Source: Piscinibacter caeni (GTDB lineage Bacteria; Pseudomonadota; Gammaproteobacteria; Burkholderiales; Burkholderiaceae_C). From it: a DNA stretch of 48,736 nucleotides. Below the pieces are notes generated by a model. That model had not been told where the DNA came from and made no database searches. It worked only from the letters and a program-made list of their open reading frames with translations. The position numbers and the translations under genes were made by a program. Of this stretch, positions 1 through 48,736 are shown in pieces; the first letter of the stretch is position 1; every line of letters begins with the position of its first letter. Where the stretch lies: the NCBI GenBank assembly GCA_003265685.1, contig KZ836113.1, positions 21,746 through 70,481 of the forward strand, written 5' to 3'.

Positions 1-1131
1 TCGAAGATCGAGCGCGACGCGCCGCCCGCCTCGCGCGACGCGCTGCTGGTGCGCCGGCTCGAGGCGGCCGGCGCGATCTGCGTCGGCGCGCTCAACATGG
101 ACGAGTACGCCTACGGCTTCAGCACCGAGAACACCCACTACGGGCCGACGCGCAACCCGCACGACCCGGCGCGCATCTCGGGCGGCTCCTCGGGCGGCTC
201 GGCCGCCGCGGTGGCTGCCGGCGAGGTGCCGCTGAGCCTGGGCTCGGACACCAACGGCTCGATCCGCGTGCCCTCGTCGCTGTGCGGCACCTTCGGCCTG
301 AAGCCGACCTACGGCCGCCTGCCGCGCCTGGGCAGCTACCCCTTCGTCGCCAGCCTCGACCACCTCGGCCCGTTCGCACGCTGCGTCGCCGACCTCGCCT
401 TCGCCTACGACGCGATGCAGGGGCCGGCGCCGGACGACCCGCATTGCGCACGCCGCCCGCCGGAGCCGACCCGCACGCAGCTCGACGCGCGCGCCGAGGG
501 CCTGCGCATCGCGGTGCTGGGCGGCTGGTTCCGCGAGATGGCGCTGCCCGAGGCGACCGGCGCGGTGGACGCCGTCGCGCAGGCGCTCGGCACCGCGCGC
601 CTGGTCGAGCTGCAGGACGTCGACCGCGCGCGCGCGGCCGCCTTCCTGATCACCAACGCCGAAGGTGCCAACCTGCACCTGGCGGACCTGAAGAAGCGCG
701 CGCAGGATTTCGAGCCGCTCTCGCGCGACCGTTTCCTGGCCGGCGCGCTGCTGCCGGCGGGCTGGGTCGTGCAGGCGCAGCGTGTGCGCCAGGCCTTCGC
801 GCGCCAACTCGCGCGGGTGTTCGAAACGGTCGACGTCCTGCTCGCCCCGGCCACGCCCTGCGTCGCGCCGCTCATCGGCACCGAGTGGATCGAGCTGAAC
901 GGCCAGCGCCTGCCGGCGCGCCCGAGCCTGGGCCTGCTGGCGCAGCCGATCTCCTGCATCGGCCTGCCGGTGGTGACGGTGCCGCTGTGGGGCATGAACC
1001 CGCAGCTGCCGCACCTGCCGATCGGCGTGCAGGTCATCGCCGCGCCCTGGCGCGAGGACCACGCGCTGCGCGTCGCCGCGCAGCTCGAGGCGCTCGGCCT
1101 GGCCACGGCCCCGGTGGCGACGATCGGATGA
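1..1131 (+). CDS. AtzE/HpxY-family amidase, 5' end cut by window edge
   Basis: This is an amidase-signature hydrolase that cleaves a C-N amide bond, probably of a carboxylated ureide. The frame is open from base 1, so the N-terminus lies outside the window. The amidase signature is clear: the glycine/serine stretch ISGGSSGGS carries the cis-serine and GSDTNGSIR carries the nucleophilic serine. The catalytic lysine of the Ser-cisSer-Lys triad normally lies about 75 residues before the cis-serine, so it falls upstream of the window. The sequence resembles the AtzE (1-carboxybiuret hydrolase) and HpxY (oxalurate pathway) subfamily. The next gene is of the HpxZ/AtzH type and overlaps by four bases (ATGA), which supports this subfamily. 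In known systems a short AtzG/HpxX-like partner lies upstream, so one may lie just left of the window. The exact substrate is inferred. Confidence 0.88.
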
Positions 1132-1532
1132 GCGGCATGGAGCTGAACCTGCCCGACGTGCACGCCGAGGTCAGCGCGATCTTCGCGCTGTACGAACAGG
1201 CCTTGACGCGCAATGACGTGGCGCTGCTCGATGAGCTGTTCTGGGACTCGCCCCACACCGTGCGCTACGGCGTGGCGGAGAACCTGGTCGGCATCGAGGC
1301 GATCCGCGCCTTCCGCGCCGCGCGCTCGCCCGCCGGGCTCGAGCGCACGCTCGAGCGCACCGTGATCACCACCTACGGCCGCGACAGCGCGACCGCGATG
1401 ACCGAGTTCGTGCGCGGCAATCGCCGCGGCCGCCAGAGCCAGACCTGGGTGCGCTTCGCGCTGCCCGGGCACGGCGGCTGGCGCGTCGTCGCCGCGCACG
1501 TGAGCCTGCTGCCCGAAACCCTGACCGCCTGA
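1128..1532 (+). CDS. HpxZ/AtzH-like DUF3225 (SnoaL-fold) protein
   Basis: A 134-residue protein of the DUF3225 type (NTF2/SnoaL-like fold), known as HpxZ in oxalurate clusters and AtzH in the cyanuric-acid cluster. Visible family features are an N-terminal helix followed by [20 protein letters not shown], the [13 protein letters not shown] segment, and a C-terminal [10 protein letters not shown] strand. The ATG at 1128 overlaps the amidase stop as ATGA, implying translational coupling. A second ATG at 1137 is possible. The protein probably assists or extends the reaction of the upstream amidase. Whether it is itself an enzyme here cannot be told from sequence. Confidence 0.85.
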
Positions 1533-1545
1533 CGAGGAGAACCTC

Positions 1546-2685
1546 ATGTCGAAGAAGACGCTCATCCATGCCGACACCGACGATCTGCGCCGCCGCCTGC
1601 TGGCCGGCAGCGCCCTGGCCGCCGGCTCGCTGCTGCTGCCCGGTGCGCTGCGCCGTGCCCAGGCGCAGACGCCGATCGTCGTCGGCGTGATCTACGTCGG
1701 CCCGCGCGGCGACTTCGGCTACAACCAGGCGCAGGCGGCGGCCGCCGCGGCGATCAAGAAGCTGCCCGGCGTGAAGGTGGTCGAGGAGGAGAACGTGCCC
1801 GAGACCACGGCCGTGCAGAAGACCATGGAGGCCATGATCAACCAGGACAAGGCCGCGCTGATCTTCCCCACCTCCTTCGGCTACTTCGACCCGCACATGC
1901 TGAAGATGGCCGAGAAGTACCCCAAGGTGCGCTTCGCCCATTGCGGCGGCCTGTGGACGCAGGGCAAGCACCCGGCCAACACCGGCAGCTACTTCGGCTA
2001 CATCGACGAGTGCCAGTTCCTGGCCGGCGTGGTGGCGGGCTTCACCAGCAAGACCAAGAAGCTCGGCTTCATCGCGGCCAAGCCGATCCCGCAGGTGCTG
2101 CGCAACATCAACGCCTTCACGCTCGGCGCGCGTTTGGTCGACCCGAGCATCAGCACGCGCGTGATCTTCACCGGCGAATGGTCGATGCCGGTCAAGGAGG
2201 CCGAGGCCTCGACCAGCCTGATCGACCAGGGCGCCGACGTGCTGACCTGCCACGTCGACAGCCCGAAGGTGATCATGGAGACGGCCGAGAAGCGCGGCGT
2301 CTTCTGCAGCGGCTACCACGCCAGCCAGGCCGCGCTTGCGCCCAAGGGTTACCTGACCGGCGCCGAGTGGGACTGGTCCACGCCCTACGGCGCGCAGATC
2401 AAGGCGGCGCAGAGCGGCGCGGCGATGCCCAACTTCCTGCGCGGCGGGCTGAAGGACGGCTACGTGAAGATGTCGCCCTACGGCGCCGCGGTGGGCGCAC
2501 CGGCCAAGGCCAAGGCCGACGAGATCAAGGCCGCGATGATGAAGGGCGGCTACGTCATCTTCAAGGCGGGCATCAAGGACAACAAGGGCAACGTCGTCGT
2601 CGCGAAGAACCTCGACCAGTTCGACCCCGAGCTGGAGAAGATGAACTACCTCGTGGAAGGTGTCGTCGGGGCCATTCCGGGCTGA
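1546..2685 (+). CDS. BMP-family ABC transporter substrate-binding protein
   Basis: A 379-residue periplasmic binding protein of the BMP/PnrA-like family, which usually binds nucleosides or related N-rich heterocycles. Residues 1-40 form a signal peptide with RRR at 15-17, a hydrophobic core and cleavage after AQA. The arginine cluster makes Tat export possible but the motif is not canonical. The mature part starts PIVVGVIYVGP and has the family's DFGYNQAQ segment. A good Shine-Dalgarno (GAGGAG) sits just before the ATG. It is followed by two permeases and, after one hydrolase, by a two-domain ATPase, giving a complete importer. The neighbouring hydrolases suggest a ureide-type ligand, which is inference. 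Confidence 0.92.
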   Translation: MSKKTLIHADTDDLRRRLLAGSALAAGSLLLPGALRRAQAQTPIVVGVIYVGPRGDFGYNQAQAAAAAAIKKLPGVKVVEEENVPETTAVQKTMEAMINQDKAALIFPTSFGYFDPHMLKMAEKYPKVRFAHCGGLWTQGKHPANTGSYFGYIDECQFLAGVVAGFTSKTKKLGFIAAKPIPQVLRNINAFTLGARLVDPSISTRVIFTGEWSMPVKEAEASTSLIDQGADVLTCHVDSPKVIMETAEKRGVFCSGYHASQAALAPKGYLTGAEWDWSTPYGAQIKAAQSGAAMPNFLRGGLKDGYVKMSPYGAAVGAPAKAKADEIKAAMMKGGYVIFKAGIKDNKGNVVVAKNLDQFDPELEKMNYLVEGVVGAIPG

Positions 2686-2701
2686 GCCGCGCCGCACGGC
2701 C

Positions 2702-3808
2702 ATGAGCAGCATCCCGATGCCGGCGGGCACGCCCGTCGCCGAACCCTCCGCCGCGCTGCTGAAGCTGCGCGCGACACTCGACGCGCTGCTGCCCGCGCTC
2801 GCCGCGCTGGCCTTGACGGTGCTGCTGTTCTCGCTGGCCGTCGCACTGGCGGGCTTCAACCCGCTGGAGGTGTGGGGCCTGATCGTGCAGGGCGGCTTCG
2901 GCGACGCGTTCGCGTGGCAGAACACGCTGCAGCGCGCCGCGCCGCTCGTGCTCACCGGCCTGGCCGTGGCGCTGCCCGCGCAGGCCGGCCGCGTGATCAT
3001 CGGCAACGAGGGCGCGCTGGTGCTGGGCGGCCTCGCGGCGGCGGCGCTCGGCAACCTGCTGGCGACGAGCAGTGCGCTCGTCGTCTGGCCGCTGATGGCC
3101 CTGGCCGGCATGGCCGCCGGCGGGCTGTGGATCGGCATCGTCGGCTGGTTGCGCGAGAAGCGCGAGGTCAACGAGACGATCGCCGGCCTGCTGATGTCGT
3201 TCATCGCGATCGCGCTCTTCAACCAGGCCGTCGAGACGGTGCTGCGCGACCCGGCGAGCCTGAACAAGCCCTCGACCAAGCCGCTGCCCGATGCGCTGAT
3301 GCTGCCGCCGCTGCCGGGCCTGGACGTGCACTGGGGCCTGGTGCTGGGTGTGCTGGCCGCGCTCGCCGCCTGGGGCGTGATGCGCTTCACCCCGCTCGGC
3401 CTGGCGCTGCGTGTGGCCGGGGGCAACGCGCGCGCCGCGCTCGGCGTCGGCCTGCCGGTGCAGGCGCTGACCATCGGCGCCTGCGCGGCCGGCGGCGCCT
3501 GCGCGGGCCTGGCCGGCGCGGTGGAGGTGGCGGCCGTGCACGGCGCGGCGAATGCCTCGCTGATCGCGGGTTACGGCTACAGCGGCATCCTGATCGCGTT
3601 CGCGGCGCGCTTCTCGCCGGCCGGGGTGATCCCGGTGGCGATCCTGGTCGGCGGCATCGCCGCCAGCGGCAGCCTGCTGCAGCGCCGGCTCGGCCTGCCC
3701 GACGCCTCGGTCACCGTGCTGCTCGGCTTCGCCTTCGTCGCGCTGATCGGTTGCGAGACGCTGCGCGGGCGCTCGCTGTTCGGACGAAGTGGAGGCCGCC
3801 GTGGGTGA
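2702..3808 (+). CDS. BMP-type ABC importer permease 1
   Basis: An inner-membrane permease of 368 residues, of the BPD_transp_2 (RbsC/NupP-like) family. After a short hydrophilic N-terminus there are about eight or nine hydrophobic helices, starting LPALAALALTVLLFSLAVAL. The cytoplasmic coupling segment around NETIAGLLMSFIAIALF is the family's ATPase-contact loop. The ATG at 2702 was chosen because it lies 16 bases after the binding-protein stop and begins just ahead of the first helix. An upstream in-frame start would overlap the previous gene. It pairs with the following permease. Confidence 0.92.
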   Translation: MSSIPMPAGTPVAEPSAALLKLRATLDALLPALAALALTVLLFSLAVALAGFNPLEVWGLIVQGGFGDAFAWQNTLQRAAPLVLTGLAVALPAQAGRVIIGNEGALVLGGLAAAALGNLLATSSALVVWPLMALAGMAAGGLWIGIVGWLREKREVNETIAGLLMSFIAIALFNQAVETVLRDPASLNKPSTKPLPDALMLPPLPGLDVHWGLVLGVLAALAAWGVMRFTPLGLALRVAGGNARAALGVGLPVQALTIGACAAGGACAGLAGAVEVAAVHGAANASLIAGYGYSGILIAFAARFSPAGVIPVAILVGGIAASGSLLQRRLGLPDASVTVLLGFAFVALIGCETLRGRSLFGRSGGRRG

Positions 3809-4727
3809 TGCCAGTTCACTCGGCTGGTGGGGCGTGCCGCTGGCCATCCTCGGCGGCGCGATCCGCGTCGGCACGCCGCTGCTGTGGGTGAGCCTGGGCG
3901 AGACGGTCACCGAGAAGGCCGGCCGCATCAACCTCGGCCTCGAGGGCACCTTGCTGATGGGCGCGATGACGGCCTTCGGCGTTTCGCTCGCCTCGGGCCT
4001 GCCCTGGCTGGGCGTGCTCGCCGCAGCGTTCGTCGGCACGCTGCTCGGCGCGCTGCACGGCGCGCTGTGCAGCCTGCCGCGCGTGAACGACACCGCGATG
4101 GGCATCGCACTGATGCTGGCCGGCTCGGGGCTCGCGTTCTGGCTCGGCAAGCCGCTGATCCAGCCGAGCGCGCCGGGGCTCGCACCGATCGCGCTGGGCG
4201 ACTGGTCAACCATCCCGGCGGTGAAGGCCGCGCTCGGCATCAACCCGCTGTTCCTGCTCGGCCTGGTGCTCGCGTTCGCCACCTGGTGGGCGCTCGGCCA
4301 CACCCGCTTCGGCCTGCGCCTGCGCGTGGTGGGCGACAGCGAGAACGCGGCGCGTGCCTTCGGCCTCTCGCTGGCCGCCTACCGCGTGCTCGCCACCGCG
4401 TTCGGCGGCGCCTGCGCAGGTGTGGGCGGCGCCTCGCTCTCGCTGGTCTACCCGGGCGCCTGGAGCGAGGCGCTGTCCAGCGGGCAGGGCGTGATGGCGG
4501 TGGCGCTGGTCATCTTCGCCCGCTGGGACCCGCGCCGCTGCGTGCTCGCCGGGCTGCTGTTCGGCGGCGCCAGCGCGATCAGCCCCGCGCTGCAGGCGCT
4601 CGGCTACAGCCAGGGCTACTACCTGCTCGCCGCGCTGCCCTACGTGCTGACGCTGGCGCTGCTGATCGGCCTGGGCAAGCCCGGCCCGAGCCACGGCGCG
4701 CCGGGTGAACTCTCCCTCAACCGGTGA
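3801..4727 (+). CDS. BMP-type ABC importer permease 2
   Basis: The second permease subunit, about 308 residues, of the same BPD_transp_2 family, with [15 protein letters not shown] near the N-terminus and [17 protein letters not shown] as the coupling region. I chose the GTG at 3801 because GGAGG at 3791-3795 lies five bases before it. The first possible GTG at 3789 has no such site. The gene overlaps permease 1 by eight bases and its own stop overlaps the next ATG (TGATG), so the genes are translationally coupled. Confidence 0.9.
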
Positions 4728-5428
4728 TGGCCATGACGACGTTCCAACCCGTCGACGCGAACCCCTACGCCTGGCCCTTCGACGGCCAGTGGACCGCCGC
4801 GAACACCGCGCTGGTGGTGATCGACATGCAGACCGACTTCGTCGGCCTGGGCGGGTATGTCGACCGCATGGGCTACGACCTCTCCGCGGTGCGCGCGCCG
4901 ATCGGCCCGATCTCCCGGCTGCTCGAGCGCGCGCGCGCCCTCGGCCTGCACGTGATCCACACCCGCGAAGGCCATCGCCCGGACCTGGCCGACCTGCCGG
5001 CCAACAAGCGCTGGCGCTCGCGCCAGATCGGCGAAGCCGGTGTCGGCATCGGCGACCCCGGCCCCTGCGGCCGCATCCTGGTGCGCGGCGAGCCGGGCTG
5101 GGAGATCATCCCCGAGCTGGCCCCGCAGCCCGGCGAGCCGGTCATCGACAAACCCGGCAAGGGCTCGTTCTGCGCGACCGACCTGGAACTGCTGCTGAAC
5201 CTGCGCGGCATCCGCAACCTGATCCTGACCGGCGTGACCACCGACGTGTGCGTGCACACGACGATGCGCGAGGCCAACGACCGCGGCTTCGAATGCCTGA
5301 TCGTCAGCGACGCCACCGGCGCCACCGACCCCGGCAACCATGCCGCGGCGCTGAAGATGGTGACGATGCAGGGCGGCGTGTTCGGCGCGGTGGCCTCGTC
5401 GGCCGCGATCCTCGCGGCGCTGGGGTGA
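4727..5428 (+). CDS. biuH: Cysteine hydrolase resembling biuret amidohydrolase BiuH
   Basis: A 233-residue isochorismatase-fold amidohydrolase. The catalytic triad can be read as Asp33 (VVIDMQTDF), Lys142 (DKPGKGSF) and Cys175 ([10 protein letters not shown]). From memory, the sequence resembles the biuret hydrolase of Rhizobium leguminosarum, including the stretches [20 protein letters not shown]-like, [17 protein letters not shown] and [14 protein letters not shown]. BiuH turns biuret into allophanate and ammonia. RutB-like ureidoacrylate hydrolases share the fold, so the substrate is not proven. The gene is inserted between permease and ATPase genes of the BMP importer, which ties uptake to hydrolysis. 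The start at ATG 4727 overlaps the permease stop. ATG 4733 is an alternative. Confidence 0.8.
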
Positions 5429-5432
5429 ACGC

Positions 5433-7015
<1,583 letters not shown>

Positions 7016-7016
<1 letters not shown>

Positions 7017-7678
7017 TGAAGACGATTGCCGCCCGGCCCTACGAGTACACCTTCGACCCGGCCCGCACCGCGGTCGTGATGATCGACATGCAGCGCGACT
7101 TCCTCGAGCCCGGCGGCTTCGGCGCGATGCTCGGCAACGATGTCTCGCAGCTCGCCGGCATCGTGCCCGCCTGCGCGCAGCTGCTCGCGCTGGCGCGTGC
7201 GCAGGGCATGACGGTGATCCACACCCAGGAGGCGCACGACCCGCAGCTGGCCGACTGCCCGCCCGCCAAGCGCGCGCGCGGCCGGCTCGACTGCGGCATC
7301 GGTGACCGCGGGCCGCTCGGCCGCGTGCTGGTCGAGGGCGAGCCGGGGGCCTGGTTCGTGCGCGAGCTGCTGCCGCAGGCGGGCGACGTCGTGCTGCGCA
7401 AGCCCGGCAAGGGCGCCTTCCACGCCACCGGGCTGGACGCCATCCTGCACGGCCGCGGCATCACCCACCTGCTGATCGGCGGCGTCACCACCGAGGTCTG
7501 CGTGCAGACCACCATGCGCGAGGCGAACGACCGCGGCTACGAATGCCTGCTCGTCACCGACTGCACGGCGAGCTACTTCCCCGCGTTCCACGCCGCGGTG
7601 GTGGAGATGGTCGTCGCGCAGGGAGGCATCGTCGGCTGGGCCGCCCCGCTGGCGGCGGTGCAGGAGGCCTTCGCATGA
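7016..7678 (+). CDS. Second isochorismatase-fold cysteine hydrolase
   Basis: A 220-residue paralogue of the BiuH-like protein. Its likely triad is Asp24 (VMIDMQRDF), Lys129 (RKPGKGAF) and Cys162 ([10 protein letters not shown]), and it shares [12 protein letters not shown] with the first copy. It lacks the long N-terminal arm and differs in the substrate-facing loops ([13 protein letters not shown] against [17 protein letters not shown]). Paired cysteine hydrolases of this kind are known in triuret degradation, where TrtA acts before BiuH. That role here is a hypothesis only. Start and stop codons overlap both neighbours. Confidence 0.85.
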
Positions 7679-8691
7679 TGCTCAAGGTCGCCGGCAAACG
7701 CCTGCTCGGTGCGCTGCCCAACCTGGCCGGCGTGGTGGTGATCACCTTCCTGCTCACACGCGCGCTGCCCGGCGACCCGGCAGCCTTCTTCGCCGGCGGC
7801 GCGGCCACGCCGGAGGCGATCGAGCAGGTGCGCGTGCAGCTCGGGCTGGACAAGCCGCTGCCCGAGCAGTTCTTCCGCTACATCGCCGACCTGGCACGCG
7901 GCGAGCTCGGCACCTCGCTGACCACCGGCCAGCCGGTGCTGCAGGAGCTGCTGACGCGCCTGCCCGCCTCGATCGAGATGGTGCTGCTCGCGCTCGCGCT
8001 GGCCTGCGCGGTGGCGCTGCCGCTGGGCGTGCTCGCGGCCACGCGCCCGGGCTCGTGGATCGACCAGCTGTGCCGGCTCGTCACCACCGCGGGCGTCTCG
8101 CTGCCGACCTTCTTCACCGGCCTGGTGCTGGCCTATGTCTTCTACTTCCTGCTCGGCTGGGCGCCGTCGCCGCTGGGCCGGCTCGACCCGATGTGGTCGC
8201 CCCCGCCCAGCGTCACTGGGCTGTACCTGGTGGACGCGGCCCTGGCCGGCGACGCGGCGCTGTGGTGGGCCTGCTTCAAGCAGCTGATCCTGCCCACGTT
8301 GACGATGGCGATCTTCGTGCTCGCGCCGATCGCGCGCATGACGCGTGCGTCGATGCTGGCGGTGCTGGGCAGCGACTTCGTGCGCACCGCACGCGCCTCC
8401 GGGCTGGCGCCGCGCACCGTGCTCGTCACCTATGCCTTGCGCAACGCGCTGCTGCCGGTGGTGACGACGCTGGGCATGGTGTTCGGCTTCATGCTCGGCT
8501 CGAGCGTGGTGATCGAGAAGGTGTTCGGCTGGCCGGGTGTGGGCAGCTACGCGATCGACGCGCTGACGGCCAGCGACTACGCGCCGATCCAGGGCTTCGT
8601 GCTCGCGATGGGCGTGCTGTTCGTACTGCTGAACCTGGCGATCGACCTGCTCTACACGCTGATCGACCCGCGGGTGACCCTGGAGGGCTGA
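7675..8691 (+). CDS. Dipeptide/oligopeptide-type ABC permease (DppB-like)
   Basis: A 338-residue inner-membrane permease with the classic DppB/OppB N-terminus: a first helix with [14 protein letters not shown], then a [19 protein letters not shown] periplasmic segment and the BPD_transp_1 domain. The coupling region reads [20 protein letters not shown]. The gene overlaps the preceding hydrolase (ATGATG at 7675-7680, stop at 7676-7678), so it belongs to the same transcript. Substrates of this transporter class range from peptides to small N-compounds and metals, so the name gives only the family. Confidence 0.92.
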
Positions 8692-8694
8692 GCC

Positions 8695-9540
8695 GTGCAG
8701 GAGACCCTGAAGCACATCCGTCACGTGCTCTCCGAGAACCCGGTGACGATGCTCGCCGCGGCGCTGTTCGCCTTCTTCGTGCTGATCGCCTTCGTCGGCC
8801 CGGCGCTCGCGCCCTACGACCCGCTGGCGAGCGACGCGGCCGCGGCGCTGCAGCCGCCCTCGGCCGCGCACTGGTTCGGCACCGACGCGCTGGGCCGCGA
8901 CATCCTCTCGCGCACGCTGGTGGCCACGCGGCTGGACCTCGGCATCGCGGTGGCCGCGGTGGCGCTCTCGTTCGCGCTCGGCATCACGCTCGGGCTGGCA
9001 GCGGGTTTCTTCGGCGGCTGGTGGGACGCGCTGATCACGCGCGGCGCCGACACCATCATGGCCTTCCCGCTCTTCGTGCTGGCGATGGGCATCGTCGCGG
9101 CGCTCGGCAACACGGTGGGCAACATCGTGCTGGCCACGGCGATCATCAACCTGCCGTTCTACATCCGCGTCGCGCGGGCCGAGGCCAACGTGCGACGCGG
9201 CGCCGGCTTCATCGAGGCGGCGCGCCTGGCCGGCAACGGCGACGCGCGCATCCTCGCCGTGCACCTGTTCCCGAACATCCTGCCACCGGCGATGGTGCAG
9301 GTCAGCCTGAACATGGGCTGGGCGATCCTGAACGCCGCCGGCCTGAGCTTCATCGGCCTGGGCGTGCGCCCGCCGACGCCCGAGTGGGGCATCCTGGTCG
9401 CCGAAGGCGCGCAGTTCATCGTCTCGGGCGAGTGGTGGGTCAGCTTCTTTCCCGGCGCGGTGCTGATGCTCGCCGTGTTCACCTTCAACCTGCTCGGCGA
9501 TGCGCTGCGCGACATCTTCGACCCGCGGAGAAGGACATGA
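8695..9540 (+). CDS. Dipeptide/oligopeptide-type ABC permease (DppC-like)
   Basis: A 281-residue partner of the DppB-like permease. Typical DppC features are the N-terminal helix, PYDPLASDAAAALQPPSAAHWFGTD, LGRDILSR and the coupling loop around IEAARLAGNGDARIL. The start is GTG at 8695, three bases after the previous stop. The stop is overlapped by the ATGA of the next gene. No substrate-binding protein of the SBP_bac_5 family lies between or near the permeases in this window. Confidence 0.92.
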   Translation: MQETLKHIRHVLSENPVTMLAAALFAFFVLIAFVGPALAPYDPLASDAAAALQPPSAAHWFGTDALGRDILSRTLVATRLDLGIAVAAVALSFALGITLGLAAGFFGGWWDALITRGADTIMAFPLFVLAMGIVAALGNTVGNIVLATAIINLPFYIRVARAEANVRRGAGFIEAARLAGNGDARILAVHLFPNILPPAMVQVSLNMGWAILNAAGLSFIGLGVRPPTPEWGILVAEGAQFIVSGEWWVSFFPGAVLMLAVFTFNLLGDALRDIFDPRRRT

Positions 9541-10559
9541 GCGCACTCCTTGAGGTGAAGGGCTTCGGCCTCGAGTTCCGCACCCGCAGCGGCACGGTGC
9601 GGGCGCTGGAGGGCATCGACCTGCAGATCCGCAAGGGCGAGATCGTCGGCCTGGTGGGCGAGAGCGGCTCGGGCAAGTCGGTGCTGAGTTATGCGCTGCT
9701 GGGCATCTCGGACCGCGCCGCCCGGGTCACCGGCGGCAGCGCGCTGTTCGCCGGCATGGACCTGCTCGCGCTCGACGAGGCCGCGCTGGCCGACCTGCGC
9801 GGCCGCGAGATCTCGATGATCTTCCAGAGCCCGCGCACTGCGCTGAACCCGATCCGCACGATCGGCCGGCAGATCGAGGACGTGCTGCGCCGCCACGCCG
9901 TGGCGCGCGGCGCCGACCTCGGCCGCAGCCTGCGCGAGCGGGCCGTGCAGGCGCTGCGCGAGGTGGCGATCGCCGACCCCGAGCGGCGCCATGGCGCCTA
10001 TCCCTTCGAGCTGTCCGGCGGCATGTGCCAGCGCGTGCTGATCGCGCTGGCGCTGGCCTGCCGCCCGAGCCTGCTGATCGCCGACGAACCGACCACCGGG
10101 CTGGACGTCACCACGCAGGCCGCGGTGATGGACCTGATCACGACGCTCGCGCACGAGCGCCAGATGGCCACGCTCTTCATCACCCACGACCTCGCGCTCG
10201 CCGCCGACCACTGCGACCGCATCGTCGTGATGCATGCCGGCCACGCGGTCGAGTCCGCGCCGTCGCGCGCGCTGTTCGAGGCACCGCGCCACCCCTACAC
10301 CGCGCGGCTGCTCAGCTCGACACCGGACGAGCGCACCCGCAGCGCGCAAGGCCTGCAGCCGGTGCCCGGCAACCTGCCCGACCTGCGCCGCACCGACCTG
10401 CCGGGCTGCCGCTACGCCGAGCGCTGCGAACGCGCCGCCGCACACTGCCGCGCCGAGCGCCCGCCGCTGGAGCCCGGCGTCGAGCACGCGGTGGCCTGCT
10501 GGCATCCGCTCGACGCGCCCGCGCCGCAGCCCGCCGCCCCGGAGGCCGCGCATGCCTGA
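9537..10559 (+). CDS. Dipeptide-type ABC transporter ATPase (DppD-like)
   Basis: A 340-residue ATPase with Walker A GESGSGKSV, Q-loop IFQSPRTALNPIRTIGRQI, signature LSGGMCQRVLIALAL and Walker B LLIADEPTTGLDVTTQA. The C-terminal oligopeptide/dipeptide domain has a cysteine cluster (GCRYAERCERAAAHC...ACWHP) of the type that binds an iron-sulfur cluster in DppD/OppD proteins. ATG 9537 overlaps the DppC-like stop (ATGA). SD-like GGAGAAGGA precedes it. Confidence 0.93.
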   Translation: MSALLEVKGFGLEFRTRSGTVRALEGIDLQIRKGEIVGLVGESGSGKSVLSYALLGISDRAARVTGGSALFAGMDLLALDEAALADLRGREISMIFQSPRTALNPIRTIGRQIEDVLRRHAVARGADLGRSLRERAVQALREVAIADPERRHGAYPFELSGGMCQRVLIALALACRPSLLIADEPTTGLDVTTQAAVMDLITTLAHERQMATLFITHDLALAADHCDRIVVMHAGHAVESAPSRALFEAPRHPYTARLLSSTPDERTRSAQGLQPVPGNLPDLRRTDLPGCRYAERCERAAAHCRAERPPLEPGVEHAVACWHPLDAPAPQPAAPEAAHA

Positions 10560-11520
10560 GGCCACGCCGCTGCTGCAGCTCGAACGGGTGCACCGGCGCT
10601 TTGTGGTGGCCGGCGGGCGGCAGCTGCATGCCGTCGACGACCTGAGCTTCTCGATCGCGCCGGGCGAGAGCCTCGGCCTGGTGGGCGAATCCGGCTGCGG
10701 CAAGAGCACGCTGGTGCGCCTGATCGCGCGGCTGCTCGACACCAGCGACGGCCGCATCGTGTTCGACGGGCAGGACCTGGCCGCGCTGCCGGCGCGCCGC
10801 TTCGCCACGGCGGCACAGCGGCGCGAGATCCAGATGGTGTTCCAGGACCCGACCGACAGCCTGAACCCGCGCTTCACCGCGCGCGAAGCGATCCGCGAGC
10901 CGCTCACGCTGCTGGCACGCATGGCGCGCGCCGAAGCCGACGCGCGGGTCGACGAGGTGGCGGCGCAGGTGGGGTTGCCGGCGGCCCTGCTGTCGCGCTT
11001 TGCGCACCAGCTCTCGGGCGGGCAGAAGGCGCGTGTGGGCATCGCGCGGGCGCTGGCGGTCAAGCCGCGCCTGCTGATCCTCGACGAGCCGACCGCGGCG
11101 CTGGACGTCTCGGTGCAGGCCGTGGTGCTGCAATTGCTCGAGCGGCTGCGCGAGGAGCTGGGCCTGGCGCTGCTGTTCGTCTCGCACGACCTGAACGTGG
11201 TGCGCCTGCTGACCGACCGCGTGGCGGTGATGTACCTCGGCAAGCTGGTCGAGATCGGCCCCTCGGAGCAGGTGTTCCGGGCGCCGCGCCACCCGTACAC
11301 CCAGTCGCTGGTGTCGGCCATCCCGGGGCAGGGGCCGCGCATCCGGCTCGCCGGCGAAGTGGGCAGCCCGATCGACCCGCCGCCGCAGGTGTGCCGCTTC
11401 CACGGCCGCTGCCCGCGCGGCGAGGACCGCTGCGCGCGCGAGGCCCCGGCGCTGCGGCCGGTGGGCGCTTCGCTGGTGGCCTGCCACTTTGCCGACCCGG
11501 CCGCCGAGCCCGCGGCATAG
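10552..11520 (+). CDS. Dipeptide-type ABC transporter ATPase (DppF-like)
   Basis: A 322-residue partner ATPase. It has Walker A GESGCGKSTL, Q-loop MVFQDPTDSLNPRFTAREAI, signature LSGGQKARVGIARAL, Walker B LLILDEPTAALDVSVQA and the H-loop FVSHDLNVV. The C-terminal cysteine-containing segment (CRFHGRCPRGEDRC) follows. A GGAGG lies just before ATG 10552, which overlaps the DppD-like gene by eight bases. It closes the transporter part of the operon, and the GntR regulator follows after ten bases. Confidence 0.93.
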   Translation: MPEATPLLQLERVHRRFVVAGGRQLHAVDDLSFSIAPGESLGLVGESGCGKSTLVRLIARLLDTSDGRIVFDGQDLAALPARRFATAAQRREIQMVFQDPTDSLNPRFTAREAIREPLTLLARMARAEADARVDEVAAQVGLPAALLSRFAHQLSGGQKARVGIARALAVKPRLLILDEPTAALDVSVQAVVLQLLERLREELGLALLFVSHDLNVVRLLTDRVAVMYLGKLVEIGPSEQVFRAPRHPYTQSLVSAIPGQGPRIRLAGEVGSPIDPPPQVCRFHGRCPRGEDRCAREAPALRPVGASLVACHFADPAAEPAA

Positions 11521-11530
11521 ACTGCCGAGC

Positions 11531-12241
11531 ATGCCCCTGCGCAGCGTCTCCGGCCCGCCCACCGAATCGACCCGTGCCAACCTGGCCGAGCAGGCCTACG
11601 CGCAGCTCAAGGAGATGATCCACGACTTCGCGCTGCTGCCAGGCGACCGCTTCTCCGAATCCGAGATGGGCGCGCGCCTCGGGGTCAGCCGCACGCCGGT
11701 ACGCGAGGCGCTGTTCCGGTTGCGCAACGAGGGCTTCCTGGAGGTCGAGAGCAAGAGCGGCTGGTACGTCAAGCCGATCGACTTCGACCGGCTCGACCAG
11801 CTCTACGACCTGCGCGTGCTGCTCGAGCTGGCCAGCGTGGCGCGGCTGTGCGCGCGCAGCAGCGACCCGCCGGAGCTGGAGGCCCTGAAGGCGGCCTGGC
11901 TGGTGCCGGCTGGCGAACGGCTGGCCGACATGCGCGAGGTCGGCGCGCTCGACGAGCTGTTCCACGCGACGCTGGTGCGCGCCGCCGGCAACGCCGAGAT
12001 CGCCAAGGTGCACTGGGACGTGACCGAGCGCATCCGCATCGTGCGCCGGCTCGACTTCACGCGTGAGGACCGCATCGACGCCACCTACGTCGAGCACGCC
12101 AAGATCCTGCGCGCCATCCTGCAGCGCAAGCTCGACCAGGCTCAGTTGCTGCTGAAGAGCCACATCGAGCAGAGCAAGGCCGAGGTGCGCAAGATCACGC
12201 TGGGCACCTTGCACGAGGCGCGGCTGAGAGTGCGCGGCTGA
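11531..12241 (+). CDS. GntR-family regulator with FCD domain
   Basis: A 236-residue transcription factor. Residues about 16-80 form the winged helix-turn-helix, with FSESEMGARLGVSRTPVREALFRLRNEGFLEV as helices and wing. The C-terminal FCD all-helical effector domain has the expected metal/ligand histidines in DELFHATL, VEHAKIL and KSHIEQSK. FCD regulators bind small carboxylates or similar ligands. It is the last gene of the long catabolic operon, so it probably senses the substrate or an intermediate and represses the operon, but the operon promoter lies outside the window. ATG 11531 was preferred over an upstream start that would extend into the DppF-like gene. Confidence 0.9.
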   Translation: MPLRSVSGPPTESTRANLAEQAYAQLKEMIHDFALLPGDRFSESEMGARLGVSRTPVREALFRLRNEGFLEVESKSGWYVKPIDFDRLDQLYDLRVLLELASVARLCARSSDPPELEALKAAWLVPAGERLADMREVGALDELFHATLVRAAGNAEIAKVHWDVTERIRIVRRLDFTREDRIDATYVEHAKILRAILQRKLDQAQLLLKSHIEQSKAEVRKITLGTLHEARLRVRG

Positions 12242-12274
12242 GCCGGCGCAGCGCGGCGCCCGGCCGAGCGCTTC

Positions 12275-12280
12275 GATAAT
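12275..12280 (+). promoter_or_regulatory. -10 box of the GGDEF gene, leaderless start
   Basis: GATAAT (five of six consensus bases) ends six bases before the ATG at 12287. Counting the last base as -7 puts the transcription start on the A of the ATG. There is no Shine-Dalgarno and no convincing -35 box. This suggests a leaderless mRNA. Confidence 0.55.
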
Positions 12281-12286
12281 CGTGCA

Positions 12287-14092
12287 ATGGCTGCCGCTCC
12301 CGCCCCCTCCGCCGCACTGCGTCGCGCCCGCCAGGCCTGGAACCAGCTGCACGTGGACTCGGGCCGGGCGCTGGCGCAGGCCGAGCAGGCGATCGCGGCG
12401 GCCCGCGCCGCGCAGGACGGGCCGGCCGAGGCCTGGGGACGGCTGACCCGCGGCTTCCACCGCCTCTACTACGCCACCGTGCCCGAGGCCGCGGCCGAGC
12501 TGGAGCGGGCGTTGCGCCTGTTCAGGCGTTGCGGCGACCGCGCCGGCGCGGTGCTCGCCGAGGCCACCGCGGCGCGGGCGATGTGGCGCGCCGGGCGCGT
12601 CCACGATGCGCTGGCGCGCGTGCTGCCGCTGCGCGACGAGGGCGTTCGGGTGCTGCGCCACGACCAGCGCGGCGTGCTGCTGAACACCATCGCCGGGTGC
12701 TACTCGGCGCAGGGCGATTCGGCCCAGGCCTTCGCCTACATGTACGAGGCGCTGCGCGATGCCGGGCCGTCGCGCGGGCGCGGCTTCGACACCGTGCTCC
12801 ACTGCAACATCGCGCACGAGCTGATGCAGATCGGCGACTGCGAGCAGGCGCTGCGCCATGTCGACGCCGGCCTGGCACGTTGCAGTTCGTTGAACAACGC
12901 GCGCCTGCGCAGCGTGCTGTGGATCAACCGCATCGCCTGCCTGACCGAGCTCGGCCGCGCCGAGGAGGGCCTGGTCGACGTGGCAGCGGTGCTGGCACTG
13001 CCGGCCGATGCCAGCGGGCGCGGGCCGACCGCCGCGGGCTTCGAGACGCTCGCGCTGGCCGCGCTGCACGCCGGCCGGCTGGCGCTGGGGGCCGAGCTGG
13101 TGGCGCGTGCCGAGGCGCATGGCCCGAGCGAACTGCCCGACGACCAGCTCGAGCTCGGCTGCGCCGGCGCGCTGCTGGCACTGCGGCGCGGCGATGCGGC
13201 CGGCGCCGTGGCCCGCCTGCAGGCCCTGCACGGGCTGGCCGCGCGCGACGACGTGGAGGGGCTGAGCCTGCGCCTGCGGGTGCAGTTCTTCGAGCTGCTC
13301 AGCCGCGCGCTCGAGGCCGCCGGCGACGCCTCCGGCGCGCTGGCCGCGCTGCGCCGCTGGCAGGGCCTGCGCGAGGCCCAGGCCCGGCTCGCCTCGCAGG
13401 CCCGCTACGCGGCGGCCAACCTGCAGACCGAGCTGCTGAGCCTGCAGCACCGCCTGGACTGGAACGTCGCCACGCGCCGGCGCAGCGAGCGGGCGCGCGC
13501 CGAGCTGGCGGCCATCAACGAGCAGCTCTCGCACAAGGTGGCCGAGGTGCAGGCGCTGCAGGCGGCGCTGCGCCAGCAGGCCACGCAGGACCCGCTGACC
13601 GGCCTGTTCAACCGCCGCCACCTGAACGACACGCTGCCGACGCTGTTCGCGCTCGCGCGGCGCGAAGGCCAGACGATGGCGCTGGCGATCCTCGACCTGG
13701 ACCATTTCAAGCAGGTCAACGACCGCCACGGCCATGCCGCGGGCGACCGCCTCCTGGCCGCCTTCGGCGAGCTGCTGGCCGGGCAGACGCGCCGCAGCGA
13801 CGTGGCCTGCCGCTACGGCGGCGAGGAGTTCTGCCTGCTGATGCCGCGCACCGACGCGGCCGGCGCGCGGCGCAAGGTGGCCACGCTGCTGCGCCGCTGG
13901 CGCTCGCAGCGCTTCGAGTTCGACGGCACGGTGGTGGAAGGCCTGAGCTTCTCGGCCGGCATTGCCGACACCGCGCTCGCGCCGGGCTCGCCCGACGCGC
14001 TGCTCAACGCCGCCGACACCCGGCTGCTGGCGGCCAAGCGCGCCGGGCGGGGCCGGGTCGAAGTGGCCGACGCCGAGCTCAGCCCGTCCTGA
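12287..14092 (+). CDS. TPR-like sensor with C-terminal GGDEF diguanylate cyclase domain
   Basis: A 601-residue cytoplasmic protein. About 400 N-terminal residues are helical, alanine-rich and resemble tetratricopeptide repeats. A coiled segment (about 395-435, ending VAEVQALQAALRQQ) leads into a GGDEF domain starting DPLTGLFNRRHLND. The active-site motif is GGEEF at residues 511-515, an active variant, and DLDHFKQVND provides the metal site. An inhibitory I-site RxxD is present as RRSD at 502-505, five residues ahead of GGEEF. The protein should therefore make cyclic-di-GMP from two GTP with product inhibition. No membrane segment is seen. The signal sensed is unknown. It overlaps the convergent next gene by 14 bases. 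Confidence 0.88.
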   Translation: MAAAPAPSAALRRARQAWNQLHVDSGRALAQAEQAIAAARAAQDGPAEAWGRLTRGFHRLYYATVPEAAAELERALRLFRRCGDRAGAVLAEATAARAMWRAGRVHDALARVLPLRDEGVRVLRHDQRGVLLNTIAGCYSAQGDSAQAFAYMYEALRDAGPSRGRGFDTVLHCNIAHELMQIGDCEQALRHVDAGLARCSSLNNARLRSVLWINRIACLTELGRAEEGLVDVAAVLALPADASGRGPTAAGFETLALAALHAGRLALGAELVARAEAHGPSELPDDQLELGCAGALLALRRGDAAGAVARLQALHGLAARDDVEGLSLRLRVQFFELLSRALEAAGDASGALAALRRWQGLREAQARLASQARYAAANLQTELLSLQHRLDWNVATRRRSERARAELAAINEQLSHKVAEVQALQAALRQQATQDPLTGLFNRRHLNDTLPTLFALARREGQTMALAILDLDHFKQVNDRHGHAAGDRLLAAFGELLAGQTRRSDVACRYGGEEFCLLMPRTDAAGARRKVATLLRRWRSQRFEFDGTVVEGLSFSAGIADTALAPGSPDALLNAADTRLLAAKRAGRGRVEVADAELSPS

Positions 14093-15053
14093 TCACCGAG
14101 ATCGTCTCGGTGCCGCTTTCCGGCAGCCACACCTCGCCGCGCCGGCCGTGGATCTGGCGCACGCCGGCGGCCTCGCGCGGGAAGCCGAAACGCTCGAAGC
14201 GTTCGCTGCCGGGGTCGAAGCGCAGCACCGCGTTGGCGCCGAAATCGCTCACCCACGGGTGGTCGCGTTCGTCCACCCACACGGCATAGGCGCGCGGGTT
14301 CTCGCCCGGCAGCTTCCAGGCGCGCCAGCGCTGCGTGGCCGGATCGTGCACCGAGAGCTGGCCGCTGTTCCACTCGCTGACCCAGACGCGGCCGCGGCTG
14401 TCGCTCCAGACCCGGCGCGCGCCCTGGTCCCGGGTCGGCGGCTCGACGATCACCGAGTCGCCCGTGCGCCGGTCGATGCGCGCGATGAACGAGCCGGCCA
14501 GCGAGCACCACCACACCTCGCCGGCCGGCGTGCTGCAGATGCCGTAGGGGCCGCGGCCGCGTGGCGCGTCCTTCACCGTCACCGTGCCGGTCCTGGGCGC
14601 GACGCGGCCGATCACGCCGCCCTGGCCGGTGAACCAGCAGTCGCCCTCGCCGTCGAAGGCGCAGGTGTTCAGGTTGGCGTAGGGCGTGCCCGCGGGCAGC
14701 GGAAAGCGGCGCACCGCGCGATCGGGCCAGCCGACGCGCACGATGGCGTTGCGCCCACCGTCGGTGATCCACGCGGCGCCGTCCGGCCCGGGCACCACGC
14801 CGTGCGGCGCCGAGCCGGGGCCGAGCGGAATCAGCTCGCTGCGGCCGCTCGCCGGATCGAACCAGCCCAGGTGGCCGCTGCGCTGCGCGGTGTACCAGAC
14901 ACCGCCGCCGGGCGCGGGCGCCACGTCGTGGATGCCGGTCGGCCGCGGCGTGGCCAGCGGCCAGGACTGCATCGCCGCCGCGGACCGCGCCGCCCCGGGC
15001 AGAGCCGCCAGCGCGGCGAGCTGCAGCATGTCGCGCCGGCTGATGCAGGTCAT
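14079..15053 (-). CDS. Virginiamycin B lyase-like secreted beta-propeller protein
   Basis: A 324-residue protein with repeated W-F/Y-T and G-R-I/V blades (GVWYTAQRSGHLGWFDPASG, AAWITDGGRNAIVRV, DCWFTGQGGVIGRV, EVWWCSLAGSFIARID), as in the Vgb/SMP-30-like propellers. The N-terminus has a Tat signal: SRRDMLQLAALAALPGAARSAAA. Vgb linearises streptogramin B antibiotics, but most chromosomal homologues have no proven lyase activity, so the name only describes the fold. The 3' end overlaps the GGDEF gene by 14 bases. Confidence 0.8.
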   Translation of the reverse strand: MTCISRRDMLQLAALAALPGAARSAAAMQSWPLATPRPTGIHDVAPAPGGGVWYTAQRSGHLGWFDPASGRSELIPLGPGSAPHGVVPGPDGAAWITDGGRNAIVRVGWPDRAVRRFPLPAGTPYANLNTCAFDGEGDCWFTGQGGVIGRVAPRTGTVTVKDAPRGRGPYGICSTPAGEVWWCSLAGSFIARIDRRTGDSVIVEPPTRDQGARRVWSDSRGRVWVSEWNSGQLSVHDPATQRWRAWKLPGENPRAYAVWVDERDHPWVSDFGANAVLRFDPGSERFERFGFPREAAGVRQIHGRRGEVWLPESGTETISVIRTG

Positions 15054-15105
15054 CGTCGCCTCGCTGCCGTCAACACACGGTCACGGATTCTGCGCCCGCC
15101 GGGTC

Positions 15106-15111
15106 TACAGT
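15106..15111 (+). promoter_or_regulatory. -10 box upstream of the Kbp-like gene
   Basis: TACAGT lies 26 bases before the ATG at 15138, in the gap between divergent genes. A good Shine-Dalgarno (AGGAGG at 15127-15132) follows. The -35 region is weak. Confidence 0.4.
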
Positions 15112-15137
15112 CGGCACTTCACCACCAGGAGGACACC

Positions 15138-15647
15138 ATGGGCATCATGAGCTTCATCAAGGAGGCCGGTGAGAAGCTGTTCGGCCACAAGGAAGCGGAG
15201 ACCGCCGCCGCACAGGCACAGGCCGCACCGGACAACAGCGCCGCCGTCGCCGCCGCTGCCGCCGCCAACCAGAAGGCGGCCGACGCGATCACGAAGTACA
15301 TCGGCGCCAACGGGCTCGACGCCGACGGACTGGCGGTCACGTTCGACGGCGCGAGCAGCACCGTCACCGTCGCCGGCCAGGCCGCGGACCAGGCCACCAA
15401 GGAGAAGATCCTGCTGTGCTGCGGCAACGTCGCCGGCGTGAACGGCGTCAACGACCTGATGACCGTGGCCGCGCCGGCGGACGAGTCGAAGTGGCACACC
15501 GTGGTCAAGGGCGACACGCTGTCGGCGATCTCGAAGGCGTACTACGGCAACGCCAACCAGTACATGAAGATCTTCGAGGCCAACAAGCCGATGCTCTCGC
15601 ACCCGGACAAGATCTACCCGGGCCAGCTGCTGCGCATCCCGGCCTGA
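15138..15647 (+). CDS. BON-LysM protein, Kbp/YgaU-like
   Basis: A 169-residue protein like E. coli Kbp (149 residues), a potassium-binding protein that is cytoplasmic in that species. It begins MGIMSFIKEAGEKLFG with no signal peptide, then an Ala-rich stretch at about 20-50, a BON domain around 48-112 (GLAVTFDGASSTVTVAGQA) and a LysM domain at about 118-168 (HTVVKGDTLSAISKAYYGN...YPGQLLRIP). The extra length is the Ala-rich linker. Start ATG 15138 follows AGGAGG. Role as K+ sensor is inferred from the family. Confidence 0.9.
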   Translation: MGIMSFIKEAGEKLFGHKEAETAAAQAQAAPDNSAAVAAAAAANQKAADAITKYIGANGLDADGLAVTFDGASSTVTVAGQAADQATKEKILLCCGNVAGVNGVNDLMTVAAPADESKWHTVVKGDTLSAISKAYYGNANQYMKIFEANKPMLSHPDKIYPGQLLRIPA

Positions 15648-15665
15648 GCCGGGCGCGGCTCCGCG

Positions 15666-16157
15666 ATGGACGCCGCCACCGCCGCCTGGCTGCAGCGCGT
15701 GCCGGTGTTCGGCGCGCTGCGCGAGGACAGCCTCGAGTTCCTGCTCGACCAGGCGCGCGAACTCGAGGTGCCCGCGGGCGAGTGGTTCTTCCGCGAGGGC
15801 GATCCGGCCGAGGCGATGTTCGTGCTCGAGCGCGGCGCGGTGGTGGTGCTCAAGGGCTGGCGCGGGCAGGCGATGGAGCTGCGCCGCCTGGAGGCGGGCG
15901 ACTGCTTCGGCGAGATGGCGCTGGTGGACCTGTACCCGCGCAGCGCCTCGGTGCGCGCGCTGGCCGACTGCCGCGCGCTCGCGCTCACGCCGGCGGCGCT
16001 GCTCGGCCTGTTCGAGCGTGACGCCGAGCAGTTCGCGCTGTTCCAGATGAACATCGGCCGCGAGATCTGCCGGCGCCTGCGCCAGACCGACGAGATGCTG
16101 TTCCGGGCGCGCATGGGCGAGCGGCTGGAGCCGCTGCCGCCGCTCGGTTCGACCTAG
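15666..16157 (+). CDS. Stand-alone cyclic-nucleotide-binding domain protein
   Basis: A 163-residue protein that is almost only a cNMP-binding beta-roll: VPVFGALREDSLEFLL, the WFFREGDPAEAMFVLERGAV strand pair, the phosphate-binding cassette GDCFGEMALVDLYPRSASV, and a C-terminal helix. There is no helix-turn-helix, unlike Crp/Fnr. It could act as a regulatory subunit. The FGEMALVDLYPRSASV cassette has the Glu and Arg that contact cNMP in known proteins, so ligand binding is plausible. It starts 18 bases after the Kbp-like gene. Its stop shares the CTAG tetramer with the convergent proC stop. Confidence 0.85.
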   Translation: MDAATAAWLQRVPVFGALREDSLEFLLDQARELEVPAGEWFFREGDPAEAMFVLERGAVVVLKGWRGQAMELRRLEAGDCFGEMALVDLYPRSASVRALADCRALALTPAALLGLFERDAEQFALFQMNIGREICRRLRQTDEMLFRARMGERLEPLPPLGST

Positions 16158-16966
16158 GCGAACTCGTCCCCGAGTTCCTTGGCCCGCCGCTGCGCTGCCT
16201 TCAATGCAGCGACGAACGCGGCCTTGACACCGCTGGCCTCGAGCGAGGTGAGCGCCGCATAGGTGGTGCCGCCCTTGGAGGTGACACGCTCGCGCAGCAG
16301 CTCGGGTGGCTCGCTCGAACCCTGGGCCAGCGCCGTCGCCCCGGCGAAGGTGCCCAGTGCGAGCTGCTTGCCCTGCTCGGCGCTGAGGCCCATCTCCTGC
16401 GCGGCCTGCATCATGGCCTCGACGAAGTAGAAGACATAGGCCGGGCCCGAGCCCGACAGTGCCGTCACGGCGTCGAGGTCGGCCTCGCGCGCCACCCACA
16501 GCAGCGCGCCGGTGGGCGCGAGCAGGGCCTCGGCCAGCGCCTTCTGCGCCGGGCCGACCGCGGCGCGCGCATACAGGCCCGCCATGCCGCGGCCGATCAG
16601 CGCCGGCGTGTTGGGCATCGCGCGCACCACCACCTCGCTGCCGCTGGCCGCGGCGATCGCGTCGCTGCGGATGCCGGCCATCACCGACAACTGCAGCGCC
16701 TGCGAGACATGCGGCCGGCACGGCGCCGCGGCCGCGCGGAAGGCCTGCGGCTTGACGGCCCACACCACCGCGGCGGCGCCGGCGAGCGAGGCGTCGGCCG
16801 CCTCCAGCACCTGCACGCCGAAACGCTCGCGCAGGCTGGCGCGCTGCGCCTCGTTCGGCTCGACGACGGTGATGCTGGCCGCCGGGCGGCCGGCGGCCAG
16901 CAGGCCGCCGACGATCGCGGCGGCCATGTTGCCGCCGCCGACGAAGGCGATCGGATCATGGCTCAT
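16154..16966 (-). CDS. proC: Pyrroline-5-carboxylate reductase
   Basis: A 270-residue NAD(P)H-dependent enzyme making proline from pyrroline-5-carboxylate, the last step of proline synthesis. The Rossmann motif IAFVGGGNMAAAIVGGLLAAG is at the N-terminus, and the C-terminal half has the family signature around ALSGSGPAYVFYFVEAM and ERVTSKGGTT. The start at 16966 has AGGAG eight bases upstream on the minus strand. A longer upstream start would add 19 residues unlike the family. The neighbour putA degrades proline, so synthesis and breakdown genes lie together. Confidence 0.95.
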   Translation of the reverse strand: MSHDPIAFVGGGNMAAAIVGGLLAAGRPAASITVVEPNEAQRASLRERFGVQVLEAADASLAGAAAVVWAVKPQAFRAAAAPCRPHVSQALQLSVMAGIRSDAIAAASGSEVVVRAMPNTPALIGRGMAGLYARAAVGPAQKALAEALLAPTGALLWVAREADLDAVTALSGSGPAYVFYFVEAMMQAAQEMGLSAEQGKQLALGTFAGATALAQGSSEPPELLRERVTSKGGTTYAALTSLEASGVKAAFVAALKAAQRRAKELGDEFA

Positions 16967-16976
16967 GCAGTGACTC

Positions 16977-17393
16977 CTATTTCGCGGGCGCCGAGGCGTC
17001 GGGCGCGGACGGCAGCACGACACCGGGCCCGAGCGGGATGTCCGGCGTCTCGATCACGCGGGTGACGAAGTGGCGCGTCTCGCCGAAGCAGCTGGTCGGC
17101 AGGCCGACCTTCTCCTCGTAGTGCAGGCTGACGCGCTTGCCCATGTGGCGCTCGACCTGCTGCGCGACCGCCTCGTCGTTCACCGTGAAGAGGAACTTCT
17201 CCACCGTGCTGCCGGGCAGCGACACCAGCGCCAGCTCGCCCTCCCAGGTCTTGCAGACCCAGCCCTTGTGGGAGAACTTCTGCACCCAGCCGGCGCGCTC
17301 GCCGCTCGAGTAGCTCCAGTTCAGCACGAAGGCCATGTAGCCCGCCAGCAGGGCGACGAGCACGAGCACACCGATGACGAGCGACTTGACCAT
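16977..17393 (-). CDS. Conserved hypothetical membrane-anchored protein
   Basis: A 138-residue protein with one N-terminal membrane helix (VIGVLVLVALLAGYMAFVLNW) followed by a roughly 110-residue soluble part facing the periplasm. The soluble part has SSGERAGWVQKFSHKGWVCKTWEGEL, two cysteines (CKTW, SCFGE) and a Pro/Ala-rich tail. Similar proteins are common in proteobacteria without a known function. It lies on the minus strand ten bases before proC and 49 bases after putA, so it may be cotranscribed with them. I do not assign a role. Confidence 0.75.
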   Translation of the reverse strand: MVKSLVIGVLVLVALLAGYMAFVLNWSYSSGERAGWVQKFSHKGWVCKTWEGELALVSLPGSTVEKFLFTVNDEAVAQQVERHMGKRVSLHYEEKVGLPTSCFGETRHFVTRVIETPDIPLGPGVVLPSAPDASAPAK

Positions 17394-17442
17394 GGGCAGG
17401 GGGGAAGCGACGCGACGGGCGTGATCGTCGCACAGCCGTCTT

Positions 17443-20430
17443 TCAGTGCATCGACAGGCCCGCCAGCAGCTCGGCGTTGCCGCCCGCCGCGGCGGTGTTG
17501 ACCGTCAGCGTGCGCTCGGCGCAGAAGCGGTAGAGGTAGTGCGGCCCGCCGGCCTTGGGCCCGGTGCCCGACAGGCCCTCGCCGCCGAAGGGCTGCACGC
17601 CGACCACCGCGCCGATCATGTTGCGATTGACGTACACATTGCCCACGCGCGCCGCCTGCGCCAGCCGCAGCGCGCGGCCGTCGATGCGGGTCTGCAACCC
17701 GAGCGTGAGGCCGTAGCCGAGCGCGTTGACCTGCGCGATCACGGCCTCCGGGTCGCCGCGCCAGCGCACCACGTGCAGCACCGGGCCGAAGATCTCCTGG
17801 CGCAGCGCGTCGATGCGCGCCAGCTCGAAGGCCACCGGCGCGATGCTGCGCGGCGGCGCCGCCGTCACCGGCGTCGCGCCGATGAAACGCGCCTCGCGCC
17901 GCAGCCGCTCGACCTGCGCCGCGAGGGCCGCATGGGCCTCGTCGTCGATCACCGGGCCGACGTCGGTGGCGAGCTCGGCCGGGTCGCCCACGCGCAGCTC
18001 GGCCAGCGCGCCGCGGATCATCTCGATCACCGCATCGGCCACGCCCTCGTGCAGCAGCAGCAGGCGCAGCGCCGAGCAGCGCTGGCCGGCCGAGCGGAAG
18101 GCGCTCTGCACCACCGCATCGACCACCTGCTCGGGCAGCGCGGTGCTGTCGACCAGCATCGCGTTGATGCCGCCGGTCTCGGCGATCAGCGGCACGATGG
18201 GGCCGTCCTTGGCGGCGAGCGCGCGGTTGATCAGGCGCGCCACCGCGGTCGAGCCGGTGAAGCAGACGCCGGCGCAGCGCGCATCGGCCACCAGCGCGGC
18301 GCCGACCGTCTCGCCCGGGCCGTGCAGCAGCACCAGCGCGTCGGCCGGCACGCCGGCCGCGTGCAGCAGCGCGACCATGCGCGCAGCCACCGCGGGGGTC
18401 TGCTCGGCCGGCTTGGCGGCGACCGTGTTGCCGGCGACGAGTGCCGCGACCACCTGGCCGGTGAAGATCGCGAGCGGGAAGTTCCACGGGCTGATGCAGA
18501 CGAACACGCCGCGCCCGGCCAGGCGCAGCTCGTTGTGCTCGCCGGTCGGGCCGGGCAGCGGCTGCACCGCGAGCTTCTCGCGCGCCTGCTGCGCGTAGTA
18601 GCGGCAGAAGTCGACCGCCTCGCGCACTTCGGAGACGGCGTCGCCCCAGGTCTTGTGCGCCTCCCTGACGAGCAGCGCGCAGAAGCTGGCGAGCTGAGCC
18701 TCCAGCGCATCGGCGGCGCGCTCGAGCATGGCCGCGCGCTCGGGCAGCGGCGTCGCGTCCCAGCGCGGGAAGGCCTGTTCGAGGCGCTGCATCGCCGCGG
18801 CGATGTCCGCCGGCGTGGCGAGCGGCACCGGCGCGACGACGGTGGCGGCGAGCGCGTCGAACAGTGGCGCGCGGTGGGCCGGGCAGGCGAGGTCCAGGCC
18901 GCGCGAGTTGCGCCGTGTGCGGTACAGCTCGGCCGGCAGCGGCTGACCGCTCGCGGGCGCAGGTTGCAGCGGCGAGGCGAGCAGCTGCTCGACGTCCACC
19001 GCCGGGTCGGCCAGCTGGTGCACGAAGGACGAGTTGGCGCCGTTCTCGAGCAGCCGCCGCACCAGGTAGGCGAGCAGGTCGCGGTGCTCGCCCACCGGCG
19101 CGTAGACCCGCACCGGCAGCGCCGGCCGGGCCGCCATCACCTCGCGGTACACCCCTTCGCCCATGCCGTGCAGGCGCTGGAATTCGAAGCCCGCGGCGCC
19201 GCCCTCGGCCAGCTGCAGGATCGCGGCGATGGTGCCGGCGTTGTGGGTCGCGAACTGCGGGTAGATCTGCTCCGAGTGGCGCAGCAGCGCGGCGGCGCAG
19301 GCGAGGTAGGAGATGTCGGTGTGGTGCTTGTGGGTGAACACCGGGTAGCCGGGCAGCCCGAGCTCCTGCGCACGCTTGACCTCGCCGTCCCAGTAGGCGC
19401 CCTTGACCAGGCGCACCATGAAGCGCAGCGCGTGCCGGCGTGCGATCGCCGCGACGGCCTCGACCACCTCGAGCGCACGGGTCTGGTAGGCCTGCACCGC
19501 GAGGCCGAAGCCGCGCCAGCCGGGATGCGTGGCCGCCACGTGCGCGGCCAGCGTCTCGAACACGTCGAGCGAGAGCTCGAGGCGGTCGCTCTCCTCGGCG
19601 TCGATGGTCAGGTTCATGTCGGCGCGCGCGGCCGCGTCGAGCAGCGTGACCACGCGCGGCACCAGCTCGGCGAACACACGCTCGCGCTGCGCCTCCTCGT
19701 AGCGCGGGAAGAGGGCGCTGAGCTTGATCGAGATGCCATCCGCCGCTTCCGGGCCGCCGACGCTGCGGGCCCCGGCGATGCGCGCGATCGCCTGCGCATA
19801 GGCGGCCAGGTAGCGCTGCGCGTCGGCCTCGGTGCGTGCGCCCTCGCCCAGCATGTCGTAGCTGAAGCGCAGGCTCGGGTGCGCGCGGCGCTGGTCGTCG
19901 GCCTCCTGCATCGCCTCGCCGATCGAGCGTCCCAGCACGAACTGGCGGCCCAGCAGCTGGATCGCCCGCACCGTCGCCGCGACCACCGTCTGCGCGCCCA
20001 GGCGCTTGAGCAGCCCGCCCTCGCGCTCGGCCTCGGGCAGCAGCTTCTTCGACAGCGCGATCGCGCTGGCCGACAGGCTGGCGAGCAGCCGGTGCGGGCC
20101 GGCATCGGCATGGGCGTCGAAGTCGGCGCGGCCGAGCTGGTCGGCCGTCAGCGCGATCGCGGTCTCGGCGTCGGGCACCCGCAGCAGCGCCTCTGCCAGG
20201 CGCATCAGTGCGAGACCCTCGGCGCTGGAGATCGGGTACTCGCGCAGCAGCGATTCCATGGCCCAGAACGGCGCCGGCGTGTCGCGCACCGCGCGCACCC
20301 AGGGCGCGGCCACCTGCACGGCGCGCGGCCAGTCGAGCCGGCCGTGCAGCGACTGCAGCACCTGCGCCAGCACGGCCGGCTCGGGGCGGTACGGGTCGCT
20401 CAGGCGGGCAGCGACAGAGGGGGTGGTCAT
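17443..20430 (-). CDS. putA: Bifunctional proline dehydrogenase / P5C dehydrogenase
   Basis: A 995-residue enzyme oxidising proline to glutamate with FAD and NAD. The proline dehydrogenase barrel covers about 150-460 (FMVRLVKGAYWD, YAPVGEHRDLLAYLVRRLLENGANSS). The aldehyde dehydrogenase domain covers about 530-985, with catalytic Cys785 in SAGQRCSAL and the PLIAETGGINAML segment. There is no N-terminal ribbon-helix-helix DNA-binding domain, so this is the short, non-repressor PutA type. A separate Lrp-type regulator is divergently encoded 112 bases away, as expected when PutA itself is not the regulator. Membrane association is by the family, not by helices. Confidence 0.96.
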   Translation of the reverse strand: MTTPSVAARLSDPYRPEPAVLAQVLQSLHGRLDWPRAVQVAAPWVRAVRDTPAPFWAMESLLREYPISSAEGLALMRLAEALLRVPDAETAIALTADQLGRADFDAHADAGPHRLLASLSASAIALSKKLLPEAEREGGLLKRLGAQTVVAATVRAIQLLGRQFVLGRSIGEAMQEADDQRRAHPSLRFSYDMLGEGARTEADAQRYLAAYAQAIARIAGARSVGGPEAADGISIKLSALFPRYEEAQRERVFAELVPRVVTLLDAAARADMNLTIDAEESDRLELSLDVFETLAAHVAATHPGWRGFGLAVQAYQTRALEVVEAVAAIARRHALRFMVRLVKGAYWDGEVKRAQELGLPGYPVFTHKHHTDISYLACAAALLRHSEQIYPQFATHNAGTIAAILQLAEGGAAGFEFQRLHGMGEGVYREVMAARPALPVRVYAPVGEHRDLLAYLVRRLLENGANSSFVHQLADPAVDVEQLLASPLQPAPASGQPLPAELYRTRRNSRGLDLACPAHRAPLFDALAATVVAPVPLATPADIAAAMQRLEQAFPRWDATPLPERAAMLERAADALEAQLASFCALLVREAHKTWGDAVSEVREAVDFCRYYAQQAREKLAVQPLPGPTGEHNELRLAGRGVFVCISPWNFPLAIFTGQVVAALVAGNTVAAKPAEQTPAVAARMVALLHAAGVPADALVLLHGPGETVGAALVADARCAGVCFTGSTAVARLINRALAAKDGPIVPLIAETGGINAMLVDSTALPEQVVDAVVQSAFRSAGQRCSALRLLLLHEGVADAVIEMIRGALAELRVGDPAELATDVGPVIDDEAHAALAAQVERLRREARFIGATPVTAAPPRSIAPVAFELARIDALRQEIFGPVLHVVRWRGDPEAVIAQVNALGYGLTLGLQTRIDGRALRLAQAARVGNVYVNRNMIGAVVGVQPFGGEGLSGTGPKAGGPHYLYRFCAERTLTVNTAAAGGNAELLAGLSMH

Positions 20431-20489
20431 GGCGTTCTCCGGCAGCGAGCGTGATCGAATTACTTGTTAGGTTAGTGGCCGGCAGCTAG

Positions 20490-20535
20490 GATTAATCTCC
20501 AAAGCGAGACCTCCAAACCTTCGAAACTTCGGAGG
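20490..20535. promoter_or_regulatory. Dyad symmetries between putA and the Lrp-type gene
   Basis: Two palindromes lie in the 112-base divergent gap. GATTAATC at 20490-20497 is perfect. A 26-base imperfect dyad at 20510-20535 is centred on TTCGAA (20520-20525) with CCTCC and GGAGG arms; 20 of 26 positions are symmetric. The right arm contains the GGAGG Shine-Dalgarno of the Lrp-type gene. Both are candidate binding sites for that regulator, controlling itself and putA. Confidence 0.45.
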
Positions 20536-20542
20536 GTCTTCG

Positions 20543-21028
20543 ATGACCGACGACACCGCAGCGCGCCTGCACAACCTCGACAAGATCGACATCCGCATCC
20601 TGCGCGTGCTGCAGAAGGACGGGCGCATCTCGAACCTGAAGCTCGCGGAAGAAGTCCACCTGTCGCCCACCGCGGTGCTGGAGCGCGTCAAGCGCCTGAC
20701 GCGCGACGGCTTCATCCTCGGCTACGAGGCGCGCCTGAACCCGGACAAGCTCGGCGCCGGCATGCTCGTCTTCATCGAGGTGGTGCTGGACCGCACCACG
20801 CACGACGCGATGAACGCCTTCAAGGCCGCGGTGCAGGTGCGCGCCGAGATCCAGGAATGCCACCTGGTGGCCGGCGGCTTCGACTACCTGATCAAGACCC
20901 GCGTGGCCAACATGCAGGCCTACCGCGAGCTGGTGGGCTCGGTGATCTGGGCGCTCCCGGGCGTGCGCGAGACACGCACCTACGCGGTGATGGAAGAGGT
21001 CAAGAACACGACCCTATTGCCCATCTGA
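20543..21028 (+). CDS. Lrp/AsnC-family regulator, probable putA activator
   Basis: A 161-residue regulator. The N-terminal helix-turn-helix has KIDIRILRVLQKDGRISNLKLAEEVHLSPTAVLERVKRL, and the C-terminal RAM (ligand-binding) domain has the ECHLVAGGFDYLIK and YRELVGSVIWALPGV segments. It resembles the PutR/BkdR branch of the family. Divergent placement against putA suggests proline-responsive control of putA. ATG 20543 has GGAGG at 20531-20535. The stop overlaps the convergent yggS by 15 bases. Confidence 0.9.
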   Translation: MTDDTAARLHNLDKIDIRILRVLQKDGRISNLKLAEEVHLSPTAVLERVKRLTRDGFILGYEARLNPDKLGAGMLVFIEVVLDRTTHDAMNAFKAAVQVRAEIQECHLVAGGFDYLIKTRVANMQAYRELVGSVIWALPGVRETRTYAVMEEVKNTTLLPI

Positions 21029-21718
21029 GTAGTTGCGGGCGCCGAAGACCGCGGTGCCCACGCGCACGATGGTCGCACCTTCGAGGATGGCAGCCTCGAG
21101 GTCGGCGCTCATGCCCATCGACAGCGTGTCGAGGGCGAGGCCGCCGGCATTCAGCGCATCGCGCAGTTCGCGCAGCGCGCGGTGCGGCCGGCGTTGCGCC
21201 TCGAGCTCGCCGGCCGGCTCGGGGATCGCCATCAGGCCGCGCAGGCGCAGCCGCGGCAGCCCGGCCACCGCCTGCGCCACCTCGGCCACCTCGGCCGGCG
21301 CGAGCCCGCTCTTGCTCGCCTCGCCGCTGATGTTGACCTGCAGGCAGACCTGCAGCGGCGCCAGGTGGGCCGGGCGCTGCTCCGACAGGCGCTGCGCCAG
21401 CTTCAGCCGGTCGATCGAATGCACCCAGTCGAAGCGCTCGGCCACCGCACGTGTCTTGTTGCTCTGCAGCGGCCCGATCAGGTGCCACTCGAGCGCGCCG
21501 CGCAAGTCGGCGAGCGTGTCGATCTTCGCGATGCCTTCCTGCACGTAGTTCTCGCCGAAGCAGTGTTCGCCGGCCGCATGGGCCTCGCGCACTGCATCAC
21601 TGCCGAAGGTTTTGCTCACACACAGCAGCGTGACGCTTTGCACGGGGCGTTTGGCAGCGTCGCAGGCACGTGCTATGCGAGCGCGCACTTGTTGTATGTT
21701 GGAAAGGATCGTCGACAT
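21014..21718 (-). CDS. yggS: PLP homeostasis protein YggS
   Basis: A 234-residue PLP-binding TIM-barrel protein (PLPBP). Lys36 in LLCVSKTFG is the expected Schiff-base lysine, and the family stretches HCFGENYVQE, WHLIGPLQSNK, VNISGEASKSG and LSMGMSADLEAAI are present. It regulates free pyridoxal phosphate and amino-acid balance. A likely -10 box GATACT (minus strand, 21730-21735) ends 11 bases before the ATG and there is no Shine-Dalgarno. It is divergent from pilT, as often seen. Confidence 0.95.
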   Translation of the reverse strand: MSTILSNIQQVRARIARACDAAKRPVQSVTLLCVSKTFGSDAVREAHAAGEHCFGENYVQEGIAKIDTLADLRGALEWHLIGPLQSNKTRAVAERFDWVHSIDRLKLAQRLSEQRPAHLAPLQVCLQVNISGEASKSGLAPAEVAEVAQAVAGLPRLRLRGLMAIPEPAGELEAQRRPHRALRELRDALNAGGLALDTLSMGMSADLEAAILEGATIVRVGTAVFGARNYSDGQ

Positions 21719-21735
21719 AATGCGACGAGAGTATC
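21692..21735. promoter_or_regulatory. Overlapping divergent promoters of yggS and pilT
   Basis: On the plus strand TTGTAT (21692-21697), an 18-base gap and CATAAT (21716-21721) form a candidate pilT promoter with a start near 21728. On the minus strand GATACT (21730-21735) is a candidate yggS -10 box with a start near 21723. The two transcripts would overlap by a few bases. The pilT -10 box overlaps the yggS start codon. Confidence 0.45.
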
Positions 21736-21781
21736 CATGCGCCGGCCCTCGCCGCTGCGCGACTCGCCACCCCCGCACTCC

Positions 21782-22825
21782 ATGGACATCACCCAGCTGC
21801 TGGCGTTTTCGGTCAAGAACAAGGCTTCTGACCTTCACCTGTCCGCCGGGCTGCCGCCGATGATCCGCGTGCACGGGGACGTGCGCCGCATCAACGTCGA
21901 CCCGCTCGAGCACAAGCAGGTGCACGACATGGTGTACGACATCATGAACGACTCCCAGCGCAAGGCCTACGAGGAGACGCTCGAGTGCGACTTCTCGTTC
22001 GAGATCCAGGGCCTGGCGCGCTTCCGCGTCAACGCGTTCAACCAGAACCGCGGCGCGGGCGCGGTGTTCCGGACCATCCCGTCGAAGATCCTGACGCTCG
22101 AGCAGCTCAACGCGCCCAAGGTGTTCGCCGAGCTCTCGCTCAAGCCGCGCGGCCTCGTGCTCGTGACCGGGCCCACCGGCTCGGGCAAGTCGACCACGCT
22201 GGCCGCGATGGTCAACCACCTGAACGAAAACGAGTTCGGCCACGTGCTGACGGTGGAAGACCCGATCGAGTTCGTGCACGAGTCGAAGAAGTGCCTCGTG
22301 AACCAGCGCGAGGTCGGGCCGCACACGCTGAGCTTCTCCAACGCGCTGCGCTCGGCGCTGCGCGAGGACCCGGACGCCATCCTCGTGGGCGAAATGCGCG
22401 ACCTGGAGACGATCCGCCTCGCGCTGACCGCCGCGGAGACCGGCCACCTGGTGTTCGGCACGCTGCACACCTCGAGCGCGGCAAAGACGGTCGACCGCGT
22501 GGTCGACGTGTTCCCCGCGGCCGAGAAGGAGATGGTGCGCGCGATGCTGTCGGAATCGCTGATCGGCGTGATCTCGCAGACGCTGTGCAAGCTCAAGGAC
22601 GGCTCGGGCCGCGTCGCGGCGCACGAGATCATGCTCGGCACCGCAGCGATTCGGAACCTGATCCGCGAGAACAAGATCGCGCAGATGTACTCGTCGATCC
22701 AGACCGGCAACAGCGTCGGCATGCAGACGCTCGACCAGAACCTCGCCGAGATGGTGCGGCGCAATGTCATCTCGCCGGCCGAAGCGCGCGGCAAGGCCAA
22801 GTTTCCCGAGAATTTCCCCGGCTGA
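21782..22825 (+). CDS. pilT: Type IV pilus retraction ATPase PilT
   Basis: A 347-residue hexameric ATPase that powers pilus retraction from the cytoplasm. The N-terminus MDITQLLAFSVKNKASDLHLSAGLPPM matches PilT starts. Walker A GPTGSGKS is at 130-137, Walker B is ILVGEMRD, and the His box is HLVFGTLHT. The AIRNLIRE(N)KI motif needed for retraction is present. ATG 21782 was chosen by homology but has no Shine-Dalgarno. An in-frame ATG at 21737 would add 15 residues and lies just nine bases after the predicted transcription start. Confidence 0.96.
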   Translation: MDITQLLAFSVKNKASDLHLSAGLPPMIRVHGDVRRINVDPLEHKQVHDMVYDIMNDSQRKAYEETLECDFSFEIQGLARFRVNAFNQNRGAGAVFRTIPSKILTLEQLNAPKVFAELSLKPRGLVLVTGPTGSGKSTTLAAMVNHLNENEFGHVLTVEDPIEFVHESKKCLVNQREVGPHTLSFSNALRSALREDPDAILVGEMRDLETIRLALTAAETGHLVFGTLHTSSAAKTVDRVVDVFPAAEKEMVRAMLSESLIGVISQTLCKLKDGSGRVAAHEIMLGTAAIRNLIRENKIAQMYSSIQTGNSVGMQTLDQNLAEMVRRNVISPAEARGKAKFPENFPG

Positions 22826-22845
22826 GTCGGAAGGAAGGCTGAACT

Positions 22846-23982
22846 ATGGAACGCGACCAGGCCTCGAAATTCGTCAACGACCTGCTGCGGCTGATGGTCA
22901 GCCGCAACGGCTCGGACCTGTTCCTCACGGCCGACTTCCCGCCCGCGATCAAGGTCGACGGCAAGGTCACCAAGGTCTCGCCACAGCCGCTGACCGGCGC
23001 GCACACGCTGGCGCTGACGCGCTCGGTGATGAACGACAAGCAGGCCGCCGAGTTCGAGAAGACCAAGGAGTGCAACTTCGCGATCTCGCCGCAGGGCATC
23101 GGCCGCTTCCGCGTCAACGCCTTCGTGCAGCAGGGCAACGTCGGCCTGGTGATGCGGACGATCCCGCAGACGCTCCCGACCATCGACAGCCTGAACCTGC
23201 CGCAGGTGCTCAAGGACGTGGCGATGACCAAGCGCGGCCTGGTCATCTTCGTCGGCGCCACCGGTTCGGGCAAGAGCACCTCCCTGGCGGCGATGGTCGA
23301 CTTCCGCAACGAGAACTCGTTCGGCCACATCATCACCATCGAGGACCCGGTCGAGTTCGTGCACCCGCACAAGAACTGCATCATCACGCAGCGCGAGGTG
23401 GGCATCGACACCGACGGGTGGGAGCAGGCGCTGAAGAACACGCTGCGCCAGGCGCCCGACGTCATCCTGATGGGCGAGATCCGCGACCGCGAGACCATGG
23501 AGCACGCGGTCGCCTTCGCCGAGACCGGCCACCTGTGCATGGCCACGCTGCACGCCAACAGCGCCAACCAGGCGCTGGACCGCATCATCAACTTCTTCCC
23601 CGAGGAGCGCCGCGCCCAGCTGCTGATGGACCTCTCGCTCAACCTCAAGGGCCTGGTCTCGCAACGCCTGCTGCCGCGCCAGGAGGGCAAGGGCCGCATC
23701 GCGGCGGTCGAGATCCTGCTCAACACGCCGCTGATCGCCGACATGATCTTCAAGGGCGAGGTGGCCGAGATCAAGGACCTGATGAAGCGCTCGCGCGAGC
23801 TCGGCATGCAGACCTTCGACCAGGCGCTGTTCGACCTCTACGAGAGCAACCTCGTCACCTTCGAGGACGCGCTGCGCAATGCCGACTCGGTGAACGACCT
23901 GCGCCTGCAGATCAAGCTGCACAGCACGCGCGCGCGCTCGTCCGACCTGGCGGCCGGCACGGAGCACCTGACCATCGTGTAA
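22846..23982 (+). CDS. pilU: Type IV pilus ATPase PilU
   Basis: A 378-residue PilT paralogue that assists retraction. Walker A GATGSGKS starts at residue 137, Walker B is ILMGEIRDRETME, and the His box is HLCMATLHANSANQ. It starts 20 bases after pilT behind a strong purine-rich Shine-Dalgarno (GGAAGGAAGG). PilU usually needs PilT to act. The C-terminus (RSSDLAAGTEHLTIV) is typical of the family. Confidence 0.95.
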   Translation: MERDQASKFVNDLLRLMVSRNGSDLFLTADFPPAIKVDGKVTKVSPQPLTGAHTLALTRSVMNDKQAAEFEKTKECNFAISPQGIGRFRVNAFVQQGNVGLVMRTIPQTLPTIDSLNLPQVLKDVAMTKRGLVIFVGATGSGKSTSLAAMVDFRNENSFGHIITIEDPVEFVHPHKNCIITQREVGIDTDGWEQALKNTLRQAPDVILMGEIRDRETMEHAVAFAETGHLCMATLHANSANQALDRIINFFPEERRAQLLMDLSLNLKGLVSQRLLPRQEGKGRIAAVEILLNTPLIADMIFKGEVAEIKDLMKRSRELGMQTFDQALFDLYESNLVTFEDALRNADSVNDLRLQIKLHSTRARSSDLAAGTEHLTIV

Positions 23983-24003
23983 TCTGGCGCTCCGCTGCAT
24001 CCA

Positions 24004-24025
24004 CACGGCCTCTTTCGAGGCCGTG
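24004..24025 (+). terminator. Hairpin after pilU
   Basis: A perfect nine-base-pair stem, CACGGCCTC pairing with GAGGCCGTG around a TTTC loop, 21 bases after the pilU stop. Only a short, broken T stretch follows, so it may be a weak terminator or an mRNA-stabilising hairpin. It lies 18 bases before the next start codon. Confidence 0.5.
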
Positions 24026-24043
24026 GTCGTTTCGGGAGCCTGC

Positions 24044-24949
24044 ATGAGCACGAGCATCAGCACGAAGTCGTACGAGAGCCTTCCGCCGCGCGCCGCGGCC
24101 TTCCTCGGCCTGGGCGTGATGGGCCACCCGATGGCCGGGCATTTGGCGCGCGCCGGGCACCGCGTGACGGTCTACAACCGCACGGCCGCCAAGGCCGCCG
24201 CCTGGGCCGGCGAGTACGGCGGCGCGGCGGCCGCGACGCCGCGCGAGGCGGCCCAGGGCGCCGACCTGGTGTGCGCCTGCGTCGGCAACGACGACGACCT
24301 GCGCGCCGTCGCGCTCGGCCCCGATGGCGCCTTCGCCGGCATGCCGCGCGGCGCGGTGTTCGTCGACCACACCACCGCCTCGGCGGAGGTGGCGCGCGAG
24401 CTGTACGCGGCCGCCAAGGAGCGTGGCCTGCATTTCGTCGATGCACCCGTCTCGGGCGGCCAGGCCGGCGCCGTCAACGGCGCGCTGACGGTGATGTGCG
24501 GCGGCGATGCCGAGCCCTTCGAGCGCGTCAAGCCGGTGCTCGGCGCCTATGCACGCGCGGTGACGCTGGTGGGCGCGAGCGGCGCTGGCCAGCTCGCCAA
24601 GATGGTCAACCAGACCGCGATCGCCGGGCTACTGCAGGGCCTGGCCGAGGCGATCGCCTTCGGCCAGAAGGCCGGCCTGGACATGAAGCTGGTGCTCGAG
24701 GTGATCGGCAAGGGCGCCGCGCAGAGCTGGCAGATGGACAACCGCGGCGGCACGATGATCGAGAACCGCTTCGACTTCGGCTTCGCGGTCGACTGGATGC
24801 GCAAGGACCTCGGCCTGGTGCTCGAGGAGGGCCGGCGCCTCGGTGCACGACTGCCGGTCACGGCGCTGGTGGACCAGTTCTATGCCGACGTGCAGGCCGC
24901 CGGCGGCAATCGGCTCGACACCTCGAGCCTGATCAAGCGGCTGCGCTGA
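24044..24949 (+). CDS. 3-hydroxyisobutyrate dehydrogenase-like NAD(P) oxidoreductase
   Basis: A 301-residue beta-hydroxyacid dehydrogenase. It has an N-terminal Rossmann motif FLGLGVMGHPMAGHLARAGH, the DAPVSGGQAGA substrate loop, and the catalytic lysine region GQLAKMVNQ. Members reduce or oxidise 3-hydroxyisobutyrate, tartronate semialdehyde or related short acids. The substrate cannot be chosen from sequence alone. ATG 24044 follows GGGAG. The gene is alone after the pilU hairpin and convergent with dolP. Confidence 0.9.
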   Translation: MSTSISTKSYESLPPRAAAFLGLGVMGHPMAGHLARAGHRVTVYNRTAAKAAAWAGEYGGAAAATPREAAQGADLVCACVGNDDDLRAVALGPDGAFAGMPRGAVFVDHTTASAEVARELYAAAKERGLHFVDAPVSGGQAGAVNGALTVMCGGDAEPFERVKPVLGAYARAVTLVGASGAGQLAKMVNQTAIAGLLQGLAEAIAFGQKAGLDMKLVLEVIGKGAAQSWQMDNRGGTMIENRFDFGFAVDWMRKDLGLVLEEGRRLGARLPVTALVDQFYADVQAAGGNRLDTSSLIKRLR

Positions 24950-24958
24950 CCGCCAGGT

Positions 24959-25594
24959 TCAAGGTGCCTTCTGCACCGCCTTGGGCACCATGTCCGCCAG
25001 CTCGGCCTCGCTGACGACCTCGAACACGCGCACCACCTTCTGCACGCCGCCCACGCCGCGCGCGATCTCGCTGGCGCGCGTGGCCTCGCGCTCGGTGACG
25101 CGGCCCATCAGGTAGACCACGCCGCGTTCGGTGACCACCTTGACGGCGTTGGCCTGAAGGTCCTTCGCGTCGACGAAGCTCGCCTTGACCTTGCTGGTCA
25201 GGATGGTGTCGTTGGAGCGGCTGGTCAGCGAGGTCGCGCCCATCACGCCGAGTTCGTTGACGATCGAGCGCACGTTCTCGATGCGCGCCACGTTCTGCTC
25301 GACGGCGGCCTTGTCGGCCTCGCTGGCGACCTCGCCGGTCAGCAGCAACATGCGGTTGTAGCTGGTCGCGTTGACGTGGCCGCGGTCGCCGATCGCCTCG
25401 CGCACGCGCGACAGCGTCTTCAACTCGATGCCCTGGTCCTCGACCTGGGTGCCGGAGGTGCGGCGATCGGCCACCACCATGGTCGTGCCGACCACGGCGC
25501 CGCCCACCAGCAACGGCGCGCAGGCGGAGAACAGCGAACTGGCGGCCAGCGCCGCCAGCAGCGCGGAACGCCGCGCGAACGAAGAGCGGATCAT
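24959..25594 (-). CDS. dolP: Outer-membrane BON-domain lipoprotein DolP
   Basis: A 211-residue lipoprotein with a signal peptide ending in the lipobox LFSAC, so it is lipid-anchored. It has two BON domains (VNATSYNRMLLLTGEVASEADK around 80-120, then KVVTERGVVYLMGRVTEREA around 150-195). The match is to DolP (YraP), which supports outer-membrane integrity. The order dolP-diaA-yraN facing rsmI is the same block as in E. coli. Its ATG overlaps the diaA stop (ATGA). Confidence 0.88.
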   Translation of the reverse strand: MIRSSFARRSALLAALAASSLFSACAPLLVGGAVVGTTMVVADRRTSGTQVEDQGIELKTLSRVREAIGDRGHVNATSYNRMLLLTGEVASEADKAAVEQNVARIENVRSIVNELGVMGATSLTSRSNDTILTSKVKASFVDAKDLQANAVKVVTERGVVYLMGRVTEREATRASEIARGVGGVQKVVRVFEVVSEAELADMVPKAVQKAP

Positions 25595-26187
25595 GTGTTT
25601 TCCTGTTCTCCGAGCAGCTGCAGGTCGACCGCATCGCAGATGCAGTGCAGCGCGAGGATGTGGACTTCCTGGATGCGCGCGGTGCGCTCGTGCGGCACGC
25701 AGATGTGCACGTCGGTCTCGCCCAGGCGCTCGCGCAGCTTGCCGCCGCCACGCCCGGTCAGCGCGATCACGGTCATCTCCTTCGCGCGCGCCGCGTCCAC
25801 CGCGGTCAGCACGTTGGCCGAGTTGCCGCTGGTGGTGATGGCCACCAGCACGTCGCCCGGCGCGCCGAGCGCCTGCACCTGCTTGGAGTAGATCGAGTTG
25901 AAGTCGTAGTCGTTGCCGATCGCCGTCAGGATCGAGGTGTCGGTGGTCAGCGCGATCGCCGCGAGGCCGGGGCGCTCGCGCTCGAAGCGGCCGACGAACT
26001 CGGCTGCGAAGTGCTGCGCATCGCTGGCCGAGCCGCCGTTGCCGCACACCAGCACCTTGCCGCCCGCCGTGATGCAGCCGACCACCGCGCCGACGGCATC
26101 GGCAATCGGCTTGGCGAGGATCTCGGCGGCGGCGTACTTCAGGTCGGCGCTGTCGAAGAACTGCTGCTGGATGCGTTGTTCAAGCAT
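25591..26187 (-). CDS. diaA: SIS-domain protein DiaA (DnaA initiator-associating)
   Basis: A 198-residue SIS-domain protein. Phosphosugar-fold motifs are KVLVCGNGGSASDAQHFAAEFVGRF and LVAITTSGNSANVLTA. GmhA (sedoheptulose-7-phosphate isomerase) is a close relative, but the dolP/yraN/rsmI neighbourhood favours DiaA, which binds DnaA and stimulates initiation. The final segment HICDAVDLQLL-like (HCICDAVDLQLLGEQEN) fits the family. Sequence alone does not exclude an isomerase. Confidence 0.85.
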   Translation of the reverse strand: MLEQRIQQQFFDSADLKYAAAEILAKPIADAVGAVVGCITAGGKVLVCGNGGSASDAQHFAAEFVGRFERERPGLAAIALTTDTSILTAIGNDYDFNSIYSKQVQALGAPGDVLVAITTSGNSANVLTAVDAARAKEMTVIALTGRGGGKLRERLGETDVHICVPHERTARIQEVHILALHCICDAVDLQLLGEQENT

Positions 26188-26253
26188 GACGGGCGATGAT
26201 AAGACAGGCGTCCGGCCGGCCGGTTCCGTCCCGGTTTCGTGCCGTTAACGCCT

Positions 26254-26649
26254 TCAGGACGCGTCGAACGCGCCGCGCAGCCACTCGAGCCGGCCCCCGT
26301 CGAGCGCGACCACGTCGAAGCGGCAGGGCGGTGGGCTGGCGTAACGCAACAGGTAGTGCCCGGCGGCATACACGAGGCGCTGGCGCTTGATCGCCCCGAC
26401 GCTCGCCGCGGCGCCGCCGAAGCGGCCATTGCCTCGGGCACGCACCTCGACGAACACCAGCGTGCCGTCGGGCTCGCGCATCACCAGGTCGATCTCGCCG
26501 CCGCGCCCGGTCGGCCCGCGGGCCACCCGATAATTGCGCTCGACCAGCAGCAGGCCCTGCGCGCGCAGGTGGGCGAGCGCCGCCGATTCGGCGGCGTCGC
26601 CGGTGGCCTTGGTGCTCGTTCCGGTCGACGATCCCCGCTTCGTGAACAC
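26254..26649 (-). CDS. yraN: UPF0102 family protein YraN
   Basis: A 131-residue nuclease-fold protein. Family motifs are [45 protein letters not shown] and [13 protein letters not shown]. The D-x(n)-E-V-R arrangement resembles the PD-(D/E)xK core. The role in cells is not established. No ATG fits, so I chose GTG 26649. This overlaps the divergent rsmI start by eight bases, which is unusual. The gene is 66 bases upstream of diaA. Confidence 0.82.
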
Positions 26650-27553
26650 CGATCCCGCCCCCTCCCTGCGCCAGGCCGCTGCTGCCGCGGCCGGCACCCA
26701 GCAGCACCCCGCCGGGGCACTGTACGTGGTGGCCACGCCGATCGGCAACCTGGCGGACCTGAGCCTGCGCGCCATCCACGTGCTGGGCCTGGCCGACGCC
26801 ATCGCCTGCGAGGACACGCGCCACACCGCACCGCTGCTGCGCCACCTCGGCATCGCCGGCAAGGCGCTGCTGCCGGTGCACGAGCACAACGAGCGCGCAG
26901 CGGCCGAGGCGGTGATCGCCCGGCTCGCTGCCGGCGAGCGGGTTGCACTGGTCAGCGACGCCGGCACGCCGGCCGTCAGCGACCCCGGCGCCACGCTGGT
27001 GGCCGCAGTCCGCGCAGCCGGGCACCGCTGCATCCCGATCCCGGGGGCGAGCAGCGCGGTGGCCGCCGTCAGCGTGGCCGGCGACCGGCGTGGCCAGGGC
27101 TTCCGTTTCGTCGGCTTCCTGCCGGCACGCGGCGGCGAGCGCACGCAGGCCCTGCAGGCCGTCGCGGCAGCGCCCGAAACCAGCGTGCTGTTCGAGGCGC
27201 CGCATCGCATCGAAGCGCTCGCCGCGGCCCTGGCGGCGGCCTGCGGCACGCGCGAACTCACGCTGTGCCGCGAACTGACCAAGCAGTTCGAGACGGTGGC
27301 CACCCTGTCGGCGCGCGAGCTGCCCGCCTGGCTGGCCGCCGACCCGAACCGGCTGCGCGGCGAGTTCGTGCTGGTGCTGCACGCGCTCGCGGAAGACACC
27401 GCCGGCGAGGCCGGTGCACACGACCGCACGCTGGCCACGCTGCTGGCCGAACTGCCGCTCAAGCAGGCCGTGGCCCTGGCGGCGAGCCTCACCGGCGCGC
27501 CGCGCAATGCGCTCTACGAGCGTGCGCTGGCGCTCAAGAACGCCGGCGGCTGA
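26642..27553 (+). CDS. rsmI: 16S rRNA (cytidine-1402-2'-O)-methyltransferase
   Basis: An SAM-dependent tetrapyrrole-methylase-fold enzyme that methylates C1402 of 16S rRNA. Motifs are [50 protein letters not shown] and [11 protein letters not shown]. With GTG 26642 the protein is 303 residues. The first conserved residue block begins at about 22, so a GTG further upstream is possible but not needed. There is no clear Shine-Dalgarno. Confidence 0.92.
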
Positions 27554-27581
27554 GCGCGCTCGGGGCGCGATCAGGCCGCGC

Positions 27582-27929
27582 TCAGGTGCCGCTCTTCGGC
27601 GCGACCTGGGCGTCGTGCTTCTGGCGCTTGATACTGCGGCTGGCGTGGTTCTGCATCTTGTGCAGCTGCCGGCGCTCGTGGCGCGTCACCGTGCCGTCCG
27701 CCTTGGCCTTGTTTTCGGCCTTGTCGACGGCGGCCTGCTTGCGCTCGAGCCGGTGGGTCTCGCGCTTCGTCAGCGCGCCCGAGGCCACACCCTGGTCGAT
27801 GCGCTTTTCCTGGTTCGCCTGCCGCTGGTCGATGCCGGGCGTGGCGGCAGGCGCGGGAGCGGCCTGGGCGAAGGCGGCGGCAGCGCTCAGGGCCAGGAGG
27901 GCGGCGGCAAGGGGCTTGATGGCGTTCAT
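27582..27929 (-). CDS. Small secreted Lys/Arg-rich helical protein
   Basis: A 115-residue protein with a signal peptide cut after AQA (residues 1-22), then charged helices with repeated patterns: IDQRQANQEKRIDQGVASGALTKRE, RLERKQAAVDKAENKAKAD and GTVTRHERRQLHKMQN. Proteins of this pattern are frequent in Burkholderiales with no established role. The repeat D/S-G-x-L/V-T-x-x-E resembles a degenerate EF-hand loop, but the acidic ligands are incomplete. Phased GTAAA repeats lie about 96-120 bases upstream, suggesting response-regulator control. Confidence 0.75.
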   Translation of the reverse strand: MNAIKPLAAALLALSAAAAFAQAAPAPAATPGIDQRQANQEKRIDQGVASGALTKRETHRLERKQAAVDKAENKAKADGTVTRHERRQLHKMQNHASRSIKRQKHDAQVAPKSGT

Positions 27930-28024
27930 GTCGATTCCTGTGGGCAAGGGTTCGGAAAGTGCGGCGCGCGACGGCTCCGTGCCGATCCAACGACGCGCCC
28001 TCGCGGGCCGTGCACCCGCCCCGT

Positions 28025-28049
28025 GTAAAGCCCGGTAAAGCCCGACAAA
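28025..28049. promoter_or_regulatory. Phased GTAAA repeats, response-regulator type site
   Basis: Three ten-base repeats: GTAAAGCCCG (28025), GTAAAGCCCG (28035) and ACAAAGCCCG (28045). The first two match the CpxR-type arrangement GTAAA-N5-GTAAA exactly. They lie between the divergent secreted-protein gene and tldD, 96 bases upstream of the former and 65 bases upstream of the latter. Confidence 0.5.
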
Positions 28050-28082
28050 GCCCGGTGATGCCGGTCTCGGCGAGGCGGCTCC

Positions 28083-28088
28083 TACAAT
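28083..28088 (+). promoter_or_regulatory. -10 box of tldD
   Basis: TACAAT lies 25 bases before the tldD ATG, with GAAGGAG (28102-28108) as Shine-Dalgarno between them. No clear -35 box is seen. The phased GTAAA repeats lie just upstream. Confidence 0.5.
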
Positions 28089-28113
28089 GCTCCGGCAGCT
28101 CGAAGGAGTGCCC

Positions 28114-29589
28114 ATGATCTCGCGCGAACCGACCATCGAACGCCTGGCCATCGCCCGCTCGTTCCTGCTCGAACCCTTTGGCCTCACCGAGGCCACGCTC
28201 GCCAAGGCGCTGGCATCGATCGCCACGCACCGCATCGACGACGCCGACCTCTATTTCCAGTACACCCGCAGCGAGGGCTGGAGTCTCGAGGAGGGCATCG
28301 TCAAGAGCGGCAGCTTCGGCATCGACCAGGGTGTGGGCGTGCGCGCCGTGGCCGGCGAGAAGACCGCCTTCGCGTATTCGGACGACATCTCCGAGGCGGC
28401 GCTGCTCGACGCGGCGGCCACCGTGCGCAGCATTGCTGCGGCCGGCCAGAGCCGGCGCGTGAAGACCGGCGGCGCCACCAAGGTGGCCGCGAGCCGCGTG
28501 CTCTACCCGCCGATGGATCCGATCGCCACGCTCGACAGCACGCAGAAGGTGGCGCTGCTCGAGAAGGTGGAGAAACTCGCCCGCGCCAAGGACCCGCGCA
28601 TCGTGCAGGTGATGGCCGGCCTGGCCGGCGAGTACGACGTGGTGCTGGTGGCGCGTGCCGACGGCACGCTGGCGGCCGACGTGCGGCCGCTGGTGCGCCT
28701 CTCGGTCACGGTGATCGCCGAGCAGACGGTCGACGGCGAGGTGCGCCGCGAGGTGGGCACCGGCGGCGGCGGCGGGCGCTTCGGCTTCGGCTACTTCCAC
28801 GACGCGGTGATCGAGGGCTACGTCGAGCAGGCGGTCAACGCGGCGCTGACCAACCTCGAGTCGCGCCCGGCCAAGGCGGGCGAGATGAGCGTGGTGCTCG
28901 GCCCCGGCTGGCCCGGCGTGCTGCTGCACGAGGCGGTCGGCCATGGCCTGGAGGGCGACTTCAATCGCAAGGGCTCGAGCGCCTTCTCCGGCCGCATCGG
29001 CCAGCGCGTGGCGGCGCGGGGCGTGACGGTGCTCGACGACGGCACCCTGCCGGACCGGCGCGGCTCGCTAAACGTCGACGACGAGGGCCACCCGTCACAG
29101 CGCAACGTGCTGATCGAGGACGGCATCCTGAAGGGCTACATCCAGGACGCGCTGAACGCGCGCCTGATGAAGGTGAAGCCCACCGGTAACGGCCGGCGCG
29201 AGAGTTATGCGGCGGTGCCGATGCCGCGCATGACCAACACCTACATGCTCGCCGGCGACAAGACCCGGGAAGAGATCATCGCCGGCCTCAAGCGCGGGCT
29301 GTACGCCACCAACTTTGGCGGCGGGCAGGTCGACATCACGAGCGGCAAGTTCGTGTTCTCGGCCAGCGAGGCCTTCTGGGTCGAGAACGGGAAGATCCAG
29401 TACCCGGTCAAGGGCGCCACCATCATCGGCAACGGCCCGGATGCGCTGACGCGCGTGAGCGCGATCGGCAACGACATGAAGCTCGACACCGGCGTGGGCG
29501 TGTGCGGCAAGGACGGGCAGAGCGTACCGGTGGGCGTCGGCCAGCCGACGCTGCGCATCGACGCCTTGACGGTGGGCGGCACCGCCTGA
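28114..29589 (+). CDS. tldD: Metalloprotease TldD
   Basis: A 491-residue zinc protease subunit that forms a heterodimer with TldE/PmbA and digests unfolded or modified peptides. The zinc motif HEAVGH is at 272-277 (HExxxH). Other family features are GPGWPGVLLHEAVGHGLEGD, NVDDEGHPSQRNVLIEDGIL and the C-terminal GVGVCGKDGQSVPVGVGQP. ATG 28114 has GAAGGAG six bases upstream; ATG 28087 overlaps the -10 box and is rejected. tldE is not in the window. Confidence 0.95.
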   Translation: MISREPTIERLAIARSFLLEPFGLTEATLAKALASIATHRIDDADLYFQYTRSEGWSLEEGIVKSGSFGIDQGVGVRAVAGEKTAFAYSDDISEAALLDAAATVRSIAAAGQSRRVKTGGATKVAASRVLYPPMDPIATLDSTQKVALLEKVEKLARAKDPRIVQVMAGLAGEYDVVLVARADGTLAADVRPLVRLSVTVIAEQTVDGEVRREVGTGGGGGRFGFGYFHDAVIEGYVEQAVNAALTNLESRPAKAGEMSVVLGPGWPGVLLHEAVGHGLEGDFNRKGSSAFSGRIGQRVAARGVTVLDDGTLPDRRGSLNVDDEGHPSQRNVLIEDGILKGYIQDALNARLMKVKPTGNGRRESYAAVPMPRMTNTYMLAGDKTREEIIAGLKRGLYATNFGGGQVDITSGKFVFSASEAFWVENGKIQYPVKGATIIGNGPDALTRVSAIGNDMKLDTGVGVCGKDGQSVPVGVGQPTLRIDALTVGGTA

Positions 29590-29616
29590 GCCGTTTCGTG
29601 CGCGCCACGCCAGCGC

Positions 29617-29647
29617 TTGACGCAGTGCAGCACCAGCGTGCTACAGT
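29617..29647 (+). promoter_or_regulatory. Promoter of the aroG leader
   Basis: TTGACG (29617-29622) and TACAGT (29642-29647) with a 19-base spacer, slightly long. The predicted start is 29654 or 29655, that is at the leader-peptide ATG. Confidence 0.55.
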
Positions 29648-29654
29648 CCCGGCC

Positions 29655-29729
29655 ATGCGTTCGCGCCAGTATTTCTTTGCGTACTTTTGGTTCTCGCACC
29701 GCCCGGCGGATGGAGAGGCCCCTCTGTAA
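29655..29729 (+). CDS. Aromatic-rich leader peptide of the DAHP synthase gene
   Basis: A 24-codon reading frame. Codons 6-13 read YFFAYFWF: two Tyr, four Phe and one Trp in eight codons, which are the three end products of the aromatic pathway. There is no Shine-Dalgarno, and the -10 box places the transcription start at the ATG, so it is probably translated from a leaderless mRNA. It ends at TAA 29727-29729, 30 bases before a rho-independent terminator. Its function would be to report charging of aromatic tRNAs by ribosome stalling. Confidence 0.85.
   Translation: MRSRQYFFAYFWFSHRPADGEAPL
29701..29709 (+). promoter_or_regulatory. Antiterminator strand of the aroG attenuator
   Basis: GCCCGGCGG inside leader codons 16-19 can pair over nine bases with CCGCCGGGC (29760-29768), which is the 5' arm of the terminator. 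Bases 29702-29709 are identical to the terminator 3' arm (29774-29781). The two pairings exclude each other. Confidence 0.75.
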
Positions 29730-29759
29730 GCAAAGCAGAACGCGCCAAGATCCAAGCAA

Positions 29760-29789
29760 CCGCCGGGCCCTAGCCCGGCGGTTTTTTTT
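29760..29789 (+). terminator. Rho-independent attenuator terminator before aroG
   Basis: Stem CCGCCGGG (29760-29767) with CCCGGCGG (29774-29781), loop CCCTAG, then eight T (29782-29789). Flanking AA/TT can extend the stem. It lies between the leader peptide and the DAHP synthase start, 43 bases before the ATG. Confidence 0.9.
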
Positions 29790-29832
29790 CGCCCCTGCAG
29801 CACTCGAACACCACCCGAAGGAGCCGCCGCCC

Positions 29833-30951
<1,119 letters not shown>

Positions 30952-31045
30952 CATGATCGGACATGTGAGCAAGCACTTGCAATAGCTGGTAAGCAGACTG
31001 GGCGCGGCCGTAATCGAGGTGAGGTGGGGCAAGAGGTCTGGCCTG

Positions 31046-31090
31046 CGGGGTCCGGGCGCGCTGCAATGGCGCTTCCCTCAACCGACCCCG
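31046..31090 (+). repeat. Inverted repeat before the EF-hand gene
   Basis: CGGGGTC (31046-31052) can pair with GACCCCG (31084-31090). The right arm touches the GGAGG Shine-Dalgarno of the EF-hand gene, so folding might limit translation. The 148-base gap after aroG holds no gene that I can support. Confidence 0.3.
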
Positions 31091-31099
31091 GAGGTCACC

Positions 31100-31348
31100 A
31101 TGAAGAAACTCCTCGCTCTCCTTGCCGCCTCGGGCCTGGCCCTCGGCGCCCTGGCGCAGACGGCCGCGGCCGACCCCACCGCGGTGCAGGCCGCCTTCAC
31201 GAAGGCCGATGCCAACGGCGACGGCAAGTTGTCCAGGGACGAGGCGGCCAAGCTGCCAAAGATCGCCGCGATGTTCGAGCAGCTCGACCGCAACAAGGAC
31301 GGCGCCCTCGACCTGGCCGAGTTCTCGGCCGGCTACACCGCGGCCTGA
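31100..31348 (+). CDS. Small secreted EF-hand protein
   Basis: An 82-residue protein with a signal peptide (residues 1-24, cut after TAAA) and two EF-hand loops, DANGDGKLSRDE and DRNKDGALDLAE. Both loops have the acidic and Asn ligands at positions 1, 3, 5, 7/9 and 12, so calcium binding in the periplasm is likely. ATG 31100 follows GGAGG. A role cannot be inferred from the neighbours. Confidence 0.85.
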   Translation: MKKLLALLAASGLALGALAQTAAADPTAVQAAFTKADANGDGKLSRDEAAKLPKIAAMFEQLDRNKDGALDLAEFSAGYTAA

Positions 31349-31379
31349 CGGCCGGCTCGCGCGCGGCCCCTCACGCGGC

Positions 31380-31952
31380 TCACCCGCCGCGCGCGAGCTT
31401 CTCGCTCTTCCAGTAGACATCGTCGCCGCCGCGCCCGTCGAGGTTGGCGCGGTTGAGCACACGCGCCAGCACGAACAGCAGGTCGGACAGCCGGTTCAGG
31501 TACTGGCGCGGCTCGGCCCGCACGGCCTCCGCGGTGCCGAGTGCGACGACGGCGCGCTCGGCGCGCCGCGCGATCGTGCGGCAGACATGGGCGATCGCCG
31601 CGCTGCGCGTGCCGGCCGGCAGGATGAATTCCTTCAGCCCGGGCAGCGTCGCGTTGTAGCGCGCCAGCGCGGCGTCGAGCTGTGCCACGGCATCTGCCGT
31701 GAGCAGTTCGTAGCCCGGGATCGACAGCTCGCCGCCCAGGTTGAACAGCTCGTGCTGGATCACCACCAGCAGCTCGCGCACGTCGTCGGGCAGCGGTTCG
31801 GCCAGCAGCACACCCAGGTTCGAGTTGAGCTCGTCGACATCGCCCATGGCCTGCACGCGCAGGTGGTCTTTCGCGACGCGCGTGCCGTCGCCCAGCCCGG
31901 TCGTGCCGTCGTCGCCCGTGCGGGTGGCGATCTGCGTGAGGCGTTGTCCCAT
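31380..31952 (-). CDS. Cob(I)yrinic acid a,c-diamide adenosyltransferase (PduO/MmaB type)
   Basis: A 190-residue ATP:corrinoid adenosyltransferase that makes adenosylcobalamin. N-terminal ATP site: ATRTGDDGTTGLGDGTRVAKDH, then MGDVDELNSNLG. C-terminal RLSDLLFVLARVLN is the corrinoid-side motif. The minus-strand -10 box TACCAT (31959-31964) ends six bases before the ATG, so the mRNA is probably leaderless. It is convergent with the EF-hand gene, with a 31-base gap. Confidence 0.93.
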   Translation of the reverse strand: MGQRLTQIATRTGDDGTTGLGDGTRVAKDHLRVQAMGDVDELNSNLGVLLAEPLPDDVRELLVVIQHELFNLGGELSIPGYELLTADAVAQLDAALARYNATLPGLKEFILPAGTRSAAIAHVCRTIARRAERAVVALGTAEAVRAEPRQYLNRLSDLLFVLARVLNRANLDGRGGDDVYWKSEKLARGG

Positions 31953-31958
31953 GGCGCG

Positions 31959-31979
31959 ATGGTAGCCAATGCCTAGAAT
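31959..31979. promoter_or_regulatory. Divergent -10 boxes for the adenosyltransferase and FAD-enzyme genes
   Basis: Minus strand TACCAT at 31959-31964 puts a start on the ATG at 31952. Plus strand TAGAAT at 31974-31979 puts a start near 31986, ahead of a Shine-Dalgarno (AGGAG, 31997-32001) and the ATG at 32008. -35 boxes are weak on both strands. Confidence 0.45.
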
Positions 31980-32007
31980 GAATCGCATCCACCCGCAGGA
32001 GCCCGCG

Positions 32008-33423
32008 ATGAACGCACCGACCGAACTGCCCTGGCGCGCCAACGCCCGTCCGGTGCCGGCCGCGATGCTCGACGCCTTGCGTGCGCGCTTCGGCGACCGG
32101 TTGTCGACCACCGCCGCGGTGCGCGAGCAGCATGGCCGCGACGAGAGCCCGTTCCCGGTCACGCCGCCCGATGCCGTGGTGTTCTGCGAGAGCACCGACG
32201 AGGTGGCCGCCGTGGTGCACCTCGCGAACGACCACGCGGTGCCGGTGATTCCCTATGGCGTCGGCAGCTCGCTCGAGGGGCACCTGCTGGCCGTCGAGGG
32301 CGGCATCAGCATCGACCTGTCGCGCATGACGCGCTTCGTGCGGCTGAACCCGGAGGACCTGACGGTCACCGTCGAGGCCGGCGTCACGCGCGAGCAGCTC
32401 AACCGCGAGATCCGCGACCAGGGCCTGTTCTTCCCGATCGACCCCGGCGCCAACGCCACGCTCGGCGGCATGGCGGCCACCCGGGCCAGCGGCACGAACG
32501 CGGTGCGCTACGGCACGATGCGCGAGAACGTGCTCGGGCTGACGGTGGTGACCCCGAGCGGCGACATCGTGCGCACCGGCACGCGGGCCAAGAAGTCCTC
32601 CGCCGGCTACGACATGACGCGGCTGTTCGTCGGCAGCGAGGGCACGCTCGGCGTGATGACCGAGGTCACGCTCAAGCTCTACCCGTTGCCCGAGGCGGTG
32701 AGCGCGGCGATCTGCCACTTCCGCGCCATCGGCGACGCGGTGCGGGCGACGATCCAGACCATCCAGATGGGCGTGCCGATCGCGCGCTGCGAGCTGCTCG
32801 ACGTGAACGCCGTGCGCGCCGTGAATGCGCACAGCAAGCTGGGCCTGCGCGAGGCGCCGATGCTGCTGATGGAGTTCCACGGCAGCGAGGCGAGCGTCAA
32901 GGAGCAGGCCGAGACCGTGCAGGCGATCGCCAGCGAGCTCGGCGGCGAGGATTTCGAATGGGCCAGCACGCCCGAGGAGCGCACGCGCCTGTGGAGTGCG
33001 CGGCACAAGGCCTACTTCGCCGGCATGGCGATGAACCCGGGCTGCCGCACCGTGACCACCGACACCTGCGTGCCGATCTCGCGCCTGGCCGAGATCATCG
33101 AGGCCTCGGTGCGCGAGGCGGACGAATCGCGCCTGCCCTACTACATCGTCGGCCACGTGGGCGACGGCAACTTCCACCTCGCCTACCTCGTGAAGGACGG
33201 CGACGCGCCGCAGCGCGCGCTGGCCGAGCAGCTCAGCCTGCAGATGGTGCAGCGTGCGATCGCGTTCGAAGGCACCTGCACCGGTGAACACGGCATCGGG
33301 CTGCACAAGATGGCCTTCCTGCCGCAGGAGGCGGGCGAGGGCACGGTCGAGCTGATGCGTCAGGTCAAGCGTGCGCTCGACCCGAAGAACATCATGAACC
33401 CGGGGAAGATCTTCTCGCTCTGA
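32008..33423 (+). CDS. FAD-linked D-lactate/glycolate dehydrogenase-like oxidase
   Basis: A 471-residue flavoprotein of the GlcD/D-lactate dehydrogenase (cytochrome) family. The FAD-binding half shows VIPYGVGSSLEGHLLAVEGGISIDLSRM, FPIDPGANATLGGMAATRASGTNAVRYG and MTRLFVGSEGTLGVMTEVTLKL. The C-terminal half has GHVGDGNFHLAYLV and the GEHGIGLHKMAFL end motif. It probably oxidises a 2-hydroxy acid and passes electrons to a quinone or cytochrome. The substrate is not certain. ATG 32008 has AGGAG upstream. Confidence 0.93.
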   Translation: MNAPTELPWRANARPVPAAMLDALRARFGDRLSTTAAVREQHGRDESPFPVTPPDAVVFCESTDEVAAVVHLANDHAVPVIPYGVGSSLEGHLLAVEGGISIDLSRMTRFVRLNPEDLTVTVEAGVTREQLNREIRDQGLFFPIDPGANATLGGMAATRASGTNAVRYGTMRENVLGLTVVTPSGDIVRTGTRAKKSSAGYDMTRLFVGSEGTLGVMTEVTLKLYPLPEAVSAAICHFRAIGDAVRATIQTIQMGVPIARCELLDVNAVRAVNAHSKLGLREAPMLLMEFHGSEASVKEQAETVQAIASELGGEDFEWASTPEERTRLWSARHKAYFAGMAMNPGCRTVTTDTCVPISRLAEIIEASVREADESRLPYYIVGHVGDGNFHLAYLVKDGDAPQRALAEQLSLQMVQRAIAFEGTCTGEHGIGLHKMAFLPQEAGEGTVELMRQVKRALDPKNIMNPGKIFSL

Positions 33424-33433
33424 CGGGACCCCC

Positions 33434-33468
33434 GGCGGCGGAGTACCGCCGCCACCCCCCGAGGGGGT
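33434..33468. terminator. Tandem hairpins, bidirectional terminator
   Basis: Stem GGCGGCGG/CCGCCGCC with loop AGTA (33434-33453), followed by ACCCCC/GGGGGT (33454-33468). They lie between convergent genes and could stop transcription from both sides, although there is no T-tract. Confidence 0.45.
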
Positions 33469-33473
33469 CGGCC

Positions 33474-33496
33474 GGCCGCTTGGGAGCGGCCCGGCG
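33474..33496. repeat. Palindromic repeat element, copy 1
   Basis: Hairpin GGCCGCT-TGGG-AGCGGCC (33474-33491). The 20 bases 33477-33496 recur exactly as reverse complement at 45811-45830. This suggests a dispersed extragenic repeat. Confidence 0.55.
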
Positions 33497-33507
33497 CTGG
33501 CCGGCCG

Positions 33508-35133
33508 TCAGCGCCCGTGGTTCGGCGCCGGCACCGACCAGTGTTTGGTCACCGCGCCGCTCGCGTCCACGCTGTCGAGCTGCACGCCGAAGCCCCATAG
33601 CCGCGCCACGTGCTTGAGCACCTCCTGCGCGGAGTCGTGCAGCGGCCGGTTGTTGTGCTGCGTGTGGCGCAGCGTGAGTGACCGGTCGCCGCGCAGGTTG
33701 ACGCTCCACACCTGGATGTTCGGCTCGCGGCTGCCCAGGTCGTACTGGTGCGACAGCGCCTCGCGCACCGCGCGGTAGCCCGCCTCGTCGTGGATCGCGG
33801 CGACTTCCAGCTCCGACTCCTTCTCGTCGTCGACGATCGAGAACAACCGGAACTCGCGCATCAGCTGCGGCGAGAGGTACTGGCCGATGAAGCTCTCGTC
33901 CTTGAAGTTGCGCATCGCGTGGTCGAGCGTCTCGAGCCAGTCGCTGCCGGCAATCGCCGGGAACCAGTGCCGGTCTTCGTCGGTCGGCTTCTCGCAGATG
34001 CGCTTGATGTCGGTGTACATCGCGAAGCCGAGCGCGTACGGATTGATGCCGCTGTAGTGCGGGTGCCCCACCGGCGGCTGGTAGACGACGTTGCTGTGCG
34101 ACTTCAGCCACTCGATCATCATCCCGTCGCTCAGGTGGCCGTCGTCGTACAGCGTGTTGAGCAGCTTGTGGTGCCAGAAGGTGGCCCAGCCTTCGTTCAT
34201 CACCTGGGTCTGGCGCTGCGGATAGAAGTACTGCGCCACCTTGCGCACGATGCGCACGATCTCGCGCTGCCAGGGCTCGAGCAGCGGGGCGTTCTTCTCG
34301 ATGAAGTAGAGCAGGTTCTCCTGCGGCTCCTCGGGGAAGCGGCGCGACTCCTTCTCCTCGGCCGCCTTCTCGGCGCGCCGCGGCAGCGTGCGCCAAAGGT
34401 CGTTGATCTGCTGCTGCGCGTAGGCCTCGCGGTCCTTCTGGCGCAACTGCTCCTGCGCCAGGCTGAGCTTGCTCGGGCGGCGATAGCGGTCTACGCCGTG
34501 GTTCATCAGCGCGTGGCAGCTGTCGAGCAGCTCCTCGACCGCGTCGACCCCATGGCGCTCCTCGCAGGCGGCGACGTAGTTCTTCGCGTAGACCAGGTAG
34601 TCGATGATCGACGCCGCATCGGTCCACATGCGGAACAGGTAGTTGCCCTTGAAGAAGCTGTTGTGGCCGTAGGCGGCATGCGCGATCACCAGCGCCTGCA
34701 TCGCCATCGTGTTCTCCTCCATCAGGTAACTGATGCAGGGATTGCTGTTGATGACGATCTCGTAGGCCAGGCCCATGTGGCCGCGCTTGTAGTTCTTCTC
34801 GGTGGCGATGAACTCCTTGCCGTAGCTCCAGTGGCGGTAGTTCACCGGCATGCCGACGGACGCATAGGCGTCCATCATCTGCTCGGCCGTGATGATCTCG
34901 AGCTGGTTCGGGTAGGTGTCCAGGCCGTAGCGCTCGGCCGTGTCGCGGATCACCGCGTGGTAGCGCTCGATCAGCTCGAACGACCAGTCGCTCGGCGCCG
35001 GCAGGTGCTCCTTGGCGCGCGGCGGCGTGACGATCTCGGACGCGCGCCGCACCCGGCCCCGCAGCGGCTTGGCCAGCTCGGGCTCGAACAGGTCGGCCGT
35101 GCCGTCGGGCAGGAAAGTCGCCTTGCGCGTCAT
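33508..35133 (-). CDS. SpoVR-like family protein (YcgB)
   Basis: A 541-residue protein of the SpoVR family, of unknown biochemical role, linked to stationary phase and stress in Gram-negative bacteria. Family stretches include DTYPNQLEIITAEQMMDAYASVGMP, HWSYGKEF, GLAYEIVINSNPCISYLMEENT, HAAYGHNSFFKGNYLF and NEGWATFWHHKLLN. It is third in the prkA-yeaH-spoVR operon, overlapping yeaH by four bases (ATGA at 35130-35133). Confidence 0.94.
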   Translation of the reverse strand: MTRKATFLPDGTADLFEPELAKPLRGRVRRASEIVTPPRAKEHLPAPSDWSFELIERYHAVIRDTAERYGLDTYPNQLEIITAEQMMDAYASVGMPVNYRHWSYGKEFIATEKNYKRGHMGLAYEIVINSNPCISYLMEENTMAMQALVIAHAAYGHNSFFKGNYLFRMWTDAASIIDYLVYAKNYVAACEERHGVDAVEELLDSCHALMNHGVDRYRRPSKLSLAQEQLRQKDREAYAQQQINDLWRTLPRRAEKAAEEKESRRFPEEPQENLLYFIEKNAPLLEPWQREIVRIVRKVAQYFYPQRQTQVMNEGWATFWHHKLLNTLYDDGHLSDGMMIEWLKSHSNVVYQPPVGHPHYSGINPYALGFAMYTDIKRICEKPTDEDRHWFPAIAGSDWLETLDHAMRNFKDESFIGQYLSPQLMREFRLFSIVDDEKESELEVAAIHDEAGYRAVREALSHQYDLGSREPNIQVWSVNLRGDRSLTLRHTQHNNRPLHDSAQEVLKHVARLWGFGVQLDSVDASGAVTKHWSVPAPNHGR

Positions 35134-36410
35134 GCAGCCGCCCCTTCCTTCTTGAACAGGTCGCGGAACACCGGGTAGATCTGGTTCGCCTCGGTCACCT
35201 TGCGGATCGCGAAGGTCTTGTTCTCCGCGGCCAGCGCCGCGTATTCGTCCCACAGGTTCTGTTCTTCCTCGGCCACCTGCACGTAGGCGAAGTAGCGGCA
35301 CAGCGGCAGGATGCGGTCGGCCAGCAGCTCGCGGCAGCGGCCGCTGTCGTGGTGCCAGTTGTCGCCGTCGCTCGCCTGCGCGCCGTAGATGTTCCACTCG
35401 CTGGTCGGGTAACGCGCGCGGGCAATCTCGTCCATCAGGACCAGGGCGCTCGAGACCACCGTGCCGCCGGTCTCGGTGGCGTGGAAGAAGTTGTGCTCGT
35501 CCACTTCCTGCGCCTGCGTGTGGTGGCGGATGAAGACGATGTCGATCTTCTCGTAGTGCCGCGTCAGGAACAGGTACAGCAGGATGAAGAAGCGCTTGGC
35601 CAGGTCCTTGCGGGCCTCGTCCATCGAGCCGGAGACGTCCATCAGGCAGAACATCACCGCCTTGCTGGTGGGCACCGGTACACGCACGCGGCTGCGGTAG
35701 CGCAGGTCGATCGGGTCGAGGTAGGGAATTCGCTCGAGCCGCGCGCGCAGCTCGGCGATCTCCTGCTCGAGCTGCGGGATCTCGCGTGCGAACGGGTTCG
35801 GCTCGGGGTGGCGCTTCAGCGCCTCGAGCCGCTCCTCGAGCAAGCGCAGCTCGCGGCGCGATTCGCTGCCGATGGCGATGCGCCGGCCGATCGCGCCGCG
35901 CATCGAGCGCACCACGTGCAGGTTGTTGGGCGTGCCGTCGCTGCTGAAGCCGGCGCGGTGCGTCTTGAACTCGGGCGTCTCGGCCAGCGTGGTGCGCGCC
36001 AGGTTGGGCAGGGCCAGGTCGTCGAAGAAGACCTGCATGAACTCTTCCTTGCTGAGGTGGAAGACGAAGTCGTCCTCGCCCTCGCCGGAGTCGCTCGCCT
36101 GCGAGCCGCCACCACCCCCGCCGCCGCCCTTGGGCCGGGCGATGCGGTCGCCGCGCATGTAGTCCTGGTTGCCCGGGTGCACCATCTCGCGCTTGCCGCC
36201 CTGGCCATGGCCGAACACGGGCTCGGAGATGTCGCGCTTGGGGATGCGGATGTCCTCGCCCTTCTCGATGTCGCGGATGCCGCGCCCGTCGACCGCGCGC
36301 TTGACCGCCTCGCGGATCTGCTCCTTGTGGCGGCGCAGAAACCGCTCGCGGTTGCCGATGGACTTGTTCTTGCCCGCCAGCCGCCGGTCGATGATGGACT
36401 GAATCGTCAT
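35130..36410 (-). CDS. YeaH/YhbH family von Willebrand A-like protein
   Basis: A 426-residue DUF444 protein. N-terminal DRRLAGKNKSIGNRERFLRRHKEQIREAV is typical. A poly-glycine linker is at about residues 95-102. The VWA domain has a MIDAS motif DVSGS starting at residue 258, which binds a divalent cation. It is an expected partner of the PrkA kinase in stress and starvation responses. The gene is 26 bases after prkA. Confidence 0.94.
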   Translation of the reverse strand: MTIQSIIDRRLAGKNKSIGNRERFLRRHKEQIREAVKRAVDGRGIRDIEKGEDIRIPKRDISEPVFGHGQGGKREMVHPGNQDYMRGDRIARPKGGGGGGGGSQASDSGEGEDDFVFHLSKEEFMQVFFDDLALPNLARTTLAETPEFKTHRAGFSSDGTPNNLHVVRSMRGAIGRRIAIGSESRRELRLLEERLEALKRHPEPNPFAREIPQLEQEIAELRARLERIPYLDPIDLRYRSRVRVPVPTSKAVMFCLMDVSGSMDEARKDLAKRFFILLYLFLTRHYEKIDIVFIRHHTQAQEVDEHNFFHATETGGTVVSSALVLMDEIARARYPTSEWNIYGAQASDGDNWHHDSGRCRELLADRILPLCRYFAYVQVAEEEQNLWDEYAALAAENKTFAIRKVTEANQIYPVFRDLFKKEGAAA

Positions 36411-36436
36411 GGCATCCCTTCGCCCCGGCTACCGCA

Positions 36437-38359
36437 TCACGACGACTTGCGCACGCGCAGGTACCACTCGCACAGCAGGCGCACCTGCTTCTGCGTGTAG
36501 CCCTTGGCCACCATGCGGGTGACGAAGTCCTCGTGCTTCTTGGCCTCGTCGGCGCTCGCCTTGGCGTTGAAGCTGATGACCGGCAGCAACTCCTCGGTGT
36601 TGGAGAACATCTTCTTCTCGATCACCGTGCGCAGCTTCTCGTAGCTGGTCCACAGCGGGTTCTTGCCGGCGTTGTTGGCGCGCGCGCGCAGCACGAAGTT
36701 GACGATCTCGTTGCGGAAGTCCTTCGGGTTCGCGATGCCGGCCGGCTTCTCGATCTTCTCGAGCTCGGAGTTCAGGCTGGCGCGGTCGAACACCTCGCCG
36801 GTGTCGGTGTCGCGGTACTCGTGGTCCTGGATCCAGTAGTCGGCGTAGGTGACGTAGCGGTCGAAGATGTTCTGGCCGTACTCGCTGTAGCTCTCCAGGT
36901 AGGCGGTCTGGATCTCCTTGCCGATGAACTCGGCGTAGCGCGTCGACAGGTGCTCCTTGATGAAGGCGAGGTACTTCTGCTCCGTCTCGGCCGGGAACTG
37001 CTCGCGCTCGATCTGCTGCTCGAGCACGTACATCAAGTGGACCGGGTTGGCGGCCACCTCGGTCGAGTCGAAGTTGAACACCTTGGAGATGATCTTGAAC
37101 GCAAAGCGCGTGGAGATGCCGCTCATCCCCTCGTCGACGCCGGCGTAGTCGCGGTACTCCTGGATGGACTTGGCGCGCGGGTCGGTGTCCTTCAGGTTCT
37201 CGCCGTCGTACACCAGCATCTTGCTGAAGATGCTCGAGTTCTCGGGCTCCTTCAGGCGCGTCAGCACCGAGAACTGCGCCATCATCTTGAGCGTGCCCGG
37301 CGCGCAGATCGCGGCGGCCAGCGAGGAGCCCTTGATGAGCTTCTCGTAGATCTTGATCTCCTCGGTGACACGCAGGCAGTACGGCACCTTGACGATGTAG
37401 ATGCGGTCGAGGAAGGCCTCGTTGTTCTTGTTGTTGCGGAACGCCTTCCACTCGCTCTCGTTGCTGTGCGCGAGCACCACGCCGTCGAACGGGATCGCCC
37501 CGAAGCCCTCGGTGCCCTTGAAGTTGCTCTCCTGCGTCGCGGTCAGCAGCGGGTGCAGCACCTTGATCGGCGCCTTGAACATCTCGACGAACTCGAGCAG
37601 GCCCTGGTTGGCCAGGCACAGGCCGCCGGAGAAGCTGTAGGCGTCCGGGTCGTCCTGCGCGAAGGTCTCGAGCTTGCGGATGTCGACCTTGCCGACCAGG
37701 CTGGAGATGTCCTGGTTGTTCTCGTCGCCCGGCTCGGTCTTGGCGATGGCCACCTGCTTGAGCACCGAGGGGTAGCGCTTGACGACCTTGAACTTGCGGA
37801 TGTCGCCGCCGAACTCCTCCAGACGTTTCACGGCCCAAGGTGACATGATCCGGTTCAGGTAGCGACGCGGAATGCCATATTCCTTTTCGAGGATGGGTCC
37901 GTCCTCGGCCGGGTCGAACAGCCCGAGCGGCGATTCGTTCACCGGCGAACCCTTGATCGCGTAGAACGGCACCTGCTCCATCAGCTGCTTCAGGCGTTCG
38001 GCGATCGAGCTCTTGCCGCCGCCCACCGGGCCGAGCAGGTAGAGGATCTGCTTCTTCTCCTCCAGACCCTGTGCTGCGTGCCGGAAGTAGGACACGACCT
38101 GCTCGATCGAGTCCTCCATGCCGTAGAACTCAGCGAAGGCCGGGTAGAGCTTGATGATCTTGTTGGCGAAGATGCGCGACAGCCGCGGGTCGTTGCGGGT
38201 GTCGATGGTCTGCGGCTCGCCGATTGCCTGGAGCATGCGCTCGGCCGCGGTCGCGAAGGCCACCGGGTTGCGCTTGCACTCGGCGAGGTACTCCTCGAGC
38301 GTGAGCTCTTCCTCGCGGGTGCGCTCGTAGCGCGCAGCGAAACTGCTGATCACATCCAT
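36437..38359 (-). CDS. prkA: PrkA-family serine protein kinase / AAA+ protein (YeaG)
   Basis: A 640-residue protein with an N-terminal AAA+ domain and C-terminal PrkA kinase-like domain. Walker A GPVGGGKS is at 110-117. The NPVHLMYVLEQQIEREQFP and GFGAIPFDGVVLAHSNESEW segments are typical of YeaG. In E. coli, yeaGH responds to nitrogen starvation and stationary phase through sigma-54 and sigma-S. A sigma-54-type promoter about 200 bases upstream here agrees with this. First gene of the three-gene operon. Confidence 0.95.
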   Translation of the reverse strand: MDVISSFAARYERTREEELTLEEYLAECKRNPVAFATAAERMLQAIGEPQTIDTRNDPRLSRIFANKIIKLYPAFAEFYGMEDSIEQVVSYFRHAAQGLEEKKQILYLLGPVGGGKSSIAERLKQLMEQVPFYAIKGSPVNESPLGLFDPAEDGPILEKEYGIPRRYLNRIMSPWAVKRLEEFGGDIRKFKVVKRYPSVLKQVAIAKTEPGDENNQDISSLVGKVDIRKLETFAQDDPDAYSFSGGLCLANQGLLEFVEMFKAPIKVLHPLLTATQESNFKGTEGFGAIPFDGVVLAHSNESEWKAFRNNKNNEAFLDRIYIVKVPYCLRVTEEIKIYEKLIKGSSLAAAICAPGTLKMMAQFSVLTRLKEPENSSIFSKMLVYDGENLKDTDPRAKSIQEYRDYAGVDEGMSGISTRFAFKIISKVFNFDSTEVAANPVHLMYVLEQQIEREQFPAETEQKYLAFIKEHLSTRYAEFIGKEIQTAYLESYSEYGQNIFDRYVTYADYWIQDHEYRDTDTGEVFDRASLNSELEKIEKPAGIANPKDFRNEIVNFVLRARANNAGKNPLWTSYEKLRTVIEKKMFSNTEELLPVISFNAKASADEAKKHEDFVTRMVAKGYTQKQVRLLCEWYLRVRKSS

Positions 38360-38421
38360 GCCGATCTCCTACTCAGGACTGCGGCACCCGGTGTGCGACC
38401 GGCTGCCGCGAGGGGGGAAGT

Positions 38422-38450
38422 TCTGATGAAGTCCCCAGGGCTTCATCAGA
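38422..38450 (-). other. Hairpin in the prkA 5' untranslated region
   Basis: TCTGATGAAG (38422-38431) and CTTCATCAGA (38441-38450) pair perfectly around a nine-base loop that itself has CCC/GGG. The stem extends by three more pairs past one mismatch. No T-tract follows in the prkA direction, so it is more likely a leader structure than a terminator. Confidence 0.5.
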
Positions 38451-38571
38451 GCTTTCCAGATCGATCGGCGTTTCGTCTGCTCAAGCTTCCTGCATCTTGC
38501 TCCTGCCGTCGCCCGGAGAACAAGGGGCAACACCCCTCAGTTCGATCCCGGATTGCGCGCGCAGGGCAGTC

Positions 38572-38586
38572 AGCAAGTAACGTGCC
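38572..38586 (-). promoter_or_regulatory. Sigma-54 (RpoN) promoter of prkA
   Basis: Minus strand reads GGCACG-TTAC-TTGCT, against the consensus TGGCACG-N4-TTGCW. The GG and GC doublets have the required 12-base period, and only the first T of TGGCAC is replaced by A. The transcription start would be near 38560, about 200 bases before the ATG. Confidence 0.75.
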
Positions 38587-38630
38587 TCTTGTCCGTTTGG
38601 TTGAACGGATCATGGCGCGGCACGGCCGGC

Positions 38631-38650
38631 TTCGTGCGAAGCGGCACGAA
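38631..38650 (-). promoter_or_regulatory. Dyad upstream of the sigma-54 promoter
   Basis: TTCGTGC-N6-GCACGAA, a perfect seven-base inverted repeat centred about 80 bases upstream of the predicted start. The position suits an enhancer-binding protein site. It also lies 36 bases after the parB stop, so a hairpin for parB mRNA is the alternative. Confidence 0.45.
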
Positions 38651-38685
38651 ACACCCCTACGCACCACGCACACATCGGCGACGCG

Positions 38686-39579
38686 TCAGCGCGCGCCGAG
38701 GCCGAGCTTGTCCAGCAGTCCGTTGAGTTCGTCCAGCGAGCCGAAGCCGATCGCGACCTCGCCCTGCTCGCCGCGCTTGGTGCGCTTCTTGATGCGGATC
38801 TCCACCGGCGCGGTCAGCACGTCGGCGAGTTCCTCCTCGAGCCGCGCCACGTCGCGCGGCTTGTCCTTGGACACGCGCAGCAGCGGCTGCTGGCGCGCGT
38901 GGCCGATCTTGGTGGCCAGGCGCTCGGTCTCGCGCACGCTGAGCTTGCGCGCGACCACCTCGCCGGCGGCGAGGATCTGCTGCGCGCCCTCGAGCGGCAG
39001 CAGCGCGCGTGCATGGCCCATGTCGAGATCGCCGGCCATCAGCATCTGCTGCACCGGCTCGGCCAGTTGCAGCAGGCGCAGCAGATTGCTGGCGGCGCTG
39101 CGCGAGCGGCCCACGGCTTGCGCCGCCTGTTCGTGCGTCAGGCCGAACTCGTCGGTCAGGCGCTTCAGGCCCTGGGCTTCCTCGAGCGGATTGAGGTCCT
39201 CGCGCTGGATGTTCTCGATCAGCGCCATCGCCGCGGCGGCCTCGTCGGGCACCGCCTTGACGAGCACCGGCACCTCGTCGAGCCCCGCCAGGCGGGCCGC
39301 GCGCATGCGGCGCTCGCCGGCGATGATCTCGTAGCGCCCGCCGCCCACCGGCCGCACCAGGATTGGCTGCATCACGCCCTGCGCCTTGATGCTCTCGGCC
39401 AGCTCGTACAGCGAGCCCTCGTCCATGCGCGTGCGTGGCTGGTACTTGCCGGGCTGCAGCAGGTCCAGGCGCAGCGTCGACGGGGCGGTGGCGGCCGAAG
39501 CCGGAGCGGCGTCGGAAACCTTGGGCCCGAGCAGTGCCTCGAGGCCCATCCCCAGGCCCTTGGGTTTCTTCGTCACCAT
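38686..39579 (-). CDS. parB: Chromosome partitioning protein ParB
   Basis: A 297-residue CTPase and parS-binding protein. It starts MVTKKPKGLGMGLEALLG, then LQPGKYQPRTRMDE, the GERRMRAARLAGL box, ENIQREDLNPLEEAQGLKRL and the helix-turn-helix LTHEQAAQAVGRSRSAASNLLRLLQL. The C-terminal dimerisation domain is present. A minus-strand CACAAT (39588-39593) lies eight bases from the ATG without a Shine-Dalgarno. Two parS-like sites lie 3.3-4.3 kb away. Confidence 0.96.
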   Translation of the reverse strand: MVTKKPKGLGMGLEALLGPKVSDAAPASAATAPSTLRLDLLQPGKYQPRTRMDEGSLYELAESIKAQGVMQPILVRPVGGGRYEIIAGERRMRAARLAGLDEVPVLVKAVPDEAAAAMALIENIQREDLNPLEEAQGLKRLTDEFGLTHEQAAQAVGRSRSAASNLLRLLQLAEPVQQMLMAGDLDMGHARALLPLEGAQQILAAGEVVARKLSVRETERLATKIGHARQQPLLRVSKDKPRDVARLEEELADVLTAPVEIRIKKRTKRGEQGEVAIGFGSLDELNGLLDKLGLGAR

Positions 39580-39587
39580 GGGCGGCG

Positions 39588-39593
39588 ATTGTG
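39588..39593 (-). promoter_or_regulatory. Possible -10 box of parB
   Basis: Minus strand CACAAT, ending eight bases before the parB ATG. No Shine-Dalgarno is seen. It would give an mRNA with a leader of about two bases. Confidence 0.35.
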
Positions 39594-39598
39594 CGCGA

Positions 39599-40159
39599 TC
39601 AGGCGTGGGCGTCGATCAAGGCCTGCAGCAGGGCACGCCCGGCAGGCCAGTCGCCCAGGCCGGACTCGGCGTTGACATGCCCGCGCGCGCCGATGTCGTG
39701 CGGCGTCGCGCCCCAGTCGGCCACCATGCCGGCGGCGCGGGCCGGGTCGCAGTACAGGTCGTCGCGGCTGGTCACGGCCACGGCGGGGAAGGGCAGGCGC
39801 TGGCGCACGATCGGCCGCCAACCGGCCAGCGGCGGCGGAAAGTCCTCGCGCTCGCTGTCCGGCGGGGCGACGAGCAGCGCCGCGCGTACCCGCGCCGCGT
39901 TCCCTGAATGCGCCGCCCAGGCTGCCACCAGGTGGCAGCCCAGGCTGTGGGCCACCAGCACGGCGGGCGCCTCGTCTTCCAGCAGCACGTCCTCGAGCCG
40001 CGCCATCCAGTCGCCGCGGCGCGGCCAGTCCCAGTCGGACTGCTCGACGCGCCGGTCGCCATGCAGCGCCTCCCAGCGGCTCTGCCAATGCGCCGCGCCG
40101 GAGTTCTGCCAGCCCGGCAGCAGCAGGATCCGAGGGTTGCTCCGGGGGGTGCTGGACAT
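39599..40159 (-). CDS. RBBP9/YdeN-family alpha/beta hydrolase
   Basis: A 186-residue serine hydrolase. N-terminal ILLLPGWQNSGAAHWQSRWE is typical of the family, the nucleophile elbow is VAHSLGCHLV, and SRDDLYCDP and GARGHVNAESGLGDWP carry the expected Asp and His. The substrate is unknown. The gene is 19 bases upstream of parB. Minus-strand TAGGAT (40168-40173) ends eight bases from the ATG, again without a Shine-Dalgarno. Confidence 0.9.
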   Translation of the reverse strand: MSSTPRSNPRILLLPGWQNSGAAHWQSRWEALHGDRRVEQSDWDWPRRGDWMARLEDVLLEDEAPAVLVAHSLGCHLVAAWAAHSGNAARVRAALLVAPPDSEREDFPPPLAGWRPIVRQRLPFPAVAVTSRDDLYCDPARAAGMVADWGATPHDIGARGHVNAESGLGDWPAGRALLQALIDAHA

Positions 40160-40167
40160 CGTGGCTT

Positions 40168-40173
40168 ATCCTA
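40168..40173 (-). promoter_or_regulatory. -10 box of the RBBP9-like gene
   Basis: Minus strand TAGGAT, eight bases before the ATG at 40159. The 39-base gap to the divergent argC also contains plus-strand TATCCT (40167-40172), which may serve argC. Confidence 0.35.
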
Positions 40174-40198
40174 GCGCCCTCACCGACCAGACACCGCC

Positions 40199-41140
40199 AT
40201 GAGCACCCGCGTTTTCGTCGACGGCCAGGAAGGCACCACCGGCCTGCGCATCCACGAGTACCTCGCCCAGCGCAGCGACATCGAGGTGCTGCGCATCGAC
40301 CCGGAACGCCGCAAGGACCCGGCCGAACGGGCCCGACTGCTCAACGCCGCCGACGTCGCCTTCCTCTGCCTGCCCGACGCGGCCGCGAAGGAAGCGGCCG
40401 CGCTGGTGACCAACCCGGCCACCTGCCTGATCGATGCGAGCACCGCGCACCGCACCGCACCGGGCTGGGTGTTCGGCCTGCCCGAGCTCGCGCCGGGTCA
40501 GCGCGCCGCGCTTCGCGCCGGCAAGCGCATCGCCAACCCCGGCTGCCACGCCAGCGCGTTCATCCTGCTGGTGCGGCCCCTGGTGGACGCCGGCCTGCTG
40601 CCGGCCGACCTGCCGCTGACGGCCACCTCGCTGACCGGCTATTCCGGCGGCGGCAAGAAGATGATCGAGCAGTACCAGGCCGGCGGCGACGCCCGGCTGG
40701 AGTCGCCGCGCCCCTACGGGCTGAAGCTCGCGCACAAGCACCTGCCGGAAATGCAGGTCCACGGCGGGCTGCAGGTGAAGCCCATCTTCCTGCCGATCGT
40801 TGCCAGCTTCTACAAGGGTTTGGCGGTAAGTGTGCCCTTGCATCTTTCGCAACTGCCGGCCGGCACGAGCGCCGAGAAACTGCACCAGGCCTACACGCAG
40901 CGCTACGCCGGCGAGCGTTTCGTGCGCGTGATGCCGCTGTCGGACCCGGCGACGCTGGAAGACGGCTTCTTCGACGTGCAGGCCTGCAACGACACCAACC
41001 GAGTCGACGTGTTCGTCTTCGCGGGCGAGGGCCAGGTGATGCTGATGGCGCGCCTGGACAACCTCGGCAAGGGCGCCAGCGGCGCCGCGGTGCAGTGCAT
41101 GAACGTGCACCTGGGCGTCGACGAGGGCCTCGGGCTCTGA
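40199..41140 (+). CDS. argC: N-acetyl-gamma-glutamyl-phosphate reductase, short type
   Basis: A 313-residue NADPH-dependent reductase of arginine synthesis. The short length and [22 protein letters not shown] start mark the type 2 ArgC. Catalytic Cys116 lies in [23 protein letters not shown] and the C-terminal [18 protein letters not shown] are typical. It is the only plus-strand gene among the minus-strand par and gid genes. Confidence 0.93.
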
Positions 41141-41157
41141 CGCCCGGCCCGGCCGCT

Positions 41158-41952
41158 TCAGGCGGCGTCCGGATCGCGCGCCCGGTAGTGGTAGGCGTAG
41201 CCGTCGGCGAAACCGAGCCGGTGGTACACGGTGCGCGCCGCGCGGTTGTCGCGGTCGACCTGCAGATAGGCGTGCCGCGCACCGAGTCCGCGCGCCCGCG
41301 CCAGCAGCCCGGCACACAGCATCGAGGCCAGCCCGCGCCCGCGCGCCGCCTCGGCGGTGAACACGTCGTACAGGCCGACCAGGTCGTCCTCGATCGCGAA
41401 CTGGCCGCAGGCCAGCACCTCGCCGTCGACCTTCAGCTCGAACGCGCTGAACGGCACCGGTGACTGCGCCAGGCGCTGGGCATGCGCCTGGCGCTGCGCA
41501 AGCGGCGAGCCGCGCAGGGCGCCGATGCGCTGGCAGAAGGCCTCGAGGCCGACCTGCTGCAGTGCCATCGTGTCCGGCAGGCTGGGGGCGACGATGTCGT
41601 CCAGGTCGTCCAGCACCATCACCCGGGTGTCGTCGAAGCGGTGCAGGCCGAGCGCTTCCAGCTGCGCGTCCAGCCCGGCCGGTTGCGCAAACGGCGTGAG
41701 GCGCATGATCAGCGGCAGGCCGACGGCGTCGAACACCGCCTGGCAGGCGGCCAGCTTGTCCGGCACCGGCCGGCGTCCGGCGGCCACCGGGTTGATGCAG
41801 CGGGCCCGCTTGGCCTTGCCGGGCGAGAAGCGCAGCAGCCAGCCGTCGACCCAGCGCTGCTGCGGTGGGGCGCTGGCGTTCAGCCCGGCGTCCTCGACCC
41901 GCGCGAGCAGCCCCGGGTCGAAGCTGCGGGTCGTCACCGGGTTCATCTTCAT
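41158..41952 (-). CDS. GNAT-family N-acetyltransferase
   Basis: A 264-residue enzyme with a C-terminal GNAT domain: VGLYDVFTAEAARGRGLASMLCAGLLARARGLGA carries the acetyl-CoA pyrophosphate loop (RGRGLA), and YLQVDRDNRAARTVYHRLGFADGYAYHYR closes the fold. The N-terminal half (WVDGWLLRFSPGKAKRARCINPV) is a second GNAT-like unit. The acceptor is unknown. Two starts fit (41952 and 41946); I took the longer. It follows parA by five bases. Confidence 0.85.
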   Translation of the reverse strand: MKMNPVTTRSFDPGLLARVEDAGLNASAPPQQRWVDGWLLRFSPGKAKRARCINPVAAGRRPVPDKLAACQAVFDAVGLPLIMRLTPFAQPAGLDAQLEALGLHRFDDTRVMVLDDLDDIVAPSLPDTMALQQVGLEAFCQRIGALRGSPLAQRQAHAQRLAQSPVPFSAFELKVDGEVLACGQFAIEDDLVGLYDVFTAEAARGRGLASMLCAGLLARARGLGARHAYLQVDRDNRAARTVYHRLGFADGYAYHYRARDPDAA

Positions 41953-41957
41953 CGGGA

Positions 41958-42731
41958 TCAGCGCATCGCGTCGATGCGCCGCACCATCTCGGACGCGAAC
42001 TCGACGAAAGCCTGCGCACCGCGCGACGCCGGATCGAACACCACCCCGGGCAGGCCGTAGCTCGGGGCCTCGGCCAGGCGCACGTTGCGCGGGATCACCG
42101 TGTCGAACACCTTGTCGCCGAAGTGCGACTTGAGCTGCTCGCTGACCTGCTGCTGCAGCGTGATGCGCGGGTCGAACATCACGCGCAGCAGGCCGATGAT
42201 CTGCAGGTCCGGGTTCAGGTTGGCATGCACCTGCTTGATGGTGTTGACCAGGTCCGACAGGCCCTCGAGCGCGAAGTACTCGCACTGCATCGGCACCACC
42301 ACGCCATGCGCCGCGCACAGGCCGTTGAGGGTGAGCAGGCTGAGCGAGGGCGGGCAGTCGATCAGCACGAAGTCGTACTCGGCCTCGACAGCCGCCAACG
42401 CGCCCTTCAGGCGCTTGTCGCGCCGCTCGAGCTCGACCAGCTCCACCTCGGCGCCGGCCAGCTCGCGGTTGGCGCCGAGCACGTCGTAGCCGGTCTTCTC
42501 GTTGTGCTGCCGCGCCTCGGCGACCGAGGCCGACTCCAGCAGCACGTCGTACACGGACAGCGCCAGCGCCCGCTTGTCCACGCCCGAGCCCATCGTGGCA
42601 TTGCCCTGCGGATCCAGGTCGACCACCAGCACCCGCTGGCCGATCCGGGCCAGGCCGGCGGCGAGGTTCACCGTCGTCGTCGTCTTGCCGACGCCGCCTT
42701 TCTGGTTGGCGATGCAGAAGATTCGAGCCAT
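41958..42731 (-). CDS. parA: Chromosome partitioning ATPase ParA
   Basis: A 257-residue deviant-Walker ATPase. KGGVGKTTT at residues 11-19 has the signature lysine, DLDPQGNATMGSG and FVLIDCPPSLSLLTLNGL are the other nucleotide-site motifs. It moves ParB-parS complexes over the nucleoid. The lack of an N-terminal helix-turn-helix marks the chromosomal Soj type. It lies 65 bases after rsmG. Confidence 0.96.
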   Translation of the reverse strand: MARIFCIANQKGGVGKTTTTVNLAAGLARIGQRVLVVDLDPQGNATMGSGVDKRALALSVYDVLLESASVAEARQHNEKTGYDVLGANRELAGAEVELVELERRDKRLKGALAAVEAEYDFVLIDCPPSLSLLTLNGLCAAHGVVVPMQCEYFALEGLSDLVNTIKQVHANLNPDLQIIGLLRVMFDPRITLQQQVSEQLKSHFGDKVFDTVIPRNVRLAEAPSYGLPGVVFDPASRGAQAFVEFASEMVRRIDAMR

Positions 42732-42796
42732 GGGCAGGGGGTTCTCAGGGGCGCCCGGGCCCGTGGCGAATGCCCCGGTTGTCGGGTCGGAATCAG

Positions 42797-43474
42797 TCAG
42801 GAATGTACCAGCGCGCCTGGCGCCGGCCGGAGCCAGACCAGGCAGCGCTCCGCCGCCAGGCCGGGAATCTGCAAGGGTTCCACGTGAAACACCGCGACGC
42901 CGTCGGGCAGCTGGGCGATCTCGTCGTCCGGGCGCTTGCCCTTCATCGCCATCCAGACACCCCCGGGCGATAGCAGGTGCCCGGTCAGGCGAACGAAGTC
43001 GGCCAGGCTGGCGAAAGCGCGCGACACGATCAGATCCGCCGTCGGCCCGCGCAACGTCTCGACCCGAGCATGCTCGGCGCGCAGGTTCGGCAGCCGCAGC
43101 TCGGCCGCCACCTGACGCACGAACGCCGCCTTCTTGCCGACGGTGTCGACGCAGGTGACCTGCAGGTCCGGCAGCATCACCGCCAGCACGACGCCCGGCA
43201 GCCCGCCGCCGCTGCCCACGTCGACCACCCGCCGGCCGGCGGTCTCGCCAAGCTGGCGGCGCAGGGGGCCGACCGCGGCCAGGCAGTCCGCCAGGTGCTG
43301 GGTCAGCATCTGGGCTGGGTCGCGCACCGCGGTCAGGTTGTAGGTGGCGTTCCAGCGCCGCAGCAGGGCGAGGTAGTCCTGCAGCCGGTCGATCTGCTCC
43401 GGTCCGGCGGCGAGCCCGAGGGCGGCGACGATGGACTCGAGCGCGCCGCGCTCGGCCGGGTCAGGCCGCGGCAT
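42797..43474 (-). CDS. rsmG: 16S rRNA (guanine-527-N7)-methyltransferase
   Basis: A 225-residue SAM-dependent enzyme (GidB). Motifs: [57 protein letters not shown] and [12 protein letters not shown]. It methylates G527 of 16S rRNA. The start overlaps the mnmG stop by 14 bases. A one-mismatch parS site lies inside its 3' part. Confidence 0.95.
42877..42890. other. parS-like site inside rsmG
   Basis: GTTCCACGTGAAAC matches the ParB site GTTTCACGTGAAAC at 13 of 14 positions. It is embedded in coding sequence. Confidence 0.75.
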
Positions 43475-45443
43475 CGCCGGACGGCAGATCGTTCGCGGCG
43501 AAACCCTTGAAGCGGCCCTTGCGCAGGTGCACCAGCAGCAGCGAGATCGCGGCCGGCGTGATGCCGGAGATGCGCGAGGCCTGGCCCAGCGTCTCCGGGC
43601 GGTGCCGGCTCAGCTTCTGCCGGACCTCGAACGAGAGCGCCGTCACCTGGCCGTAATCCAGGTCGTCCGGCAGGCGCAGGCCCTCGTAGGTCGCGGCCCG
43701 CTGCACCTCGTCGTTCTGCTTGTCGATGTAGCCGGCGTACTTGATGCCGATCTGCACCTGCTCGATCACCGCATCGGCCAGGCGCTCGCCCAGCTCGGCG
43801 CGCAGCGTTTCACGTGAAACAACGGCCCCGGGGTGGGCGATCGCGTCGACCTGGGCCACCGCATCGAACTCCACGCCCGGCCGCCGCAGCAGCTCGGCCA
43901 GGCGGTACTCGTGCTCGATCGACTTGCCGAGCAGGCGCTCCGCGTCGGATTCCGGCAGCAGGGTCGGGTTGACCCAGGTCGAGCGCAGCCGCTGCGCCTC
44001 GCGCTCGATCGCATCGCGCTTGCGGCAGAACTGCGCCCAGCGCACGTCATCGACCAGCCCCATGCGGCGCCCGGCCTCGGTCAGCCGCAGGTCGGCGTTG
44101 TCCTCGCGTAGCTGGAGCCGGAACTCGGCCCGGCTGGTGAACATGCGGTAGGGCTCGGTCACGCCCTTGGTGATCAGGTCGTCGACCAGCACGCCGAGGT
44201 AGGCCTGGTCGCGCCGCGGCAACCACGCCGGCTCGCCGCGCACCTGCAGCGCAGCATTGATGCCGGCGAACAGGCCCTGGGCCGCGGCCTCCTCGTAGCC
44301 GGTCGTCCCGTTGATCTGGCCGGCAAAGAACAGCCCGCCGATCGAGCGCGTCTCGAAGCTCGGCTTGAGCGCGCGCGGGTCGAAGTAGTCGTACTCGATC
44401 GCGTAACCCGGCCGCAGGATGTGGGCGTTCTCCAGGCCGACCATCGAGCGCACCGCGGCGATCTGGATGTCGAACGGCAGCGAGGTCGAGATGCCGTTCG
44501 GGTAGACCTCGTGCGTCGTCAGGCCCTCGGGCTCGAGGAAGATCTGGTGCGCGTCCTTGTCGGCGAAGCGGTTGACCTTGTCCTCGATGCTCGGGCAGTA
44601 GCGCGGACCGACGCCGCCGATGATCCCGGTGAACATCGGGCTGCGGTCGAAGCCGGAGCGGATGATCTCGTGCGTGCGCGCATTGGTGTGCGTGATCCAG
44701 CAGGGCCGCTGCGCCGGGTGCATGGCCACGTCGCCCATGAAGCTGAATACCGGCATCGGCGCGTCCGAGCCGGGCATGCCGTCGCCGGGCTGCTCGGTCA
44801 GCTTGGAGAAGTCGATGCTGCGGCCGTCGATGCGCGGCGGCGTGCCGGTCTTCAGCCGGCCCTGCGGCAGCTTCAACTCCTTCAGCCGCGCCGACAGCGC
44901 GACCGAGGGCGGGTCACCGGCGCGGCCGCCGGCATGGTTCTGCAGGCCGACATGGATGCGTCCGTCCAGGAAGGTGCCGGCCGTCAGCACCACCGCCCGC
45001 GCGTTGAAGCGAACACCAACTTGCGTCACCGCACCAGCGATGCGGTCACCCTCGACGATCAGGTCGTCGCAGGCGCCCTGGAACAGCCACAGGTTCGGCT
45101 GGTTCTCGAGCCGGCGCCGGATCGCCGCCTTGTAGAGCACCCGATCGGCCTGGGCGCGCGTGGCGCGCACCGCCGGGCCCTTGGAACCGTTCAGGATGCG
45201 GAACTGGATGCCGGCCTCGTCGGTGGCCAGCGCCATCGCGCCGCCCAGCGCATCGACCTCCTTCACCAGGTGGCCCTTGCCGATGCCGCCGATCGACGGG
45301 TTGCAGCTCATCTGGCCGAGCGTCTCGATGTTGTGCGTCAGCAGCAGCGTGGCCGCACCCATGCGGGCCGCCGCCAGCGCCGCCTCGGTGCCGGCATGGC
45401 CGCCGCCGACGACGATCACGTCGAATTCTTTCGGGAACAACAT
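43461..45443 (-). CDS. mnmG: tRNA uridine 5-carboxymethylaminomethyl modification enzyme MnmG
   Basis: A 660-residue FAD enzyme (GidA) that with MnmE modifies U34 of tRNAs. FAD-binding [18 protein letters not shown] starts at residue 13. Family segments include [58 protein letters not shown] and [18 protein letters not shown] promoter CTGACG-N17-TACAAT lies just upstream. A perfect parS lies inside the gene. Confidence 0.97.
43807..43820. other. parS site inside mnmG
   Basis: GTTTCACGTGAAAC, a perfect 14-base palindrome identical to the bacterial parS core. It is about 930 bases from the second site. Confidence 0.9.
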
Positions 45444-45472
45444 CGGGTTGCCTGTTTTTTGAGCAGTCCGAC

Positions 45473-45501
45473 ATTGTAGAGAGCCGCCTTCCGCGCGTCA
45501 G
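45473..45501 (-). promoter_or_regulatory. Promoter of mnmG
   Basis: Minus strand CTGACG (45496-45501), a 17-base spacer and TACAAT (45473-45478). The predicted start is near 45466, giving a leader of about 23 bases. It probably serves mnmG, rsmG, parA and the GNAT gene. Confidence 0.6.
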
Positions 45502-45531
45502 CCGCAGGGTGTGGCCGCGGCCGGCATCGGC

Positions 45532-45537
45532 TATCGT
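45532..45537 (+). promoter_or_regulatory. -10 box of the YkgJ-like gene
   Basis: TATCGT ends nine bases before the ATG at 45547. No Shine-Dalgarno is seen, so the mRNA leader would be about three bases. Confidence 0.35.
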
Positions 45538-45546
45538 CGCGCCACG

Positions 45547-45807
45547 ATGGACTGCCGCCCCGCCTGCGCCGCCTGCTGCATCGCCCCCTCGATCAGCAGC
45601 CCGATTCCCGGCATGCCGGACGGCAAGCCGGCCGGGGTGCGCTGCGTGCAGCTCGACGCGCAGCACCGCTGCCGCCTGTTCGGCCAGCCGCAGCGCCCGG
45701 CCGTGTGCGGCTCGCTGCAGCCCTCGGCCGCGATGTGCGGCGAGGGCCGCCCCCATGCGCTGGCCTGGCTGGCGCGCCTCGAAGCCCTGACGGCGCCCGC
45801 CCCATGA
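45547..45807 (+). CDS. YkgJ-family cysteine-cluster protein
   Basis: An 86-residue protein starting [21 protein letters not shown], with the CxxxCxxCC cluster of the zinc/iron-chelating YkgJ family. Further cysteines follow in VRCVQLD, HRCRLF, PAVCGSL and AMCGEG. It may bind zinc or iron. Function unknown. It is divergent from mnmG. Confidence 0.85.
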
Positions 45808-45810
45808 GCG

Positions 45811-45830
45811 CGCCGGGCCGCTCCCAAGCG
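45811..45830. repeat. Palindromic repeat element, copy 2
   Basis: CGCCGGGCCGCTCCCAAGCG, the exact reverse complement of 33477-33496. It lies just after the YkgJ stop, before the Crp/Fnr gene. Confidence 0.55.
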
Positions 45831-45865
45831 CGAATCCCGGAGTGCGCAGCACGGAGGGTCGTCCA

Positions 45866-46555
45866 ATGAGCAGCGTTCCCAGCGATGCCGACCTGCAGGC
45901 GCTGACCCGGCTCTACCCGGTGCTCGACGAGCTGCCCGCCGCCGAGCGCGACCGCGCGCTGCGCGAGCAGGCCGCCTGGGTCGAGGCACCGCCGGGCACG
46001 CCGCTGTTCCGCGAACACGAACCCTGCCGCGGCTTTCCGCTCGTGCTGCGCGGCGAGGTGAGGGTGGCGCGCGGCTCGTCGCAGGGGCGCTCGCTCGAGC
46101 TGTACCGCGTCGCGCCGGGCGAGCTGTGCGTGGTGTCCACCTCCTGCCTGTTCGGCCACAAGGGCCTTACCGCGCATGGCGACACGGTCGGGCCGACGCG
46201 CCTGGTGGTGCTGCCGCCGCCGCTGTTCGACGCCTGGTGCGCCCACGAGCCGTTCCGCCGCTTCGTGTTCGGCGTGTTCGCCGACCGGCTCGCCGACCTG
46301 ATGGCGCTGGCCGAGGCGGTGGCCTTCCAGCGGCTGGACCAGCGCCTGGCCGCCGCGCTGCTCGGCCACGGCGAGGTGCTGCAGACCACCCACCAGGCGC
46401 TCGCCGATGAACTCGGCACCGTGCGCGAGATCGTCACCCGGCTGCTGCGCCGCTTCGAGCGCGCCGGCTGGCTGGTGCTCGGGCGCGAGCGCATCGAGCT
46501 GCGCGACGCGGCCGCGCTGCGCCGCCTGGCGGCCGGCGACACGGCCGGCATGTGA
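45866..46555 (+). CDS. Crp/Fnr-family transcription regulator
   Basis: A 229-residue regulator with an N-terminal cNMP-like beta-roll and C-terminal winged helix. The recognition helix reads GTVREIVTRLL: Arg187, Glu188 and Arg192 sit where CRP has its Arg, Glu and Arg that read TGTGA. The N-terminal half has cysteines at PCRGF, ELCVVSTSCLFG and AWCAHE, which could sense redox or bind a metal, but no canonical FNR four-cysteine pattern is present. ATG 45866 has GGAGG at 45853-45857. A TGTGA-type palindrome overlaps its stop codon. Confidence 0.9.
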   Translation: MSSVPSDADLQALTRLYPVLDELPAAERDRALREQAAWVEAPPGTPLFREHEPCRGFPLVLRGEVRVARGSSQGRSLELYRVAPGELCVVSTSCLFGHKGLTAHGDTVGPTRLVVLPPPLFDAWCAHEPFRRFVFGVFADRLADLMALAEAVAFQRLDQRLAAALLGHGEVLQTTHQALADELGTVREIVTRLLRRFERAGWLVLGRERIELRDAAALRRLAAGDTAGM

Positions 46556-46566
46556 CCGCGGTCACA
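46551..46566. promoter_or_regulatory. CRP-type palindrome before the DUF2892 gene
   Basis: TGTGACCGCGGTCACA, a perfect 16-base palindrome of the form TGTGA-N6-TCACA. Its centre is at 46558.5. A weak -10 box GAGACT at 46588-46593 implies a start at 46600, which puts the site at -41.5, the class II activator position. Confidence 0.7.
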
Positions 46567-46646
46567 GACCGGGCAGCGGCCTGCCGCGAGACTGGGGACA
46601 CACGGCCACACCGGCCGGAACCAGCAGCCAAGTCAGGAGCCAAGCC

Positions 46647-46844
46647 ATGAAGACCAACGAAGGAACCGTGGACCGCGCCGTGCGCGTCATCGCTGGCGTA
46701 GCGCTCGTCGCGCTCGCCGCCACCGGCACCGTGGGTGTCTGGGGCTGGATCGGCCTGGTGCCGATCGCCACCGGCCTGATGGGCTGGTGCCCGGCCTACA
46801 CGCTGCTGGGCATCAACACCTGCGGCCTCAAGAACGCCAAGTGA
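46647..46844 (+). CDS. DUF2892 inner-membrane protein (YgaP-tail-like)
   Basis: A 65-residue protein with two membrane helices (VIAGVALVALAATGTVGVWGW and GLVPIATGLMGWCPAYTLLG). N-terminal TVDRAVRVIAG and C-terminal CPAYTLLGINTCG are typical of DUF2892. In YgaP such a domain is fused to a rhodanese sulfurtransferase, so a sulfur role is possible. ATG 46647 follows AGGAG. It lies downstream of the Crp/Fnr gene and its palindrome, and its stop is one base from the convergent exporter gene. Confidence 0.88.
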   Translation: MKTNEGTVDRAVRVIAGVALVALAATGTVGVWGWIGLVPIATGLMGWCPAYTLLGINTCGLKNAK

Positions 46845-46845
46845 G

Positions 46846-48015
46846 TCAACGCACCGCCGCCTGGCGGAGCCGGGCGGCGACGTAGGCGAGCGCCAGCGCG
46901 GCCAGCACGGCACATACGGCCGGTGGTATCAGCCACTGCGCCGCGTCGAAGGCCTCGCCGCGCAGCACGCGCGTCATCAGCGTGTTCTGCGCCAGCGCCG
47001 GCACCCACAGTTGCCAGGCGGCCTGCTCGCCGAGGTTGAACACGCCGACCAGCGGCAGCAGCGAGGCCACCAGCACCACCAGCCCGGCGCTGGCCTGCGC
47101 CTCCTTGACGCTGCGGCAGCGGATCGCCACCGCCATCAGCACTGCCGAGATCGCCGCCGCGAAGGGCGCCAGCACGGCGACGAAGGCGAGCGCCTCGCGC
47201 ACGCCGAACTGGAACAGCGCGGCCAGCGTGTCGCTGCGCAGCAGCCACTGCGCCGGGATGAAGCTGAAGCACGACAGCAGCGCGATCGCCAGCGCCACCG
47301 CCACCACCGCCAGCCACTTGCCCAGCACGATGGCCAGCGGCGGCGCCGGGCTGGCCAGCAGCGGCTCGAGCGAGCCGCGTTCGCGCTCGCCCGCGGTGCT
47401 GTCCAGCGCCGCGTGCAGCGCCCCGTACAACACCGCCATCAACACGAAGAAGGGCAGCATGCCGGTGATCTGCGTGCCGCGGGCGCGCGGGTCGGCCAGG
47501 TCGCGCTCGTGGACGCGCACCGGCTCGGCCAGCGCGGGGGCCACGCCGCGCAGCGCCAGGCTCAGCGTGGCGTGCTCGCGCGCGAAGCCGGCCAGCAGGC
47601 GCTGCAGCCGGGCGCTGCCGGCCTCGCTGCGCTTGTTGGCGCTGTCGCTGACGATCGTGAGCGCCGGCGCCTCGCCGCGCTGCAGCGCCTGCTCGAAGCC
47701 GGCCGGGATCACCAGCACCGGGTCGCCCAGCGCCGCGCGGCGCAGCTGCGCCTCGTAGTCGGCCGGTGCCTCGCGCAAGCTGAAGCCCTGGCGCTGCAGG
47801 TAGTTCACGAGCGTCGGCCCCTGCGCCAGGCCGGCGGCCACCAGCTCGCGCCGCTCGGCGCGCTGCTCCAGGCTGCCCACCAGGGCCGACAGCGCCACCA
47901 GCACCAGCGGGCCCATCAGCACGCTGGACAGCAGCACCACCAGCAGCGTGCGGCGGTCGCGCAGCGCGTCGACCACCTCCTTCACGGCCACGGTGCGCAG
48001 CGCGGCGAAGCTCAT
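46846..48015 (-). CDS. NatB-like ABC-2 type exporter permease
   Basis: A 389-residue membrane protein with one N-terminal helix (LLVVLLSSVLMGPLVLVALSALV), a large periplasmic part (about 50-185) and five or six C-terminal helices starting MLPFFVLMAVLYGALHAALD. STAGERERGSLEPLLASP is the ABC-2 coupling motif. It resembles NatB, the permease of a sodium exporter, although the substrate is not proved. Its ATG overlaps the ATPase stop (ATGA). Confidence 0.88.
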   Translation of the reverse strand: MSFAALRTVAVKEVVDALRDRRTLLVVLLSSVLMGPLVLVALSALVGSLEQRAERRELVAAGLAQGPTLVNYLQRQGFSLREAPADYEAQLRRAALGDPVLVIPAGFEQALQRGEAPALTIVSDSANKRSEAGSARLQRLLAGFAREHATLSLALRGVAPALAEPVRVHERDLADPRARGTQITGMLPFFVLMAVLYGALHAALDSTAGERERGSLEPLLASPAPPLAIVLGKWLAVVAVALAIALLSCFSFIPAQWLLRSDTLAALFQFGVREALAFVAVLAPFAAAISAVLMAVAIRCRSVKEAQASAGLVVLVASLLPLVGVFNLGEQAAWQLWVPALAQNTLMTRVLRGEAFDAAQWLIPPAVCAVLAALALAYVAARLRQAAVR

Positions 48016-48736
48016 GGCGCCTCCGCCGGCGCGGCAAACGCCAGGTCGACGAACGCGTCCTCGAACAGCGCGCGCCCGGTGCGCTCGAGCAGCGCCGGCA
48101 CGCTGCCCTCGGCCACGCTGCGGCCCTGCGCCACCACCACGACGTGGTCGCACAGGCGCTCGACCTCCTGCATCACGTGGGTCGAGAAGACGATGCACTT
48201 GGCGCCGCCGGCCGGCGAGGCCAGGTGGCGCAGCACCTCGCGCAGTGCGCGCGTGGCCGGCACGTCCAGGCCGTTGGTCGGCTCGTCGAGCACGATGTTC
48301 GCCGGGTCGTGCACCAGCGCGCGCGCCAGCGCGGTCTTGACGCGTTCGCCCTGGCTGAAGCCCTCGGTGCGCCGCTCCAGCAGCGGCTTCATGTCGAGTG
48401 CTTCGGCGAGCTGCTCGATGCGCGCCTGCGCCGCGTCGCGCGCCAGGCCGTGCAGCGCCGCGTGGTAGGCGATGTTCTCGCGCGCGCTCAGGCGCGGGTA
48501 CAGGCCGCGAGCATCGGCCAGCAGGCCGAGCCGGGCCAGCGCGGCGCGCGGCCGGGCGCGCACGTCGATGCCGTCCACCTCGAGCCGCCCCGCATCCGGC
48601 TCGATCAGGCCGGCCAGCATGCGCAAGGTGGTGGTCTTGCCGGCGCCGTTCGGGCCGAGCAGTCCGCAGATGCGCCCATCGTGCGCCAGCAGGTCGATCT
48701 GCCGCACCGCCTGCACCGGCGCGCCGCCGCGCCGCG
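48012..48736 (-). CDS. NatA-like ABC exporter ATPase, 5' end cut by window edge
   Basis: An ATPase with Walker A GPNGAGKTTT, signature FSQGERVKTALARAL, Walker B NIVLDEPTNGLD and the H-loop VFSTHVMQEVERLCD. The frame continues to the window edge, and the residues before VRQIDLLA look like ordinary N-terminal coding sequence, so the true start lies to the right. It pairs with the NatB-like permease. Confidence 0.9.
   Translation of the reverse strand, partial: RRGGAPVQAVRQIDLLAHDGRICGLLGPNGAGKTTTLRMLAGLIEPDAGRLEVDGIDVRARPRAALARLGLLADARGLYPRLSARENIAYHAALHGLARDAAQARIEQLAEALDMKPLLERRTEGFSQGERVKTALARALVHDPANIVLDEPTNGLDVPATRALREVLRHLASPAGGAKCIVFSTHVMQEVERLCDHVVVVAQGRSVAEGSVPALLERTGRALFEDAFVDLAFAAPAEAP

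Follow-up and report, generated by a model that had tools for sequence, protein, structure and literature searches.

The DAHP synthase gene aroG of Piscinibacter caeni is very probably controlled by a ribosome-mediated transcription attenuator, in which a short leader peptide rich in aromatic residues would decide between an antiterminator and a terminator. The gene lies in a stretch of 48,736 nucleotides that was analysed as a whole (the window). Ribosome-mediated attenuation of aroG had been proposed in the initial annotation and is supported here by a conserved reading frame, a run of aromatic codons, an antiterminator strand, a terminator and covariation; these parts, their conservation and their covariation can be read directly from the compared sequences. 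The hallmarks of an attenuator are present in front of aroG: a small ORF with many codons for the end products, an intrinsic terminator between this leader and the gene and, by computation, an antiterminator that lies beside the regulatory codons and is incompatible with the terminator. Taken by itself, the fold of the window's leader deviates only mildly from shuffles (z -1.76); the case for the attenuator rests on conservation. By comparison, the attenuator appears well supported and spread through the order. The elements of the locus are:

29617–29622, + strand: possible -35 box TTGACG, weak, with a 19-nt spacer (from sequence)
29639–29647, + strand: extended -10 box TGC-TACAGT, placing the predicted start of transcription near the A of the leader ATG
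29655–29729, + strand: leader ORF of 24 codons, MRSRQYFFAYFWFSHRPADGEAPL, with ATG at 29655–29657 and stop codon TAA at 29727–29729 (from sequence and comparison)
29670–29693, + strand: regulatory codons Y F F A Y F W F, codons 6–13 (from sequence and comparison)
29691–29695, + strand: region 1, UUCUC, predicted partner of GAGAG of region 2 in a protector hairpin (from predicted fold and comparison)
29701–29717, + strand: region 2, 5' strand of the antiterminator, consisting of GCCCGGCGG (29701–29709) and GAGAG (29713–29717)
29751–29754, + strand: UCCA, predicted extension of the antiterminator, pairing with 29711–29714 (from predicted fold)
29758–29768, + strand: region 3, 5' arm of the terminator, common to the antiterminator
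29773–29789, + strand: region 4, 3' arm of the terminator and T-run
29818–29823, + strand: AAGGAG, Shine-Dalgarno-like, for aroG, 3' of the terminator (from sequence)
29833–30951, + strand: aroG, class I DAHP synthase of 372 aa (TIGR00034 match)

A conserved aromatic leader ORF precedes aroG

The target gene was indeed identified as a DAHP synthase with tldD upstream, as first annotated: its product matches TIGR00034 with 533 bits versus a cut-off of 173, which places it in class I, and tldD is the gene 5' of the leader, ending 65 nt before it. The own genome contains one match to the AroG protein and, in addition, one class II DAHP synthase. The 24-codon leader with YFFAYFWF at codons 6–13 is present as claimed and can be read from the sequence. 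Three leader peptides searched against Pfam and NCBIfam gave no match.

Relatives were sampled in two parts. Within the family 148 of 150 genomes contained aroG, from which the best 30 were taken as loci, own included; the second part comprised the best 80 of at least 594 named aroG loci. Since the best-scoring loci were taken, this sample of 110 loci leans to close relatives. A leader ORF with at least four aromatics in nine codons is located upstream of aroG in 104 of the 110 loci (own included), and these 104 leaders represent 101 distinct sequences. The negative loci are four from Polynucleobacter, one from Cupriavidus and one without upstream DNA. As a control we searched the last 250 nt 5' of aroG in 109 loci, own included, together with the antisense strand and dinucleotide shuffles. 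When four aromatics per nine codons were enough, a loose threshold, 104/109 real, 11/109 antisense and 246/2180 shuffled regions scored; at six or more per nine codons the numbers were 95/109, 0/109 and 4/2180. Aromatic codons of the 104 leaders number 690 in the leader frame versus 210 and 158 in the other frames, in stretches that had been picked on the leader frame. The aromatic codon run that was expected in the tldD-aroG gap of relatives is kept in the window's family as well as across many further families of the order.

This distribution bears on a simpler explanation, namely that the hairpin serves only as terminator of tldD and the leader ORF is incidental. tldD does end close to the leader and could be located in the retrieved stretch for 87 of the 110 loci. 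However, leader, region 2 and terminator occur also in loci whose stretch yielded no tldD (e.g. L069, L110), the aromatic run is specific to the leader frame and greatly exceeds chance expectation, which counters an incidental ORF, and the terminator has a conserved -10 box on its 5' side and aroG on its 3' side. We regard this explanation as extremely unlikely.

Both Phe codons and both Tyr codons are used across the 104 leaders. The conservation of reading frame and aromatic content with either synonymous codon argues against a switch acting independently of translation, be it a ligand-binding riboswitch or a protein-binding attenuator, and a search of the whole window against Rfam gave no match at the gathering cut-off, which speaks against a riboswitch. 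A switch of this kind, which the strong conservation of region 2 at the RNA level would suit, is very unlikely.

In four of the six Polynucleobacter loci (L081, L083, L089, L091) no leader was seen before aroG. There the distance from the tldD stop codon to the aroG ATG is about 30 nt and a TAAAAT box is located directly before this ATG, as if aroG itself were leaderless in these loci.

Distribution of the leader in order and class

We built a covariance model (R1) from 41 family leaders. In the own genome it recovered the aroG leader with an E-value of 2e-19; the other matches there scored E 0.7 (the same terminator on the opposite strand) and E 3.4. Within the order, at least 73 of 300 genomes gave a match, own included, which is a lower bound because about ten candidates were scored per genome. 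Among the 72 matches outside the own genome 69 were examined, leaving out three weak ones, and all 69 adjoin aroG. An aromatic leader ORF was present in 68 of these in a looser search that allowed GTG and TTG starts, the exception being L175; such starts were found in 5 of the 72 leaders of the wider set. A search of the class (369 genomes) yielded six further matches outside the order. Four adjoin aroG; the remaining two lie near the threshold (E 0.006–0.007), have no aroG and are probably due to chance.

The attenuation principle is old, and its aroG form would be widespread across a large order whose members live in soil and water, adding an RNA element that falls below every Rfam cut-off. 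It would provide a testable control for the enzyme at the entry of the shikimate pathway in an order with many environmental and industrial bacteria.

The four class-level genomes outside the order (L183–L186) carry the same type of aroG leader, and a record named Solimonas (L110) has the same kind. These five loci may reflect deep ancestry or transfer, or contamination in the case of single records.

Antiterminator and terminator share one strand

The element GCCCGGCGG at 29701–29709 is an exact nine-base copy of 29773–29781 and complementary to 29760–29768. Both the copy of the 3' arm and the pairing with the 5' arm described in the initial annotation therefore stand, whereas the start of the 3' arm had to be corrected from 29774 to 29773. 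The rho-independent terminator after the leader was confirmed, covering 29758–29789, with a stem of 29758–29768 and 29773–29783 and a T-run at 29782–29789; in shuffled versions of this region one expects 0.5 sites resembling a terminator. The proposed antiterminator strand was likewise found, but its pairing is predicted to be longer than the nine base pairs first assigned to it and to be accompanied by a 1:2 protector hairpin.

Region 1 (UUCUC) lies over the run's final Phe codon plus the codon that follows, and region 2 appears in the comparison of leaders as CCGGCGG plus GAGAG. Mean predicted energies for 102 leaders were -13.0 kcal/mol for the 1:2, -24.7 kcal/mol for the 2:3 and -18.9 kcal/mol for the 3:4 pairing. 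A 2:3 core of at least five pairs is predicted in 97/102 leaders, pairing of GAGAG to the sequence flanking region 3 on its 5' side in 87/102, and the 2:3 energy lies below the mean of linker shuffles in 96/102 (mean z -1.45); these counts are approximate, as alternative patterns set the anchor of the window a few bases early. GAGAG or GAGTG is found in a different frame in five of the 104 leaders, 3' of the stop codon in five and is absent in six. Since it is retained in other frames and beyond the stop codon, GAGAG is conserved as RNA and not as peptide.

A pattern of GGCGG and T-run was detected in 101 of the 104 loci. It was unmatched in L029 and L104, which have the same leader and a T-run interrupted by one base, and in L056. 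In the latter, which stems from a metagenome, leader and region 2 are kept, the terminator is missing and the aroG frame follows directly, reflecting either a deletion or an assembly fault.

Termination in the leader would produce an RNA of about 135 nt. This transcript could act mainly in trans as a small RNA, as thought for Burkholderia ncS54, and rnTrpL and peTrpL of Sinorhizobium meliloti are described to act in trans (PMC7298713). A weak ncS54 match was obtained (RF02871, 25.6 bits versus a cut-off of 43), but it stems from the terminator plus a single interrupted hairpin, and 13 other loci, five of them with the leader, gave no ncS54 match at E-values up to 0.5. A mainly trans-acting RNA is most improbable, and a role in trans would still allow attenuation.

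Accordingly, the leader was not assigned to ncS54, an sRNA of B. cenocepacia whose report leaves aroG unmentioned in its main text (PMC5688073). Neither was it assigned to Phe_leader (RF01859), which scored 16.6 bits versus a cut-off of 55.

Covariation of the paired strands

Anchoring for the covariation count succeeded for 168 of 176 leaders (171 distinct). Compensatory changes in both stems, as envisaged in the initial annotation, were found at one position common to the three strands: regions 2, 3 and 4 read C-G-C in 97/168 leaders and U-A-U in 24/168 (Fisher p 4e-20 for the table of C/U by G/A, kinship ignored). A standard 2:3 pair is present at the tested position in 135/168 leaders and none in 33/168, some of which may be mis-anchored. 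The counts are approximate, since one finder of region 2 misplaces some rows and the one used for covariation may do so. Mapped on a tree of 164 AroG proteins, the 2:3 pair needs at least five switches, versus a mean of 25.6 with shuffled labels; the covariation thus represents several events, not 24. One locus, L069, carries a triple change within the C/G/C family. In the window's family there is hardly any variation, so the paired cores test little there.

The leader RNA probably starts at its ATG

The extended -10 box was identified by comparison of relatives. A consensus promoter scan reported no sigma-70 site near the leader and did not pick up the -35 candidate; judged by eye, -35-like boxes occur in only part of the relatives among those listed. 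The best -10 hexamer ends 6–8 nt 5' of the leader ATG in 100/104 loci, and TGC-TACATT is the form found in 69/104 family loci. With at least 4/6 matches required at 6–8 nt, a -10 box precedes 99/104 leaders, 0/104 aroG ATGs and 56/2080 shuffles. Shine-Dalgarno-like 4-mers were found before the leader ATG in none of the 104 loci and before aroG in 77. Since the promoter abuts the leader ATG and there is no Shine-Dalgarno sequence, the leader RNA is probably leaderless, and in the window's family the peptide would probably be read from such an RNA. In the wider set the -10 box is missing at the expected distance in 27/72 leaders and 4/72 have a Shine-Dalgarno-like 4-mer; a leaderless start may therefore not hold throughout the order and is best supported in the window's family. 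An attenuator leader on leaderless RNA has been described in Streptomyces lividans (PMC8079986).

Proposed mechanism

From these elements we infer the start site, translation of the leader, stalling, read-through and the relevant amino acids as follows. Transcription would start with the A of the leader ATG or a base next to it, and ribosomes would load on the leaderless 5' end. A shortage of charged Phe-, Tyr- or Trp-tRNA would make the ribosome stall within codons 6–13 and cover region 1, leaving region 2 free to pair with region 3 as antiterminator, and RNA polymerase would enter aroG. If all tRNAs are charged, the ribosome would approach the stop codon and cover region 2, allowing the 3:4 terminator to form. 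Assuming the textbook size of the ribosome footprint, 29701–29709 would be clear of a ribosome with any of codons 6–12 in the A site, while codon 13 (Phe) is borderline. At the stop codon the ribosome would start to expose the 5' side of region 2, and the 1:2 hairpin would presumably take over. In an untranslated leader this predicted hairpin would sequester region 2, and because it is predicted to hold region 2, termination would be the default without translation.

Which amino acids may be sensed

The 104 family leaders contain Phe in 104, Tyr in 101 and Trp in 96 cases; for the 72 wider leaders the numbers are 72, 64 and 36. Eight of the latter belong to members of the window's family and have all three aromatics, so that Trp outside the family amounts to 28/64. 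Phe codons are thus present in 176/176 leaders, Tyr codons in most and Trp codons mainly in the window's family. Phe is the best candidate for the main signal, with Tyr and Trp added.

Joint sensing of Phe, Tyr and Trp by one peptide is suggested by the composition of the run. We tentatively propose a leaderless pan-aromatic sensor, in which a shortage of any one of the three would open aroG, whereas trpE of this genome has a separate, probably leaderless, Trp-containing leader; this is plausible, if short of likely. If true, the first step of the shikimate pathway would integrate all three branches through codon reading, and the leader would be a candidate for a natural attenuator responding to three amino acids. 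A sensor of Phe only, perhaps of Phe and Tyr, with Trp and perhaps Tyr as passengers or spacers, is a reasonable possibility without being probable. It would agree with the presence of Phe in every leader and of Trp in 28/64 outside the family, with the TGG codon adjoining the stretch that forms region 1, and with the analogous aroR of Corynebacterium glutamicum, for which Phe limitation is described as effective and Tyr limitation as not (PMC11802643). On the other hand, the window's family keeps Trp in 96/104 and Tyr in 101/104 leaders, and Trp is kept even where its position differs (L039, L054, L074). Trp codons occur in some lineages and are absent from others, so that the contribution of each codon can be weighed by comparison.

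Relation to known attenuators

Enterobacterial trp and pheA leaders follow the same logic of 1:2, 2:3 and 3:4 pairing with the regulatory codons at region 1. They carry a Shine-Dalgarno site and control genes other than aroG. For a DAHP synthase gene, attenuation through an aromatic leader has precedents outside the window's group. The closest system is aroR-aroF of C. glutamicum, described as attenuation of a DAHP synthase gene that is preceded, as here, by an aromatic leader peptide (PMC11802643, PMC4046766, PMC3890552). According to these descriptions, aroR has a Phe-Tyr-Phe motif at which stalling raises transcription under Phe limitation. Compared by description, it differs from the aroG leader in belonging to another phylum, in its shorter motif, in that Trp is not mentioned and in the ineffectiveness of Tyr limitation.

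For Acholeplasma, attenuation of aroF by an aromatic leader has been proposed (motif uORFC-13-1, PMC8632094). As here, an upstream ORF is combined with a terminator; it is stated to have at least one Phe codon and to occur exclusively 5' of aroF. In contrast to our leader, the 24 examples come from another phylum and have a predicted ribosome binding site, and the text on the motif describes no aromatic run comparable to that of the aroG leader. The same source mentions that a mechanism of this type had been hypothesised for E. coli aroF. The attenuator RNA of S. meliloti trpL is reported to begin with the ATG of the leader ORF (PMC7298713), like the predicted aroG leader RNA; it differs in reading Trp only, in its location 5' of trpE(G) and in its alphaproteobacterial host, as far as described. 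In the main text of a survey of attenuation (PMC2965389) the terms aroG, DAHP and aromatic are absent, and in the open-licence literature, supplements aside, we found no description of an aroG leader for betaproteobacteria.

Upstream regions of trpE and the pheA-like gene in the same genome

A further ORF was observed upstream of trpE:

Own genome G000:C77:4937-6418, - strand: trpE with its own upstream ORF (loci L192/L196; relatives L197–L225)

This ORF directly follows a TGCTACACT box (MFTARKHWTRSHDRGAWPWRRWTASLGH). Leaders of this type containing two or more Trp are present in 29 of 30 trpE loci, with the own locus counted, and 28 of these leaders share GAWPWR; the surrounding DNA (GACCGGGGAGCCTGGCCCTGGCG) is highly similar among the loci. 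No T-run terminator was seen behind the trpE leader in the own genome, and two trpE loci gave no match in Rfam; possibly this is a different type of Trp leader. The pheA-like gene of the own genome (L194) showed, with the ORF search applied here, neither an aromatic leader ORF nor a T-run within 420 nt upstream, and the ORF preceding it ends less than 100 nt from the gene.
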